Of a DNA stretch of 64,000 bases, positions 1 through 64,000 are shown in pieces. Position numbers and translations under genes: made by a program. The notes under the pieces were generated by a model, which was not told the DNA's origin, ran no database searches, and worked only from the letters and a program-made list of their open reading frames with translations. Each line of letters starts with the position of its first letter. Within the stretch, counting starts at the first letter, position 1. Origin of the DNA: Promethearchaeota archaeon (GTDB lineage Archaea; Asgardarchaeota; Lokiarchaeia; Sigyniarchaeales; SOKP01); assembly GCA_016930515.1 (NCBI GenBank), contig JAFGGO010000027.1:1-64000 (forward strand). The letters run 5' to 3'.

Positions 1-294
1 CAACTATTTTAGTAAATCAAATGATTGCTTTTTCTACGATTTTTGTTCTATAGTCAACCTTAATCCATAGAAACCTCATTTTTTTCATATTCATTGTAAT
101 TTGGTTTTTTTGGGTTCCAAGTTTTTTAAATTGGTTATTAAACAAATAAAGAAATTAATATGAAATAATGAGATCTTGCTAAAAGGAAGAAATAAGATAT
201 TATAAAGCATTAAATGAAAAAAAAAGTGTTGATTGTTAAAAATAGTCCCATATTTCAAGAATGATTTTTATTTTTTCGCTTATTATTAAATTGT

Positions 295-1050
295 ATGGAT
301 CTTAAATATCTCAAGCTTTCTATCGAAAATAAGGTAGCTCTAGTCACTTTGCATCGCCCCGACAAGAGAAATGCTCTTTCTCCTGAAGTATTAGGCGAGA
401 TTGAAGCATTATTCACGCAATTAGGCGAAAACAAGGAAGTTAATGTGATCGTATTTACAGGTGGAGAACAATATTTTTCCGCAGGTTTCGACCTTAATTT
501 CGTGCGAACGCTAGAAAAAGTATCGAACGAGGATTTCACGGCTCTCTTTCATAGAGCTTATCGGGCAATGATGTTTTGCACTCAACCCGTCATTGCGGCA
601 GTTGGCGGTCCAGCGATCGCAGGTGGCTTTGATCTTAGCTTGATGTGCGACATTCGGTACGCGTCCGAACGGGCTAAATTTGGCCAACGGGAAATTGTCC
701 TCTCGCTCACTCCCGTCATGGACCCTTTGTGGCGGATCATTGGGTTAGGACGCGCCTTGGAGGTTGCTCTCACGGGTAGAATTTACGACGCACACGAAGC
801 CGAACATATGGGATATGTGAGCAAGGTTTTTCCCGAGGGAAAGTTGCTCGATTCAGTCATGGAAATAGCAAAAACAATGGCGTCTTATGATCGCGAAGTC
901 TTGCACGAAACGAAACAACTCGCCCAAAATGTCGTAAATCAAGACTTGGATGGAGCAATGAGGCTTCAAGAGTGGCTTTTTAGGTCATTTATAGGTTCGG
1001 AAGATAATCATAAGAGGGTGGACGCTCTATTGGAGAGTCTTAAAAAATAA
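295..1050 (+). CDS. Enoyl-CoA hydratase/isomerase (crotonase) family protein
   Basis: ORF 251 aa; crotonase-type pattern (VALVTLHRPDKRNALSPEV, TGGEQYFSAGFDL, PVIAAVGGPAIAGGFDLSLMCDIRYA). Confidence 0.9.
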   Translation: MDLKYLKLSIENKVALVTLHRPDKRNALSPEVLGEIEALFTQLGENKEVNVIVFTGGEQYFSAGFDLNFVRTLEKVSNEDFTALFHRAYRAMMFCTQPVIAAVGGPAIAGGFDLSLMCDIRYASERAKFGQREIVLSLTPVMDPLWRIIGLGRALEVALTGRIYDAHEAEHMGYVSKVFPEGKLLDSVMEIAKTMASYDREVLHETKQLAQNVVNQDLDGAMRLQEWLFRSFIGSEDNHKRVDALLESLKK

Positions 1051-1150
1051 ACGAAAATATCTTAAAAACACTACCTTTTTTCTTTTCTTATTACAAGTAT
1101 TCCCCTTAATAACAAACAATAATAGTTTGGTAGTCATAAATTAATTATAT

Positions 1151-3214
1151 ATGGATTTGATATTGCGTAAAAGGGACCTCGTTAAGGCACCCAATTTGAA
1201 AAAAACTTTTACCTTGATAAACCAGCACTTGTATGGCAGACTAAAATACACCGATACCGACACGAGGACTCGTTCGAAAGAAATCGTCAACTTGTTATTG
1301 ATTAAACTGGTAGACGAAATGACGAAATCGGCTGATGATGAGTTAGATTTTTGCGTCAAGAATTCAGAAACGGATCGAGAATTGTATGAAAGGTTGCAAT
1401 CGTTTTTCACTTCAAAAGTAAAAAGGAAATATCCTGACCTTTTATCTGATAAAGATTTTCTATCTTTGAATCCCGAACTTACCAAATTAATCGTTCAAGA
1501 ATTGCAGCATATCTCACTCTTACGCTCATCAAAAGATGTGTTTGCTGACGCTTTTGAAGTCTTTGTAAGTAAACTCTTAAAAGAAGAAGGAGGTCAATTT
1601 TTCACACCTTCTAATGTTGTTCGGTTTATGGTGCGCTATTTAAATCCAAATCTCACCTCGCTAGTGTTAGATCCTGCCTGCGGGCATGGAGGTTTTTTAT
1701 TAGAAGTAAAAGACTTATTATGGGAAAAAATCAACCAAGCAGAGGTTAACGCTTTTGAATTTGGAAAAAAAATCGTTTCTAACTTATATGGCATTGATAA
1801 AGACGCCTTTTTGGTGAAAATATGCAAGCTCTATTTGGAGATTTTGAGCAGTGGAAAATCCAATATCGTATGCGAAGACTCGCTAGATCCTCTGAATTAT
1901 CGTTCTCAAGCCCGTGAACTCATCAAAAATGAGAAATTTGATGTGGTGCTCACGAATCCTCCGTTTGGTGCTAAAATACCCATAGAAGAAAAGAGAATCT
2001 TGGAATTGTACGAGCTTGGATACCAATGGAAAAGCTTTGGTAAGGATAGTTGGAAAAGATCCTCAATACTCGTGAAAAAAAAGGCACCTCAAATATTATT
2101 TATCGAGCGGTGCGTTCAATTATTAAAAAACGGAGGCAAATTAGGGATCATCTTGCCTGAGGGTATATTTGGAAATGTTTCTGATGGAAATATATGGGAA
2201 TTTTTAAAATCAAAAGGAATAGTCCTAGGTGTTGTCTCTTTAAGCCAGAATACATTTCAACCATATACCTGTAATAAAACAAGCATTTTATTCTTCCAAA
2301 AACTTGAAAAAATACCTAAAGATTACGAGATCCAGTTTGCTATCGTAAATCATGTGGGACACGATAAGGACGGAAAAGATCTTTTCAAATTAAACCGAGA
2401 CGGAAGTAAGAAGCTAGACAATGATGGTAAACAAATTATTAATGATGATTTGTTAGAACTTAACGAGAAAATGAAAAAATGTGAGAGATTTAATTATCAC
2501 AAAAAGCAGCTCGTTTTCAAGATAAATTATAGCGAAATAAAAAACAACATTTTCATCCCGTACTATTACACTGGGGTGGAAAAAAAACTTAAAATACTCC
2601 AAGAAAACAAGGATTATGTACTCAGATCAATAAAGGATTTAGTAAAAAATAAAATTATATATTCACCTAAAAATAACCACCTTCCACGAGGAGACGAAAT
2701 AGGCTCTCATGTGTATGGCCTGGGTGAAGTACCATTCATAAGGACGAGCGAAATTTCTAATTGGGAAATAAACCTTGACGCTCATAAAAAAACCTCTAAA
2801 GAAGTATACGAGCAATATAAGCATAAACAAAACATCGAATTTGGGGACCTCTTACTGGTAAAAGACGGTGGACCTAATTTAATTGGAAAAACTGCGTTCG
2901 TTACTGAACTCGATACTAACATAATCATTCAAAGCCATATTTTCCAGCTTAAATGCTTGGAAAACGACGATGCAATCGATCCTTACCTCCTCATTTACTT
3001 GCTCAATTTAGATATCGTTCAACAACAAATTCAAGCAATAACTTTCGTACAGGGAACCATAGCAACGATCGGAAACCGCGTGATGGATGTAATCTTACCT
3101 TTACCGGCACAAAAAGAGAAAAGAAAAGAAATCTCAACTCGTGTTCGGGAAATCATTGAAAAAAAGGTCGAAATCAGAAAAAAAATGAAAGTGCTCTCAT
3201 TGGATTTAGATTAA
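1151..3214 (+). CDS. N6-adenine DNA methyltransferase of HsdM type with C-terminal specificity (target recognition)-like domain
   Basis: ORF 687 aa; GGQFFTPSNVVRFMV, SAM motif DPACGHGGFL, catalytic NPPF (TNPPFGAKI); C-terminus resembles HsdS-type TRD (FGDLLLVKDGG...IIQSHIFQL...GTIATIGNRVMDVILPLP). Confidence 0.88.
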   Translation: MDLILRKRDLVKAPNLKKTFTLINQHLYGRLKYTDTDTRTRSKEIVNLLLIKLVDEMTKSADDELDFCVKNSETDRELYERLQSFFTSKVKRKYPDLLSDKDFLSLNPELTKLIVQELQHISLLRSSKDVFADAFEVFVSKLLKEEGGQFFTPSNVVRFMVRYLNPNLTSLVLDPACGHGGFLLEVKDLLWEKINQAEVNAFEFGKKIVSNLYGIDKDAFLVKICKLYLEILSSGKSNIVCEDSLDPLNYRSQARELIKNEKFDVVLTNPPFGAKIPIEEKRILELYELGYQWKSFGKDSWKRSSILVKKKAPQILFIERCVQLLKNGGKLGIILPEGIFGNVSDGNIWEFLKSKGIVLGVVSLSQNTFQPYTCNKTSILFFQKLEKIPKDYEIQFAIVNHVGHDKDGKDLFKLNRDGSKKLDNDGKQIINDDLLELNEKMKKCERFNYHKKQLVFKINYSEIKNNIFIPYYYTGVEKKLKILQENKDYVLRSIKDLVKNKIIYSPKNNHLPRGDEIGSHVYGLGEVPFIRTSEISNWEINLDAHKKTSKEVYEQYKHKQNIEFGDLLLVKDGGPNLIGKTAFVTELDTNIIIQSHIFQLKCLENDDAIDPYLLIYLLNLDIVQQQIQAITFVQGTIATIGNRVMDVILPLPAQKEKRKEISTRVREIIEKKVEIRKKMKVLSLDLD

Positions 3215-3244
3215 GTATTAAAATCGTGAAAAAAAGGAAAAAGA

Positions 3245-5032
3245 CTAATAAAGGGCGTCGATCTGTTCTCCGTATTTTTGAAAAACATTTCGTCGCTTTA
3301 ATTTCATGGTTTGCGTTAAGAGTCCGTTTTCAAGAGTGAAGTCTTCTGCCGTAAAGATTAACTTCTTAGGAACCTCATAATGCGCAAAATTATCTTTCAA
3401 CTGATTTTGTACGGTTTCCTTTAGAAGCTGCTGGATTTCTGGATTTTTTACAAGATCAGAAGGATTTATCTCGGATATTCCCATTTCTTTAGCCTCGATT
3501 CCAAGTATACCAAAGTCAGGAACAACTATTCCAACATTATATGGTTTTCCATCTCCAAAAATCATGATGTTTGCAACCAGTGGGTTGAGCTTTATTTCTT
3601 CCTCAATGGCTGCGGGATGGACATATTTACCATTTTCAAGTTTATATTCTTCCTTGAACCTGCCCGTAATGTGTAAGAATCCGTCTTCGTCGAACCATCC
3701 TCTATCGCCAGTTCGAACTCCTTTTCCTAAGACAGGGTCTTCTACCATGGTCTCTGCGGTTTTAGCTGGTTTGTTGTGATATCCTTGCATTACATTAGGA
3801 CCATAGCAGATAATTTCGCCGTCCAAGCTATCTTCTCCGACTAAGGACTTGTCAATAACTATCGTGACATTTTCGATTGGTCTTCCTACCGTGCCTATTT
3901 TTTGAGCCGAAGGACAATTCACGGTCATGGTTGGAGATGTTTCTGTCATGCCGTAGCAATCGTAGGTGGGAACGCCTAGATCGATGAAAAATTGAGCAAT
4001 ATCCGGGTTCATAACAGCACTACCTGTGACCGAAAACCTTAATCGACCTCCAAATAATTCCCGCAAGTTTGAAAACATGAATTCCATTGATTGTTTTTCT
4101 TCTTCGTCAATAGTTCCCCCTTCTCTCAATATTTTTGAATTTTCTATTGCTTTGAGGAATGCGCTCTCTACATCTGGACCTGCTTCTTTCATTTTATGGT
4201 GTATGCCGTTATAAATGTTATTAAAAACGCGTGGAACCGCCATGAATATTGTAGGTTTTACTTTTTGCATGTCTTCTGTTAATGTTAATGTCGTTTCCAT
4301 GAGTCCAACAGACATGCCGTGATATGTGTTTAAGTATAATTCTGAGGTTTGACCATAACTATGAGCCCAAGGAAGGATCCCAAAGGTAACATCATTTTCA
4401 TCTATGCCTGGAAAAGCCGCGTGAGAGCCTAGTAAATTAGAAGTAAAATTTCCGTGACTTAAGAGCACGCCCTTAGGATCTCCCGTTGTTCCAGATGTGT
4501 AAATGAGGCCAGCAATATCACTCCAGTGTGGTTTCAGAGAGGGTACTGGATTTTTTGCACCTAATTCTTCTAAATTCGACATGGTATTGTTTCCTTCACC
4601 ACGAATTATGAATATTTTCTCCAATGTATCAATGTCGCCCTTAAAGTCTTTTATTTTCTCATATACATCGTTATTCACCACGAACAAGAAGCGTAATCCG
4701 CTGTCCTTAATAATATAATGCCATACCTTAACTAATTCTTTCTCGTACATTGGAACCAACCTAGCATTAAGACCATAAGTTGCGTACGCAATGACGGCCC
4801 ATTCCACGCTGTTATCGATTATAAGTCCTACGGATTCTTGTTCTTTCAGACCGATATGTGCCAAGCCTCCTCGGAGATTGTTAACTCTATCGGTCACTTG
4901 CTCATAAGTGGTCCATTCGTAATCTCCGTTAGAATTTTTCGTACCAATAAACGGGCGCTTTCCAAACTTTTTGACTGCGTCTTTAAAGAGATCAACCAAA
5001 TTCGTTGGATACTTGAACCATTCTTCTTTCAT
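3245..5032 (-). CDS. AMP-dependent synthetase/ligase (long-chain acyl-CoA synthetase-like)
   Basis: ORF 595 aa; AMP-binding motif YTSGTTGDPKGVLLSHGN, YGMTETSPTMTVN, TGDRGWFDEDGFLHITGRFKE. Confidence 0.93.
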   Translation of the reverse strand: MKEEWFKYPTNLVDLFKDAVKKFGKRPFIGTKNSNGDYEWTTYEQVTDRVNNLRGGLAHIGLKEQESVGLIIDNSVEWAVIAYATYGLNARLVPMYEKELVKVWHYIIKDSGLRFLFVVNNDVYEKIKDFKGDIDTLEKIFIIRGEGNNTMSNLEELGAKNPVPSLKPHWSDIAGLIYTSGTTGDPKGVLLSHGNFTSNLLGSHAAFPGIDENDVTFGILPWAHSYGQTSELYLNTYHGMSVGLMETTLTLTEDMQKVKPTIFMAVPRVFNNIYNGIHHKMKEAGPDVESAFLKAIENSKILREGGTIDEEEKQSMEFMFSNLRELFGGRLRFSVTGSAVMNPDIAQFFIDLGVPTYDCYGMTETSPTMTVNCPSAQKIGTVGRPIENVTIVIDKSLVGEDSLDGEIICYGPNVMQGYHNKPAKTAETMVEDPVLGKGVRTGDRGWFDEDGFLHITGRFKEEYKLENGKYVHPAAIEEEIKLNPLVANIMIFGDGKPYNVGIVVPDFGILGIEAKEMGISEINPSDLVKNPEIQQLLKETVQNQLKDNFAHYEVPKKLIFTAEDFTLENGLLTQTMKLKRRNVFQKYGEQIDALY

Positions 5033-5321
5033 ATAAGTTCATTACCTCTAATTTATAGAAAAATATGATTAAATTTTGAAAAAATTTATTTTACCATTAC
5101 AAATTTACGAATAGTTATAAATTTTAATCTAAATTTTTAAAGAAATTTATGATTGATGATTAGTGTTCGCTGAAAATATGACAGAACTGTGAAAAAAAGC
5201 AAGGAAAATTATATTATCCTCAAATAATAATTCTTTTTTATCTTAATGGCTTCTCCCAAATATCGTATGAATTAATTTTCGTTTAGAATATAATTTAATC
5301 TTTATAAATAAAGCAAAAATC

Positions 5322-6422
5322 ATGAAAAGATTTAAGAGCATCGATCTCTTGCGTGGATTGTCCATGGTGTGGATGATATATGGCCATATAATGGATTGGT
5401 GGCTCGAACCTTCCAGTTATTGGTTTTATCATTGTATTCGGGCAATGGGGGACGTCTTTGGATCGGGATCGTTTATCTTTCTTTCGGGGATTAGCACGAT
5501 GATTTCTTATCGAAGGAGAAATGAAAGAGCTCTCTCTTCGGGTGGAAGTGATTTCTCGCAAGTTAGAACCGAATATCTCTTTAGAGCATTCTTTTTCTTA
5601 CTTGTGGCCTTTGGATATAACTTTATCGTTTCAATAATGGCAATGAATTTTTTCTTGATTTGGAACTGGTTTGTACTCCAAACCGTGGCGTTCTCGCTAT
5701 TTCTAGCTTGGCCATTACTAAAAAGTTCTAAATTAGTGCGAATCATCTTAGGGGCGCTAATAATGATTGGAAATCAAATTCTTCTCGCCTTCCTACTTCC
5801 TTACGAAGGGGAGGCAAATATCCTTGGCGTTTTATTCCACATCTTTTATACAAATATCAAACTCGACCCAATTTTTTCGTTCTTCCCATTCTTTTTGATA
5901 GGTACTGTATTAGGAGATCTCGTACACGATCTATCTAAAATAGAGCATTCAGAAGAGCAAATGACCTTGGTAAGAAAACAGTTATTGTTTCCTTCGTTAA
6001 TCTTGGGAACGATATTATATTTAACTGGCATCGTCTATTTATTTCCCACTTTCATCCATCACAGGACCTTTCCGTGGTTGATTTATGACCTCGGGTTTAT
6101 TTTAATTGTTAGTTCAATGTTTATTAGCTTGGATTTCCTCGGTGCGTTAGATCGAAAGAAAAGCTATAAGTCTCTATTTTATTTCTCTTATTATTCAATT
6201 TCAGCGTATTTGGCTCATAATCTCTTATTTTTCGTATTTACCCAAAAACTTAATTGGATTTTATTAACACCTGCCGCGTTTATAACAATAATTCTTGTAG
6301 GCGTGCTTTTAAGGGCACTTTACAAGTCAAAATATAGGGAAGACGTATCGCTTAAGGTTCAAATTGGAAAAATAGCATTGTATCTCACGAAAAAGATTGA
6401 AAATAGGAAATTATCCTTATAA
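5322..6422 (+). CDS. Multi-TM acyltransferase-like membrane protein (heparan-alpha-glucosaminide N-acetyltransferase/DUF1624-like)
   Basis: ORF 366 aa; N-terminal MKRFKSIDLLRGLSMVWMIYGHIMDWW matches the RxxSxDxLRGLxMxxMIxxH style; about 9 hydrophobic helices. Confidence 0.7.
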   Translation: MKRFKSIDLLRGLSMVWMIYGHIMDWWLEPSSYWFYHCIRAMGDVFGSGSFIFLSGISTMISYRRRNERALSSGGSDFSQVRTEYLFRAFFFLLVAFGYNFIVSIMAMNFFLIWNWFVLQTVAFSLFLAWPLLKSSKLVRIILGALIMIGNQILLAFLLPYEGEANILGVLFHIFYTNIKLDPIFSFFPFFLIGTVLGDLVHDLSKIEHSEEQMTLVRKQLLFPSLILGTILYLTGIVYLFPTFIHHRTFPWLIYDLGFILIVSSMFISLDFLGALDRKKSYKSLFYFSYYSISAYLAHNLLFFVFTQKLNWILLTPAAFITIILVGVLLRALYKSKYREDVSLKVQIGKIALYLTKKIENRKLSL

Positions 6423-6490
6423 TAATATTTCTCTTTATCTTTTTCTCTAAAAATTTATATATTTTAACACCAATACAACAATAGATCTAA

Positions 6491-7387
6491 ATGAAAGACG
6501 ATATTTCTAATAAAATGATCATAACGGCCGCCCTCACGGGAGCATCAACTACTCGAGAACAAAATCCCGCAATACCGCATACGGCAGAAGAATTTGGAGA
6601 GGAGGCTAAGAAATGCTACGAAGCTGGAGCGTCAATCGTTCACTTGCATGTGAGGAATCCGACAACTGGGCTTCCCGAGATCGATCTAGAAATAATCCGG
6701 GCGGCACTCGCAAACATTAAATCGAAAGCTCCCGATCTGATCATAAATCTCAGCACGGCCATAAATACTTTAGCAACCCAAGAGCAGAGAATCGCTCCCG
6801 TGAAGAACTTTAAACCACCGCTCGCCTCCTTAAACTCAAATTCTATGAACTTTTCTATCGGGGACTATAAAACTGGAAGGGTTATCAAGGGAGGAGATAA
6901 CATATTTGCAAACGACTTTAAACTCGTGCAAGCTTTTGCCAAGGAAATGAAAAATGTAGGAACTAAACCGGAGATCGAGATTTACGACATGGGTGGCATG
7001 TATAATATTCTATTTCTCAACAAGCAAGATGGGCTATTCAAACAACCTTTACATTTTCAATTCGTTTTTGGAGTATTAGGGGGGATTCCTTTTACAATGC
7101 AAAATTTGGCATTATTAACCGCCCTCTTACCTCCTGGCTCAACTTGGAGCGTATGTGGTGTTGCAAAGCAACAATTTCAAGCAGGCATTTGCGCTGCTGC
7201 ATTGGGTGGACATGTGCGAGTTGGTTTGGAAGATAATATTCGGCTTATTTCTGGTGAACTGGCGAAAGGAAGTTGGGAGCAGGTAGAATGGGCCGTTCGA
7301 TTGGCAAGAATAACGGGAAGGGACGTAGCAAGTCCTTCTGAAACTCGAGAACTTTTACGCTTGCGAAACAAAGATATTTCAATTTAA
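6491..7387 (+). CDS. BKACE-family protein (beta-keto acid cleavage enzyme, DUF849)
   Basis: ORF 298 aa; IITAALTGASTTREQNPAIPHTAEE, GASIVHLHVRNPTTGLPEID, GGHVRVGLEDNI. Confidence 0.9.
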   Translation: MKDDISNKMIITAALTGASTTREQNPAIPHTAEEFGEEAKKCYEAGASIVHLHVRNPTTGLPEIDLEIIRAALANIKSKAPDLIINLSTAINTLATQEQRIAPVKNFKPPLASLNSNSMNFSIGDYKTGRVIKGGDNIFANDFKLVQAFAKEMKNVGTKPEIEIYDMGGMYNILFLNKQDGLFKQPLHFQFVFGVLGGIPFTMQNLALLTALLPPGSTWSVCGVAKQQFQAGICAAALGGHVRVGLEDNIRLISGELAKGSWEQVEWAVRLARITGRDVASPSETRELLRLRNKDISI

Positions 7388-7432
7388 TTTGGAATATAAC
7401 TACTCTTTTATTTGAAGGAAAAAAAGAAAATA

Positions 7433-8188
7433 TTATCTGATGAATAACTCCTTGATAAATCGTGGAAGAACAAAACCAATGTAAAACGAGATTGCCGAAA
7501 TAATGCCGCAAAGTCTTGAAATCACGACGATTATTTCCCCAAAATCAACAAAAAAGGTTTCAATGATCGCTCCAGATGTAAAAACAATAAAAGCAACCAA
7601 CAAGAACTTTCCTTTTAGGCGAATCTCCCTATTGTCAGCCTCTAATGCGATATAGGAAAATATTATTCCAGTTACGACAAAAGATAAGGACGCAAATAGA
7701 ATGAAAACATCTACAATATCGTTCCAGTCTGCGTAATAGGGGCTTTTTCTCGTCCCGATGGACGAGTAATCCGTAAGGAACGACGCCAAGAAGTAAATCT
7801 CAAACAGTATTCCCATAACAACCATTATACATACTAAACTTTTACGTAATTTATCCTTGGTTTTGAGAACAATGTCTCCAAAGGCCTGTATCCACGTGTA
7901 GAACATGAAAGGTATAAACGCGTTCGCCAAGAAGAAATAAATAGGGTCCGCTAATTGATATTTAACATCCCCGCCAATGGTCATGGTCAAGAAAGAGATG
8001 GAATCGCCCCACCAGGCTGTCGTGAGCAAGATCCAAGTAAGACCTACCAATAATAGCTGCCTGTCTTTATATTTAAAATATTTAACGATTATCAATATCC
8101 CTAAAATAAGGGAAATTAAGGTAAAACCTAAACTAACTGCTCCTTGTAAAAATTGAATTGGTGTGATTGGTGTCATTTTATTTTTCAC
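7433..8188 (-). CDS. 7-TM-like membrane protein, paralog family copy 1
   Basis: ORF 251 aa, highly hydrophobic; shares FLQGAVSLGFTLISLILGILIIVKYFKYKDRQLLLVGLTWIL...WWGDS...YFFLANAF...FYIGFVLPRFIK with the two upstream ORFs. Confidence 0.8.
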   Translation of the reverse strand: MKNKMTPITPIQFLQGAVSLGFTLISLILGILIIVKYFKYKDRQLLLVGLTWILLTTAWWGDSISFLTMTIGGDVKYQLADPIYFFLANAFIPFMFYTWIQAFGDIVLKTKDKLRKSLVCIMVVMGILFEIYFLASFLTDYSSIGTRKSPYYADWNDIVDVFILFASLSFVVTGIIFSYIALEADNREIRLKGKFLLVAFIVFTSGAIIETFFVDFGEIIVVISRLCGIISAISFYIGFVLPRFIKELFIR

Positions 8189-8311
8189 TATGAAATAGTT
8201 CGTAGCTTATTGATTAATAGACCAATGTGACTACAATATATATATAGCTATTGGAATTCCTTACAGAAGCGTCAAAAAGAATCTATAATTATATAAAATT
8301 CTAATGTTATT

Positions 8312-9055
8312 TTATACAATTTTGAAAATTTTTTTTACAAATTTTGGTAAAACGAACCCAATATAGAAACAAATAGCTGAAGTAATTCCAAGTATCCGGG
8401 CAATTATTATTACTGCTAAAACATCTGTAAATAATATTTCAAGGAAGGTTGCTAATGTGAAAACGACAAATGCACCTAACAAGAACCACCCCTTCAATTT
8501 GATATGTAGTTTTTCTGATTTTATGGCCGTGTATGAGAAAACCATTCCCGTGATTACCAGAAACACGGATCCGCTCAACAAATATGTATTTACATACCAA
8601 TTCCAATCGACTATGTAATAATCTATTCTTCTTCCTAATAGTCTATAATCGTAAAAGAATATTATCAAAAATACGATCTCAAAAATTATTGCCCAAAGGA
8701 CGAGAATATTTCTTATTATCTTCTTTAATTTCTGTTTCTGGTCAACAAAAACTAATTCGCTAACAGTTTTTGGCCACATGTAAAAAATTGGTGCTATGAA
8801 TGCGTTCGCAAGGAAAAAATAGGTTTCATTTGGTAAAACATTGGTTGTGAACATGTAATATATAAATGTCAATGCGTCTCCCCACCAAGGGGAAGTTATT
8901 AACATCCATGTCATCCCTACCAAGATTAATTGTTTATCCCTGTATTTATAATATTTATATAACATTAATCCACCTAATACCCCAGATATTGCCGTAAAAA
9001 TCCAAGTTAATGCTCCTTGTAAGATAATTAGTACAGGATCTGTTGAAAATGTCAT
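8312..9055 (-). CDS. 7-TM-like membrane protein, paralog family copy 2
   Basis: ORF 247 aa; shares ILQGALTWIFTAISGVLGG...YKYRDKQLILVGMTWML...SPWWGDA...YFFLANAF...FYIGFVLPKFVKKIF. Confidence 0.8.
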   Translation of the reverse strand: MTFSTDPVLIILQGALTWIFTAISGVLGGLMLYKYYKYRDKQLILVGMTWMLITSPWWGDALTFIYYMFTTNVLPNETYFFLANAFIAPIFYMWPKTVSELVFVDQKQKLKKIIRNILVLWAIIFEIVFLIIFFYDYRLLGRRIDYYIVDWNWYVNTYLLSGSVFLVITGMVFSYTAIKSEKLHIKLKGWFLLGAFVVFTLATFLEILFTDVLAVIIIARILGITSAICFYIGFVLPKFVKKIFKIV

Positions 9056-9288
9056 ATTTTTTTCATTCTTTTTTTGAAATTTTTATTCAAATATATACAA
9101 AACTCTACAAATTTAAAACTAGCTTTTAAGATAATATATTAAGATATGATCTGTTTAAATATTAAAAGGAGCAAGATCTTTTTCTAAAAAAATATTGAAA
9201 AAAACCAATAAAATTTTATATTAAGGCGCAACGCATGAAAGGTTTTTCTTATCTACTTATTGAAAAGTAATAAAAAAAAAGAAATTAA

Positions 9289-10006
9289 TTAGAGATTAAA
9301 TAGGTTTTTCACGAATTTTGGAAGGACAAAACCAATATAGAACGCTAGTGCCGAAATAATGCCACAAATTCGAGCAACGAGAATCAATTCGGGAAAATCT
9401 ACGAATATGACTTCTAATAAAGTCCATAAGGTAAAAACAACGAACGCTACGGCCAAGATTTTCCCTTTAGCCCTAACCAGCGAATTTTCCGATTTCATTG
9501 CTTTGTATGAGAACAATAATCCTGTTATTGTAAAAATAATTGCTCCAGATGTAATGTATGCAGTAACGATCGGATTCCATTCTGCCAGATAAACACCTTT
9601 TCGTTCCCCTATTTGCGTGTAATCAGTTAAGAACATGAAGAAAAACACGATCTCAAATACGATCGCCCATATACCAAGAATCCATATTATTGCATTTTTA
9701 ATTTTTGGTTTTTCTGCTAAAACCAAATTTCCAAAAGTTCTTGGCCATAATAAGAACATCGGGAATATAAGTGCGTTAGCAAGGAAAAAATAGGGCGCAT
9801 CTGCTAAATAAGTAGTTTCGTCTCCAATCAGAATCAGGCCACCACGGAGATGTTAAAAAAATCCAAGTAATGCCCACCAGCAACAATTGCTTTTCCTTAT
9901 ATCTAAGGTATTTCAAGATCAACAAAATTCCTAAAATCAAGGAAATTAAAGTGAAGGATAGCGTTAAAGCTCCTTGAATAAATAAAATTGGGTCTGTAAT
10001 TACCAT
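9289..10006 (-). pseudogene. 7-TM-like membrane protein, paralog family copy 3, split by a frameshift
   Basis: Two minus-strand ORFs (9776-10006 N-terminal, 9289-9759 C-terminal). Translating on from SPWW in the next frame gives LILIGDETTYLADAPYFFLANALIFPMFLLWPRTFGNLV, continuous with the second ORF and colinear with copies 1 and 2. The break lies at about 9838. Confidence 0.82.
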
Positions 10007-10151
10007 TTCCTATTCTATTGAAGTTAATTTATTAATTGTATATAAAAAACGCTCTCTAAATATATAATTTTAGGTCGTTAAGGAAAGATATGTGTTCATT
10101 AAATTTTTGGTCTTTCAATTTTTAAATTTAAAGCATCATTAACAATAATTA

Positions 10152-11117
10152 ATGCGTGATACACTCGATCAACTCAGTTTTGATGTTTCACAATTAGTAG
10201 AGAAATATCAAGGAAAAAAATTATACGATTTCTTCCAAAATTACGACATTAGGTCAAATAGCATGGGTGAATTCATGGAATTTTCTTGGATAGCTAAAGA
10301 TTTCGTTCAAAACATCGATTTAAACAAAACAAAAGCAAAAATTCTTTTTAACTTAAAAGTTGCCCTGAATATTGGAGAAAAGATCGAAATACGCTTGAAA
10401 CAAAGGGGTTTGAAAAGTTTAAGAGACTTGACCCATTCGCTCAAGTATAGGTGTTCTGCTCTTGATGCGCTCCGCTTGATAAGAAACAACAATCACGAAA
10501 AACTCATGCATAATCGATATATTTGCGATTTAGATGTTGCGTTTTGTTTTAAATTGGAAGATCTATTATTTATTGATATTGAGACATTAGGGATCTTTGA
10601 TAGTCCGTTAATTATTGTGGGAGTTGGGTATTTTCGTGATTTGCAATACGAGATTCGCCTTTTTTTTGCCCGCACGCTTGAAGAGGAGATCTCCATTTGC
10701 GAGCACCTACGAAACGAAGTATTTCCTAGATATAAATGTTTTGTAAGTTATAACGGCAAGAGTTTTGACATACCCTTTATTGCAAATAGATTCTTGTATT
10801 TTTTTGATGAAAATCCAATGATTCATCCCCAAGACATGCCATATAAGGAGAGTAATACCCTTTATCATCACATTGATTTATATCACAACTGTCGTCGTAA
10901 GTACAAGGGCCTGTTCGATAGTTTTTCTCTGACTAATATGGAAGAAAATCTCTTGGGTTTTTATCGAACAAACGAATTACCAAGTAATCTCGTCGGAGCT
11001 TGCTATAAAAAATATTTGGAAAATCCCGAAAGATACATCGGTTTGGTAAAAGAGTGCATTGAACACAATTATTACGATGTGTATTCTTTGCCTCTTATAC
11101 TTGAAAAATTATTATGA
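10152..11117 (+). CDS. Ribonuclease H-like 3'-5' exonuclease domain protein (YprB-like)
   Basis: ORF 321 aa; DEDD-type elements LFIDIETLGIFDSPLIIVGVGYF, FVSYNGKSFDIPFIANRF, HIDLYHNCRRKYKG, CIEHNYYDVYSLPLIL. Confidence 0.75.
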   Translation: MRDTLDQLSFDVSQLVEKYQGKKLYDFFQNYDIRSNSMGEFMEFSWIAKDFVQNIDLNKTKAKILFNLKVALNIGEKIEIRLKQRGLKSLRDLTHSLKYRCSALDALRLIRNNNHEKLMHNRYICDLDVAFCFKLEDLLFIDIETLGIFDSPLIIVGVGYFRDLQYEIRLFFARTLEEEISICEHLRNEVFPRYKCFVSYNGKSFDIPFIANRFLYFFDENPMIHPQDMPYKESNTLYHHIDLYHNCRRKYKGLFDSFSLTNMEENLLGFYRTNELPSNLVGACYKKYLENPERYIGLVKECIEHNYYDVYSLPLILEKLL

Positions 11118-11213
11118 CAAATACGACATTATTATAATCCAAAACCTTAAGTAAATAAAATTTCTTAAATAATAAAAAGAAATTCGTTTATTTTCGAGGC
11201 TAAAAAGTCGACG

Positions 11214-12386
11214 ATGCAACTAGGCGGACTCATTAAAAAAGAATTCGGAAGAATAAAAAGCGATAAACGTACTCTCGTGCTTCTCTTCTTCATTCCCCTC
11301 ATTCTCATTATCATCTTTGGACTTGTAACTGGAGGAGGTCCTACAAAATTCTTTACGGCAAGTATTATTACCCGAGATAGCATGCCCTTGGGTCAAGAAG
11401 TCAACGGTACGGCTTATTACGATGAAATATTTATATCTACCGTGCGAGATAATTGCTCCGCTTTTGGATTCCATTCGGCTTATAATAGCACGACTGAGCA
11501 AGAATATGATTCTCACTACGCCAAGTGTTTAGATCTTTTAAAAAACGGTGTTATTGGTGCAATTATCATTCTTCCAGAAAATTTTACCGAATCGGTTGAG
11601 AATGCCACTTCAAGCAATCCTCTTGTAAAAAGTGTTAATCCAGTCTTGATTTATGCCATAGACGGTTCGGATATAGAATCAGTAAACGCTATTAAAATGG
11701 CAATACAAGAACCATTAGCGCTCTTTCGCTCTCAAGTTGGAATGTTGAACAATTTTACTACGATAATGCCATCGCTCGAATTTTCAGTACCTTTTTGGGA
11801 AAGTCAGATGCTCAATTACGCTTTAGGATTGATGCTCCCGTTGATCATAATTGGTACGACAATGAACTTGACATCATTATCAATAGTATCTGAAGGACCC
11901 TTGGCACGGATGATGCTCACGCCCACGGCAAAAAATGAGATTATTCTTAGCAAAACCATCGCAAATATAGTTATAATGACTCTTCAAGCAACGGAAATTT
12001 TCGTGATGTTATCCTTTTTTGGATTGTATTGCTTGGGTTCGCTATTTGATTTTTATGCAACACTATTGCTCACGGGTTTATGTGGTATTTCAATTGGACT
12101 ATTCATTTCCGCTCTTGCTACTACGGAACAAGCTGCGAATCAAATGTACTTGATGTTTTTTATCGTATTAATAATATTTTCAGGAATGTTTGGGGTTGGT
12201 GGCACTGACGAGATGAAGTTTGTAACAAGCTTGCTTCCATTAGGATATTCGAAAGAATTAATTGTAAGCATTACCCTAAGAGGGGCACCAATGAACATGC
12301 TTTCAGCGTTTAAAATGGTAATAATTAGCTTGGTATTTCTATTATTGGCTTATTTAACCTATAGATTTAAAAAGGTGGAAGTATGA
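11214..12386 (+). CDS. ABC-2 type transporter permease
   Basis: ORF 390 aa; N-terminal TM, large extracytoplasmic loop, C-terminal TM block with EGPLARMMLTPTAKNEIILSKTIAN; 4-bp ATGA overlap with next gene. Confidence 0.88.
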   Translation: MQLGGLIKKEFGRIKSDKRTLVLLFFIPLILIIIFGLVTGGGPTKFFTASIITRDSMPLGQEVNGTAYYDEIFISTVRDNCSAFGFHSAYNSTTEQEYDSHYAKCLDLLKNGVIGAIIILPENFTESVENATSSNPLVKSVNPVLIYAIDGSDIESVNAIKMAIQEPLALFRSQVGMLNNFTTIMPSLEFSVPFWESQMLNYALGLMLPLIIIGTTMNLTSLSIVSEGPLARMMLTPTAKNEIILSKTIANIVIMTLQATEIFVMLSFFGLYCLGSLFDFYATLLLTGLCGISIGLFISALATTEQAANQMYLMFFIVLIIFSGMFGVGGTDEMKFVTSLLPLGYSKELIVSITLRGAPMNMLSAFKMVIISLVFLLLAYLTYRFKKVEV

Positions 12387-13639
12387 CAAGAAAGGATAAT
12401 ACAACTAAGAAAAAGTTACCCCTTTTTAAATCCCGTAGCAACAGTCTTTTTCGATTCTCTCGTCAAGTGAAAAAGGAATTCAAGCTTCTGTGGACCGACA
12501 AGTTCAATATCTTTTTAGCGCTCGTATTACCTCCCATGATCATTTTCTTAATTGCCTTCACTACGGGTGTCGAGGAAGAAATCTCTCCAATTAATTGCGT
12601 TGTTGTTACTTACGATTCTAACATGATCACTACTCCTAATAATTATACTGAGTATTTATTTAATAATATCACAGACTTTTCACACGATAACTATTCGTAT
12701 CTGTATCTAAATGCCGTGAATAATTCACAATATTTAACGCCCTTAGAATATAATAATCAGTTCTATCTAAACGCAACTACCGATATATACGCCATGGAAA
12801 CGGCAAGGAATTATCTGGCTGAAGGGCATGTATCTGTTATTATTGTAATCCCTATTGATTTTTCCGAAATGCTAACGCTTGGATTACCCGCATTTGTGAA
12901 TTGCATTGTTGACGGTTCGAGCGTGTTAACTCTTCAGGACAATTTAAACGCCGTGTTGGATTCCGTCAATGTATTCGTTTCAGAAAACAATCTCACGCCT
13001 CAGATAGAGCTGGTGGGATTCGAAGAATTTTCAGTTCCTAAAAATTTGAACTTTAAGTTCAACGCAATGGTAACGTTCATCCTTCCAATCATGGCATTTG
13101 GGCTCCCAATCGTACTGACAATCCTGGTTATAGTAAAAGAAAAACCCATAGCCCGATTGTTGCTCACTCCCGTAAAACGAGCAGAAATATTACTCTCAAA
13201 ATATGTTACTTATAGTGCGATTTTAGCAATTCAAACTTTATTATTGATTGTCAGTTCGGTATCGCAAGGACTCTATTGCGTGGGTAGTTATTTTGATTTA
13301 TTCTTGGCATTATTTATGTTGGGATTTTCGGCTTTGGCGTTGGGGTTGTTCATATCCACGATATCTAAGACGAAAACGGAAGCTAACCAATATTTTTTCA
13401 TGTCGTTTATTCTCATTATCGTGCTTAGCGGGTTGTTCATTCCGATAGATTCAATGCCGCTTTACCTGCAAGTTGTAGCATGGATCCTTCCCTTGAGCCA
13501 CGCAGGACCGATGATTAATAACGTTTTAACGAAAGGAATGCCCGCCATAGGTTTCGATTTTTATTGCCTATTAGCAGTTTCATCCGTCTTATTTGCCTTG
13601 AGCGTTATATTATTTCAAAGAAAACAATACGAGGCATGA
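12383..13639 (+). CDS. ABC-2 type transporter permease
   Basis: ORF 418 aa; same topology, KEKPIARLLLTPVKRAEILLSKYV; extracytoplasmic loop rich in N-X-S/T sequons; ATGA overlap with next gene. Confidence 0.88.
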   Translation: MTRKDNTTKKKLPLFKSRSNSLFRFSRQVKKEFKLLWTDKFNIFLALVLPPMIIFLIAFTTGVEEEISPINCVVVTYDSNMITTPNNYTEYLFNNITDFSHDNYSYLYLNAVNNSQYLTPLEYNNQFYLNATTDIYAMETARNYLAEGHVSVIIVIPIDFSEMLTLGLPAFVNCIVDGSSVLTLQDNLNAVLDSVNVFVSENNLTPQIELVGFEEFSVPKNLNFKFNAMVTFILPIMAFGLPIVLTILVIVKEKPIARLLLTPVKRAEILLSKYVTYSAILAIQTLLLIVSSVSQGLYCVGSYFDLFLALFMLGFSALALGLFISTISKTKTEANQYFFMSFILIIVLSGLFIPIDSMPLYLQVVAWILPLSHAGPMINNVLTKGMPAIGFDFYCLLAVSSVLFALSVILFQRKQYEA

Positions 13640-14673
13640 ACATGTCCCTAAAAAAATCAAGTCCAATCGTTGTTGAGGTCGACGATCTGAATGTTTCCTT
13701 TGGAAAGAAGAGGGTGGTCAAAAATGTTTCACTCACGGTAAATTCTGGCGAAATTATTGGGGTTTTTGGAATTTCTGGTGCGGGAAAAACTACGATGATT
13801 CGCGTGATAACTTGCCAGCTCAAAAAAAAATATTGGACGGGAACAGTTAAAGTAACGAATTTATCCGCTGCGAGAAATAAAAATCAATCGAAAATATTGG
13901 GAAACATTGGATACGTGCCACAGCTGGAGGAATTGAATTTATATTACGATTTTAAACCCTACGCAAATATCGATACTTTTGCCTCGACATACGGAATGGA
14001 TGTAAAAAAGGCAAAAGATATCGCAGAAAATTTATTCACGATTCTTGACATACCAAAAGATACTTGGAGCAAGAAACTAAAAAAGATGAGTGGTGGTGAA
14101 AAAAAAAGAGTCTCAATGGCTTTAGGCCTTATTCATCAACCGGCAATTCTATTCTTGGACGAACCTACGACGGGAGTTGACGCATACAAGCGATATTCAA
14201 TTCTAACTTATTTAAAAAAATTGAACGTGCAATTAGGGACGACGATGTTTATCATTAGCCACGACATGGAGTGTTCCTTAGTTTGCGATAAGGCCGCTAT
14301 AATGCGGGAGGGAAAGTTGCTTGAATTTGGAAAACCAGCAGATTTAATCGCTTCACTTCCCAGTAATGGCGTTATTGCTTCATTTACGATAGAAGATTTA
14401 AACAAGAAGAAAATCGAAGAAATAAAAGATTTTTCTCCTGTTAGAAACATTATTAGGGCGGGAAACGATGTGATTGAGGTTTTAATGGATAATTACGACG
14501 AGAATATTTCCGACTTGGTCCAGCATATTATGAACGCAGGAATTAAGATCACATCAATGACTAAGGACATCGCAACTTTTCGGAGATATTTCCAAATTCG
14601 TATTCAAGACGAAGAGGAGAAGGAAAGAAGAAATATCGATCATTTATCAGAATCCAATGACATGAATAATTAA
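13636..14673 (+). CDS. ABC transporter ATP-binding protein
   Basis: Walker A GISGAGKTT, signature MSGGEKKRV, Walker B AILFLDEPTTG, H-loop IISHD. ORF track starts at 13564; ATG at 13636 forms an ATGA overlap with the upstream stop and is a better start. Confidence 0.92.
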   Translation: MNMSLKKSSPIVVEVDDLNVSFGKKRVVKNVSLTVNSGEIIGVFGISGAGKTTMIRVITCQLKKKYWTGTVKVTNLSAARNKNQSKILGNIGYVPQLEELNLYYDFKPYANIDTFASTYGMDVKKAKDIAENLFTILDIPKDTWSKKLKKMSGGEKKRVSMALGLIHQPAILFLDEPTTGVDAYKRYSILTYLKKLNVQLGTTMFIISHDMECSLVCDKAAIMREGKLLEFGKPADLIASLPSNGVIASFTIEDLNKKKIEEIKDFSPVRNIIRAGNDVIEVLMDNYDENISDLVQHIMNAGIKITSMTKDIATFRRYFQIRIQDEEEKERRNIDHLSESNDMNN

Positions 14674-14694
14674 AAGAGGTTAATAAATCTTAGA

Positions 14695-17600
14695 ATGAAA
14701 AAGAAAACAATTAGTGCGGTAGTCAGATCCTCTGAGATTTTTAAAGTAAGCCCTAAATTCAAGAGAAAGCTTAAAGTGTTTATAATTATCGCGATTCTCA
14801 TCTTGATACCTATAATTGGAATGGCTTTGGTAAACATTCCATATATTTCCTATTTTACACCAGAAGAAGTAGACGAATACAAGGACAGCATGTATTTCTT
14901 CTCAAATTCCCATCAAAATTCCGCTTCGGGTTTGTTTATAGAGGCCGATATTGATTCTAACTTCAGGATCGCAACTGCAATTAATTGGACTAGTTTCAAT
15001 CCACAAATTTTTAACCTTATAAATCCCGTTGATAACGATTATTTAAAATCCATCTCAAAACCTAATTTTTACCTCGATTATCTCTTCGATAAGCAAAACA
15101 AAGACGGTTCATTTTCAGATATTGGAGGTTTAGGAGACATGTTTACTACTTATCAGGTCATTGATACGATTATGACCTTGAACGAATCCTATATTAATTC
15201 CATTCGACATCAAGACAAGATTAATAGGATCATGACATTTCTAAATTCCTCTTCATATACGGATCCCGCGAATCTAACGACCGGATTTAAAAATAGTCAA
15301 TTTTCGTTATTACCGGATATGATATCAACAAGTAATGCAGTGGAAATTGCGAACTATTTTTCTTGGGATTATTTTTTAAACAATCAGAACATTACAAATT
15401 ACATACTTGGATCCTTAAGGACTATTACAATTGGATCACTCATAACTGGATGGGGGTATTCTAATTCGTTATTATCTGCAGATCCTGATGCCGAAAGCAC
15501 TTTTTATGGAATTAAGGCTTATCTTGGATTGAATAAATCGTATTCTACTGCGGACAAGATATTATTTATGGGATTTTTTAATGATATTTACGATCCACTT
15601 AATGGTGGATTTAGGAATACATTAATATCAATAAATGATATTGAATCGACATATTATTGTCTTTCTTCAATAGAAAGGCTAAATTATAGTTATCCAGTTT
15701 TGTTCAACGCAAGTCGAACTCTTAATTTTATATTAAATTGCTCCGATCCTGATGGTGGTTTCGGTTTAAGACCAGATATTTTAACAAATTACTCCTCTGA
15801 TTTCGTTTCTTCAGGGGCAGCAATGAAAGCTTTAGCCATTCTCGAGCGGAACTTTAACTTCAGCGAAGAACAGCAACTCGCCATTAACGAAACAAAAAGC
15901 AGGTTTTACACTTGGTTATCTGGTTATCAGGCGTTAAACGGTTTATTTGGACACATCACCATTGAGTCCAACTATTGGGGCGTTTTATCTGCCATTCAAT
16001 ATTACCCTTCGAGCTTTCTCGATCACATTAATGTTAAAAATATATTCGCTTATATAAACAGTTGCTATGTCATTGAGACGGGAGGCTATTCGAGTGAGCC
16101 ATTCATACCTTCGAGTCTTTTTTCAACCTATCTTGCTATTAATATGTACGATATTTTTACATCCTATGTGGACGATTTGTGGTTGTATAACGAGTCCGCA
16201 ACTGAAGCATATATTGCGTCGCTTCAAAATCCGGATGGTGGTTTTAGAATTGGAAACGATCAAGATAGTTTATTCCGTCAACTTGGAGTGTTTTATTCCG
16301 TTATAAACGATTTAATCGATGTTAATACTTCGATTGTGGAAAGCACTTATTGGGCTGTTGAATCGCTTGATATTCTTGGCGCCCTAAATTTAATAGATTT
16401 AAATAATCTAACTCATTTTATCCGGTCGTGTCAGAACGCAGATGGGGGGTTTGGGTTGTTCTTAGGCTTTTCCTATAGCGATATTATTTCAACATATTAT
16501 GCCTTGCATGTTTTTTATTTGTTTGATTCTGAACCCCTATCGAAAATATTGGCAATAAATTTCCTCAAGAACGCTCAAAACACTGACGGAAGTTTTTCTC
16601 CCATGCCAACTTTATCCATGCTCGGTTTGTCGGTTTCCTTCTTTTTGGTTACTTATCTCGGGGCAAAGGGGTTGTACGATTTTTCTTATCAACCTACTGA
16701 TATTTGGGCTTTTTTGGATTGGTTCGTACTGTGTGTTGATAAAAAAACGGGAGGCGTGGGAGATGTGCAAGGATTTGGCGGTGATTTAAGAAACACGGTA
16801 TACGGAATGATCATAATTGACGATTTAAGGTACGATCGAGCATTCGATCCAGAACCGTGGACGACGCTTTTTACAAGGATCTTATTAGTCGAAATTATTG
16901 CAATTGTTGGTTTTATCTTGTTAAAAATGAGTTCTTACGCAAATGTGGTTATATTAAGAAGAATTAAAGCTAAATTAGGGATTGGTGAAAAAATGGAAGT
17001 ATCTTATCTTCGCCGCTACCCTGCGATTCGATGCGAAAATCTGAGCATTTTTGCGGGGAGGAAATTGATCGTGAATTCAATGTCTTTAACTTTAGAACAT
17101 GGAGAAATATTAGGAGTTCTCGGCGAAAGTGGTGCTGGAAAATCCACTTTCGTGAAGAGTCTGCTCGGAATGAGAAAATTTAAGGGGACAAACCAAGTAT
17201 ATGGAATGGATGTAAAAAAGAAATCAAAAAAAATGCGTCCAATTTATGGATATGTACCTCAGGATTTGAGCAAGATCTATGAGGATTTTACGACATATCA
17301 GAACATTCTTTATTTTGGCAGGCAATACGGCTTATCCGAAAGAGAAATTAGAAGGAAAGCGAAACGCATTCTGAGAAGCCTGGAAATTGATGATAAAATG
17401 CACGAACAAGTGAAAAATCTTTCTGGAGGTCAAAAAAGGCGTGTAAGCATTGCAATTGGCTTAATCCACGACCCGATCATCGTCTGGATGGATGAGCCTA
17501 CTTCAGGATTGGACCCTGTTGTACGAGAGAATTTATGGCACGCTCTCACTCGAATTAACGAAGAATTTAATACGACACTCATCGTGATTACCCATTATCC

Positions 17601-17976
17601 AGAGGAATCGCGCTTTTGTAATAAAGTTGCAATATTTGGAAGGGGGCGTGGTTTGATAGATTTTGGACATCCGAAGGATCTCTTGGGGCAATTACCAGGA
17701 AAGGGGAGAACAATTGGATTAATATTCAGAAATACGGAAGAAAAAGCCCTTGAAAGACTCGAATCGATATTAGGTATTAGTAAAGCATTAGAAAACAAAG
17801 CAGGAATGGAATTCTCCCTTCTTTCTGATCTTAATATAAGAGAACTTAAAAGTAGAATCGAACTTGAATTTGGACTCTCATCAATAGCCGAATTAAAGCA
17901 AACAGATAGTAAAATGGAGGAATATTTTCGATACAGGGCCATGGATGTCCCTTCTGACGAAATAGATCTTGGTTAG
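14695..17976 (+). CDS. Fusion protein: membrane-anchored extracytoplasmic alpha/alpha-toroid (prenyltransferase/terpene-cyclase-like repeats) + TM + cytoplasmic ABC ATPase
   Basis: ORF 1093 aa. N-terminal TM; repeated toroid motifs (KDGSFSDIGG, DPDGGFGLRP, LQNPDGGFRIG, CQNADGGFGLF, AQNTDGSFSPM); second TM LFTRILLVEIIAIVGFILLKM; NBD with GESGAGKST, LSGGQKRR, IVWMDEPTSGLDP, ITHYPEE. Confidence 0.85.
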   Translation: MKKKTISAVVRSSEIFKVSPKFKRKLKVFIIIAILILIPIIGMALVNIPYISYFTPEEVDEYKDSMYFFSNSHQNSASGLFIEADIDSNFRIATAINWTSFNPQIFNLINPVDNDYLKSISKPNFYLDYLFDKQNKDGSFSDIGGLGDMFTTYQVIDTIMTLNESYINSIRHQDKINRIMTFLNSSSYTDPANLTTGFKNSQFSLLPDMISTSNAVEIANYFSWDYFLNNQNITNYILGSLRTITIGSLITGWGYSNSLLSADPDAESTFYGIKAYLGLNKSYSTADKILFMGFFNDIYDPLNGGFRNTLISINDIESTYYCLSSIERLNYSYPVLFNASRTLNFILNCSDPDGGFGLRPDILTNYSSDFVSSGAAMKALAILERNFNFSEEQQLAINETKSRFYTWLSGYQALNGLFGHITIESNYWGVLSAIQYYPSSFLDHINVKNIFAYINSCYVIETGGYSSEPFIPSSLFSTYLAINMYDIFTSYVDDLWLYNESATEAYIASLQNPDGGFRIGNDQDSLFRQLGVFYSVINDLIDVNTSIVESTYWAVESLDILGALNLIDLNNLTHFIRSCQNADGGFGLFLGFSYSDIISTYYALHVFYLFDSEPLSKILAINFLKNAQNTDGSFSPMPTLSMLGLSVSFFLVTYLGAKGLYDFSYQPTDIWAFLDWFVLCVDKKTGGVGDVQGFGGDLRNTVYGMIIIDDLRYDRAFDPEPWTTLFTRILLVEIIAIVGFILLKMSSYANVVILRRIKAKLGIGEKMEVSYLRRYPAIRCENLSIFAGRKLIVNSMSLTLEHGEILGVLGESGAGKSTFVKSLLGMRKFKGTNQVYGMDVKKKSKKMRPIYGYVPQDLSKIYEDFTTYQNILYFGRQYGLSEREIRRKAKRILRSLEIDDKMHEQVKNLSGGQKRRVSIAIGLIHDPIIVWMDEPTSGLDPVVRENLWHALTRINEEFNTTLIVITHYPEESRFCNKVAIFGRGRGLIDFGHPKDLLGQLPGKGRTIGLIFRNTEEKALERLESILGISKALENKAGMEFSLLSDLNIRELKSRIELEFGLSSIAELKQTDSKMEEYFRYRAMDVPSDEIDLG

Positions 17977-17988
17977 GTGTTTTAAACA

Positions 17989-19722
17989 ATGACAATTATA
18001 GAAAATCTCTCGAGAAAAAAGGAACTTGAAACGCTCCGATTAAAGATCGTAGATGCGATCAGATATTCAACGAGCTATTGGATGATATTTAAGGAAAAAA
18101 CATTTGGTATCGCAACTATTTTGGACATAATATACAAGCGTTCTTATATTGAAGTCTTATTCTTTACAAAATACGATGTGTTAAATTTTAGCGTGCCTTT
18201 ATTGAAAATTTCCACACCTATTGAAACTGAAGTTGATTTTAACGAAATTCTTCTTGAGCCGGATATTGATGATGATGGTCTCGTGAGCCCAAAAAAGATA
18301 ATACAACGCCTAAACAATCTTATAAAAAACGAAATCAATCATCATATTGCTATTTTAGACGAACAAATAATGTTAATTCAAGAAAAATACGAGAATTACA
18401 CAATAGAAGATAATCCATACAAGAGAGTTATTTTTATTCATTTCAAGAACTTTTACATATCGTTAAAAGTTGATTTCGAGAAATATCCCCTTGCTCCAAA
18501 ATTTTCTTTTTCAAAATATCTATCGAAATTATGTTCTTTAAACCAATTTTTGGACAAAAAATTTTTCAAGAATTGGGATAGTACTAATGCTCCCAATGTG
18601 ATAGAATGCATCGATCTTCTTGTAGGGATTATCTTAGAAAAACAAAATTTTGATAAGTTACCAAATGGTTCTCAGCATGTAATTCTTGAAAACTTAACGG
18701 TAAATTCTTCCTTCAGGAAGATTTCTTTTAAGATACTTCGCGGTCAATCAATAGGAATTATTTATTCCATTCAATACCCTAAAAAAGATAAAGAAATATC
18801 AAATCCATTAGACGAGTTCTTTCAAGCGATTTCAGGTAAAAACACCTCTTTTAATGGAAAAATTAAAATTTTTGGAAAAAATGTGCAATTGTTATTGAAG
18901 AGCGAAATGGAAAAAATTGTTACAATATCATCAGATACTGATGTATCATTTGGAGCTTCAACTATTTTTAGAAAAATGATCAAAAATTATCATCCAAAAT
19001 TCCAAGGGAATGAAACCAAGAAATCTATTCAAGATTCTCAACTGAAGATTAAAATAGGAAAGTTCCCAAAAATATGGACTGTTTATGAAGCACGAAGAAG
19101 AAGATCTAAAAAGGATTACATTTCAAAAATTTTAAAATTAACTAGTTTATATGATAGAAAAAACGAAAAAATCAAGAAACTGTCGAAATTAGAGCAAATA
19201 TTGTTTCAAATCTCTAATGCACTTTTGCAAAAACCTTTCTTGATTCTGCTTTCGTTAAGTTCAACATATTTGGGGCGCTTAGAAATTGAAAAATTAAATA
19301 AATCTATCTCTAACATTGAAAGAAAATTTCATGTTTCCTTCATCATTCACGGCTCGAAAGATGTAATTTCGAGTTGCGATCAAGTCATGACGATTACAGA
19401 AGAAAAAATTGATATAGGATCTGTTGAAGATTATGTGCATAAATTACCACAATCTGGAGAGATTATAACTGTAGAATTAAGCAATCCAGACCGTGCTGCA
19501 GTGAAGGAAATGCGTTCTCTTGATTCAGTCTTCATCATTGAAGAGAGAAGGAACGAGAAATATAAGTTATTCGTTAAAGAGGATCCTGAAATAATCCTCC
19601 TTTATTTATTGGAATTGTTTGGTCCAAAATTGTATAATTTTAAGCGTTTTAAAGCGACTTTAGGAGAATATATTGAATTTTTAGAAGGTCGCAGATTAGG
19701 TACGCAATATAAATTGAGGTAA
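17989..19722 (+). CDS. Degenerate ABC ATPase-like protein (probable pseudoenzyme) with unassigned N-terminal region, possibly RWD/UBC-like
   Basis: ORF 577 aa. C-terminal half is colinear with an ABC NBD (ISFKILRGQSIGIIYS; LSKLEQILFQISNALLQKPFLILLSLSS; SFIIHGSKDVISSCDQVMTI; VEDYVHKLPQSGEIITVEL) but lacks Walker A, LSGG and Walker B DE. N-terminal half has FYISLKVDFEKYPLAPKFSF...W...NVIECIDLLVGIIL. Confidence 0.65.
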   Translation: MTIIENLSRKKELETLRLKIVDAIRYSTSYWMIFKEKTFGIATILDIIYKRSYIEVLFFTKYDVLNFSVPLLKISTPIETEVDFNEILLEPDIDDDGLVSPKKIIQRLNNLIKNEINHHIAILDEQIMLIQEKYENYTIEDNPYKRVIFIHFKNFYISLKVDFEKYPLAPKFSFSKYLSKLCSLNQFLDKKFFKNWDSTNAPNVIECIDLLVGIILEKQNFDKLPNGSQHVILENLTVNSSFRKISFKILRGQSIGIIYSIQYPKKDKEISNPLDEFFQAISGKNTSFNGKIKIFGKNVQLLLKSEMEKIVTISSDTDVSFGASTIFRKMIKNYHPKFQGNETKKSIQDSQLKIKIGKFPKIWTVYEARRRRSKKDYISKILKLTSLYDRKNEKIKKLSKLEQILFQISNALLQKPFLILLSLSSTYLGRLEIEKLNKSISNIERKFHVSFIIHGSKDVISSCDQVMTITEEKIDIGSVEDYVHKLPQSGEIITVELSNPDRAAVKEMRSLDSVFIIEERRNEKYKLFVKEDPEIILLYLLELFGPKLYNFKRFKATLGEYIEFLEGRRLGTQYKLR

Positions 19723-19725
19723 GAA

Positions 19726-20496
19726 TTGATGATAAAAAGCATATACTTGATGCAAGAAAACGGAGTATTGTTATATTCAAAAGAATATCAGAATGTCTAT
19801 TTTGATACTAACCTTTTGATCGGCTTTTTTGCTTCAATAGCCAACTTTAGCAGAGAAGCCTTAAACACGGCTGTGAAAAATGTTGATTTGGGAGAGGAAA
19901 ATAAGGTCATTCTTCAAGCTAATCCAAAAGAAGGGCTTATGGCTGCGGCGATTGTGAGTCCTGGGGATAACATTTCCCTTATTCAAGAGATTTTAACCAA
20001 TATTATCTTGGATTTTATCAACGAATTTCCCTCGTTCGAAGATCCTGAAAGACTTGACCGTGCAACAATCGAATTAATTTTTAAGGTTAATATGAGGAGA
20101 AAGACATTTCCCTCACCACCCCTACTTCTTACTGCTTCTTTAATCCTGTTGACTCCCGTTCTGATTATTCTCGTGTTCATCTCAATATATTTAACTAACG
20201 CGTTTCAAGAACTGTTCTACAATTTCACATTCAGTTTAGTAGTTTATACATCGATTACATTGTTATTTCTCACGGTAATTCCGAACTTAATTTCTGGTTT
20301 CTTAGCTCCAGATAAGAGATATGCGTGGTTTAATACATTTGCAATCATTGCTTTCGAAGTTGTTTTTTATGTGGTATCAGTTGAGCGATTATTTGCTCAA
20401 ATAACTTTAGCTAACCTTCCCATAAATTTCTTGTTGTCAATTGCTTCAGCGTATTTTGGATTTCAATTGTCTTCCCGCAGATATCTAAAAAAATAG
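19726..20496 (+). CDS. Longin/roadblock-like domain fused to a C-terminal membrane domain of about 4 TM
   Basis: ORF 256 aa; N-terminus IKSIYLMQENGVLLYSKEY...NLLIGFFASIANFSREAL... resembles longin-type small sensor domains; C-terminal half contains about 4 hydrophobic helices. Confidence 0.6.
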   Translation: MMIKSIYLMQENGVLLYSKEYQNVYFDTNLLIGFFASIANFSREALNTAVKNVDLGEENKVILQANPKEGLMAAAIVSPGDNISLIQEILTNIILDFINEFPSFEDPERLDRATIELIFKVNMRRKTFPSPPLLLTASLILLTPVLIILVFISIYLTNAFQELFYNFTFSLVVYTSITLLFLTVIPNLISGFLAPDKRYAWFNTFAIIAFEVVFYVVSVERLFAQITLANLPINFLLSIASAYFGFQLSSRRYLKK

Positions 20497-20539
20497 AATT
20501 TTTTAACTAACACGAATTAAAAAGAGTGTTGTTGCTTAA

Positions 20540-22222
20540 ATGGACGAAGAATTAATAAAAGCGTTTTTAAATACGAATTGGAACTGCTTGAATCGAAAAG
20601 ATATTATTGAAAGATTGCAAAAAAACACTTACGATATTATCGTGATTGGTGGTGGGATCACGGGTGCTGGTGTTGCAAGAGAAGCTGCGTTAAGAGGATT
20701 AAAAATTGCGTTAATTGAAATGCAAGATTTTGCAGCGGGGACTTCTTCGCGCAGTTCAAAATTAGCTCATGGGGGCATAAGGTATTTGGCAAGTGCGGAG
20801 ATGGAATTAGTAAAGGAAGCCACAACTGAAAGAAACTGGTTAAGGGCACACTTACCGCACTTAACTCGGCCCATCCCGTTTTTATTCGCTAACTGGGAAG
20901 GTGGGAAAGACAAAAAAAGATCGATAAAAGCCGCAGTTAAGCTATACGATTTTTTAAGCGATAATGACCAGGAATTCAAGAATTATAAGCAGCATTCATG
21001 GCTTGAGCCCGAAGAAATCGCAAATGTGGAGCCTGAAATGAAAAAGGACGGTAATTTAGGTGGTGCCATCTATTATGATAATAATATAGACGATGCCCGA
21101 TTAACAATCGAGACCATAAAAGAAGCTATCATTCGCGGTTCCGATGCGTTAAATTACTGTAAGGTCATCGATTACATAAAGGTAGATGGAACGATTGTTG
21201 GCGTGAAATGTGAAGATCTAGAGGATAAGATCACATTTAGTATCAACGCAAGACAAGTTGTAAACGCAACGGGGATATGGACCGATCAATTGCTTGAAAT
21301 ATACCCCGATGATGTTCCAAAACCTCTTATTCGTCCCACAAAAGGCGTTCATTTAGTATACAAGAAGGAACATGTGAAGAATCGAATGGCAACAATAATT
21401 CGCTCAATAAATGACGGAAGGGCTTTTTTCATCTTACCAAGGGGCGATTTTACGCTTATAGGAACAACAGATACGGATTATAACGATGATTTAGCAAATC
21501 CATATTGTGCAAAAGAGGACGCAGATTATTTAATTGCTTCCGTGCAATATTACTTTCCAAAGGCGGAACTTGAATACAAAAACATTGTTTCGGCTTATGC
21601 TGGTATAAGGCCCTTGGTAATGCAAAAAGGTAAATCCGAAAGCGAAATATCTAGAAAACACTTGATCTTTTTTTCCGAAGACGGCTTGTTATCGATCACG
21701 GGAGGTAAACTCACGACTTTTAGGAAAATGGCAGAAGATTTATTCTTGGAATTAGAAAAAAAGAACATTTTTAAAGAAATTTCGCGGAACGAAGGTTTTT
21801 CAAAGCAATTATATGTGTCATCTTTCGAGAGAGAGATATTTGATGAAAAAGTTAAAAAAATAGATCTTATTTTAGATCAAAAAATAATTGATTTATTATA
21901 TCAACAATACGGAAGAGGAGCGCTGGAAATCTTAGAGATTGCTTCAGAAAATCCCTCTTATATAGAACCATTAGAAAAAAACTCACAGTTCATCCCTGCA
22001 GAAATAATATATATCCTTCGAAATGAATTTGCACCCCACTTAATTGATGTACTTTGCCGTAGGACTGAAATATCTATTCTTATTCGGCACGACAAGCAAA
22101 AAGGGATTGCAAATAAGGTTGCGAGACTAATGGCATCTGAATATTTGTGGGATGAAAATAAAACCCAAAATGAAATTAGCATTTATTTAGAACATATTAA
22201 AAAATCCGTGGAATTTGTGTAA
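20540..22222 (+). CDS. glpD: FAD-dependent glycerol-3-phosphate dehydrogenase
   Basis: ORF 560 aa; YDIIVIGGGITGAGVAREAALRGLKIALIEMQDFAAGTSSRSSKLAHGGIRYL; GDFTLIGTTDTDY; LLSITGGKLTTFRKMAED. Confidence 0.92.
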   Translation: MDEELIKAFLNTNWNCLNRKDIIERLQKNTYDIIVIGGGITGAGVAREAALRGLKIALIEMQDFAAGTSSRSSKLAHGGIRYLASAEMELVKEATTERNWLRAHLPHLTRPIPFLFANWEGGKDKKRSIKAAVKLYDFLSDNDQEFKNYKQHSWLEPEEIANVEPEMKKDGNLGGAIYYDNNIDDARLTIETIKEAIIRGSDALNYCKVIDYIKVDGTIVGVKCEDLEDKITFSINARQVVNATGIWTDQLLEIYPDDVPKPLIRPTKGVHLVYKKEHVKNRMATIIRSINDGRAFFILPRGDFTLIGTTDTDYNDDLANPYCAKEDADYLIASVQYYFPKAELEYKNIVSAYAGIRPLVMQKGKSESEISRKHLIFFSEDGLLSITGGKLTTFRKMAEDLFLELEKKNIFKEISRNEGFSKQLYVSSFEREIFDEKVKKIDLILDQKIIDLLYQQYGRGALEILEIASENPSYIEPLEKNSQFIPAEIIYILRNEFAPHLIDVLCRRTEISILIRHDKQKGIANKVARLMASEYLWDENKTQNEISIYLEHIKKSVEFV

Positions 22223-22322
22223 ACTTAAATTTAAAAAATTGGACTCCGTTAGAATTATATTTAAAACCAATGATAATTAAAGTAACAATAATTCAAAAAT
22301 TAAAATCTAAAGTGAAACATTC

Positions 22323-22982
22323 GTGATATTACAAAATGTAGGGGATATTCTCAGACCTGTTGCTGGATATGCTGGGCTGTTTATGGTGCTCCTTGGAGTT
22401 ATGTGGCTAATCTTTGGGCTCTACGAAGGATATAGGCGGAAATCATTCAAGGATAGAAAGGTTGAGGATTGGAACTTCAAAATCACTAAATTCTTGAAGG
22501 GCTTGACATTATTAGGCTTCCTCGTGGGGCTTCTATGCATTATTGTAGGTGTAGTCGGGTTGTTAAATAGGGATGTTCCTCCTAGTGTTGCTTATGGTGT
22601 AGTAGTTGGAGAGAAAATTAACTATTTCACATCCATACTCTTAGTTGTCCTTGGAGTGGTTACATTCATAAAACCTGCTAACGACTTACCAATTGCCACG
22701 GTTCTAGCTCTTATTGCGGCTTCCGCTATTACTATCGTAGTCGCGCTTATCATACCTGAAAAGGGTTACGCTGTTGTAGAGGTACTTGAAATAAAATGGG
22801 TTCTTGTTGTGTTGTTTATCATCATCTTTGCTCTCTCTGCTATCGTAGTTAAATTCTTTTCGAAAGGCTTTATGACAGCTTCCAAGGCGATATCTTGGCC
22901 TCCTCTTGCGATAATTGTCGCGATCTTTTGCATGCTTCAAGGTTTGCTCGTGATGATAGGATATTCGATCGTTCCTTACTAA
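22323..22982 (+). CDS. Membrane protein of unknown function (5-6 TM), GTG start
   Basis: ORF 219 aa, strongly hydrophobic. Confidence 0.6.
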   Translation: MILQNVGDILRPVAGYAGLFMVLLGVMWLIFGLYEGYRRKSFKDRKVEDWNFKITKFLKGLTLLGFLVGLLCIIVGVVGLLNRDVPPSVAYGVVVGEKINYFTSILLVVLGVVTFIKPANDLPIATVLALIAASAITIVVALIIPEKGYAVVEVLEIKWVLVVLFIIIFALSAIVVKFFSKGFMTASKAISWPPLAIIVAIFCMLQGLLVMIGYSIVPY

Positions 22983-23054
22983 TTAATTTTATTTTTTTTA
23001 ACATGCTACTTATTTTAATTCATTAACCAATAGCTCTTTTTTTAAATAGTTATT

Positions 23055-24140
23055 TTAATGTGACACAATTCCCAAAATATCCTTTTTTAAATCTCTTCCA
23101 CATTTTGGACATGTTTTATCGTTTTTAATATCAATTTTCGTAAACATGTATCCCCTCCTTCCCAGTAAAAGATGTCCACAATTTGGACAATAGGTATTGC
23201 TTCCCTCTTCGTGATTTATGTTTCCCACATAAGGAAAATAAAGCCCTGCTTTTTTCGCGATATTGTATGCCATATTCAAGGTTTTCACAGGAGTTCTTTC
23301 GTCAGATGGAGCCTTGAAATCTGGGTGGTAGGCTGAAAAATGAGTTGGCGTGTTTTTACCAAGATTTTCAACCACCCAATTACATAACAATTCCATATCT
23401 TCTTTTTTATCGTTCAAACCTGGGATTATTAAGTTCGTAATTTCTACGTGTATTCCTCCCTCTTTAAATCTCTTTGCAGTGTCTAATACGGGTTTTACGG
23501 ACTTTACACCACAGATCTTTTTGTAAAAGTCGTCGCTCATCGCTTTTATATCTATATTAGCGGCGTCAATACCTGCGCTAATCAATTCTTCACTTGCTTC
23601 GGGAGTGGAATACCCGTTTGTCACTAATATAGTTTTTATATGTTCTTTTTTCATCAACTGGGTGACATCTAAAACCCATTCGTGCCATATAAGTGGTTCG
23701 TTGTAAGTAAATGCGAGGGTTTGTGCCCCGCTCTTGAGAACTTTCTCAATCAACTCTTTTGGATTCATTTCAACGAGCTTCATTTCCCGATTTTTGAGTT
23801 CTTCGATGTCGTAATACCCCGTTTTACCGTTATCCGAAGGACTTGCTTGGCTAATGGTCCAGTTTTGGCAATTCAAACATCGAAAAGAACACCCTATCGA
23901 AGCTATTGAATACGCAGTGGCTCCAGGCCAAAAATTATATAATGGTTTTTTCTCAATTGGGTCTAAACTACCTTTTGATATCAATGAACCGTAAATCAAG
24001 GAATAAAAATCTCCACTTATATTTCTTCTCGTTCCACAAATCCCTGTTCTCCCTTCAACGACTATGCATTCGTTCGCGCACACTCGGCATCTCACTTTAT
24101 TATCGTCAAGTGAATCCCATAATCTAGCTTTAATCTTCAA
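23055..24140 (-). CDS. amrS: AmmeMemoRadiSam system radical SAM enzyme (PFL-activase-like)
   Basis: ORF 361 aa; CRVCANECIVVEGRTGICGTRRN, radical SAM CSFRCLNCQNW, NGYSTPEA, C-terminal zinc ribbon CPNC...CPKC. Confidence 0.9.
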   Translation of the reverse strand: MKIKARLWDSLDDNKVRCRVCANECIVVEGRTGICGTRRNISGDFYSLIYGSLISKGSLDPIEKKPLYNFWPGATAYSIASIGCSFRCLNCQNWTISQASPSDNGKTGYYDIEELKNREMKLVEMNPKELIEKVLKSGAQTLAFTYNEPLIWHEWVLDVTQLMKKEHIKTILVTNGYSTPEASEELISAGIDAANIDIKAMSDDFYKKICGVKSVKPVLDTAKRFKEGGIHVEITNLIIPGLNDKKEDMELLCNWVVENLGKNTPTHFSAYHPDFKAPSDERTPVKTLNMAYNIAKKAGLYFPYVGNINHEEGSNTYCPNCGHLLLGRRGYMFTKIDIKNDKTCPKCGRDLKKDILGIVSH

Positions 24141-24242
24141 CTTTTATTCTCACTTTATTTCACAATAGGAATTCCCAAAAGTAATTAGTCTAAGATTCTT
24201 AATATGTATTCCACTTAAAGAAGTAAAAAAGGATTGATCTAA

Positions 24243-24677
24243 ATGGAAGTAAACACAAATGAAATAGTATCTTGGTTTCAAAAAGGATTAAATTGCTCTC
24301 AGTTCGTTTTATCTCGGTTTGGACCACGATTTGGTATAAACGAGCAATGTAGTTTAAAGATAGCAGGTGGATTTGGAGGTGGAATGACGATGGGAAATAC
24401 TTGTGGCTCAATTACTGCTGCATTTATGGTTATTGGACTCAAGTTTGAAAAGATCAATGAGGAAAACACAAGCCCACATGAAATCACTTACCAAAAGATA
24501 AGGGAGTTCGTAAATCAATTCACAAAACTCAATAAAACGATCATATGCAACCAATTAACTGGTGTGGATATGTCAACGCTCGAAGGAAGGGAAAAAGCAA
24601 GAAACGAGAATATTTTTCTAACAACCTGTCCTAAAGTAATTCAAGACTCTATAAACATTTTAGAATCCATTCTATAA
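24243..24677 (+). CDS. C_GCAxxG_C_C family (putative redox-active) protein
   Basis: ORF 144 aa; GLNCSQFVLSRFG, CSLKIAGGFGGGMTMGNTCGSITAAFMVIGL, TGVDM, TTCPKVI. Confidence 0.8.
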   Translation: MEVNTNEIVSWFQKGLNCSQFVLSRFGPRFGINEQCSLKIAGGFGGGMTMGNTCGSITAAFMVIGLKFEKINEENTSPHEITYQKIREFVNQFTKLNKTIICNQLTGVDMSTLEGREKARNENIFLTTCPKVIQDSINILESIL

Positions 24678-24724
24678 CTTTAAACAATGTATATAGTACT
24701 AAATGATATGTAAAGGTCCAAAAT

Positions 24725-25660
24725 TTGCAAGTTAAAGAAGATATTAGCCTCACTAGAGAAGAAATTGATCAATTAATCAAGAAAAAATTAATTCTATTAA
24801 ATGAGATTGATAGAAATCAAGGAAAAGGGTCCGAATATATTCGAATTCTAAGCGAGATCGCATTACTCAAGCTTGAGATTGAGGAATTCGAAGAATCTGA
24901 GAATTATTTTAAGACATGTCTGGCTTTTTTTGAAAAACAGAGCGATAATCTTGGAAAAGCTGCTGTTTTGGGTCTCTTAGGTGCCCTATTCTATAAGAAG
25001 GACCAATTTGAAGAATCTATCAATTATTATCGACAAGGAGATCTATTATACAAGGAACTCCTCCAGTTTAAAGAACAAACAACATGCTTAATCGGAATTG
25101 GAAGCGCTTATCTGAAATTAAATAAGCTAGACGAAGCAAGCGATATATTTTTTAAATGTAGTGCAATTTGTGCTGACAACCACGATGTCTACGGATTATT
25201 AGAATGCCTTCAAAATTTAATATTTATCTACGAAAAAGAAGAAAAATGGGATGTTGTCTTTGAATTGTACAAAAAAACCCTTAAAGCTTTCAAGGAATTA
25301 AAAGACCGACAAGGCATGATCGTATCGTATTTTAACTTGGGAATATTAAAAAAAAAAAAAAATTACGAGGAAGCGTTAATCTATTTCAAAAAAGGAACAA
25401 ATGTGGCAATTGATTCAAACTATTCTGAATTAATAGTAAAAGGGCTAAGTTATATAGCCGAATGCTTGTTCTATACGGGTAAAATAAGAGATGCAACGAA
25501 TCAATTGATAAAAAGCCTCCATTTAGCTGAAGAAATTAAAGCAAAAAACGCGATTATACAAATCTCAGTGTTGTTAAAATCGTTTGGGCTTAGTGAAACT
25601 GATATCCAAGAAAGCCTTAAAAAATATCGCGAAGATAGGAAAATAACGAAAAATAAATAA
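24725..25660 (+). CDS. Tetratricopeptide repeat protein (TTG start)
   Basis: ORF 311 aa with TPR-like helical hairpins; contains an A15 tract at 25348-25362. Confidence 0.8.
   Translation: MQVKEDISLTREEIDQLIKKKLILLNEIDRNQGKGSEYIRILSEIALLKLEIEEFEESENYFKTCLAFFEKQSDNLGKAAVLGLLGALFYKKDQFEESINYYRQGDLLYKELLQFKEQTTCLIGIGSAYLKLNKLDEASDIFFKCSAICADNHDVYGLLECLQNLIFIYEKEEKWDVVFELYKKTLKAFKELKDRQGMIVSYFNLGILKKKKNYEEALIYFKKGTNVAIDSNYSELIVKGLSYIAECLFYTGKIRDATNQLIKSLHLAEEIKAKNAIIQISVLLKSFGLSETDIQESLKKYREDRKITKNK
25348..25362. repeat. A15 homopolymer within a TPR coding sequence
   Basis: Fifteen consecutive A residues encoding K-K-K-K in ...GILKKKKNYEEAL... Confidence 0.95.
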
Positions 25661-25707
25661 TTAAATTGACTTTACTTTAATAGTAAATTATTTATTCTCT
25701 ATTAAAG

Positions 25708-27126
25708 ATGAAAAATTGTCCATTTTGTAATCAAGAAGTGAGAGAAACCGATAAGTTTTGCATTCATTGCAAGAAACCACTTTTAACATTCATCTCGCAG
25801 AAGGAGGGTTCCTTAAACAAGAGCTTGCAACCATATAATTACTTACAGTACGAGGACGAGGATCAAGACGAGGAGTTCAATATTTCTGAAATCGATAGCG
25901 ATGTCATTGACAGAAAAATAAGAAAAATAAGTGCCTCTTTAGAAGCAGCGCAAGCTTCGGGGATTACAACTGGGGATTTATTGCTAAAAAAGGCTTCTTT
26001 ATACTATCAAAAAAGAGATCTCGGAACTTCTGCAAAAATTGTTGAATTAGCTCTTAACTCTTTCGATTCCGAAAACGATCTGATGAATGTTGCTATATGC
26101 CATAACGAACTAGGTTTAATTCAAGAGGATATAGGCATTTACGATGAAGCTATCTATCAGTTTGATAGAGCGATTGACATTCTTAAAAATCTCGGAGATT
26201 CTCAAAAATTAATAAGAACATATAATAACATCGCAAATATTTACCATTTAATTAAAGATTTTGAGCATTCTTACGAATATTATAAAAAAGCCATTGACCT
26301 AGCTCGAAAAGAAAATCTCGTCATGGAAGAAGTCAAATCGTCCTCAAATTTGGTTGATGTATTATTCTCCTTTAAAAATTACGATTCGATCGAAAAAATT
26401 CTCGATAGAAACGCGTTTATTTTTAATCAAATCGGAGATATTAATGGTACAATTATTACTTTGATAAAATACGGGAAATTAAATTTCCACAAAGGACCAA
26501 ATTACTTCGATAAAGCGCTTAAATTATTTACCGATGCCTTAGATCTTGTTGAAAAGATTAGCGAAAGAATTTCAATCTATTCAAAATCACAATTGGAATG
26601 GGAGTGCTATTTATACATTGGAAAAGTGTATTATAAGAGAAAAAATTACGAAAAAGCCGAAATTAATATTTTAAGAAGCCTTGAATCACTACGGACCCAT
26701 GAAATTGAAGATAGTCTTAACCAAGCGTTAGTTTTGAAACTAATAGGTAAGATTTATTCTGCAAAAAATAATTTTATTAAAGCAGTGGAATATTTCGATT
26801 TATCTTCGATAACTTACGAAAAATTCGGGGCATTATATGACAAGGCGTTGGTTAAGATATTGGCTGCTCAAGATATCATGGAAAGCAACAATGACGATTC
26901 AAAAGCCTTAAATTATTATGAAGATGCATTAAATATATTTCAAGAGCAAGGATATGATAAAGAAGTGGCAGATACCTCTCAAACTTTAGGGGATATTTAT
27001 ATAAAGCTTAATTTGGAAGGAATAGCTCTTGAATATTTTGAAAAAGCTAAAGATACTTACCAAATTTTAAAAGATAAGTTTAATTCGCAACTCGTTAAGG
27101 AAAAAATACAATCCTTGAAAACTTAA
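25708..27126 (+). CDS. Zinc-ribbon plus tetratricopeptide repeat protein
   Basis: ORF 472 aa; N-terminal CPFCNQEVRETDKFCIHCKKPL, then many TPRs (AICHNELGLIQEDIGIYDEAIYQFDRAI, YNNIANIYHLIKDFEHSYEYYKKAI). Confidence 0.85.
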   Translation: MKNCPFCNQEVRETDKFCIHCKKPLLTFISQKEGSLNKSLQPYNYLQYEDEDQDEEFNISEIDSDVIDRKIRKISASLEAAQASGITTGDLLLKKASLYYQKRDLGTSAKIVELALNSFDSENDLMNVAICHNELGLIQEDIGIYDEAIYQFDRAIDILKNLGDSQKLIRTYNNIANIYHLIKDFEHSYEYYKKAIDLARKENLVMEEVKSSSNLVDVLFSFKNYDSIEKILDRNAFIFNQIGDINGTIITLIKYGKLNFHKGPNYFDKALKLFTDALDLVEKISERISIYSKSQLEWECYLYIGKVYYKRKNYEKAEINILRSLESLRTHEIEDSLNQALVLKLIGKIYSAKNNFIKAVEYFDLSSITYEKFGALYDKALVKILAAQDIMESNNDDSKALNYYEDALNIFQEQGYDKEVADTSQTLGDIYIKLNLEGIALEYFEKAKDTYQILKDKFNSQLVKEKIQSLKT

Positions 27127-27974
27127 GACACAAATGTTTCAATCCCCTCGGTAATTAATGGTAGAAAAGCTAGGCACAGAACGATTTCGAATGTACAAAA
27201 AAGGATCCAAAACCATTTTACTTTATTAATAGGATATTTTTTATATTCAATAAAAACTAAAATTGGTACGGACCACCAAAAATAGTGAGGAACTTGTAAA
27301 AAAATTAGCATATCGTTGTAAGATACAACATTTCCACCAACGCCCGAACTCGTGATGAAAGACATCAACACGATACCAAGCACGAGAATTAATGCTGGAA
27401 AAATCTCTTTTCTGAGTTTTCGTTCGAAGTATAAATTAATTAAAAATAATATTCCGAACGCTATAATTGATGTTAACTTGTAAAAGGCGAGTAATAAAAA
27501 GAGAGGTGCAAACCATTTATCCTTATATTTCTGATACATGTAAAGAGAAAAAGTTATCCATATGTTTGTGTTAAAGAGCATTGACCACCAAAAAACCATG
27601 AGAATATTACCATATAACCACCACTCCTGATACGAGTTTTTAACATTTTTTAAAATATAGAAAAACATGCCGAAGGTTATCATTAAATGGATTGTAAAGC
27701 TTAAATACTCCGGTAATAGCATCCATACGCATAAGACGCAAAAGTAATTTAAATAAAGATATCCTTCTACCTCGTATATGTCTTGACCCATCCAAAAGCG
27801 ATTCACTGCAATATAATAATAGCGAAAGTCGTGTCCAAAAGGGACTCCATTCACTAGGCGCACGACGCTCGTGATTATGCCGATGCAAAAAGAAATGAAC
27901 ATGATTGCTAAGAAGGAGTACAATACTTTTTGATTTATACTACTTTCAACGAGCTCATATCCTTCTTTAGACAT
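27123..27974 (-). CDS. Multi-TM membrane protein, possibly GT87/DUF2029-like
   Basis: ORF 283 aa; FGHDFRYYYIAVNRFWMGQDIYEVEGYLY..., about 8 TM; 4-bp convergent overlap with the TPR gene. Confidence 0.55.
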   Translation of the reverse strand: MSKEGYELVESSINQKVLYSFLAIMFISFCIGIITSVVRLVNGVPFGHDFRYYYIAVNRFWMGQDIYEVEGYLYLNYFCVLCVWMLLPEYLSFTIHLMITFGMFFYILKNVKNSYQEWWLYGNILMVFWWSMLFNTNIWITFSLYMYQKYKDKWFAPLFLLLAFYKLTSIIAFGILFLINLYFERKLRKEIFPALILVLGIVLMSFITSSGVGGNVVSYNDMLIFLQVPHYFWWSVPILVFIEYKKYPINKVKWFWILFCTFEIVLCLAFLPLITEGIETFVS

Positions 27975-28066
27975 AACTATCTTAATAATTAATATCTAAA
28001 TAATATTATGGGAAAGTTACTCAAATAATGAATTAACAAAATGTCAAGATGTGAGGTTATTAACCT

Positions 28067-29671
28067 TCACGGAAGTAAACCAAGAGAATTTCGCATTTTT
28101 TTTTCTGTATCCGTGGTTAATAAGTCTAGGTAGCGTAAAGAGGATATTCCCTTCATCAAACGCTTTTTTATATTTGGATCTTTTGAAAGGTTCTTGTTCT
28201 CGCAGCAAAATTCAAAATTTGACCTTAAAATCATGTCGTCTTCGATTTTATTAACTAAAATTGCTTGAAAATCTTGTAAAGGGCTTGAAAATATTTCGTA
28301 AATCGAACTTGAATCTCCAATTCGTCCTGGAAATACAATACTAATTCGCTCTTCCATCATCTCCTCGTCTTCAATGAACATTGCGTATAGTGGCATGTAC
28401 ATCCATCGAATAGGCATTGCAAAGAAATCGGACTTATTGTCGGGTATGGACCATTGTTTCAGTTCTTCGGCTTCTATTAGACAAGTATTGTGTTTTTGAA
28501 CGATTATTTCTGTAATTTGCTTGTACAACGCCTCTAAATCGTCTCTATACGATGTAATCTCTATGACTGCGCTTTCTTGTTCCTTTTCAATCGTGGTTAT
28601 TTGGTGATTTCTATCCTGTAGGCGCGTCTGTAAATCTATCTCGTGTTCCTTCAGTTTTTGAGACGCCCTTTCGTCAACTGCTTTAGCTTTTTCTAAAATA
28701 TCTTCATATTTTTGCGATAAATTATTTATACTTTCTAAAAGTCTCGTTCCTTGTTCTTTCAGATAATTAAAATGAACTAAAAATTTTGGTTGAAGATCTT
28801 CAAAGACTTTTGATTTGAGACTTTCGTCTCGAGTGAAAAATTTATTTTTTTTTATCATGTCTTCCAAGTTTCTTTCAACGGTTAAAAAAAGCGTCGAAAC
28901 ACTCTCAATGATTTTTTTCTTTTCTTCCACCCTCCAATTTTCGATCTCGTCCCCCTTATAATCCTTTTGAATTTCAACTTGTGAATCATCTATTAATGAG
29001 GATGTTTTCTTGAGTTGGGAACTAAATCTTTGTTTCACATCAGAAAGATTAACTTTTAAATCTAATAGTTTTTTGTCAACGAATTTACTGATTAATTCTA
29101 TTTGATTTTTCCATCTTAGTGCGTTTCCTTTCATTTGTTCGAAGGTTTTTCTGTATTTTTCAGCAATGTCAATGGCCATTTCTGTTGATAACTTTACATT
29201 TAAAGGCATGTAATTCGAAACAGGTTCAATTTTAATAGTTGGGAGCATTTCAACGATTGTTTTAAGGAAATCAGGCGATAACAAGCCCTCAATCTCGAGT
29301 GATTGGAACTCGGAATCTTCGGACTCGCTTATAATTTCGGCGTCAACATCTTTATATGTTATAATATTTATAATTTGCTGTAATTGGTCTTTTTCGGTTT
29401 TTGTTCCCGTATCGCGTAAAAGGTGTCCAATTAATGGTTGTCTGGGAGGATTAGACAATTTTCCTTTTTTTGACAAGATCGCTAGACCATCTAATAGTAT
29501 ATGAGTTGAAATAGTTCCCGGAACGCTAGCAAAAGGCCAGAGAAGTCTTGAAAAAGAGAGTATCTTTTCTCCATTCTTTATATCCCTCGTCAATAAATAA
29601 TAAGCGATGGTTAATTCCTCGTCATCGCGTATGGGTGGCAAATTAGGATTCTTTCGTAAAAAAAAAGGCAA
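28067..29671 (-). CDS. Coiled-coil protein of unknown function
   Basis: ORF 534 aa with a long central charged helical region. Confidence 0.65.
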   Translation of the reverse strand: MPFFLRKNPNLPPIRDDEELTIAYYLLTRDIKNGEKILSFSRLLWPFASVPGTISTHILLDGLAILSKKGKLSNPPRQPLIGHLLRDTGTKTEKDQLQQIINIITYKDVDAEIISESEDSEFQSLEIEGLLSPDFLKTIVEMLPTIKIEPVSNYMPLNVKLSTEMAIDIAEKYRKTFEQMKGNALRWKNQIELISKFVDKKLLDLKVNLSDVKQRFSSQLKKTSSLIDDSQVEIQKDYKGDEIENWRVEEKKKIIESVSTLFLTVERNLEDMIKKNKFFTRDESLKSKVFEDLQPKFLVHFNYLKEQGTRLLESINNLSQKYEDILEKAKAVDERASQKLKEHEIDLQTRLQDRNHQITTIEKEQESAVIEITSYRDDLEALYKQITEIIVQKHNTCLIEAEELKQWSIPDNKSDFFAMPIRWMYMPLYAMFIEDEEMMEERISIVFPGRIGDSSSIYEIFSSPLQDFQAILVNKIEDDMILRSNFEFCCENKNLSKDPNIKKRLMKGISSLRYLDLLTTDTEKKMRNSLGLLP

Positions 29672-29800
29672 GATGTTTTGATTTCCGTGAATTGAAATGT
29701 GATATCCCCTTTAATATGTTTTACTTGATTACCTAATGGAAAACCTCTATTTTAAAATGAATCTTTTTTATAAAAATGTGAATTTAAAAACTTAAAAAAA

Positions 29801-30676
29801 TTACTTGAGTTGCTCGACATTATTAGCTATTGCTAATATTAATAATGACGCAATAATGAGTAATGGGGGAATAGTTGCTTCCATATGAGGCCACCCCATT
29901 GTATCAAAAACACCTTGAAAGATTCTTCCAGCGAAATATAGCAAGAAACCAAGTCCATTAAGAGCGTATGATTTTCTTAATACTCCAAAAGTCTTCCATG
30001 CTAAGTAGAAAAACATTAATGGAATAAGAAATACTAATAAAGGAGAAAAAACGAAATTATTTAGAAACCTTCCACCTGGTGTTTTTCCTATTAAATACGC
30101 AGATTGATCATACCCCATTTGATAAGCTATATTATAATCAGGGTCTAAAAATAATTCATTATTAAGCAAGAGAACGGAAATGCCAACAATAATAGGAATT
30201 AATATCAAAATTCCTCTCACGATTAACCTTCGCTTGTCGTTATTAAAAAAAACAACTAAATCTTGCTTAATTTTCGATTCTTCTTTGATTTCTCTCTCTT
30301 TATCAACAGGTGTGGGAAGCAACAAAATTCCTAATACTCCCATAGCAGAGGCAATTCCCATCCATGTGAAAAATGTGGCAAGTCTATAAACCGTTAACAA
30401 GAGTTCCCCGGTAACAGGCGATCCTATTGGATTTTCTACTGAAGCAGCTGGATCGGGAAGGAAAAAATAATAGAGCATGAAAAAGATCCTTCCTATAGCA
30501 AGAGCTAAAGTAACTCCCGCAAAATATATCCAATACATCTTTTTTGAAGTTCTAAACTTGAGTATAAAATAAAAAAACAACAATATATAATACCCAATAA
30601 CAATGAAATATAATCCTAATTCAATAGCGCCCCAATTTGTAAGTCCCATATCATAGCTAGGAATTGCATTTATCAT
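29801..30676 (-). CDS. Multi-TM membrane protein (about 7-8 TM)
   Basis: ORF 291 aa, hydrophobic helices separated by short charged loops. Confidence 0.65.
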   Translation of the reverse strand: MINAIPSYDMGLTNWGAIELGLYFIVIGYYILLFFYFILKFRTSKKMYWIYFAGVTLALAIGRIFFMLYYFFLPDPAASVENPIGSPVTGELLLTVYRLATFFTWMGIASAMGVLGILLLPTPVDKEREIKEESKIKQDLVVFFNNDKRRLIVRGILILIPIIVGISVLLLNNELFLDPDYNIAYQMGYDQSAYLIGKTPGGRFLNNFVFSPLLVFLIPLMFFYLAWKTFGVLRKSYALNGLGFLLYFAGRIFQGVFDTMGWPHMEATIPPLLIIASLLILAIANNVEQLK

Positions 30677-30811
30677 GTTTAAACACCATTAATAGATCTA
30701 ATTTTTATAGTTATAATTTATTATAAAACAATCTTATTTAATTCTTTAGATATCTCAAAATACAAATATCATTATTAATTTTTCTACTTATTAAAAAATA
30801 ATATCAAGCTC

Positions 30812-32302
30812 ATGATCGTTGAAGACAACATAGAAACGTTCAATTCCTTGATTAAGCGTCGAGGATTCATATGGGGGCCTTCCCCAGAGATATATGGTGG
30901 ATTAGCTGGGTTTTATTCTTATGGTCCGGCTGGAATGGAATTAAAAAATAATGTCCTTTCGAAATTTCGAAGCGAACTGAGGGCATTGGGTTTTGGAGAA
31001 GTAGAATGTCCAACAATCATGCCCGAGATCGTATGGCAAGCTTCAGGACATTTAGAGCGATTTATAGATCCCGTTCTCAAATGCGAAAAATGTAACACCT
31101 TGTATAGGGCAGATAAATACTTGCAGGAAATGCTCCCCGATACGATGATCGACGGGCTTTCGTTTGAAAAAATGGAAGAATTGATCCAAAAAAATGAATT
31201 AAAATGTCCTAAATGCGATTCCGAATTCAATAAAATAGAAGAATACAATTTAATGCTCAAGACATCGGTTGGAAACGATAAGATCGCTTATTTACGCCCC
31301 GAAACGGCCACCACAACCTATTTATTGTTTAACCTTTTAAACCAAGATGCAAGGAGACAATATCCAATTAAAGTGTTCCAATACGGTAAGGCATATCGAA
31401 ATGAAATATCTCCGAGGCAATTGGTTCTCAGGATGAGAGCATTCGACCAATTCGAATTGCAGCTTTTTATAGGAAAAGATCAGGAAATGAATTTTGAAGA
31501 TTACGAAGATATTAAAACGAGCAATATACCCCTAATCGATTGGAAAATGCAAGAAAAAAACATTGACATTCCTAAGATGACTTCGCTCGAAGAAGCACTA
31601 GAGAAAAAAATCCTAAAAAAACCCGCATACGCATATTGTCTTAATCTGGGGTATAATTTAACGATGCAATTAGGATTTCCAGAAACCGTAGTGCGTTTTA
31701 GACAACACTCTCCGGACGAAAGAGCTCATTACGCAGATGACGCGTGGGATTTGGAGGTCAATACGACGCAATTTGGATGGGTTGAAATCTGCGGTATTCA
31801 CGATAGAACCGATTACGACCTCAAGAGACATGGGGAATTTTCTGGGCAATCCTTTGAAATAAGCATGAATGAAGATCCTAAAGTTAAAGAGGTGCCTCAA
31901 ATTCTCGAAATTGCGTTTGGTATTGATAGAATTATTTATACCCTGCTTGAAAATACATTCAACGTCGAAGAGGGGAGGATCAACCTCAAATTAAATTGTT
32001 CAATGGCACCTAATACCGTGGCCGTCTTTCCCTTGGTAAAAAATAAGTCCGATATCTTAAAACTCGCAAGAGATGTTCACTTGAACCTGCTTAAACATCG
32101 AATCAAATCGTTTTTCGATTCAGCGGGATCGATTGGAAAAAGGTATAGAAGACAAGATGAGTTAGGCACACCATTTTGCCTAACGATCGATTACCAGTCA
32201 CTCGAAGATAACACGGTAACTTTTAGGGATCGCGATTCCATGCAACAAGTTAGGGTAAACATATCTGACCTTCCAGAACTCATTAGGAAAAAATGCAATT
32301 AA
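30812..32302 (+). CDS. glyS: Glycyl-tRNA synthetase (class II, archaeal/eukaryotic type)
   Basis: ORF 496 aa; GFIWGPSPEIYGGLAGFYSYGPAGMELKNN, KCEKCNTLYRADKYLQ, RPETATTTYLLFNL, AFGIDRIIYTLLE. Confidence 0.96.
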   Translation: MIVEDNIETFNSLIKRRGFIWGPSPEIYGGLAGFYSYGPAGMELKNNVLSKFRSELRALGFGEVECPTIMPEIVWQASGHLERFIDPVLKCEKCNTLYRADKYLQEMLPDTMIDGLSFEKMEELIQKNELKCPKCDSEFNKIEEYNLMLKTSVGNDKIAYLRPETATTTYLLFNLLNQDARRQYPIKVFQYGKAYRNEISPRQLVLRMRAFDQFELQLFIGKDQEMNFEDYEDIKTSNIPLIDWKMQEKNIDIPKMTSLEEALEKKILKKPAYAYCLNLGYNLTMQLGFPETVVRFRQHSPDERAHYADDAWDLEVNTTQFGWVEICGIHDRTDYDLKRHGEFSGQSFEISMNEDPKVKEVPQILEIAFGIDRIIYTLLENTFNVEEGRINLKLNCSMAPNTVAVFPLVKNKSDILKLARDVHLNLLKHRIKSFFDSAGSIGKRYRRQDELGTPFCLTIDYQSLEDNTVTFRDRDSMQQVRVNISDLPELIRKKCN

Positions 32303-32378
32303 AAAAAAAACTTATTTAATCAAGAAATCTTTTCATACTAAATTAAATTGCATATATATACACTAAAAGTTAGCACCA

Positions 32379-35084
32379 ATGAGTCAATTCAGGTTTTATC
32401 CTTCTAAAAAGATAACGAGAATAAATTCTCGTTTTTTACAAAAGATGGCTGGTCTTACAGTTGCTCTAATCGTTTTCGCAAGCATTTTTGCAGCTTCTAT
32501 TCCACGACCTATGAATAATACAATCTTAGATGAAGGTGTTGATGTCTACAAGCCACTCGATTTAGATACATCATTAATTCCCGCAAGTTATTTATTGTGT
32601 CCTTATACAACAAATATGAGCAAGGTGTACGATTTCTTCCAAGGGAACTTTAGAACTCCTCATTCAAATTTACTTTATTATAGGTCAGGAAACGAAGATG
32701 GTACTTCCTTCTACGAAGATATCACTTATTCCCTCGATAACTTGCTCTTTTATAAGACGCTTCCCAAATACGATGAAGAATACGATGAGGCAGATGTTCT
32801 TAATGCTTATATAAATCTATTAACCACGAACTTAAAATATGATAGCGGAAATGTTTTTATTCATTCGATAAATGGAACTACTGGTGAGATAGTTGATGGG
32901 GATCGATATTTGATGGATAACTTAATGCCCATCTTTTTATTGTTAGAAAATTACAATCCAAGCGTAAAAACATATATTGAAAACATAAACACCTTCCTCG
33001 GAACTGATCTTTGGGATGTAGGAAATTATGGGTATTATCACTCTAATTCCTCAACCTCGTCCAAGTTTGCGATAGACAATTTGTACGCTGTCTTAGCTAA
33101 CTTGTTGATTTATCGATCCTATTCAAGCCTCTCGCTCGGAACAAATGCTTACGAATCAGCAAATAAAACAATAGATAAGTTAATGGCTAATATGTGGGAT
33201 AATGATCCCGATGAAGAAGGATTTTTTATAGTTAATGACCAAGATTGGACCGATCTGGGGGGTTCTAACAACAATAAACAACTCGATGTGAACGCAGTTG
33301 GGATAATGGCGCTCGTGGATTATTACATGACAACTAACAAGAGTACTTACTTGGACAACGCAACTCTCCTATATAATAGAATTGATGCTAACTTATGGGT
33401 GTCGGGAGAAGGCTATTTAGATACTGCGGGAGCTGATTATTGGAATACACCTAGTAATATAACTATAAGTTCAGAATCAAACGCTCTCATGATGCAAGCT
33501 TGCTTGAAGCTTTTTGAAGCCACGGGTAACATGACTTATTACGACAAGGCTTACGAGCTATTTCAATGCTTCGAAACCAACTTTTACGACATTAATAACA
33601 ACGCTTACGATTTTATTTCTCCCTACTATGGAGGGAGCACCAATAAGAATATTACATCAAACTTGAGGGTTATTGAGGCTAACTTGAAAGCTTCTGATAT
33701 TTATTACTCGTTCGACCTAGAAGCGAACTATGACGAAGATCTGGAAGGCGTTCCTAACTTTATTTTAGAGGAAGACGCAATGAATATAACTTCTCGATTG
33801 AGCTATCAAGCATATCAGGGTAAGATCTATTACTCAAATATCCCTATAAATTATACTATTAGAGAATCTAATGATAATGGTATTGGATGGACAGTAATAA
33901 ACGAAACCAGCGGTATTACAAACGATTTAAATAAATCTCACGAATTATCATACGAAATTACCGAATCAATGCCCGTAAAAGAGAATTATTCCGTATTAAT
34001 ATATGTATACTCGGAAAAATATGTGCTTGAAACAACCGAGTTATTTTTTGATGTATCCTCTGGACTCGTGGTTGTTGGTTCAATAACTGGACTTGAGGAA
34101 ATTCTCTATCAAGGACCAACCTTGAATGTGACGATTGCCATTAACAATACCAGGAGGAACGACATAATTTTAAATACTACGCTCAATAGTGTTAATATAG
34201 AAAATCAATCAATATCAAATATTTTATTCTCGACAAGTAATCTTACTTACATTTCTTTCAATCTCACAACTAACGACAACGCAGCTCTTGGAGACGATGA
34301 TTTGATCTTCCAATTCAAAAAAGGTAGCGTTTTGTATTTTGAAAAACTCGTTCCTATTACAATTGGTGATTCGTTCAAATATTCACCCTTAATTTACAGT
34401 ATGAAGGTAGTAAATGGAGAATCGCTATATATAGCCTTTAACTTGATAAATTATTTACCGAAGGATCCTCAATCGATAAATCTTAGTTTCTCGGGAAATT
34501 CCATCGATCCATTCCTTGAAGAAATTACTTTAACAGCGTTAGAATCAAAACCCATAAATGTACAATTAAATGTTACAGGTGCCGATACTGAATATATCGT
34601 GATGAACCTTTCGAAAAACGATGTAGTGTATTATACAGAGACACTCGAAATTAAAATCGTACCATTGATAGAAATCGTTTCATGGTCTGCTCCAAGTTCA
34701 ACACCCCAATGGGAGCATTCCCGAATAATTTTACGATTAGTATATAACGGAAATAATCCAGAACGATATTCACTATCACTTATTGATCAAAATACAGATC
34801 AAGGAGTTGTAATCACCAAACTCCTTACCAAAGGAGAAAATAAGATCGAGGCGTCTATGGTGTCAACATTAAATCCTTACGAATATGGCGTGAAAAGTTA
34901 TCGCTTCGAATTGAAAGATAGCGAAGGAAACATAATAACTTCCAATTTTTTCGAAGTTACCATTGAATTATCAATGACCGCGTTGTTCTTGTGTTATATA
35001 TTACCTATCTCCATACCAATTGCGCTTATATTAATCTATAAGAATAAAGAATTAAAAAATAAACTATTAAGAAGATCAAAATGA
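32379..35084 (+). CDS. Secreted/membrane-anchored surface protein with (alpha/alpha)-toroid-like N-terminal part, Ig-like C-terminal region and C-terminal TM
   Basis: ORF 901 aa; N-terminal TM, helical hairpin repeats (DVNAVGIMALVDYYMTTNKSTYLDNATLLYNRID; NALMMQACLKLFEATGNMTYYDKAYELFQCFE), many N-X-S/T sequons, C-terminal TM ALFLCYILPISIPIALILIY + KNKELKNKLLRR. Confidence 0.75.
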   Translation: MSQFRFYPSKKITRINSRFLQKMAGLTVALIVFASIFAASIPRPMNNTILDEGVDVYKPLDLDTSLIPASYLLCPYTTNMSKVYDFFQGNFRTPHSNLLYYRSGNEDGTSFYEDITYSLDNLLFYKTLPKYDEEYDEADVLNAYINLLTTNLKYDSGNVFIHSINGTTGEIVDGDRYLMDNLMPIFLLLENYNPSVKTYIENINTFLGTDLWDVGNYGYYHSNSSTSSKFAIDNLYAVLANLLIYRSYSSLSLGTNAYESANKTIDKLMANMWDNDPDEEGFFIVNDQDWTDLGGSNNNKQLDVNAVGIMALVDYYMTTNKSTYLDNATLLYNRIDANLWVSGEGYLDTAGADYWNTPSNITISSESNALMMQACLKLFEATGNMTYYDKAYELFQCFETNFYDINNNAYDFISPYYGGSTNKNITSNLRVIEANLKASDIYYSFDLEANYDEDLEGVPNFILEEDAMNITSRLSYQAYQGKIYYSNIPINYTIRESNDNGIGWTVINETSGITNDLNKSHELSYEITESMPVKENYSVLIYVYSEKYVLETTELFFDVSSGLVVVGSITGLEEILYQGPTLNVTIAINNTRRNDIILNTTLNSVNIENQSISNILFSTSNLTYISFNLTTNDNAALGDDDLIFQFKKGSVLYFEKLVPITIGDSFKYSPLIYSMKVVNGESLYIAFNLINYLPKDPQSINLSFSGNSIDPFLEEITLTALESKPINVQLNVTGADTEYIVMNLSKNDVVYYTETLEIKIVPLIEIVSWSAPSSTPQWEHSRIILRLVYNGNNPERYSLSLIDQNTDQGVVITKLLTKGENKIEASMVSTLNPYEYGVKSYRFELKDSEGNIITSNFFEVTIELSMTALFLCYILPISIPIALILIYKNKELKNKLLRRSK

Positions 35085-36799
35085 CTAGAAACATCAAAAT
35101 TCGCAGTTTAAGCCTAATTTTTATCCTGGTTTTTAGTTTCTCTTTGGTTTGCTCGGTTTTATCCGTAAATCAAGCGAACAATGGATATAATAATAATGCA
35201 CTTGGACGAGATCTTGATTTAAAAGCTTCTTTTGGCGCTTTAGATCCAACTGACATTGAGATCAACGGTTCCGCTATTTACCGTCATTTCCAATGTTTAA
35301 ACATTTCGGTAAACACGACATCTATATGGGGTGCGACAGTAGATAATGTTGACATGGAAATAAGCTTCAGCAATGGTACGGTTTCTATATTTTCAATGGA
35401 TGATTTTATATCTGAAAATTATTATAGTGAGATATATTCTCCGGGAAGAAATGCTCCGCTTGGGATGCAAACGGTTCGCTTTTACGCAAAAAACGGTAGT
35501 ATCATTCTGAATGATGACAATACGACTAAATCGTTTTGGATAAAACCAAATTGCGAAGTAACTCTTGATTCTCCAGAAGGATATTACCTTGACGAGACCG
35601 TATCTGGACTTATCACGGCAATAAACGAGAGCATGTCAACTTACGATTGGAACTCGTGGAATGTGTCTATAATGGACGCTCAATTTTCAGAAAAATTTGC
35701 GTTGTCAGGTACGAGTCTAGAAGATTTTACTTTTCAAATTAATAATACTTATTTCACTGATTTTAACTCGTATTATTATGTTGCGGTTGAATTGAATAAA
35801 GACGACACCACTCAAAAAGCGATCTCGTATTTTACTTTCAAACTGCTTAATTACAATCCGGAAATAGATCCTTCAAGCATATCTATACCGGCAGAAATCC
35901 TGAGATCCAACAGTGATAACGCTAAAATCATCGTAAATGTTTCTGATTACGAAGAAAATCCTATATATTTAAATGTCTCAGTTGCATTCCAGCACGATCT
36001 TTTTACATCCGATTTAATTCCACTCCTTAATAACAACGGAAGTGGCGTGTTTGAAGGTGAATTTTCAATAGAATATGATCTTCCGATTGGAGATTATGTA
36101 GTTAATATAACAGCTAGAGACAGCTATGGTGGTATTGGTTGTTATGTATATTCAAGTTATTTATCAGTTTTAAACAACCCTCCCATAATAGAAACTTACT
36201 ACATTAACGGCGCTCCAGCTTCGAGCGGAATTTCAATTTATTATGGGACCGATATCGTATTCACGTTCAATATCTCTGATGTAGAAAGTGATCCTCTTTA
36301 TGTGAAAGTTGCGTTAGTAGATCCACACAATCACTGGGTTAATTCAACCTCAGAATACGCCGAAAACATGAAAATAATCGTAAGAACCACCGATTTAGTA
36401 ACTGGAATTTGGTATATATATATCTATGTAACGGATGCTGACGGAGCAGTTGTTAGTCTTACCGATGATTATGGAAATGCTCCTAGCTCTTTAACTATAG
36501 TTCCAGATTTATTAAGCGCAGTTTTGCCTTGGATTGCTTTAGTTGTTGGATTACTACTCGGTATTCTTGTTGGTTTTGGTATCGGATATTATAAAATTAA
36601 GTCTAAAAACGGAGAACCAAGAGTTAAAGGTACTCTAAAGAAGAAATTGATTTCTCAAAAAAGTACTAAAGATGTTTCTTCTGAAGTAATAGATGCTCAA
36701 GAACCTAAAAAAGACGAAGAGACAAAAAAGACAAAAACCGAGCCCCAAGAACCAGAACAACGTAAAACTCAACAAAGAAAGATAAAAAGAAAATTATAA
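35081..36799 (+). CDS. Type I membrane surface protein with Ig-like ectodomain and highly charged cytoplasmic tail
   Basis: ORF 572 aa; signal/TM, beta-rich ectodomain, TM LPWIALVVGLLLGILVGFGIGYY, K/E/Q/T-rich tail; ATGA overlap with the upstream gene. Confidence 0.72.
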   Translation: MTRNIKIRSLSLIFILVFSFSLVCSVLSVNQANNGYNNNALGRDLDLKASFGALDPTDIEINGSAIYRHFQCLNISVNTTSIWGATVDNVDMEISFSNGTVSIFSMDDFISENYYSEIYSPGRNAPLGMQTVRFYAKNGSIILNDDNTTKSFWIKPNCEVTLDSPEGYYLDETVSGLITAINESMSTYDWNSWNVSIMDAQFSEKFALSGTSLEDFTFQINNTYFTDFNSYYYVAVELNKDDTTQKAISYFTFKLLNYNPEIDPSSISIPAEILRSNSDNAKIIVNVSDYEENPIYLNVSVAFQHDLFTSDLIPLLNNNGSGVFEGEFSIEYDLPIGDYVVNITARDSYGGIGCYVYSSYLSVLNNPPIIETYYINGAPASSGISIYYGTDIVFTFNISDVESDPLYVKVALVDPHNHWVNSTSEYAENMKIIVRTTDLVTGIWYIYIYVTDADGAVVSLTDDYGNAPSSLTIVPDLLSAVLPWIALVVGLLLGILVGFGIGYYKIKSKNGEPRVKGTLKKKLISQKSTKDVSSEVIDAQEPKKDEETKKTKTEPQEPEQRKTQQRKIKRKL

Positions 36800-36835
36800 A
36801 AAAAAAATATCTTTACTTATTCTTTTTTTTAGCTT

Positions 36836-37750
36836 TTAACTTAATCCTAAGTCATGTAATTTATATTGGAACTTGCCCAATTTTCCCCCATAATTACCAG
36901 CAGAGATTCTTCTTACACCAGGTACTTTAACTGCGGCTTCGATTCCAAGTTTCATTGCTTTTTTTATCACGTCTTCCGTAGCACCATCTAAAATAATCTC
37001 GTAGACGCATTCATCGCCTTCTTTTAGTAAAGAGTTTTCAATCTTGCTCTTTAATGTTGGACAAAGAGGATCGTTTGTGGATGCCCCCAAGAAAGAGTAT
37101 TGGGATCCAACTTTAGAACCAGAACGAGCAATTCCTCCTGGAAAAGGAGCTATCACATTTTCTAGGTCCTTAATGGCTTCGATCGCCTTTTCGGCAGCTT
37201 CTAACCCAGAATCTTGGTCTTTTGATATAATAAGAAAATTACCTCCAGCAATTCCTTTCCCAGCTTTAGCAATGCTTTGTATGATAAATTCTCCATCCAT
37301 TACGGGGATTTTCCACGCCTCAAAAGGATAAACGCCTTCTAATTTTTCCTCGTACTTATCACCGAAATAACGCAAGTTTGCTCCTATCTTTGCTTCAAAC
37401 TCTTTCTCTGGTTCTAAAGAACCTTTTAAAGCGTCAAAACACGCCGTGGTAGGGCATGTGAGAACGCATTGTCCCAAGCGATTCATGAGGATAGTTCCAA
37501 CTTGTTTTTTGTCTTGAATGAAGAACATTACGATAACTCCTGGTCTCTTATCTGGGGTCTTATCCGCTGGAACCATCACATCAATGGCCGCTTCCGCATC
37601 GCAGTGGATTGTGGATGTACCATAACCAGTGGTTACCTGTGCCGCAATCCTTGCCCATTTTTCATTCTTGGCAGTGATTAAAATTCTAGCAAAAAATCCT
37701 CCAAAAGCCTCGCAATATGTATCTTCTATTTCTACTCCGTTTAATTCCAT
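36836..37750 (-). CDS. ftr: Formylmethanofuran--tetrahydromethanopterin N-formyltransferase
   Basis: ORF 304 aa; EIEDTYCEAFGGFFARILITA, GYGTSTIHCDAEAAID, FPGGIARSGSKVGSQYSFLGASTNDPLCPTL. Confidence 0.95.
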   Translation of the reverse strand: MELNGVEIEDTYCEAFGGFFARILITAKNEKWARIAAQVTTGYGTSTIHCDAEAAIDVMVPADKTPDKRPGVIVMFFIQDKKQVGTILMNRLGQCVLTCPTTACFDALKGSLEPEKEFEAKIGANLRYFGDKYEEKLEGVYPFEAWKIPVMDGEFIIQSIAKAGKGIAGGNFLIISKDQDSGLEAAEKAIEAIKDLENVIAPFPGGIARSGSKVGSQYSFLGASTNDPLCPTLKSKIENSLLKEGDECVYEIILDGATEDVIKKAMKLGIEAAVKVPGVRRISAGNYGGKLGKFQYKLHDLGLS

Positions 37751-37913
37751 TCTTACACACTTTTAATAATTGTTTATTGACAATAAAATGTAATTTTATG
37801 TCATTTCTAAATTCTCCTCATTTAAAAATGATTCTGATTTTGAACATTCGGGTTATAAACCTTAAAAAGTTTCGAAAATTTAGGAAGTTAACGATATAAA
37901 TTTGATATTTTAA

Positions 37914-38762
37914 TTGGTTAATATGAGCGAAGATAAAATTTTAAAAATCGGTATTTTAAAAAACGGAACTATCGGGTCATCCTTATTGCTCGCGTTTCTT
38001 TTGGATGAGAGGGCTGAAGGACAGCGTATAAGCGTCGTGGAAGTTACCTCGGGACCCAAGATGCACCCTCCAGAGGTTTGCACGACAGTAATGGAAAAAT
38101 TATTGGAAATGAAACCTGAGTTAATCATCATGTCAAGCCCAAATGCGGCTTTAAAGGGGCCTAAAGCATGTAGAGATATGGCCGGACACATACCAACAAT
38201 AGTTATTTCTGATGCGCCAGCAAAAAAGGCGGTTGATGAGATAAAGGAAAAGGGAATGGGATACATATTGGTTGACGCAGACTCGATGATTGGTGCCCGT
38301 CGTCCTTTCTTGGATCCTGTAGAAATGAGCATTTTTAATTCGGATTTGTTAAAAGTTCTAGCAATTTCGGGAGCTTTGAGTGTTATTGCATTTGAACTCA
38401 ACAAGGTAATCATGGACATGCTCGAAGGTAAAACTCCAACGCTTCCAGAAATAATTATCGATTCCAAAACTGCAGTCAAGGCTGCAGGATTCTCAAATCC
38501 TTACGCCGAGGCAAAGGTTATTGCCGCATACGAATTGGCTTCCTCTGTATCTAAAGTTACTGGCAAAGCATGTTTTCAATTAAAAGAAAGAGAGGATTAC
38601 ATGCCATTGCTAGCAGCCGCACACGAAATGATGAAAACTGCTGCAGAACTATGCGTACAAGCGAGAGAAATTGAGAAAAGCAACGACACGGTCCTTAGGA
38701 CGCCTCATCACGCGAAACAACACTTCCTCAAGAAGGTCAAGCTTCACGATAAAGAAGAGTGA
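37914..38762 (+). CDS. mtd: F420-dependent methylenetetrahydromethanopterin dehydrogenase
   Basis: ORF 282 aa; GTIGSSLLLAFLLDERA, VTSGPKMHPPEV, MIGARRPFLDPVEMSIFNSDLLKVLA, AAGFSNPYAEAK, AREIEKSNDTVLRTPH. Confidence 0.95.
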   Translation: MVNMSEDKILKIGILKNGTIGSSLLLAFLLDERAEGQRISVVEVTSGPKMHPPEVCTTVMEKLLEMKPELIIMSSPNAALKGPKACRDMAGHIPTIVISDAPAKKAVDEIKEKGMGYILVDADSMIGARRPFLDPVEMSIFNSDLLKVLAISGALSVIAFELNKVIMDMLEGKTPTLPEIIIDSKTAVKAAGFSNPYAEAKVIAAYELASSVSKVTGKACFQLKEREDYMPLLAAAHEMMKTAAELCVQAREIEKSNDTVLRTPHHAKQHFLKKVKLHDKEE

Positions 38763-38873
38763 AATTGTAGTATTACACCTTCTTTTTTGTATTTTTTTTA
38801 TTTTATTTTATTCAAAATATGATATATTAAACAATAATATAAAAAGGAAACAAGAATGATTAAGATATGAAAA

Positions 38874-39824
38874 TTAAATAGAGCTTCTCAAAAAGTCTTC
38901 AAGATTCTTGAGTTCTTCTCCATTCAAGGCGTTCATGACACCATTGAAAACTTCGGGTTTTTTATTTTTTGTAACGGCCATGATTACTCCAACATCTTCG
39001 AGTTGTTTGATAAGCACATAAGAATCGTCAGATTCGTAAACGATAGTTGATAACGAAAGAGGTGATGGATTCGTGTTTACGAGCAGCATGACTTTTGAAT
39101 AAATCTGATAAAGATTAGAGTCTAATGTTCCCATTTCCAATTTCATAAATTGTAGTGGTTTACTATCGAATTTTCCTATAGTTGAAGCGATGAGCAAGCC
39201 ATCTGGCTGGTTGAATAACATGTATTCTGAGAGCGATTCTGATTTCAATTCGTTTAACAAATGTCTTATCTTTCCTAATCTTTGCATGGATAATGTGTTT
39301 TTTTGAATCTCGTAATCTAAAATTTCAATTAGTCTGTGTTGGGCGCTCCCTTCCTTTACGGATACGGGAGTAAAAACAATCTTTTCTTTAATTTCTTTTT
39401 CCAAGTCTTTTGATAGAATCTCGTAGTAATCGTCTTCCCTAGAATTGTCCAAGTCAATCTTGTTCAATAATACATATATCTTATCTACATGGGGGCTAAA
39501 TTCCCATACATACGTGTGAAATTTATCGAAGATATCTTTTACATTAGCCTCTGGAGCAGCAGTATCCACCATAAATATTGCCGTGGTAATCTCTGAAAAG
39601 ATCAACTCGCGTTGGGATTCAGAAAAATACCTTTCCATGTAGCGTTCTTGCCCTCCAGCGTCCCAAATGTTTAACTCCATGATACCTCGAAAGATAAAAT
39701 TTTCTCGAGAAACGCCTTTGGTCGGCTTGAGGTTTATGACTTTCATGAAATTATATCCGAGACAAGTTGTTCTCATCAAGCTTGTTTTTCCCGCGTTTTG
39801 AGGACCAAAAATGAGAATTTTCAC
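38874..39824 (-). CDS. Rag/Gtr-like small GTPase with C-terminal roadblock/longin-like domain
   Basis: ORF 316 aa; G1 GPQNAGKTS, G3 WDAGGQE, G4 NKID; 'MERYFSESQRELIFSEITTAIFMVDTAA...HVDKIYVLLNKIDLD' resembles Gtr1/RagA; C-terminal LFNQPDGLLIASTIGKF... roadblock/longin-like. Confidence 0.82.
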   Translation of the reverse strand: MKILIFGPQNAGKTSLMRTTCLGYNFMKVINLKPTKGVSRENFIFRGIMELNIWDAGGQERYMERYFSESQRELIFSEITTAIFMVDTAAPEANVKDIFDKFHTYVWEFSPHVDKIYVLLNKIDLDNSREDDYYEILSKDLEKEIKEKIVFTPVSVKEGSAQHRLIEILDYEIQKNTLSMQRLGKIRHLLNELKSESLSEYMLFNQPDGLLIASTIGKFDSKPLQFMKLEMGTLDSNLYQIYSKVMLLVNTNPSPLSLSTIVYESDDSYVLIKQLEDVGVIMAVTKNKKPEVFNGVMNALNGEELKNLEDFLRSSI

Positions 39825-40189
39825 GATCTGATACCTCCTTGACTAATGGTTGTTTTAAAGGTCATTTTTTTTAAGTATTGTGCGTGATGGTTTATAAATT
39901 TCATAATCAAGCGTGAATTATGTTTTAATATTTTCAGAATTATATTCCTTTTTTTAAAATATTATACTAATTTTTGCTATTTAATATTTTTCTTTTTTTC
40001 GCCTTCTTTTCTTTTTATTTTATAAATACTCACTTGAATCGCATATGAAATCTCATTTAGAACTAGATAAACTCATTTTTCCCTCTAATTCTATCAATAG
40101 TTGAAATGTTTTAAGGATTGATAAAAACTCGAGGGACAAGAGCGATTGAAATAAATATAATTAAATATTTTGTTTTTTAAGTATTCAAA

Positions 40190-40747
40190 ATGCACGATAA
40201 AAAAACGAGAATGAGAAAAATGGATCTTTTAAAATACATACGCAATGTACCTAATTGGCCAAAAGAAGGAATTCAATTCAAGGATATAACGACATTATGC
40301 GTGGCACCCGAAGCTTTTAAAGAGGCTTGCGATCGATTAGTTACACATTACAAGGGAAAGGGAATCACTAAAGTTGCGGCGATTGAAGCGAGAGGATATG
40401 TCTTTGGATCAGTCATCGCCTATTTAATAAACGCAGGTTTCGTACTTGTCAGAAAGCCAGGAAAACTGCCCGCCGACACAATACAAGAAACTTACGAGCT
40501 TGAATATGGAACTGATACCATCGAGATGCACAAGGGCTCGATCAAAGAGGGTGAAAAAGTCCTCATTATAGACGACTTATTAGCAACTGGTGGAACCGCA
40601 AAAGCTGCAGCAAATTTGGTTGAAAAAGCTGGAGGTGTCGTTGCAGGAATCGGGTTCGTGATTGAGCTCACGGGGAGCTTACGCGGGCGGGAAAAACTTG
40701 AAGGATACGAAATATTTTCGTTATTAGATATCTCTGTAGAAGAGTAA
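40190..40747 (+). CDS. apt: Adenine phosphoribosyltransferase
   Basis: ORF 185 aa; YIRNVPNWPKEGIQFKDITTL, IEARGYVFGSVIAY, LVRKPGKLPADTI, VLIIDDLLATGGTAKAA. Confidence 0.94.
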   Translation: MHDKKTRMRKMDLLKYIRNVPNWPKEGIQFKDITTLCVAPEAFKEACDRLVTHYKGKGITKVAAIEARGYVFGSVIAYLINAGFVLVRKPGKLPADTIQETYELEYGTDTIEMHKGSIKEGEKVLIIDDLLATGGTAKAAANLVEKAGGVVAGIGFVIELTGSLRGREKLEGYEIFSLLDISVEE

Positions 40748-40796
40748 TTTTTTTAATATCTGATTTTAAACTCTTTTTTATTTTTTAACATTAGTT

Positions 40797-41675
40797 TTAT
40801 AAAATAGCACCTTCTAATGAGTGGTGGCAGGAACAATCCTTATCCATATCAATATTTGGGATAACAGTTTTCAATAATTTATTCAAATTTTCTGCGTTTT
40901 TAGCGATAGTCTCAAGGACCTCAGTCACATTTACTTCTAACTTGTTTATCGGGTTCCCGCATCTCTTGCATTTCAAAGCTTGTTCTACAATTCCACAATT
41001 TTGGCACTCTCCTGCCCATACATCCAAATCGGTCACCATCGCAACGCAACAATAACACATTTCCATTTCAGCAGCAAGAACAACTTCTGGATATGTAGTC
41101 ATTCCAACTACATCCGCCTCCCATTTGCGGAACAATTTAGATTCTGCTCTTGTAGAAAATCGTGGTCCCTCAATACAAACATAAGTGCCACCTTTTTGTA
41201 TCATCATTCCTTTATTATTTTTACCTGATTCAAAGAACAAGTCGTTTAAATAACTGCAATACGGTTCTGCTTGTCTAATGTGACAAACCTGACCTCCTTC
41301 GTAAAAACTATCTTTTCGATTTTTTGTTCTATCGATATATTGATCAACGAGAATAAATTTTCCTTTTTGGTGCTCGATCTTTAATGATCCTACGGCGGAA
41401 GGAGATATCACGAATTTAACGCCCATATTTTTAAGCGCCCACATATTAGCCCTGAAATTCAGCTTGTGTGGGGGGATATCGTGTCCCATTCCATGCCGAG
41501 TCAAAAATGCTATTTTTTTACCAGCAAATCTCCCAACTTTCAGATGGTCTGAAGTGCGACCATAAGGTGTATACGATTTGATTTCTTCCATATCTTCAAG
41601 ATAGAGCTCGGATCCTGTTCCTCCAATAATTCCAATAGCAACTTTGCTTTCTTCATATTTCATGGTTATACTCAA
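40797..41675 (-). CDS. MTA phosphorylase/PNP family protein with inserted zinc ribbon
   Basis: ORF 292 aa; IGIIGGTGSELYLEDM, LTRHGMGHDIPPHKLNFRANMWAL, CIEGPRFSTRAESKLFRKWEADVVGMTTYPEVVLAAE; CQNC-X10-CKRC insert near C-terminus. Confidence 0.9.
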   Translation of the reverse strand: MSITMKYEESKVAIGIIGGTGSELYLEDMEEIKSYTPYGRTSDHLKVGRFAGKKIAFLTRHGMGHDIPPHKLNFRANMWALKNMGVKFVISPSAVGSLKIEHQKGKFILVDQYIDRTKNRKDSFYEGGQVCHIRQAEPYCSYLNDLFFESGKNNKGMMIQKGGTYVCIEGPRFSTRAESKLFRKWEADVVGMTTYPEVVLAAEMEMCYCCVAMVTDLDVWAGECQNCGIVEQALKCKRCGNPINKLEVNVTEVLETIAKNAENLNKLLKTVIPNIDMDKDCSCHHSLEGAIL

Positions 41676-41720
41676 TATTCAATTTGTTATATAATATTAT
41701 ATATAGTCTGACATATTATA

Positions 41721-42152
41721 CTACTCTATAATTATAATACCATTTAACTTGCATTGCTTCTTATAATAATTTAATAACCATTCATTCAAAATATTTTTAT
41801 TTTCATTTGGAAGATGGGAGTAATAAATTCATTTCTTTTTTAGAGTAATTTCAAAGGTTGATATGCAACGATATGGATTCTCAACCTTAGAAATAAAAGA
41901 CAAATCCCATAGATTATTGTGAAAACTATGATGTTCATCAATCAATCCCCTATTTCCAGAAAAACTTGAAATATAAGAATATTTCAACTCCATTACTGAA
42001 GAGAATCTTTCTTTTCCGATTGATTCAAGAATTATTGTTTCGAGAGAAGACTCGATAATTGTTGACTCGTTTTTACTATTCTTTTTTACTTGAATATCGT
42101 TTTTAATAAGCCTTTTAAAATAAAAGTATAGTGCATAAAATTTCTCCTCTAT
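41721..42152 (-). pseudogene. Decayed paralog of the ORF at 42186..42605
   Basis: Minus-strand translation: IEEKFYALYFYFKRLIKNDIQVKKNSKNE...DEHHSFHNNLWDLSFISKVENPYRCISTFEITLKKK*IYYSHLPNENKNILNEWLLNYYKKQCKLNGIIIIE*, colinear with MEEFQQIFDYFNMFLK...FHNKLWILNVPLWGEDWENIPHGFENIILKDVGTYWSYSPDENAEILREWLDYCKERCRINGINIDD*. Start ATG replaced by ATA (42150-42152); in-frame TGA at 41829-41831. Confidence 0.8.
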
Positions 42153-42185
42153 TATATTTTTTCTAATTTTTTTAAAAATTAAAAT

Positions 42186-42605
42186 TTAATCATCAATATT
42201 AATTCCATTTATTCTACATCGTTCTTTACAGTAATCTAACCATTCACGCAAGATCTCTGCATTTTCATCGGGAGAATAAGACCAATAAGTCCCAACATCT
42301 TTTAGAATAATATTTTCAAATCCATGTGGAATGTTTTCCCAATCTTCTCCCCATAGAGGGACGTTAAGAATCCATAATTTATTGTGAAATCTAGCTTGCT
42401 GCTCCTCATAGTGAGTTTTATATCTGTACACATTAACATTCGAATATTCCATATCCATTATTAAGCAAAAAGAATAAACCCCAATTATTTCAAAAATCGT
42501 TTGTCTTAAAGAAAAATTGGCATCATTAGTGTTTTTGTTATTATTTTCATCTTTCGATTTTAAAAACATATTAAAATAGTCAAATATTTGTTGAAATTCC
42601 TCCAT
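42186..42605 (-). CDS. Hypothetical protein (intact paralog of the adjacent pseudogene)
   Basis: ORF 139 aa; duplication with 41721..42152 supports it being a real gene. Confidence 0.65.
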   Translation of the reverse strand: MEEFQQIFDYFNMFLKSKDENNNKNTNDANFSLRQTIFEIIGVYSFCLIMDMEYSNVNVYRYKTHYEEQQARFHNKLWILNVPLWGEDWENIPHGFENIILKDVGTYWSYSPDENAEILREWLDYCKERCRINGINIDD

Positions 42606-42702
42606 TACATTTTAGTCATTTTATCAGCATTAATATTTTGTGTAAATTAACTAAAAAATAATTTATACCATTTTTAATTATATTTTCAAAAAAAACGATC
42701 TT

Positions 42703-43461
42703 GTGAATGAAATGGTTAAAATTGGAATAATTGGTGGTTCGGGACTCGATGATCCTGATATTTTAAAGGATGCAAAGGATATAGAAGTAAATACAACTTA
42801 TGGAAAACCTACCTCTCCTTTAAAAATGGGAAAGATTTATGATGTGGAAGTGGTCTTAATAGCTCGTCATGGTAGAGAACACACTATTCCGCCAACGCAG
42901 GTTAATTATCGAGCTAACATACAAGCGTTAAGAGATCAAGGTTGTACTCATATTTTAGCCACTACTGCCTGTGGAAGTTTGAGAGAGAAAATTGTAAGAG
43001 GAGACTTCGTCATTCTCGATCAATTTATCGATTTCACCCGTTTAAGAAAGCTCAGCTTTTACGAAAAATTTCCTCCAGGAGATGCAAAGCACACGGCAAT
43101 GGCTCGCCCTTATTCGGAGGAATTAAGAATCTTTCTGATTGAAAGCGCTAAGGAATTAGGTCTTAAATATCACGAAAAGGGTACCGTTGTAACTATTGAA
43201 GGGCCAAGATTTTCTACAATTGCCGAATCTAAAATGTTTCGGTCATGGGGTGCTGATGTTATTAACATGAGCATTGCTACAGAAACAATGCTTGCTAACG
43301 AAGCGGGAATCCCTTACGCTGCAGTCGCTATGTCTACGGACTACGATTGTTGGAAGGAAGACGAGGCCCCGGTAACGTGGGAGGAAATACTCGAGGTTTT
43401 TGGAAAAAATGTGAGTAATGTCATAGCTTTATTAACTAATGTTATTAAGAAGATCAAGTAA
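42703..43461 (+). CDS. mtnP: S-methyl-5'-thioadenosine phosphorylase
   Basis: ORF 252 aa; IGIIGGSGLDDPDIL, LIARHGREHTIPPTQVNYRANIQAL, TIEGPRFSTIAESKMFRSWGADVINMS, AVAMSTDYDCWKEDEAPVTWEEIL. Confidence 0.92.
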   Translation: MNEMVKIGIIGGSGLDDPDILKDAKDIEVNTTYGKPTSPLKMGKIYDVEVVLIARHGREHTIPPTQVNYRANIQALRDQGCTHILATTACGSLREKIVRGDFVILDQFIDFTRLRKLSFYEKFPPGDAKHTAMARPYSEELRIFLIESAKELGLKYHEKGTVVTIEGPRFSTIAESKMFRSWGADVINMSIATETMLANEAGIPYAAVAMSTDYDCWKEDEAPVTWEEILEVFGKNVSNVIALLTNVIKKIK

Positions 43462-43605
43462 TAATTTTTCCTCAAATTTTTCTTTTTTACTTCATATATT
43501 AGAAAACTTCTTATGCAATAAAACACTTGTATTATCCAATAGAGATAAAATTGTAAGTAAATGCGAAAATTCTATTCGCGTTTCTGTTTTTAATTCTTTT
43601 TATTA

Positions 43606-44916
43606 GTGAAATTTAATATGGTAAAATTAACCTTTTTAGGTGGCTGTCGAGAGGTCGGCCGTTCTGGAATACTTTTGCAATCTAAAAACGGTTCTAAGGT
43701 CGTTTTAGACTACGGAATTCGGTTTAAAGGTAAGGAACGCCTTCCTAGCGAGATAGATACTGAAAATCTAAGTGCGATAGCCGTCACGCACTGCCACGTG
43801 GATCATTCCGGCGGCATTCCATTGTTGTATAAATCATCAAACGCTCCATTGTATACAAATCCAATAACGCTTCGGATTTCTGAGATTTTAATTAAAGACA
43901 TGCTAAATGTGTCTAAATTCGAATATCCTTTTGGAAAAGATGAATTAGATACCATGCGACAAAATGCAAAATTCTTAGATTTGGGCGTTCGCCAAAAAGT
44001 AAACGATGATATATATTTAACATTTTACGACGCAGGACATATTCCAGGAAGCGTTTCAATCTTGGCTGAGGTAGACGATAAATGCATTTTCTATACGGGT
44101 GACATTAATAACCAGGAGACAAACCTTGTAAATATTGCCGATCCCACGTTCGTTCCGAATATCGATGTTTTAATCACTGAAAGCACTTATGCTTTAAGAG
44201 AACACCCTTCTCGAATAGAAGTAGAAAAACGATTCGTAGAAAATGTAATAAATGTAACGGATAATGGCGGGAAAGTGCTCATTCCTGCCTTTGGAGTAGC
44301 ACGATCTCAGGAAGCCTTACTCATCTTGGAGAAATATAATTACGATGGTAAAATCTATATCGACGGATTAGCCCGAAAAATATGTAATGTATATCAAGAA
44401 TATCCTGAATATTTGAAGGATATCAATCGATTTGTAAAATCCTTGAAGCGAGCACGATTTATTACCGAAGAGAAATATAGAGACTCCGCCAAGCGTTCCA
44501 ATGCGGCAATAATAGCACCAAGTGGTATGTTAAAAGGAGGTGCTTCGATGAATTTCGTTAAATCCTTCTTAGAAGACCCGACATCGGCTATATATTTAGT
44601 TGGATATCAAGCAGAGGGCTCTCCGGGCCGGAAACTCCTCGATGAGGGTGTTTTTGAATACAAAGAAAGAATCCGAAGAAAGAAAATAAATGGTACTCTT
44701 GTTGCGAAGTGTGATAGGGAATATTTTAACTTTTCAAGCCACGCTGATGGGTTACACCTCCACGAATACATTAACGGATTAAAATTTCATAACAATTCGA
44801 AGGATATATTTTGTGTTCACGGAGATAATAAGTCGGCAACTTTCTTTGCAAAGGAGCTAGTCCAAAAGGGATTTAATGCCGTCGCTCCAGAACAAGACGA
44901 AACTTACACAATATGA
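43606..44916 (+). CDS. Metallo-beta-lactamase/beta-CASP RNA-processing nuclease (aCPSF-like)
   Basis: ORF 436 aa; LGGCREVGRSGILL, THCHVDHSGGIPLLY (HxHxDH), TGDINNQETNLV, STYALREHPSR, PSGMLKGGASMNFV, FSSHADGLHL. Confidence 0.9.
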   Translation: MKFNMVKLTFLGGCREVGRSGILLQSKNGSKVVLDYGIRFKGKERLPSEIDTENLSAIAVTHCHVDHSGGIPLLYKSSNAPLYTNPITLRISEILIKDMLNVSKFEYPFGKDELDTMRQNAKFLDLGVRQKVNDDIYLTFYDAGHIPGSVSILAEVDDKCIFYTGDINNQETNLVNIADPTFVPNIDVLITESTYALREHPSRIEVEKRFVENVINVTDNGGKVLIPAFGVARSQEALLILEKYNYDGKIYIDGLARKICNVYQEYPEYLKDINRFVKSLKRARFITEEKYRDSAKRSNAAIIAPSGMLKGGASMNFVKSFLEDPTSAIYLVGYQAEGSPGRKLLDEGVFEYKERIRRKKINGTLVAKCDREYFNFSSHADGLHLHEYINGLKFHNNSKDIFCVHGDNKSATFFAKELVQKGFNAVAPEQDETYTI

Positions 44917-44992
44917 ATTATACTCCATTTTAAAGAAAGATTTCCATCTTTAGAGTTTTATATAGAATATAATAGGAATCGGTCTTTTGTGT

Positions 44993-46504
44993 TTATTTAT
45001 TTTCTTTTATTTGTTCTCTGATCACACTATCTATATGAGTTAAGAATTCGTAAATTTTATCGAATGGAACTTTCGTTCCAGCAGCAGGGGGATGACCTCC
45101 TCCTAATGCGTTCAATCCCGTGAGTTCTAAGGCCTTTCTAATAGCCTCTGAGAGATTTACGCCTCGTTCAACGAGCGATTCATGAGCCCTTCCAGAGATC
45201 TTGTAGACTTGTTCAGTTTCTCTAGTAGCTATTCCGAATATGGGTTTATTTGTATCGATCCTATCAAGATTGTCAAACACTAATATCGACGCAATAACTC
45301 CAATAACGCTTTCTGGTATTTTATCTTCCCCAAAATAATACTGAATGTTATCTTTAGATTGGATCTTGTTGTTTTCGTAAATCCACGATATGCTACGGGA
45401 AATTAACGATTTATAATTCTTAAGTATTTCAATTGCTTGATCGTATGCTTCCTTTCTATCGCCCATGGCAACTGCGATACCAATTGATCCGTTATCAGAA
45501 CGACCGGTTGAGTTTAATAAGTATGAAAACTCTCTAACATCGTGGAGTTCTAAGTATTTGCTTTCTTTTGGAAGAACATACTTGTTAACTATTAATCTAT
45601 CAATGACTTCGCTTGGTTCGATACCCAACTTGATCGTGGAATATTCGAGAATTGAAGTTGATATCTTTTGCTTTTGATCCTGATTTAGGTCGTGGAGAGT
45701 CTTTATCGTGCCGTCTGAATTTTCCATCAAGACTCCAGAAGTCTGTAAAAACTTCAAGGTTCTATTGGGATCGTTTGTCAAACCCGGTAATTTAAAATCA
45801 GTTGAATATGCAATGGCTTCATTTAAGGGTTTTATAGATGAAAAGCTAAGATCGTGAACTATTTCGATGTATCTTCCCGATATAGCGTCGTTTAAGATCT
45901 CAAGGTTAGCTCCAGTAAACGATTTGTCTTTTTCTTGGTTTTGAACATCTCCCGTTGCACCTACGATCGCAATTGAAGAAAGATCGATGTTTTGGGAATT
46001 CAAACATTTAGCAAAAAGATAACACATGCCTGCTCCTGAGATTTCGCTGCTTCCGTTTACGCCAAAGAAATATGGGTTAATGTGCCAAGGGCTTGTATTT
46101 TCCCTGATTTTCGAAATGAGGTCTACTTGTTCTATATCTGAAATTCCTTGAGGAAGATGATGATCTAAGATTATAAAATTTGGATCTTTTATGTTATTTG
46201 ATAACTTTTCGTGGAGTTCTAAGAATTGACCACTTCCAAAATCAGAAAAAATTAATAAGTTGTGGGTATAATCAGACCATGATGCAATTTTCTCGATCTC
46301 TTCCCTTTCTAACTGCTTTAATATCGTTATTTGGAATGGTATTTTTTCCCTGAATAGTGCCTTCCCGAGGATTGCTCCTGCAGAGAGCCCATCCGAGTCT
46401 ATATGCGTGAAAATATGAATTGGTGATTCCAATTGTGATATCTTTGAAGAAAAATACTGCTTGGTTTTTTCCATTCCTTCGATAAGTCTCATGAACATGC
46501 TCAT
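44993..46504 (-). CDS. RecJ-like DHH/DHHA1 family nuclease (archaeal RecJ/GAN-type)
   Basis: ORF 503 aa; IFTHIDSDGLSAGAILG, ILDHHLPQG, C-terminal ALGGGHPPAAGTKV (DHHA1). Confidence 0.88.
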   Translation of the reverse strand: MSMFMRLIEGMEKTKQYFSSKISQLESPIHIFTHIDSDGLSAGAILGKALFREKIPFQITILKQLEREEIEKIASWSDYTHNLLIFSDFGSGQFLELHEKLSNNIKDPNFIILDHHLPQGISDIEQVDLISKIRENTSPWHINPYFFGVNGSSEISGAGMCYLFAKCLNSQNIDLSSIAIVGATGDVQNQEKDKSFTGANLEILNDAISGRYIEIVHDLSFSSIKPLNEAIAYSTDFKLPGLTNDPNRTLKFLQTSGVLMENSDGTIKTLHDLNQDQKQKISTSILEYSTIKLGIEPSEVIDRLIVNKYVLPKESKYLELHDVREFSYLLNSTGRSDNGSIGIAVAMGDRKEAYDQAIEILKNYKSLISRSISWIYENNKIQSKDNIQYYFGEDKIPESVIGVIASILVFDNLDRIDTNKPIFGIATRETEQVYKISGRAHESLVERGVNLSEAIRKALELTGLNALGGGHPPAAGTKVPFDKIYEFLTHIDSVIREQIKENK

Positions 46505-46609
46505 TGATGTAATATAATCTGCATTGATTTCTCAAATCATAAAGGAGAATATTTATATAAATTTATCAAATTAAATATAAATACTCATTAAAAATCAAAA
46601 AAATATTCA

Positions 46610-47608
46610 ATGTTGAAGAAAATGATGAATATAAACGATCTAACCTTAAAATTAGTTAACAAAATACTTGAAAACAAGGACTTGCTCGGAGCAACGGTAG
46701 AAAAATTAAGCTCGGGTCAAACAGTAATCGATTTAACGAATGGTACCTGGGAAGCGGGAAGAATTCTTGGAGAAATATGCATGGGTGGTTTGGGGTCAGT
46801 AAATTTTAACAGTTGTAATGTTGATGGTCATTTTTTTCCCGCCCTAGATGTTTGCACGAGCGAGCCAATTATATCTTGCATGGCGTCTCAATTAGCGGGA
46901 TGGAGTGTTAAGCTCAAAAAAGATGTTGAGAAAGACGGAATTGTAAAAAAAAAAGTAGTCTTTCAGTCCTTGGGTTCTGGTCCTGCTCGCGCCAAGGCTA
47001 GGGGAGAAACGCTTTTTGACGAAATTTCTTACACCGATGCATCTAACTGTGCCGTGATCGTATTTGAAACTCGCACTATGCCTGACGAAGAGGTAATGGC
47101 AATAGTTACGGAAAAATGCAAAGTACCTGCTGAAAAAACTTACGCTGTTTGTGCGCCAACGGCAAGTTTGGTGGGTTCAATACAGGTTGCAGCAAGAATT
47201 GTGGAAACAGGAATTCATAAATTGCACGAGATTCATTTTCCCTTGGATGCCTTAATGGACGGTTTTGGTAGCGTGCCCATCGCTCCCGTGGCAAAAGACG
47301 ATTTTGCCGCTATGGGTCCCCCCAACGACGCAATGTTTGCCCTTGGTCAAACATTCTATACGATAAATGTTGATAAGGAAAAAGAAGTAGAACTATTTGA
47401 ATTGCTTAAAAAAGCGCCAGCAAGCACTTCTTCTAGTTATGGAAAACCGTTTAATGTGATTTTCAAGGAAGCAGAATTCGATTTTTACAAGATCGATCCT
47501 GGTTTGTTTGCACCCGCTCTTTATACCTTAAATAATATTAAAACGGGAAAAACAATGACTGTAGGGCGGTTAGATAACAACTTGCTTAAGCAATCCTTTG
47601 GTCTTTAA
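46610..47608 (+). CDS. mch: Methenyltetrahydromethanopterin cyclohydrolase
   Basis: ORF 332 aa; VIDLTNGTWEAGRILGEICMGGLGSVNF, ACMASQLAGWSV-type segment (ISCMASQLAGWSVKL), SLGSGPARAKA, CAPTASLVGSIQVAARIVETGIHKL. Confidence 0.95.
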   Translation: MLKKMMNINDLTLKLVNKILENKDLLGATVEKLSSGQTVIDLTNGTWEAGRILGEICMGGLGSVNFNSCNVDGHFFPALDVCTSEPIISCMASQLAGWSVKLKKDVEKDGIVKKKVVFQSLGSGPARAKARGETLFDEISYTDASNCAVIVFETRTMPDEEVMAIVTEKCKVPAEKTYAVCAPTASLVGSIQVAARIVETGIHKLHEIHFPLDALMDGFGSVPIAPVAKDDFAAMGPPNDAMFALGQTFYTINVDKEKEVELFELLKKAPASTSSSYGKPFNVIFKEAEFDFYKIDPGLFAPALYTLNNIKTGKTMTVGRLDNNLLKQSFGL

Positions 47609-47689
47609 AAATTCTTATCTTAATAATTTTTTCTTTATTTGTATTTAAAAATTGTAAAAAAATAACAAATCAAGAAAAGTAATAATTTT

Positions 47690-49003
47690 CTAAATATTCG
47701 TAAGTTCTTCTTGATATTTCATCACTTCGGTCATGTCAATATCGCGATCGAATGTGATTTTTTGGTCTATACCCAAGTATGTGCAGGCAAGTTGGGCGGA
47801 AGCAGCGATTTCCGCTTTCTTAAGCGAGATTTGGTATACATCCTCGGGATCGGTCATTTTTGCCTTGAGTGTGCTTATATTTTCCAAGACCTTTCGCTTG
47901 TTCTTGTCTAAATCTGCTTTCTCCATTCTTAGGGTCTGGATTTCCTTATCGATTTTAATGGATGGTTTTAACTGCTGTTCTCTTCTCAGGTCGTTGATCC
48001 TGTCAATGATTTTAACTCTTTGTTCGTCGATGGTTTCCTTGTGATTAAACTCGGCCTCGTATTGGCTCTGATGCGTCACTTGATAGTTGGTTGTTCTCTC
48101 GTTTTTCATCTTGTAAAGCAAAGAACCCATTTTATCGGCAACGATAAATGGTAATTGATTACTTACGATCAAGCGTGTTATGTTGTTGAGATCGAAAAAG
48201 TTCAGGTTATCGTATTTTGATTGCAAGTAATTCTTCAAATTTTCCGAATTGTGCTCGCACTCGATCTCGGTCCAGTCGTGGATGGCTAGTCTTCTCCTGA
48301 AAAAGATGAGTTCCCAATCTATGCCAAGCTCTTTCAATAGTTCTAAAAGCTTATCGTCGTTCGGTTTAAAGGTTTCGATTATCAAGTACAATTGAAGTCC
48401 GTAGTATTTGTGTTCTTCTTGTAAGTAATAACCTCTTTGTTGCATTGATGCAAGAATTTTCAGCTTGATTGATGTATTGCTCGATATGTTTTTCTTACCA
48501 CAGTTCAAATAGATGACGTTACCCTCTTCGCTCACGTATTCAGCATCAAGAAATCCCAATATGCTCTCTTGGTTTTCTCTTATAAAATCCATGAGGCCTG
48601 TAAGAGTGGGTTTTACGTTAAACCTGATGAGATCACCTTGACTAATAGTCACGTAATCGCTTGGGTTTCCTCCAACCGCAAGTTTGATGGAATAGAGCAG
48701 TAGATCCTCTTCAGTACCGTATACTTCTTTTATTGCTTCGTTAATAGGAAATACTTCGTTATCTAAAATTTTGATATCCGCTAAAGAGCTTTCATACGGT
48801 TCGGGATCACTAAGAATCTTGTTAAGAACTGGAGCTTCTGAAGCGTCCACCTCGATTTCGTAATTTCTTGCTAAGTCCTTTCGAATCACGCAAAATGATT
48901 TGTCTTTTTTTCCTTCCTTGTTGAACATGGATAGTGATGTGTGTTCATCAATTACCGCGCGAAACTTTTCGGTGAATCTATTCTCCGTGTTATCGTTCTT
49001 CAT
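47690..49003 (-). CDS. Hypothetical protein with C-terminal coiled coil
   Basis: ORF 437 aa; charged heptad-like C-terminal region (EQRVKIIDRINDLRREQQL...). Confidence 0.6.
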   Translation of the reverse strand: MKNDNTENRFTEKFRAVIDEHTSLSMFNKEGKKDKSFCVIRKDLARNYEIEVDASEAPVLNKILSDPEPYESSLADIKILDNEVFPINEAIKEVYGTEEDLLLYSIKLAVGGNPSDYVTISQGDLIRFNVKPTLTGLMDFIRENQESILGFLDAEYVSEEGNVIYLNCGKKNISSNTSIKLKILASMQQRGYYLQEEHKYYGLQLYLIIETFKPNDDKLLELLKELGIDWELIFFRRRLAIHDWTEIECEHNSENLKNYLQSKYDNLNFFDLNNITRLIVSNQLPFIVADKMGSLLYKMKNERTTNYQVTHQSQYEAEFNHKETIDEQRVKIIDRINDLRREQQLKPSIKIDKEIQTLRMEKADLDKNKRKVLENISTLKAKMTDPEDVYQISLKKAEIAASAQLACTYLGIDQKITFDRDIDMTEVMKYQEELTNI

Positions 49004-49168
49004 TCTTCTCCTTTGAATATTTCATCATCAACTTTTATGACTTCTTTGTTCTCTATTAAAATAAAACGAATTTAGTCTTAAATTCTTATCGCTAACAATT
49101 TAAAAATTTCTTGTAGATCGTTTATATTAAGGAAAGAACTCATTTTACGAATTAAAAAAAAAATATGC

Positions 49169-49354
49169 TTATTTCAGCTCATCTTCGAGATAATAATGAG
49201 TACCTTTCTTATAGTATACGATGGTAGAGCTAAAATTGTTCCGGATGGTGTATTTATCTCCGTCAACATCTTCCACTTCAAAGGAATAAGGTAATCTTCT
49301 CTGCTTTATAATGTCCGCAATGATAGAATGTTCGTCTTCGGGTTTCATGATCAT
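49169..49354 (-). CDS. Small hypothetical protein
   Basis: ORF 61 aa, isolated, in the same direction as and upstream of 47690..49003; no competing ORF. Confidence 0.4.
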   Translation of the reverse strand: MIMKPEDEHSIIADIIKQRRLPYSFEVEDVDGDKYTIRNNFSSTIVYYKKGTHYYLEDELK

Positions 49355-49498
49355 TCAACTTTTTTTAAGATTTATATAATTAAAACAAACAAGACAAAAA
49401 AAATTTTTGGTTTAGTAAATCAATATTATTATAAAAAAAAAGTTAAAAAACTTCCAATATTAAAAAAATCATATTATATTACATTATGAGTCTTTACA

Positions 49499-50470
49499 AT
49501 GAAAGCTTTAATTACGGGAATTACTGGTTTTGTAGGAAGTCATTTGGCAGAATACTTGTTAGGCAAGGGAGACACGGTGTTTGGAACGTACAGGTGGAGG
49601 AGCCCTCGGGATAATATAGAACATATCAAGCATAAAATAACTCTTGTAAATTGCGAGTTATTAGACGCCATGTCTGTGAAAAATTGCATATCGACCGCTA
49701 AGCCAGATGTGATTTTTCATTTAGCGGCACAATCATATGTTCCATCGAGTTTTGACGAGCCTGCTGCAACTTTGCAAACAAACATCATCGGTACTCTCAA
49801 CCTCCTCGAAGCAGTAAGGCAGATCGGAATAGACCCCATCATACACATCTGTTCGTCCTCCGAAGTGTATGGTCAAGTTAAAAAAGAAGAGGTTCCCATC
49901 CTCGAAACGAATGTTTTTCGACCAGCCTCTCCATATGCCGTTAGTAAGGTTGGAGAAGACATGATCTCTCTCCAATATTTCTTAAGTTATGGCATTAAAA
50001 CAATAAGATCTCGAATGTTTACTCATACGGGTCCAAGAAGAGGAGAAGTATTTGTTGTTTCAGCGTTTGCAAAGCAAGTGGCAATGATTGAGGCGGGTCT
50101 TCAAGAACCAGTTTTGAGAGTAGGAAATCTCGATTCAGTCAGAACATTTCTCGATGTGAGAGATGCTGTTAGAGCTTACTATTTGCTCGTTCAAAAATGT
50201 ATTCCTGGAGAGGTTTATAACATCGGAGGTAATACTACAATGACTATAAGGCAAATGCTTAATCTATTATTGAATCAATCGTCAATGAAAGACGAGATAA
50301 AGGTTGAAGTAAATCCAAAACTTCTCCGTCCTTCAGATGTCACGCTTCAAGTACCAAATATTGATAAGTTTGTCAGTGCAACGGGATGGAAGGCTGATAT
50401 TCCGCTTGAAAAAACACTTCTCGATACTTTAAACTATTGGAGAGCGCGACTTAAGGTTCACGCACCCTGA
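49499..50470 (+). CDS. NAD-dependent epimerase/dehydratase (GDP-mannose 4,6-dehydratase-like)
   Basis: ORF 323 aa; ALITGITGFVGSHLAEYLL, ICSSSEVYGQV, SPYAVSKVGEDM, TGPRRGEVFVVSAFAKQ, VRTFLDVRDAVRAY. Confidence 0.9.
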   Translation: MKALITGITGFVGSHLAEYLLGKGDTVFGTYRWRSPRDNIEHIKHKITLVNCELLDAMSVKNCISTAKPDVIFHLAAQSYVPSSFDEPAATLQTNIIGTLNLLEAVRQIGIDPIIHICSSSEVYGQVKKEEVPILETNVFRPASPYAVSKVGEDMISLQYFLSYGIKTIRSRMFTHTGPRRGEVFVVSAFAKQVAMIEAGLQEPVLRVGNLDSVRTFLDVRDAVRAYYLLVQKCIPGEVYNIGGNTTMTIRQMLNLLLNQSSMKDEIKVEVNPKLLRPSDVTLQVPNIDKFVSATGWKADIPLEKTLLDTLNYWRARLKVHAP

Positions 50471-50668
50471 TAATTTCTCTCTTTTTAAAACTTTCACAGG
50501 TTATAATCAATTACTATTAAAATCTTTAAAGTAAAACACTTTAATTCGTGTAAATAGTATTAAAAATGCTTTAAATTTTTAATAAAACGATTAGTTTTTT
50601 AACCAAAAGACCATTTTAATAAATAATTATTTCAATTAACTTTTTTTAGATCAACAGGGATCATTAAT

Positions 50669-51916
50669 ATGGTAAAGCAGAAACTCGATATCGGTTTATT
50701 CAGTTGCATGTATAGTCAAACAAATGGAACGGCTCATTCTGTACGGTTCCTCTCGGAGGCACTAGCCTCAACGGGACACAACATTCATGTGTTTGCTCCA
50801 AGGATAGAAGATGGTCATAAAAAACCTGTTAACCTTCATTTTCACGATTTAGGTGGAGCGCGCATATCGAAAAAAACAGGTTTCGTGCTAAGCCTTCCCT
50901 TTCATAAATACTTTTTTTGCCAGGAAGATTACCTCGATATTGCTCATATACACACGCACGCAACGATAGGGAGTATGGCGGTAAATTGGGCCAAATTCTT
51001 AGGCATTCCAATGATCGGCTCTCACGGAAGTCCGCTTCAATTCTACGCGGCTCAATATGTTCCAATAGTCGGGAAATTATTAACTAAATTTGATTTGACA
51101 TGGCGATACGAACGACATATCTTTGACAAATACGACCTAATTCATGTTCCAGGAAAATCAAAAAAAGAACAACTAAGAGATATGAGGTTCAAGGAACCCA
51201 TTGTTTGCTTGACGAATGGAATATCTGATTATTATTATAAGAACATTAATAAAAACGGTATTAGAGATAAATATAACATAGAAGGAAAAAAAGTGCTTTT
51301 ATACGCTTCTCGCTTTTCTCCCGAAAAACACATGCTTAGCGTGATTAAAAAATTCCGTGAGATACGCAAGGAGGTGCCTGATGCTCATCTCTTGTGCGTG
51401 GGAAGTGATGGACCTTCCAAGGATCCATGTGCCAGATATGTAAAGAGGCATTACATGTCAGATTATGTGTCAGTTGTTGGTCATGTTCCATTTGAGGATT
51501 TACTCCGATTGTACAATACTGCGGATATCTCATGCCTATGGTCGTGGATAGAAGCAGAAGGATTGGTCCTTCTCGAAGCGATGGCCCAAGGAACACCTTC
51601 AGTAGGCGCAAACGGTTGTGGTATTCGTGATGTCATTAAACACGGAAAAACAGGTTATCTTGCCAATAATTTAGATGAATTCAAGGAAAGAGTCGTAAAA
51701 CTAATGAAAGATGACGATTTAAGAGCGGAATTCAGTAAAAATTGTAAGGAAATATCTCAAAATTTCAAGCATAGCAAGATAGCACAAACTTGGATTAAAA
51801 TGTACAAGTTCACGATCAATGAACTTTATCCCTTGAAATATTACGGTAAGGAACGCAAGGAAAGAGTTGAATTATTAAAAGAATTCATCAAAAAAGAGCC
51901 TTCTTTAACATTTTAA
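50669..51916 (+). CDS. GT4-family glycosyltransferase
   Basis: ORF 415 aa; N-terminal GLFSCMYSQTNGTAHSVRFLSEALASTGHNIHVFAPR, IAHIHTHATIG, LYASRFSPEKHM, WSWIEAEGLVLLEAMAQGTPSVGANGCGIRDVI. Confidence 0.92.
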   Translation: MVKQKLDIGLFSCMYSQTNGTAHSVRFLSEALASTGHNIHVFAPRIEDGHKKPVNLHFHDLGGARISKKTGFVLSLPFHKYFFCQEDYLDIAHIHTHATIGSMAVNWAKFLGIPMIGSHGSPLQFYAAQYVPIVGKLLTKFDLTWRYERHIFDKYDLIHVPGKSKKEQLRDMRFKEPIVCLTNGISDYYYKNINKNGIRDKYNIEGKKVLLYASRFSPEKHMLSVIKKFREIRKEVPDAHLLCVGSDGPSKDPCARYVKRHYMSDYVSVVGHVPFEDLLRLYNTADISCLWSWIEAEGLVLLEAMAQGTPSVGANGCGIRDVIKHGKTGYLANNLDEFKERVVKLMKDDDLRAEFSKNCKEISQNFKHSKIAQTWIKMYKFTINELYPLKYYGKERKERVELLKEFIKKEPSLTF

Positions 51917-51923
51917 AGTACTT

Positions 51924-52679
51924 TTAGAAATTATAAATATTCCTTAATTTTTCGAGCTTTTTTTGACATTTTATGCACAAGCCCGTGTATTTAAAGTCTA
52001 TCTCCTCAACCGTTTGACAAAACTTCATCACGCATAATCTATTTTCGCAGTGGTCGAGACCCAAGACGAGATGCCCTATCTCGTGTAAGACTTCTTTTTG
52101 TATTCTCAAATTGTATAACCCTCGGTTTCTTTTTCTCTTATAAAATTGCTCTTTTAATGTTAAAGAAGATATAACGCAAGTTTTGTGATCCAAGTTGGCT
52201 TCACCAAACAAGAAATTAATATCTTTAGAGCTACTCGAATAGATGGGGAGGTTCGTTAAAGCCATTATCATGTCGAGGTTATTTTCGATTCTCTTATCGA
52301 TTAGGACTTGATAGAACTTATTTGTGGGGTGGAGTCGTACCTTTTCTAGAATTTGAACACTGGCACCTTCATACTTCTCTTTCTTGATCCCTTTTGACAT
52401 CATTTTTTTTGAGAAGCGATATCGCCCAAGATCGATGATATTAAAAAAAAAAGATTCGAAAACCAATTCGATTCTACTAGCAATTTTATTAAAATATTTT
52501 CTTAAGAATGCACCACAGAACAAGATGCCCAGGTTACAGGGAAAAACAACTTCGTTCATTTGAGGGTCTACTAATTGGAATTGAAAAGGTGTCAGAATGC
52601 CCCAGCGTTGGACTAATTTAATTATTTTTTCTTTTGACCTGGCAATTCTTCGTTCAAATCGTTTTATTCTAGAACTCAT
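51924..52679 (-). CDS. Archaemetzincin-like zinc peptidase (M54) with extended N-terminal region
   Basis: ORF 251 aa; HEIGHLVLGLDHCENRLCVMKFC...GLCIKCQKKL matches the archaemetzincin HExxHxxG-C-C-M...CxxC signature. Confidence 0.88.
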   Translation of the reverse strand: MSSRIKRFERRIARSKEKIIKLVQRWGILTPFQFQLVDPQMNEVVFPCNLGILFCGAFLRKYFNKIASRIELVFESFFFNIIDLGRYRFSKKMMSKGIKKEKYEGASVQILEKVRLHPTNKFYQVLIDKRIENNLDMIMALTNLPIYSSSSKDINFLFGEANLDHKTCVISSLTLKEQFYKRKRNRGLYNLRIQKEVLHEIGHLVLGLDHCENRLCVMKFCQTVEEIDFKYTGLCIKCQKKLEKLRNIYNF

Positions 52680-52862
52680 TTGAATAAACCCTTATGTCTT
52701 TAATAGATAAAACCTCTAGCCTTTTAAAATCTATGTCTTTTGTGAAAGTTGTTAAATATAAATAAGTAATATTAGCATTATGGCTTTTTAGAATTTAAAA
52801 GGTTATAAAGAATCCATCACATTCTATAGTAAAATAGATTTAATTTTACCTCATGAATTTAA

Positions 52863-53906
52863 ATGTCAAACGCTGACCATAATTCTAATGAACAAGAAGA
52901 TAAATCCCTTGAGAATGACGCAGGTGTACCAACTGAAGCTTCGATCGAACAGATCGATAAAAATACCATCCCTCACTTCTTTCCAACCTTTAGGATAACA
53001 AGGAAATATTACTCACTTCCAATAATATTGGTTGTTATATTTGCTGGATTTTTATCTTATATAACATACATCGAAGCGGGTATCCAAATTGATCAAGGAT
53101 ACATACCTGGTGGACGCTCCGATCCTTTCATTGGTTTGCTAAATGGACTCATATTCATAGCAACCGCCGTAATCTCCGCCTTTATAATGATCTATTTTGC
53201 AAAGAAGAAAGGCATTGGAGTCTTGAAATATGTGTTCGCCTTCAGTTTTTGCTTATTGGGATTTACCTTGACATATTTTTTTAGTTCGGTTATTGCTTAT
53301 CTTCTTATCCTAGATCTCCCTCAGTTATACCCTATTTATAATGTTGTTGATATTGAATTGCTTGTTCTTTCAGGGATCTTTGCTTTATACATTGTATATC
53401 AATACCTTAAATCAGAATCCGTGTTTACAAAGAACTTCGTGGTTCTTTACATTGGATTGTTGACTGGAGCGATTTTAGCAATAATAATGCCCTTGTGGAC
53501 GAATCTTGCTATATTAATCGGAATATCGCTTTGGGACATTTTTGCCGTGCTTTATAAAAAGGGCCCTATCAAGGAAATGATAGATCTCGTCTCCCAAAGA
53601 GAAATCAACGAAGAAGTTGATTTAATCGAGCGGGAAAGAATTAAAGCTGGAGAAGCAGAATACAAGGCAGAAAAGCTAGAGATAGGAATCGGCGATCTGG
53701 CATTTTATAGCATGCTTACTTCAAGCGCGCTCTTATTTACTGGTGAACTAATTGTAATGATCTTGACAGCAATAGCTGTATTGATAGGTACTGGAATTAC
53801 GATTTCAGGATTAAAAAAAAATAGAATCCTTCCAGGGCTCCCGATATCAATCTTTTTAGGGCTTGCCACCATGTTAATATCTTGGGGCGTTTTAATTTTA
53901 GTTTAA
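52863..53906 (+). CDS. Multi-TM membrane protein of unknown function
   Basis: ORF 347 aa; acidic N-terminus, about 9 TM, central charged loop SQREINEEVDLIERERIKAGEAEYKAEKLE. Confidence 0.65.
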   Translation: MSNADHNSNEQEDKSLENDAGVPTEASIEQIDKNTIPHFFPTFRITRKYYSLPIILVVIFAGFLSYITYIEAGIQIDQGYIPGGRSDPFIGLLNGLIFIATAVISAFIMIYFAKKKGIGVLKYVFAFSFCLLGFTLTYFFSSVIAYLLILDLPQLYPIYNVVDIELLVLSGIFALYIVYQYLKSESVFTKNFVVLYIGLLTGAILAIIMPLWTNLAILIGISLWDIFAVLYKKGPIKEMIDLVSQREINEEVDLIERERIKAGEAEYKAEKLEIGIGDLAFYSMLTSSALLFTGELIVMILTAIAVLIGTGITISGLKKNRILPGLPISIFLGLATMLISWGVLILV

Positions 53907-54009
53907 ACAATTTCAGATGATTAATATTAATTTTTGGTAAAAAAACCCCTCTTTAAACTTTTTATCTTTCTTAACAAAATTTTTAAAATATGTAAGGTAA
54001 AAAGTATTT

Positions 54010-55197
54010 ATGGTTAACATTGATAATGTAAAAACAATTACGGTACTTGGAGCGGGCGTCATGGGCCGCGAAATAGCTCAAGTCGCGCTCATGGGTGGTT
54101 TTGAAAAAGTGTTCCTTTATAGCAGGTCTGAGGAAACGATTAATAAAGCTCGAAAATTCATCGCAAGTGGTTTGGAAAAGCTTCACTCAAAAAATAGTTT
54201 AAAAGAAGGATTTACGCCAGAATTATTGATGGAAAGACTTCATACGGTAAGGGACGTGAGTGAGGCAGTTAAATCAACAGACTTCGTCATAGAATCCGTA
54301 CCTGAAATAATGTCTTTAAAACAAAATATCTTCAAACAACTCGGAGAATTGAGTCCAGAACATACGATATTGACGACGAACACCTCTACAATGAGCATCA
54401 CGCAGATTGCAGAACATTCTGGTAGACCCGATAAAGTCGTGGGAATGCATTTTTTCACACCTATTCCCTTGCTACGATTGATTGAAATAATAAAAGGAGA
54501 GAAAACTTCAGACGAGGCAGTTGATATCACATTAGAGGTTGGTAAAAGGCTTCCTGCAATGAAAGGAAAACGATTCCTTCCCGTGATTCAAAAAGATAGA
54601 CCCGGATTCATCGTTAATCGACTCACGATTGCAACTAACTTGTATTTAAGCTGGTTGTTGGACTACGCAATGGACAAAAATGTACCAATAGAACAATTAG
54701 ATGCCGATCTTGGTGGTATCACTTATTTAGGACCATACGCAAAATGGGATTATTTTGGTATTGACACGGTTTATAATGTGATGAAATACTTTTCTGAGGT
54801 TCTCTCTCCTGAGTTTGCTCCGGGAAAAACGCTTAATAAATTACTCAAGGAAGGTAAATTGGGAAAAAAGACGGGAAAAGGACTTTTCGAGTGGGTAGAC
54901 GGTAAGCTTGAGCTAGATAAATCTAAAAAGGCAGGGCTTTTCAATTACGATCTTTACATGGCTTTACAACTAAACGAGGGATGTCGTCTATTAGAAGAAG
55001 GAGTGGTTAGGAACTATTCTGACATAGATGAAACAATGGTTGCAGGAATGGACATGCCGGGGCCTTTCGAATTAGGTAAGGACAAGTATAAGGAATGGGT
55101 CAAATTACTGGAAGACTTCGTGGAACGATCGGGTAAACAATATGCAAAACCGTGCGAAACTCTGAAATCAGGGAAATTCCTCGAAATGGAAAAGTAA
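54010..55197 (+). CDS. 3-hydroxyacyl-CoA dehydrogenase
   Basis: ORF 395 aa; ITVLGAGVMGREIAQVALMGG, SVPEIMSLKQNIFKQLG, GMHFFTPIPLLRLIEII, DRPGFIVNRL, GKKTGKGLFEW. Confidence 0.93.
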   Translation: MVNIDNVKTITVLGAGVMGREIAQVALMGGFEKVFLYSRSEETINKARKFIASGLEKLHSKNSLKEGFTPELLMERLHTVRDVSEAVKSTDFVIESVPEIMSLKQNIFKQLGELSPEHTILTTNTSTMSITQIAEHSGRPDKVVGMHFFTPIPLLRLIEIIKGEKTSDEAVDITLEVGKRLPAMKGKRFLPVIQKDRPGFIVNRLTIATNLYLSWLLDYAMDKNVPIEQLDADLGGITYLGPYAKWDYFGIDTVYNVMKYFSEVLSPEFAPGKTLNKLLKEGKLGKKTGKGLFEWVDGKLELDKSKKAGLFNYDLYMALQLNEGCRLLEEGVVRNYSDIDETMVAGMDMPGPFELGKDKYKEWVKLLEDFVERSGKQYAKPCETLKSGKFLEMEK

Positions 55198-55299
55198 ATT
55201 TCTCCTCTTATTTTCATTTTTCTTTATTTAAAAAAATTATAAATACAAGCTCTTAGATAATAATACTAATTACTTTTTAAAAAACACGGTAAGATTAAA

Positions 55300-56115
55300 A
55301 TGAGTAAAATTACGGATTTAATCAAAAAACATTTGAGCTTTATAATAGTATTATGTGTCATCATCGTTATAGACACATTAATTGCCATTGCTTATATTAC
55401 GGATCCTGGATTTTATTTACCTGGAATTCCTGAATTAAATCCAGAAATGAGTTCCATAAATTTCGCAGTTTTTGGGCTTTCTGTTCAAACCATCATATTC
55501 CTTTATGTTATTGGGTTTTATTTGATGGGAAGGTGGATAAAAACAGGAAAGAAGAACGCATCGACTCTATTGTGGTCGTTAGCGTTCCTCTTATATGGGA
55601 TTGTTTTTGTTGGGATCTTATTAAGCAGTTTTGGTGTTGAATGGGCTAATATGAGAGATCCTCAGATCTTTTTTATTTGGAGGAATTTCCAAATCTTATG
55701 GGTGGCATTGATGTATGTTGGTATTGCAAAAATTCTTACGGAATCTAAGGCATTACAATATCTCCCTGCTGTTATCTTTCTCGCTTTAGGATATCTTATT
55801 TTCTCGATAGGATTATTAATTATAGGAGAAATAAATCAAACCTTTGCTTTATTTCTCTACTCTTTCTGGTGTCCTTTATGCTCCATTATCGCATATAGTT
55901 TCTTCTTGTACGGAAGAAAAATGAAGATTACCAGCGCAAAAATCATATCAATTGGATTTACATTATTAGGAATTACTTATATGGCATGGGCGCCGTGGTA
56001 TAAGCCTGAAGTGATAGAATTATATTTCTTTTGGTTCTTTCTATTCAACGTGTCATTATCCTTTATTCTTCTTGGATATGTGGTCATGCCATACGAAATA
56101 AAAGCAAAAAGTTAA
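55300..56115 (+). CDS. 7-TM-like membrane protein
   Basis: ORF 271 aa, seven or more predicted hydrophobic helices; 22 bp upstream of the longin-like gene. Confidence 0.65.
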   Translation: MSKITDLIKKHLSFIIVLCVIIVIDTLIAIAYITDPGFYLPGIPELNPEMSSINFAVFGLSVQTIIFLYVIGFYLMGRWIKTGKKNASTLLWSLAFLLYGIVFVGILLSSFGVEWANMRDPQIFFIWRNFQILWVALMYVGIAKILTESKALQYLPAVIFLALGYLIFSIGLLIIGEINQTFALFLYSFWCPLCSIIAYSFFLYGRKMKITSAKIISIGFTLLGITYMAWAPWYKPEVIELYFFWFFLFNVSLSFILLGYVVMPYEIKAKS

Positions 56116-56137
56116 TGAAATCTGAGGGTGGGAATTC

Positions 56138-56554
56138 GTGATAAACGCAGTCTTCATTATTAGAAAAGGAATATGCATTTTTTCTCGACAATATGGAGAA
56201 AAAAATATTGAAAGCGACCGATTTTCGGCTCTGATTGAAGGTCTCAATAGGTTTGCTGAAAATATATCGGGAGGTGTCTTGCAACAAGTAATTCTTGGCA
56301 AGGACACTTATTATCTTTCCGTCATAAACGATATTCTATTCGTCTATCAACACGACGAATTGAAAAGCTCGAAACTCGAAAAAATTTCAAAAACATTTAG
56401 TGATAAATTTTTTGAACTCTTTCATGTGGACTTGATTAAAACAGAAAACAACCCTTCCGTGTATGTGAAATTTGAAACGGAAGCAGATGACATTCTAAAA
56501 ATGAAGGGAAAGCCATTCCATAAAAAGATGCACGATTTCGCTTCAAAGTTTTAA
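56138..56554 (+). CDS. Small longin-like domain protein (GTG start)
   Basis: ORF 138 aa; MINAVFIIRKGICIFSRQYG...FSALIEGLNRFAENISGGVLQQVILGKDTYYLSVINDILFVYQHDE follows the longin beta-alpha pattern. Confidence 0.6.
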   Translation: MINAVFIIRKGICIFSRQYGEKNIESDRFSALIEGLNRFAENISGGVLQQVILGKDTYYLSVINDILFVYQHDELKSSKLEKISKTFSDKFFELFHVDLIKTENNPSVYVKFETEADDILKMKGKPFHKKMHDFASKF

Positions 56555-56680
56555 ATCTTTCCTTATTTTTTCTCTTTCTTTTCTTAACTTGTTATACTAG
56601 TTTATAGGATTATTTACCTAATTATATAGATTTATATAATTTCATGACAAACTATAAAATCATACTCTTAATTAATTATA

Positions 56681-57334
56681 TTGTTCACCATGATTAATCA
56701 CCCCAATCCTCAGAAATTTCACGGACTTCTAACGGCGCTTACGGATTGTTTAAAAAAACTCGTTAGCAACAATGCGGATGTGATTGGCGCCGCAATCGTC
56801 TCGCTTGAAGGAATGCCCATTGCCTCTACTTTTTCTAAAGACATAGACGATGCCTTGTTGGGCGCCATGATGGCCGCCGTGCAATCCTTTGCGGAACGCT
56901 CGGTCCGACAACTTTCGCGTGGTGCACTCAAGAGCGTTTTGATAGAAGCAAACGAAGGAAATATCTTGATATCAAAGGCTGAAAACGGTACGATTCTTTG
57001 CGTGCTTACCAAACCTGAACCTAGCTTGGGCATGATCTTGCTAAATGTTCAATCAACATGCAACGAAGTATCAAAAATGTATGCAAGGGAGTTGTCAACG
57101 GAAGAGATTGAGCGTGCCTATAGGAAGATACTATTAATCATGAAAGAAAATAACACCTCGCGATTGTCGCTAGAACGGACCCGTCTTCCAGAATTCTTCG
57201 AATCTAACCTTTTAACGAATAATCAAGATGGGTTACCCTCTTTCAAGCTCGAAGTCGATTTGTACTTGAAAGAAAACCAAGTGAATGTGTTCTATGACAA
57301 GCAAAAAGTTTCAATTCAAAAATTTGACAATTAA
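56681..57334 (+). CDS. Roadblock/LC7 domain protein
   Basis: ORF 217 aa; VIGAAIVSLEGMPIASTFSKDIDDALLGAMMAAVQSFAERSVRQLSRGALKSVLIEANEGNILISKAENGTILCVLTKPEPSLGMILLNVQST. Confidence 0.85.
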   Translation: MFTMINHPNPQKFHGLLTALTDCLKKLVSNNADVIGAAIVSLEGMPIASTFSKDIDDALLGAMMAAVQSFAERSVRQLSRGALKSVLIEANEGNILISKAENGTILCVLTKPEPSLGMILLNVQSTCNEVSKMYARELSTEEIERAYRKILLIMKENNTSRLSLERTRLPEFFESNLLTNNQDGLPSFKLEVDLYLKENQVNVFYDKQKVSIQKFDN

Positions 57335-57377
57335 TTTTCGCTCTTTAAGATCCCCGTGATAATGATTTTCAAATGAA

Positions 57378-57665
57378 GTGATAAAAACGACAGATACTAA
57401 AAATGGAGATGAGGCCCCTAAGACGGGTGTTGAGAAAATAATTGATTTCTTTAACTCCCTTGAAACAAATAAACCCCTCGCTATCGCGGAAATCGTGGAA
57501 AAAACGGGATTGTCCTGGACTTTCGTGAGAAAAACTCTTGAACAACTGAAAGAAGACTTTATTGGTCTGAATTTTGAAAAATCGGGGAATACGTGGATTG
57601 CTTGGAAGGATAGGGACAGGATTGCCAAGAAAATGGACGACACGTGCGGACATCTCTTAAAATGA
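57378..57665 (+). CDS. Winged helix-turn-helix-like protein (GTG start)
   Basis: ORF 95 aa; VEKIIDFFNSLETNKPLAIAEIVEKTGLSWTFVRKTLEQLKED. Confidence 0.65.
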   Translation: MIKTTDTKNGDEAPKTGVEKIIDFFNSLETNKPLAIAEIVEKTGLSWTFVRKTLEQLKEDFIGLNFEKSGNTWIAWKDRDRIAKKMDDTCGHLLK

Positions 57666-57763
57666 TTTTTAAGCCTCTATTCTTGAAAGATTCCGATCGT
57701 TTAATTATCAAGAATTTTAAAGTAAAAAAGGATGTTTATTGAATATAGAATTAACCGAAAAAA

Positions 57764-58282
57764 GTGAAAAAAATGAATGAAATGGAAGAAAAAGTTTTAG
57801 AAAAAGCGTTTGAACTTGGACAAAAATACGAAAAAAAAAATACTGGCTGCGCACAAAGCGTTATTGCCGCACTCTTTGACGCTTTAGATATATGGAACGA
57901 AGATATTTTTAAATCTGCTAGCGGTCTGGCCGACGGATTGGGATTAACGGGAGATGGGTCTTGTGGAGCTCTCGTTGGGGCTTCCATGGTAATTGGATTC
58001 TTGTTTGGACGAGAACGGAAGGATTTTGGAGACATTCAAAAACCAATAAAATCCTACATGCTCGTTAAACAACTTCACGACCAATACATTCAAGAATACG
58101 GGTCCTGTCGCTGCCACGATGTCCAAAAGACTTTTACAGGAAAAACATGGAACATGTGGAACCCCGAAGATTTAAAAAATGCAATGGAACCTGGAGGCTT
58201 GTTAGATCATTGCCCTCAACTTGTTGGGAATGTAGCCCGATTAGCGTGTAAAATCATATTAGATAATGGATTCACTTTTTAG
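57764..58282 (+). CDS. C_GCAxxG_C_C family (putative redox-active) protein
   Basis: ORF 172 aa; NTGCAQSVIAALFDALD, GDGSCGALVGASMVIGFLFGRER, YGSCRCHDV, DHCPQLVGNVARLA. Confidence 0.85.
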   Translation: MKKMNEMEEKVLEKAFELGQKYEKKNTGCAQSVIAALFDALDIWNEDIFKSASGLADGLGLTGDGSCGALVGASMVIGFLFGRERKDFGDIQKPIKSYMLVKQLHDQYIQEYGSCRCHDVQKTFTGKTWNMWNPEDLKNAMEPGGLLDHCPQLVGNVARLACKIILDNGFTF

Positions 58283-58533
58283 TAATTTTTCAAAACTTTG
58301 TTTTACTTTTCTTTTGCTTGTTTTTTATTGGATTATTAATTTTTTTACTTTGAACTTCGCTAACGCTGTACTCTTTTAGTTTACAATGAAATTTTTCTTA
58401 TTTCAAGATTTTATTGCAAAAAGTATTACCTCTCTTTCTAAATAAAAATGGAAGATTTTAGAAACCTATAATAACTGTCAAGTTGAATTATTAGATATAG
58501 GATTATTTACATGATTAGGGATGTGAATATAAA

Positions 58534-60414
58534 ATTAGAAGTAAAAAATTAAAAAAAATCACTTTTGTTTTATTCCTCTTTCCATTTCTATTTCTTGGTT
58601 TTTGGTGTTTAAACGCTCCAACCAACGGAGCAAGTGGTTTTAAAATAGAAGATATAGAGAACCCAAGAACCTCGCTCAGTATCTCCTGGACACCTAACGG
58701 CACGGTCGTTTGCAACGCACAAAATATTCAATCAAGTGTTGAAATGATTGAAGACGGTAATGGTGGCGCTTTTATTTTATGGGAGGACACGAGAAACGGG
58801 ATAACTAATATAGATCTTTATATCCAACGAATAGACCAAAATGGTGAAGCACTATGGGAAAACAACGGTACGATTGTCAGCAACGAAATGCAATATCAAC
58901 AACGCGCTTCTCTTATCTCGGACGGTGATGACGGAATAATCGTGGTATGGCAAGACAATAGGGATGGTTCTGATGAAGACGATATTTACGCACAGAAATT
59001 TAACGCATCAGGAAATCCTCAATGGGAGCTTAACGGTACGATCGTTTGCAACTCACCAGATGTTCAAGGAAGCCTTGAAATGATAAGCGATGGTGTAGGG
59101 GGCGTAATCGTGGTTTGGCAAGACGAAAGAGATGATTCTGGAGATATCTATACCCAAAGGATAAATGATAATGGCGTTCCCCAGTGGAATGATAATGGCA
59201 CGGTAATTTGTAATTATACTGGCACGCAAAGTAATCCCAAAATAATAAGTGATGGCGCTCAAGGCGCGATAATTGTATGGGTGGATGGGAGAGTCGGTAC
59301 GGATATCTACGCCCAAAAAGTAGATGCTAACGGGATTTCTCAATGGACTCTTAACGGTATTGTAGTTTGTAACCAAACAGCAAGTGAATTATATCCTGAA
59401 ATAGTGAGTGATGACAATGGTGGAGCCTTTGTAGCGTGGGTTCAACCAAAGCCAGGAAGTCGTAATAGAGATCTATACATTCAAAGAATCGATACCAATA
59501 GCGTTAGACAATGGGGTTCTGAAGGCAAAATCGTGAGTAATACTGATGGTGATCATTTTTTTCATCAAATAACTGCCGATGCAATCGAGGGCGTTATCGT
59601 CTCGTGGTGCGACAGTACAAACGGTGATTACGATGTCTACGCTCAGAAGTTTGACAACGATGGATCTTCACAATGGACACCTAATGGAACCGTAATTTGT
59701 AACGAAACGGGTGAACAACAATTCGTTAATATTGTTGATGACGGTATTGGAGGTGCTATTATTTCTTGGATTGATTCTCGGTCGGGAAATAATGATCTTT
59801 ACATCCAGCGCGTAAATTCTGAGGGAATTTCACAATTGGCTGCAAATGGTACGGCTGTATGTAACGAATCGCACAATCAACAGGATCTTCGGATGATAAA
59901 GGCCGATATTGACTCAATTATCATTGCGTGGCAAGACTGGAGGATAGATCGCGATATTTACGCTCAAAGAATAGAATTTTCTCAAGAACCAGAAGAACCA
60001 GAATATAATTTCGCTCCAAATGCAAACCATCCCGAAGATATTCTAACCTCTACTTCAGGAACGGAAACCATCAATTGGATATTAACTGACGACACGGGAA
60101 CTGGACAATATAGGGTACTCGTTAACGACACTTCAAATAGTTATCGTGCGTGGGTGGATTGGACTTCGTGGACGAACAATACAAATCTTCTCGTACCCAT
60201 CAATCGCACGGAATTAGGTCTTTTCAATTATTCCATTGAATATTTCGACGATCAAGGCATGTTCGGCGTGGTTGATACGGTATTGGTATATGTGTACTCT
60301 AATACCCAGTCTAATAATATATTTGGGTTTGATGTGTTGATCACCATTGGAATTACGATGATTTCACTGTTATCCGTTGCTTTGTTTCTTAAAAAAAGGC
60401 AAAATATAAGTTAA
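58534..60414 (+). CDS. Secreted, C-terminally anchored tandem-repeat (beta-propeller-like) surface protein; start codon uncertain
   Basis: Repeats of about 50 aa (…DIYAQKxxxxGxxQWxxNGTxVCN…EIISDGxGGxIVxWxDxR…), C-terminal TM VLITIGITMISLLSVALFLKKR. The ORF track starts at internal ATG 58744, but the frame is open upstream and encodes RSKKLKKITFVLFLFPFLFLGFWCLNAPTNG, a signal-peptide-like sequence; the start candidate is ATT at 58534. Confidence 0.7.
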   Translation: MRSKKLKKITFVLFLFPFLFLGFWCLNAPTNGASGFKIEDIENPRTSLSISWTPNGTVVCNAQNIQSSVEMIEDGNGGAFILWEDTRNGITNIDLYIQRIDQNGEALWENNGTIVSNEMQYQQRASLISDGDDGIIVVWQDNRDGSDEDDIYAQKFNASGNPQWELNGTIVCNSPDVQGSLEMISDGVGGVIVVWQDERDDSGDIYTQRINDNGVPQWNDNGTVICNYTGTQSNPKIISDGAQGAIIVWVDGRVGTDIYAQKVDANGISQWTLNGIVVCNQTASELYPEIVSDDNGGAFVAWVQPKPGSRNRDLYIQRIDTNSVRQWGSEGKIVSNTDGDHFFHQITADAIEGVIVSWCDSTNGDYDVYAQKFDNDGSSQWTPNGTVICNETGEQQFVNIVDDGIGGAIISWIDSRSGNNDLYIQRVNSEGISQLAANGTAVCNESHNQQDLRMIKADIDSIIIAWQDWRIDRDIYAQRIEFSQEPEEPEYNFAPNANHPEDILTSTSGTETINWILTDDTGTGQYRVLVNDTSNSYRAWVDWTSWTNNTNLLVPINRTELGLFNYSIEYFDDQGMFGVVDTVLVYVYSNTQSNNIFGFDVLITIGITMISLLSVALFLKKRQNIS

Positions 60415-60482
60415 TAAAATTAATTTCTTTCTTTTTTCTTTTTTCATGTCCAATTTATTTATTTCGGTACTTCACTACTAAA

Positions 60483-61061
60483 TCAAGTGATATTGTTCAA
60501 GGTAGTACAAATTTCCTTCCAATCACGGACCCTTATTACATTGCCTTCACACGAACTTTCCTTATTCCAAGGTTGATCGTACAATAATAAATATTTCTCT
60601 TTCATGATTTTGATTGGTTCTACCAAATTAGGATTATCGTCGATGTATATGTCAAAATCGTAAGCGAGTTTTAAGTCCCATGGCCTTTCCTTCACGATGA
60701 TAAAATCCTTATAGTGAATGCCTTCCTTAATTTCGTGAAACCTTAATTTCTTTACAAGATCGGAACGAAAACGAGGTTGTCCGGCAGAAAGGATGGATAC
60801 ATCGCTTTTTCCGTGTATTCTTTTCAAGTATTCGGGTGCATTATCGTCGATAAACGGGATTTCCATCATTTTTTCGTATGCTGTATAAAAAAGATTGAAA
60901 AATTCTCTTTCTGAAAGGTCCCAATCCAAATAGAAATCCCAACGAGTTATGTCGCTCTTTTTTCGGTTCGTCTTGTAAACTTCGTTAAATTCCTCGATAA
61001 ATCTTTCAATCGCATCGAGCAAGACGCCGACAATGTCAACGGCTATTGCTTTTTTTGTCAT
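60483..61061 (-). CDS. HAD-superfamily protein, 5'(3')-deoxyribonucleotidase-like
   Basis: ORF 192 aa; KAIAVDIVGVLLDAIERFIEEFN, SILSAGQPRFRSDLVKKL, DFDIYIDDNPNLV. Confidence 0.72.
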   Translation of the reverse strand: MTKKAIAVDIVGVLLDAIERFIEEFNEVYKTNRKKSDITRWDFYLDWDLSEREFFNLFYTAYEKMMEIPFIDDNAPEYLKRIHGKSDVSILSAGQPRFRSDLVKKLRFHEIKEGIHYKDFIIVKERPWDLKLAYDFDIYIDDNPNLVEPIKIMKEKYLLLYDQPWNKESSCEGNVIRVRDWKEICTTLNNIT

Positions 61062-61200
61062 TCTAATTGAAATAATAATCTTTAAATTTTTGATAATTTA
61101 ATTTCTTATCTCTAAAAATATAGCCTTAAATTTGAGATTTTTGTTAATAAGAAATGTGATACAAATTGGTGTTGTGAGTCGTTCTCTATTGATCAAATCA

Positions 61201-61220
61201 TAGTGTGAAACTTCACACTA
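61201..61220. promoter_or_regulatory. Perfect inverted repeat TAGTGTGAA-AC-TTCACACTA, operator-like
   Basis: 9-bp perfect arms with 2-nt spacer, centred about 77 bp upstream of the FrhB-like ATG at 61288. Confidence 0.45.
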
Positions 61221-61287
61221 ACTTTTATTTGCAATCGTTAATTTTTCCACGCAATACTAAACATTATTAATACACATTGAAAAAATC

Positions 61288-62223
61288 ATGAAAGTAGAAA
61301 AATCTAGTCAAGATCTCGAAAACGAGGTAATATACGCAGGTCTTTGCATTCATTGTGGAAGCTGCAACGCTTTTTGCCCCCACATGGACTTTAATCAGAC
61401 AACTGGAGAAGCATTTGTCGTCGATGAATGCGCTGAGACCGTGGGTTTGTGCTATAATTCCTGTCCGAGGAGTTTTCTTCCCATTAAAGAAATCGAACAA
61501 AAACTCTTTGGTGAAAGCAGGATTGATTTAGGAGTGGGCGTTTACAAGGATATTATCCAAGTAAAAGCGAAAAACGATGACATTCTACACGCTCTCGTCG
61601 AAGCCGCCTTTAAAGAAGGCGTTATCGAGTGCTTGGTTTTAGGGGAGCCAAACGGAGCAAAACCTGCCGTATCTTTTCCAAAAATTGTCTATAATGCCAA
61701 GGACGCCAAGAAACTCATCCCGCAAAAGACTATGGACAACGCTGGTCCTTTAGTAACTGGTATTGGTCAAGCTTACAAGGAATACAAGAAAAATATTGGA
61801 ATTATCGCCAATCCGTGTCACCTACAAGGCTTAGCAAAAATTCTCGTTTCTGATTTTAACACGGGTGCCGAAAAGACATCCTTAAAGATCGCTTTTGCGT
61901 GTTCTTCTGGTGGCATGGCGGGATGCAAGTACTGCACGGACTTTTCGGGCGAATTTTCGGACATCTCGTATTCCCCTTGGGGCGCTCCCAAGCCAGAAGC
62001 CCTCTTGATCATCAGAACCGCCGTTGGTCAAAAAGTAGTGGACGCTGCGAAAAAAATGAAACTCATCGAAGTAACCAACCCGAATCCGGACTTGTCCGAG
62101 ATGAAAAAGTTCCTCAACAAGAAGCGCAAGAAGAACTTCAAGACGCTCTTAGGAAAGTCGCTCGTAAGAGCCAAATACTTGGATTTCAGCTACGACGAGC
62201 TCAAGGACATCCTCGAAGAATAA
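61288..62223 (+). CDS. Coenzyme F420 hydrogenase/dehydrogenase beta subunit family protein (FrhB/FpoF-like)
   Basis: ORF 311 aa; GLCIHCGSCNAFCPHMDFN, GLCYNSCPRSFLPI, GVYKDIIQVKAK, IANPCHLQGLAKI, FACSSGGMAGCKYCTDFSGEFSDISYSPWGAP. Confidence 0.92.
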   Translation: MKVEKSSQDLENEVIYAGLCIHCGSCNAFCPHMDFNQTTGEAFVVDECAETVGLCYNSCPRSFLPIKEIEQKLFGESRIDLGVGVYKDIIQVKAKNDDILHALVEAAFKEGVIECLVLGEPNGAKPAVSFPKIVYNAKDAKKLIPQKTMDNAGPLVTGIGQAYKEYKKNIGIIANPCHLQGLAKILVSDFNTGAEKTSLKIAFACSSGGMAGCKYCTDFSGEFSDISYSPWGAPKPEALLIIRTAVGQKVVDAAKKMKLIEVTNPNPDLSEMKKFLNKKRKKNFKTLLGKSLVRAKYLDFSYDELKDILEE

Positions 62224-62449
62224 TTCTTTAATTTTCTTTCTTTTAACTTTTTTTCACAATCTCCATCAATTTAAAATGAAATTTTTAAAGTGTAGATTTT
62301 AATGACAATTTCCTAATTTTTGTCGACTCCGGGTTCCTAAATAAATCAACGATTCCTCAGCAATTTTTGGCCCTCTCGCAAAATTTAAATAGTATTTTAT
62401 AACATATAATACCAAGGATTCAAATTAGGCTTCGATTTTTCCTTTAAAC

Positions 62450-64000
62450 ATGGAAAAAAATAGTCATCGTGCGAGACAACTCATGAGAATTTTAATAGAC
62501 ACGAACATCCTCATTGCGAGAGAGAACCATCACATAATTGAACAAGAACTTCAAACGCTTTTAAGGGTCGTTCAAGAATTAAAACACGAAACGCTCGTCC
62601 ATCCAAAATCTATTGAAGATGTTAGAAGAGATCCAAACGAAATCCGAAGAAACATTACCCTCTCAAAACTCAACACTTATCAAATTTTAGAACACGCTCC
62701 AAGACCGTCCACAGATCCAAGCTATATCGAGAAAATAGGAAATCCAAAAAATATCAACGACGAAATAGACGATTCCTTATTATTTGCTGTCCACAAGAAC
62801 GCCGTTAATTTTCTCATCACGGAAGATCTTGGCATTCAGAAGAAAGCAAGGAAGCTTAACATCTCTGATAGGGTTCTGAAAATCGTTGAGGCATTAGACC
62901 TTTTCAAGAGAGATATCCCCAGGGCGATCAAATTACCTCCTTCACTACAAGGTACTACAATGGCTAATTTAGACATCGAAGATTCCATATTCGAATCTCT
63001 TCGAGAAGATTATCCGGATTTCAATATATGGTACACAGATAAAGCAAGAGAAGGAAGAAATTGTTGGATATATCGCAGGAACGACGGATCCTTAGGTGCT
63101 GTTTTAATTTATAAAATGGAAGACGAAGCAAACGAAAACGCCAGACCTCCATTAGAAAAGAAAAGGCGCCTCAAAATCGCAACTATGAAGGTCACCTATG
63201 TTGGTTACAAAATCGGCGAGTTATTGCTAAAATTGTCTTTTGAATACGCCATTAAAAACAATATTTCAGAAATATATTTAACGCATTTTACCCGAAAAGA
63301 CGATTATTTAGTTGATTTAATCGAGCAATATGGGTTTAACAAAGTATCAACCATTCATCGAGATTGGACGGAACAACCCGAAGATGTTTATATTAAAAAG
63401 ATTTTTATTGAGAAAAAAGACATTCGCGATCTTACACCGTTAGATATCTCGAAGAATTTTTATCCTAATTTTTACGATGGCATAAAAATTAACAAATTTA
63501 TCGTTCCAATTCAACCAGAGTATTTTAGACTTCTATTTACTGATTTTCCCATAAGACAAACAACGATAAGCGAGTTTGCTGGAGATTTTATCATAGAAGG
63601 AAATACCATTAAGAAAGCATATTTAAGCCATTCTGCATCGAAAAAAATGAATCCAGGTGATATTCTTTTGTTTTATCGGTCTGGAGATTTTAAAGGCGTA
63701 TTATCTCTAGGAGTAATTGAAAATGTGGAATACGATATGCAAGATCCAAATGAAATTTTTTCGATAGTTGGAAAGCGCACCGTTTATTCGTTCGCTGAAA
63801 TTGAAAAAATTTCCCAAGAAAAAACAACGGTAATTATTTTTTCCCATCACTTCCATTTTAAAACTATTGTGGAATATGACAAACTATTAAAAGAAAAAAT
63901 CCTTACTGGTCCATCTCAATCAATAACAGAGATCGACCAAGAAAAATATCTAAAAATAAAAAAATTAGGTGGTATCGACGAACGTTTTGCTTTCGATTAA
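62450..64000 (+). CDS. Fusion protein: PIN-like nuclease domain + GNAT acetyltransferase + ASCH/EVE/PUA-like C-terminal domain
   Basis: ORF 516 aa; PIN: MRILIDTNILIAREN...NDEIDDSLLFAVHKNAVNFLITEDLGIQKKA; GNAT: KIATMKVTYVGYKIGELLLKLSFEYAIKNNISEIYLTHF...LIEQYGFNKV; C-terminus: SASKKMNPGDILLFYRSGDFKGVLSLGVIENV. Confidence 0.78.
   Translation: MEKNSHRARQLMRILIDTNILIARENHHIIEQELQTLLRVVQELKHETLVHPKSIEDVRRDPNEIRRNITLSKLNTYQILEHAPRPSTDPSYIEKIGNPKNINDEIDDSLLFAVHKNAVNFLITEDLGIQKKARKLNISDRVLKIVEALDLFKRDIPRAIKLPPSLQGTTMANLDIEDSIFESLREDYPDFNIWYTDKAREGRNCWIYRRNDGSLGAVLIYKMEDEANENARPPLEKKRRLKIATMKVTYVGYKIGELLLKLSFEYAIKNNISEIYLTHFTRKDDYLVDLIEQYGFNKVSTIHRDWTEQPEDVYIKKIFIEKKDIRDLTPLDISKNFYPNFYDGIKINKFIVPIQPEYFRLLFTDFPIRQTTISEFAGDFIIEGNTIKKAYLSHSASKKMNPGDILLFYRSGDFKGVLSLGVIENVEYDMQDPNEIFSIVGKRTVYSFAEIEKISQEKTTVIIFSHHFHFKTIVEYDKLLKEKILTGPSQSITEIDQEKYLKIKKLGGIDERFAFD

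Follow-up and report, generated by a model that had tools for sequence, protein, structure and literature searches.

ABC-2 exporters of the DrrAB/NodIJ/RbbA/ABCA type are not known to us to carry an alpha/alpha-toroid. Prenyl chains are common ligands of toroids of the prenyltransferase-type family, and the lipids of archaea are isoprenoids; extracellular ligand-binding toroids include those of complement and intrinsic factor. Longin and RWD/UBC-type domains are familiar mainly from the trafficking and ubiquitin systems of eukaryotes, and longin-type proteins serve as a platform for small GTPases. In Asgard archaea, the longin, roadblock, and RWD/UBC-like domain types recur widely across the phylum (PMC10933270). 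As for ABC systems with parts outside the cell, the nucleotide-binding domain (NBD) of TagGH is joined via one transmembrane (TM) helix to an outside domain that somewhat resembles SH3b, and Bce-type systems use a single outside domain together with a partner kinase for sensing (PMC11466899).

The DNA analyzed here, referred to as the window, is a stretch of 64,000 nucleotides from a lokiarchaeial genome. It carries a conserved gene block in which one gene encodes a TM helix, two tandem toroids, a second TM helix, and a complete NBD (Table 1). A first-pass annotation had described that gene as an extracytoplasmic toroid fused to an ABC ATPase; two further genes of the six-gene block, those for NBD3 and a longin-like protein, escaped it. 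Open literature was searched for a toroid-ABC fusion or such an operon and nothing relevant was found, nor did the open papers yield any homolog of known function. The fusion is real and conserved and, with a well-modeled predicted structure, appears undescribed in the literature searched; its function is predicted below.

Table 1. Features of the gene block in the window, and interrupted NBD1 genes at other loci
Feature	Position	Strand	Evidence or remark
Permease A, ABC-2 type, large loop between TM1 and later TMs	11214..12386	+	PF12698, 1.8e-20; hydropathy
Permease B, ABC-2 type	12383..13639	+	PF12698, 4.3e-26; 4-base overlap with permease A
NBD1, complete ABC ATPase, DrrA-like	13636..14673	+	Pfam, 2.5e-24; motifs
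Fusion protein, TM1-toroid A-toroid B-TM2-NBD2	14695..17976	+	Single open frame of 1093 aa
TM1, residues 28-46	14776..14832	+	Hydropathy 3.27; flanking charges
Toroid A, repeats 1-6, residues ∼66-390 (approximate boundary)	14890..15864	+	Repeat list; HHalign; model
Toroid B, repeats 7-12, residues ∼391-715 (approximate boundary)	15865..16839	+	Model; profile; Foldseek; repeat list
GDxxxFGxDLRN motif, repeat 12, residues 689-700	16759..16794	+	20 of 21 orthologs
TM2, residues 725-743	16867..16923	+	Hydropathy 2.54; flanking charges
NBD2 (residues 776-1000) and C-terminal domain	17020..17973	+	Pfam; motifs at 810, 854, 909, 933, 965
NBD3, tandem RWD/UBC-like domains (residues ∼9-219), then ABC NBD fold without ATPase motifs	17989..19722	+	
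Longin-like domain, then four-helix membrane part	19726..20496	+	Model; weak longin-fold matches; hydropathy
Interrupted NBD1	L045:4363-5404	+	
Interrupted NBD1	L048:13071-13961	-	
Interrupted NBD1	L051:11240-12270	-	
Interrupted NBD1	L052:3513-4556	+	
Interrupted NBD1	L055:12208-13270	-	
Interrupted NBD1	L163:150-1300	+	
Interrupted NBD1	L164:100-1350	-	

Domain architecture of the fusion protein

The uninterrupted reading frame, the N-terminal and second TM helices, and the complete NBD listed in the first-pass annotation are all borne out by the frame, the hydropathy profile, and the motifs. Pfam comparisons of the ORF yielded matches to Prenyltrans (PF00432) in four stretches (E = 4.1e-29; 102 bits against a cutoff of 26.5) and to ABC_tran (PF00005; E = 4.8e-26, well above the cutoff). 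NBD2 contains the full set of Walker A (GESGAGKST), Q-loop (VPQ), signature (LSGGQ), Walker B (DEPTSG), and H-loop (ITH) motifs. In most orthologs of the fusion, positive charges flank TM1 and TM2 on the predicted inner side, as judged by hydropathy and the positive-inside rule. The predicted order is a short cytoplasmic N terminus, a TM helix, toroids of ∼670 aa on the outside, another TM helix, and a cytoplasmic ATPase, and it is from this predicted topology that we infer the location of the toroids outside the cell. TM2 does link the toroids to the NBD, as previously suggested; the toroids are held by two TM helices. The earlier count of about fifteen N-X-S/T sequons also stands (15 in residues 52 to 735). 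However, these sequons are weak evidence of surface exposure, because their enrichment over shuffled sequences across the orthologs is no larger in the toroid part (2.32 per 100 aa, compared with 1.29 in shuffles) than in the NBD (1.01 compared with 0.46). Sequon density was dropped as proof of exposure, the NBD being likewise enriched.

An AlphaFold2 model of residues 52 to 735, built with 21 orthologs, has a mean pLDDT of 90.4 and a pTM of 0.89. Its top PDB match in Foldseek is the beta subunit of Rab geranylgeranyltransferase (RabGGTase; E = 8e-10), with TM-scores by target mostly in the range of 0.70 to 0.72 over ∼300 columns, and the toroid sequence profile matches the prenyltransferase beta family with an E value of 1.2e-25. 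Squalene-hopene cyclase aligns over ∼760 columns with a lower score (TM-score by query, 0.38 to 0.40). Aligned half versus half, the toroid part shows homology between its two halves (HHalign E = 4.4e-29), and 12 repeat units can be counted in it, i.e., two sets of six; it therefore consists of two six-repeat toroids in tandem. The toroid fold is thus a high-confidence prediction: the reading of this region as an alpha/alpha-toroid is supported by the model, Foldseek, and Pfam, except that one toroid has become two and the "at least five" repeats claimed earlier have become 12.

The residues that characterize the enzymatic and thioester-containing members of the toroid families are a different matter. 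The zinc ligands of prenyltransferases (D, C, and H) are not kept at the positions aligned to RabGGTase, and no D-x-C is conserved among the 21 fusion orthologs; the DxDD motif of class II terpene cyclases is absent in 20 of them and is not conserved, and the GCGEQ thioester motif of A2M/C3 is absent in all 21. Because the zinc triad, DxDD, and the thioester motif are absent, the toroids are likelier to bind or hand over a ligand than to carry out prenyltransferase, cyclase, or thioester chemistry. A role as a cobalamin-binding protein was considered and rejected, as Pfam detected no cobalamin-binding or DUF4430-type match in the fusion ORF.

Toroid repeats were also seen in a 1,236-aa protein without TM helices that is encoded elsewhere in the same genome (G000, contig C161; L104:2252-5962, minus strand). 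Its long middle part is coiled-coil-like; the protein also has a PCI match (5e-6) and a longin-like C-terminal domain (profile match, 2.8e-7), making it a second toroid/longin-like link in this genome. In another Asgard class, genome G099 encodes two adjoining toroid-repeat proteins (L103:3096-5609 and L103:5628-9740, both on the plus strand) with predicted signal/TM segments; in the latter protein there are several TM helices, and its C-terminal part, judged by eye, resembles an ATP-grasp enzyme.

Gene block and its phyletic distribution

In most of the 20 neighborhoods compared, the block has the order permease A, permease B, NBD1, fusion, NBD3, and longin-like protein. The neighbors of the fusion gene, permease A among them, are constant in nearly all of the 20 loci; in L059 the block is rearranged and the fusion is kept. 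The matches of both permeases to ABC2_membrane_3 (PF12698) exceed the Pfam cutoff. NBD1, which was listed as an ORF starting from TTG at 13564, is likelier to start from ATG at 13636 or 13642; it contains complete Walker A, signature, Walker B, and H-loop motifs, just as NBD2 does, and matches drrA at 7.9e-52, which is under the curated cutoff. The nearest relatives of the NBDs of the block are DrrA, NodI, and RbbA, along with ABCA/ABCG structures. The longin-like ORF starts at TTG 19726 or ATG 19729. In three genomes, unrelated ORFs were found inside the otherwise tight block, between permease B and NBD1 or between the fusion and NBD3, at L050:12444-13976, L051:12738-13679, and L052:7750-8487 (all on the minus strand). 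Elsewhere in the window (positions 7433 to 9759, minus strand) are three tandem, paralog-like ORFs for membrane proteins, with lengths of 251 aa, 247 aa, and, in the shortened third one, 156 aa; the 247-aa ORF had no Pfam match at E ≤ 0.05.

A single-protein scan of the genome contigs recovered one locus only, and the distribution was therefore derived from whole-genome profiles. The toroid profile detected the fusion at E ≤ 1e-30 in 48 of 232 Asgard genomes, all from a single class (Lokiarchaeia), and one additional toroid protein, lacking the ABC domain, in another class. Permease B was found at E ≤ 1e-60 in 44 fusion-bearing genomes and in one genome of another class (G105), in which both permease genes and the start of NBD1 lie at a contig end, so the fusion and permease B are encoded in nearly identical sets of genomes. 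Sequence identity of the orthologs to the fusion protein of the window ranges from 60% down to ∼31%, and dozens of independent assemblies contain it as an open frame of full length. The genes flanking the block vary between genera. Some members of the same family, such as the five genomes of genus g6 without exception, lack the block, so the lineage can do without it. A plasmid search produced one toroid protein with 24% identity and no toroid-ABC fusion.

NBD3 and the longin-like protein

These two proteins were folded together, using alignment rows read through the intergenic stop, and their placement relative to each other in the joint model is meaningless. The ABC NBD fold of NBD3 is nearest to 4yer (TM-score by target, 0.72). 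Its orthologs have lost the Walker A, signature, and Walker B motifs, which makes NBD3 a dead NBD. The N-terminal 220 residues are modeled as two alpha-beta4-alpha units in tandem. Foldseek matches of the joint model are almost only ABC NBDs, so this RWD-like part comes without confirmation from the fold search; a sequence search gave an RWD match at 6.9e-4 in one NBD3 member, and the NBD3 profile also extends to further proteins from Lokiarchaeia, with matches to UQ_con (1.5e-8) and RWD (1.8e-8). As no cysteine is conserved in this N-terminal part among 18 members, it is not an active E2. The UBC/RWD-related lokiarchaeial proteins reached by the NBD3 profile (L115:1124-2806 and L118:456-2111, minus strand; L117:685-1344, plus strand) include several UBC/RWD-like units with a Cys/His-rich tail resembling a RING, as well as one fusion of a UBC-like domain with JAB.

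In the last protein of the block, the modeled secondary structure is beta2-alpha-beta3-alpha, followed by the four-helix membrane part. Its N-terminal domain shows weak matches, all under the cutoff, to families of the longin/roadblock fold, namely Sybindin (0.0094), Clat_adaptor_s (0.023), and Intu_longin_1 (0.061), and its relatives show similarly weak matches to Longin (0.029) and Fuz_longin_1 (0.063); a longin protein in BFVD was matched with an E value of 0.24 and a probability of 0.97. The profile of this protein matches 206 of the 232 Asgard genomes, mostly via the N-terminal domain. The models and profiles are consistent with a domain that is longin-like, as distinct from a proven longin.

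Candidate introns in NBD1 genes

Seven genomes (Table 1) have an interrupted NBD1, always at the identical site between DEPTT and GVDA (Walker B region), and 13 other inspected orthologs, including the one in the window, have no insert there. The inserts are 31 to 34 nt long and bring in stop codons or a frame change; skipping their nucleotides restores a long open frame in all seven cases. Each insert can form a bulge-helix-bulge structure with an outer helix of 3/3 pairs, bulges of 3 nt, and a central helix that is 4/4 in six inserts and 3/4 in one, and the inserts show paired changes between genomes (AACT/AGTT, GACT/AGTT, and TACC/GGTA). A helix-plus-hairpin score, which was defined after seeing the sequences, is reached by ≤1% of shuffled inserts. 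In a tree of 37 NBD1 proteins, the interrupted members each group with uninterrupted ones, and the tree requires no fewer than seven gains or losses. A sequence resembling the g2-type insert is present in a single copy in each of three genomes; no other copy turned up in the 11 genomes searched. Archaeal pre-mRNA introns of the bulge-helix-bulge kind are known from cbf5, where they can be as short as 36 bp, with cleavage taking place after the second of the three bulge residues (PMC2738675). The NBD1 inserts can be viewed as candidate protein-gene introns; seven assemblies are unlikely to share an error at one site by chance, and ribosomal bypass might operate on the inserts instead of splicing.

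Possible functions of the system

We favor, with about an even chance of being right, the view that the fusion is the ATPase subunit of a conserved lokiarchaeial ABC-2 (type V) exporter with substrate-handling toroids on the outside. An exporter is proposed because the permeases and NBDs are of the ABC-2 export class, close to DrrAB, NodI, RbbA, and ABCA; it is from this family resemblance that we infer the direction of transport. The core of such a complex would consist of two nonidentical permeases plus the complete but distinct NBD1 and NBD2, with NBD2 tied by a single helix to the two tandem alpha/alpha-toroids on the outer face. The permeases would most likely carry a substrate that is hydrophobic or lipid-linked to the outside, where the toroids would bind it, shield it, and pass it on, acting as a receiving or presenting cup to which ATP turnover by NBD2 would be mechanically linked. 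NBD3 and the longin-like membrane protein may be regulatory or recruiting subunits, roles that are as putative as the complex itself. No substrate-naming gene was found within the block. Since toroids of such a family often bind prenyl chains in their cavity, an isoprenoid lipid or lipid-linked glycan is tentatively suggested as the best single candidate for the substrate, by analogy and with considerable doubt; the ligand of the toroids might also be a protein or a glycan.

The toroids could, alternatively, form a receptor, in which an outside ligand (a peptide, glycan, or cofactor) would signal via TM2 to NBD2 for sensing or uptake. Toroids of other kinds do bind protein or cofactor ligands outside cells, and the extra cytoplasmic modules of the block, NBD3 and the longin-like protein, could relay a signal. 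The Bce-type systems offer a parallel in their outside sensing domain, although they work with a partner kinase (PMC11466899), and the conserved block includes no kinase or regulator gene. With permeases and NBDs of the export rather than the importer class, and with the lack of cobalamin-binding or DUF4430-type Pfam matches, we consider a receptor unlikely. A mainly structural role, as a surface scaffold or an anchor to the cell coat or partner cells that makes no contact with the substrate, is less likely still: non-ABC toroid proteins encoded in the same and in a distant Asgard genome, some with TM helices and surface-like repeats, would fit it, but the high conservation of the toroids, which extends to polar motifs such as GDxxxFGxDLRN (20 of 21 orthologs), would not, and a mere anchor needs neither an invariably fused ATPase nor a second TM helix.

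That the nearest relatives of the toroids, by both fold and sequence, are beta subunits of protein prenyltransferases might suggest an active prenyltransferase, cyclase, or thioester domain outside the cell. Such activity is disfavored by the residues, namely the loss of the RabGGTase zinc ligands and the lack of conserved D-x-C, DxDD, or GCGEQ, and the block has no gene for an alpha subunit, all of which makes it very improbable. Finally, every genome is a draft or metagenome-type assembly, and contamination amounts to a few percent in several of them, so the fusion might be thought an artifact of assembly or of joining the frames of adjoining genes. Dozens of separate assemblies, with contigs of 498 kb and 382 kb among them, show this fusion with an unbroken frame and an unchanged order of domains, which refutes this explanation and leaves it a negligible probability.

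If the predicted topology of the proposed exporter is right, the ATPase holds its own outside substrate-handling cup through a single helix, which would provide a direct handle on the coupling of ATP turnover to extracellular events. A bolder version, which we regard as quite doubtful, is an exporter that loads an outside double toroid and is controlled from the inside by a longin-type protein and a dead ATPase with noncatalytic E2-like domains; if true, it would mean that archaeal export is wired to trafficking-type and ubiquitin-type domains. The presence of longin-like and RWD/UBC-like domains in one conserved transporter operon makes their function in Asgard archaea testable.

Comparison with known systems

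The block shares its permease and NBD families with the DrrAB/NodIJ/RbbA/ABCA-type ABC-2 exporters, but its matches to these named families are all under the curated cutoffs. The protein prenyltransferase beta subunits (RabGGTase and FTase) have the six-repeat alpha/alpha-toroid in common with the fusion and provide its best fold and sequence match, whereas the fusion has two toroids in tandem, predicted to be outside, an attached ATPase, and no zinc triad. Squalene-hopene cyclase likewise has two toroid domains per chain; the fusion differs from it in lacking DxDD and in the low overall TM-score by query. NBD3 and the longin-like protein represent domain types that are widely recurrent in the Asgard phylum, but here the tandem RWD/UBC-like domains are joined to a dead ABC ATPase and the longin-like domain to a four-helix membrane part, both within a transporter block.

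The first-pass annotation considered the placement of the toroid outside the cell and its tethering to an NBD unusual. An outside toroid is not in itself unusual here, because non-ABC toroid proteins, some with TM helices, are encoded in the same genome and phylum, and an NBD tethered to an ectodomain has a precedent in TagGH. The TagGH/TarGH teichoic-acid exporters are of type V, the class proposed for the lokiarchaeial system, and in their NBD subunit a single TM helix leads from the NBD to a domain on the outside (PMC11466899); TagGH thus shows that an NBD-tethered ectodomain already exists in the type V class, in an exporter whose substrate is a lipid-linked polymer. Its order, however, is NBD-TM-ectodomain, the ectodomain being SH3b-like, while the order of the fusion is TM-toroids-TM-NBD with an ectodomain of ∼670 aa. 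Unlike TagGH/TarGH, the lokiarchaeial block encodes both NBDs and both permeases by different genes and carries three further gene products. Judged against open papers and the Asgard genomes, what is new relative to TagGH is the toroid fold, its tandem arrangement, the reverse domain order, and the gene block.
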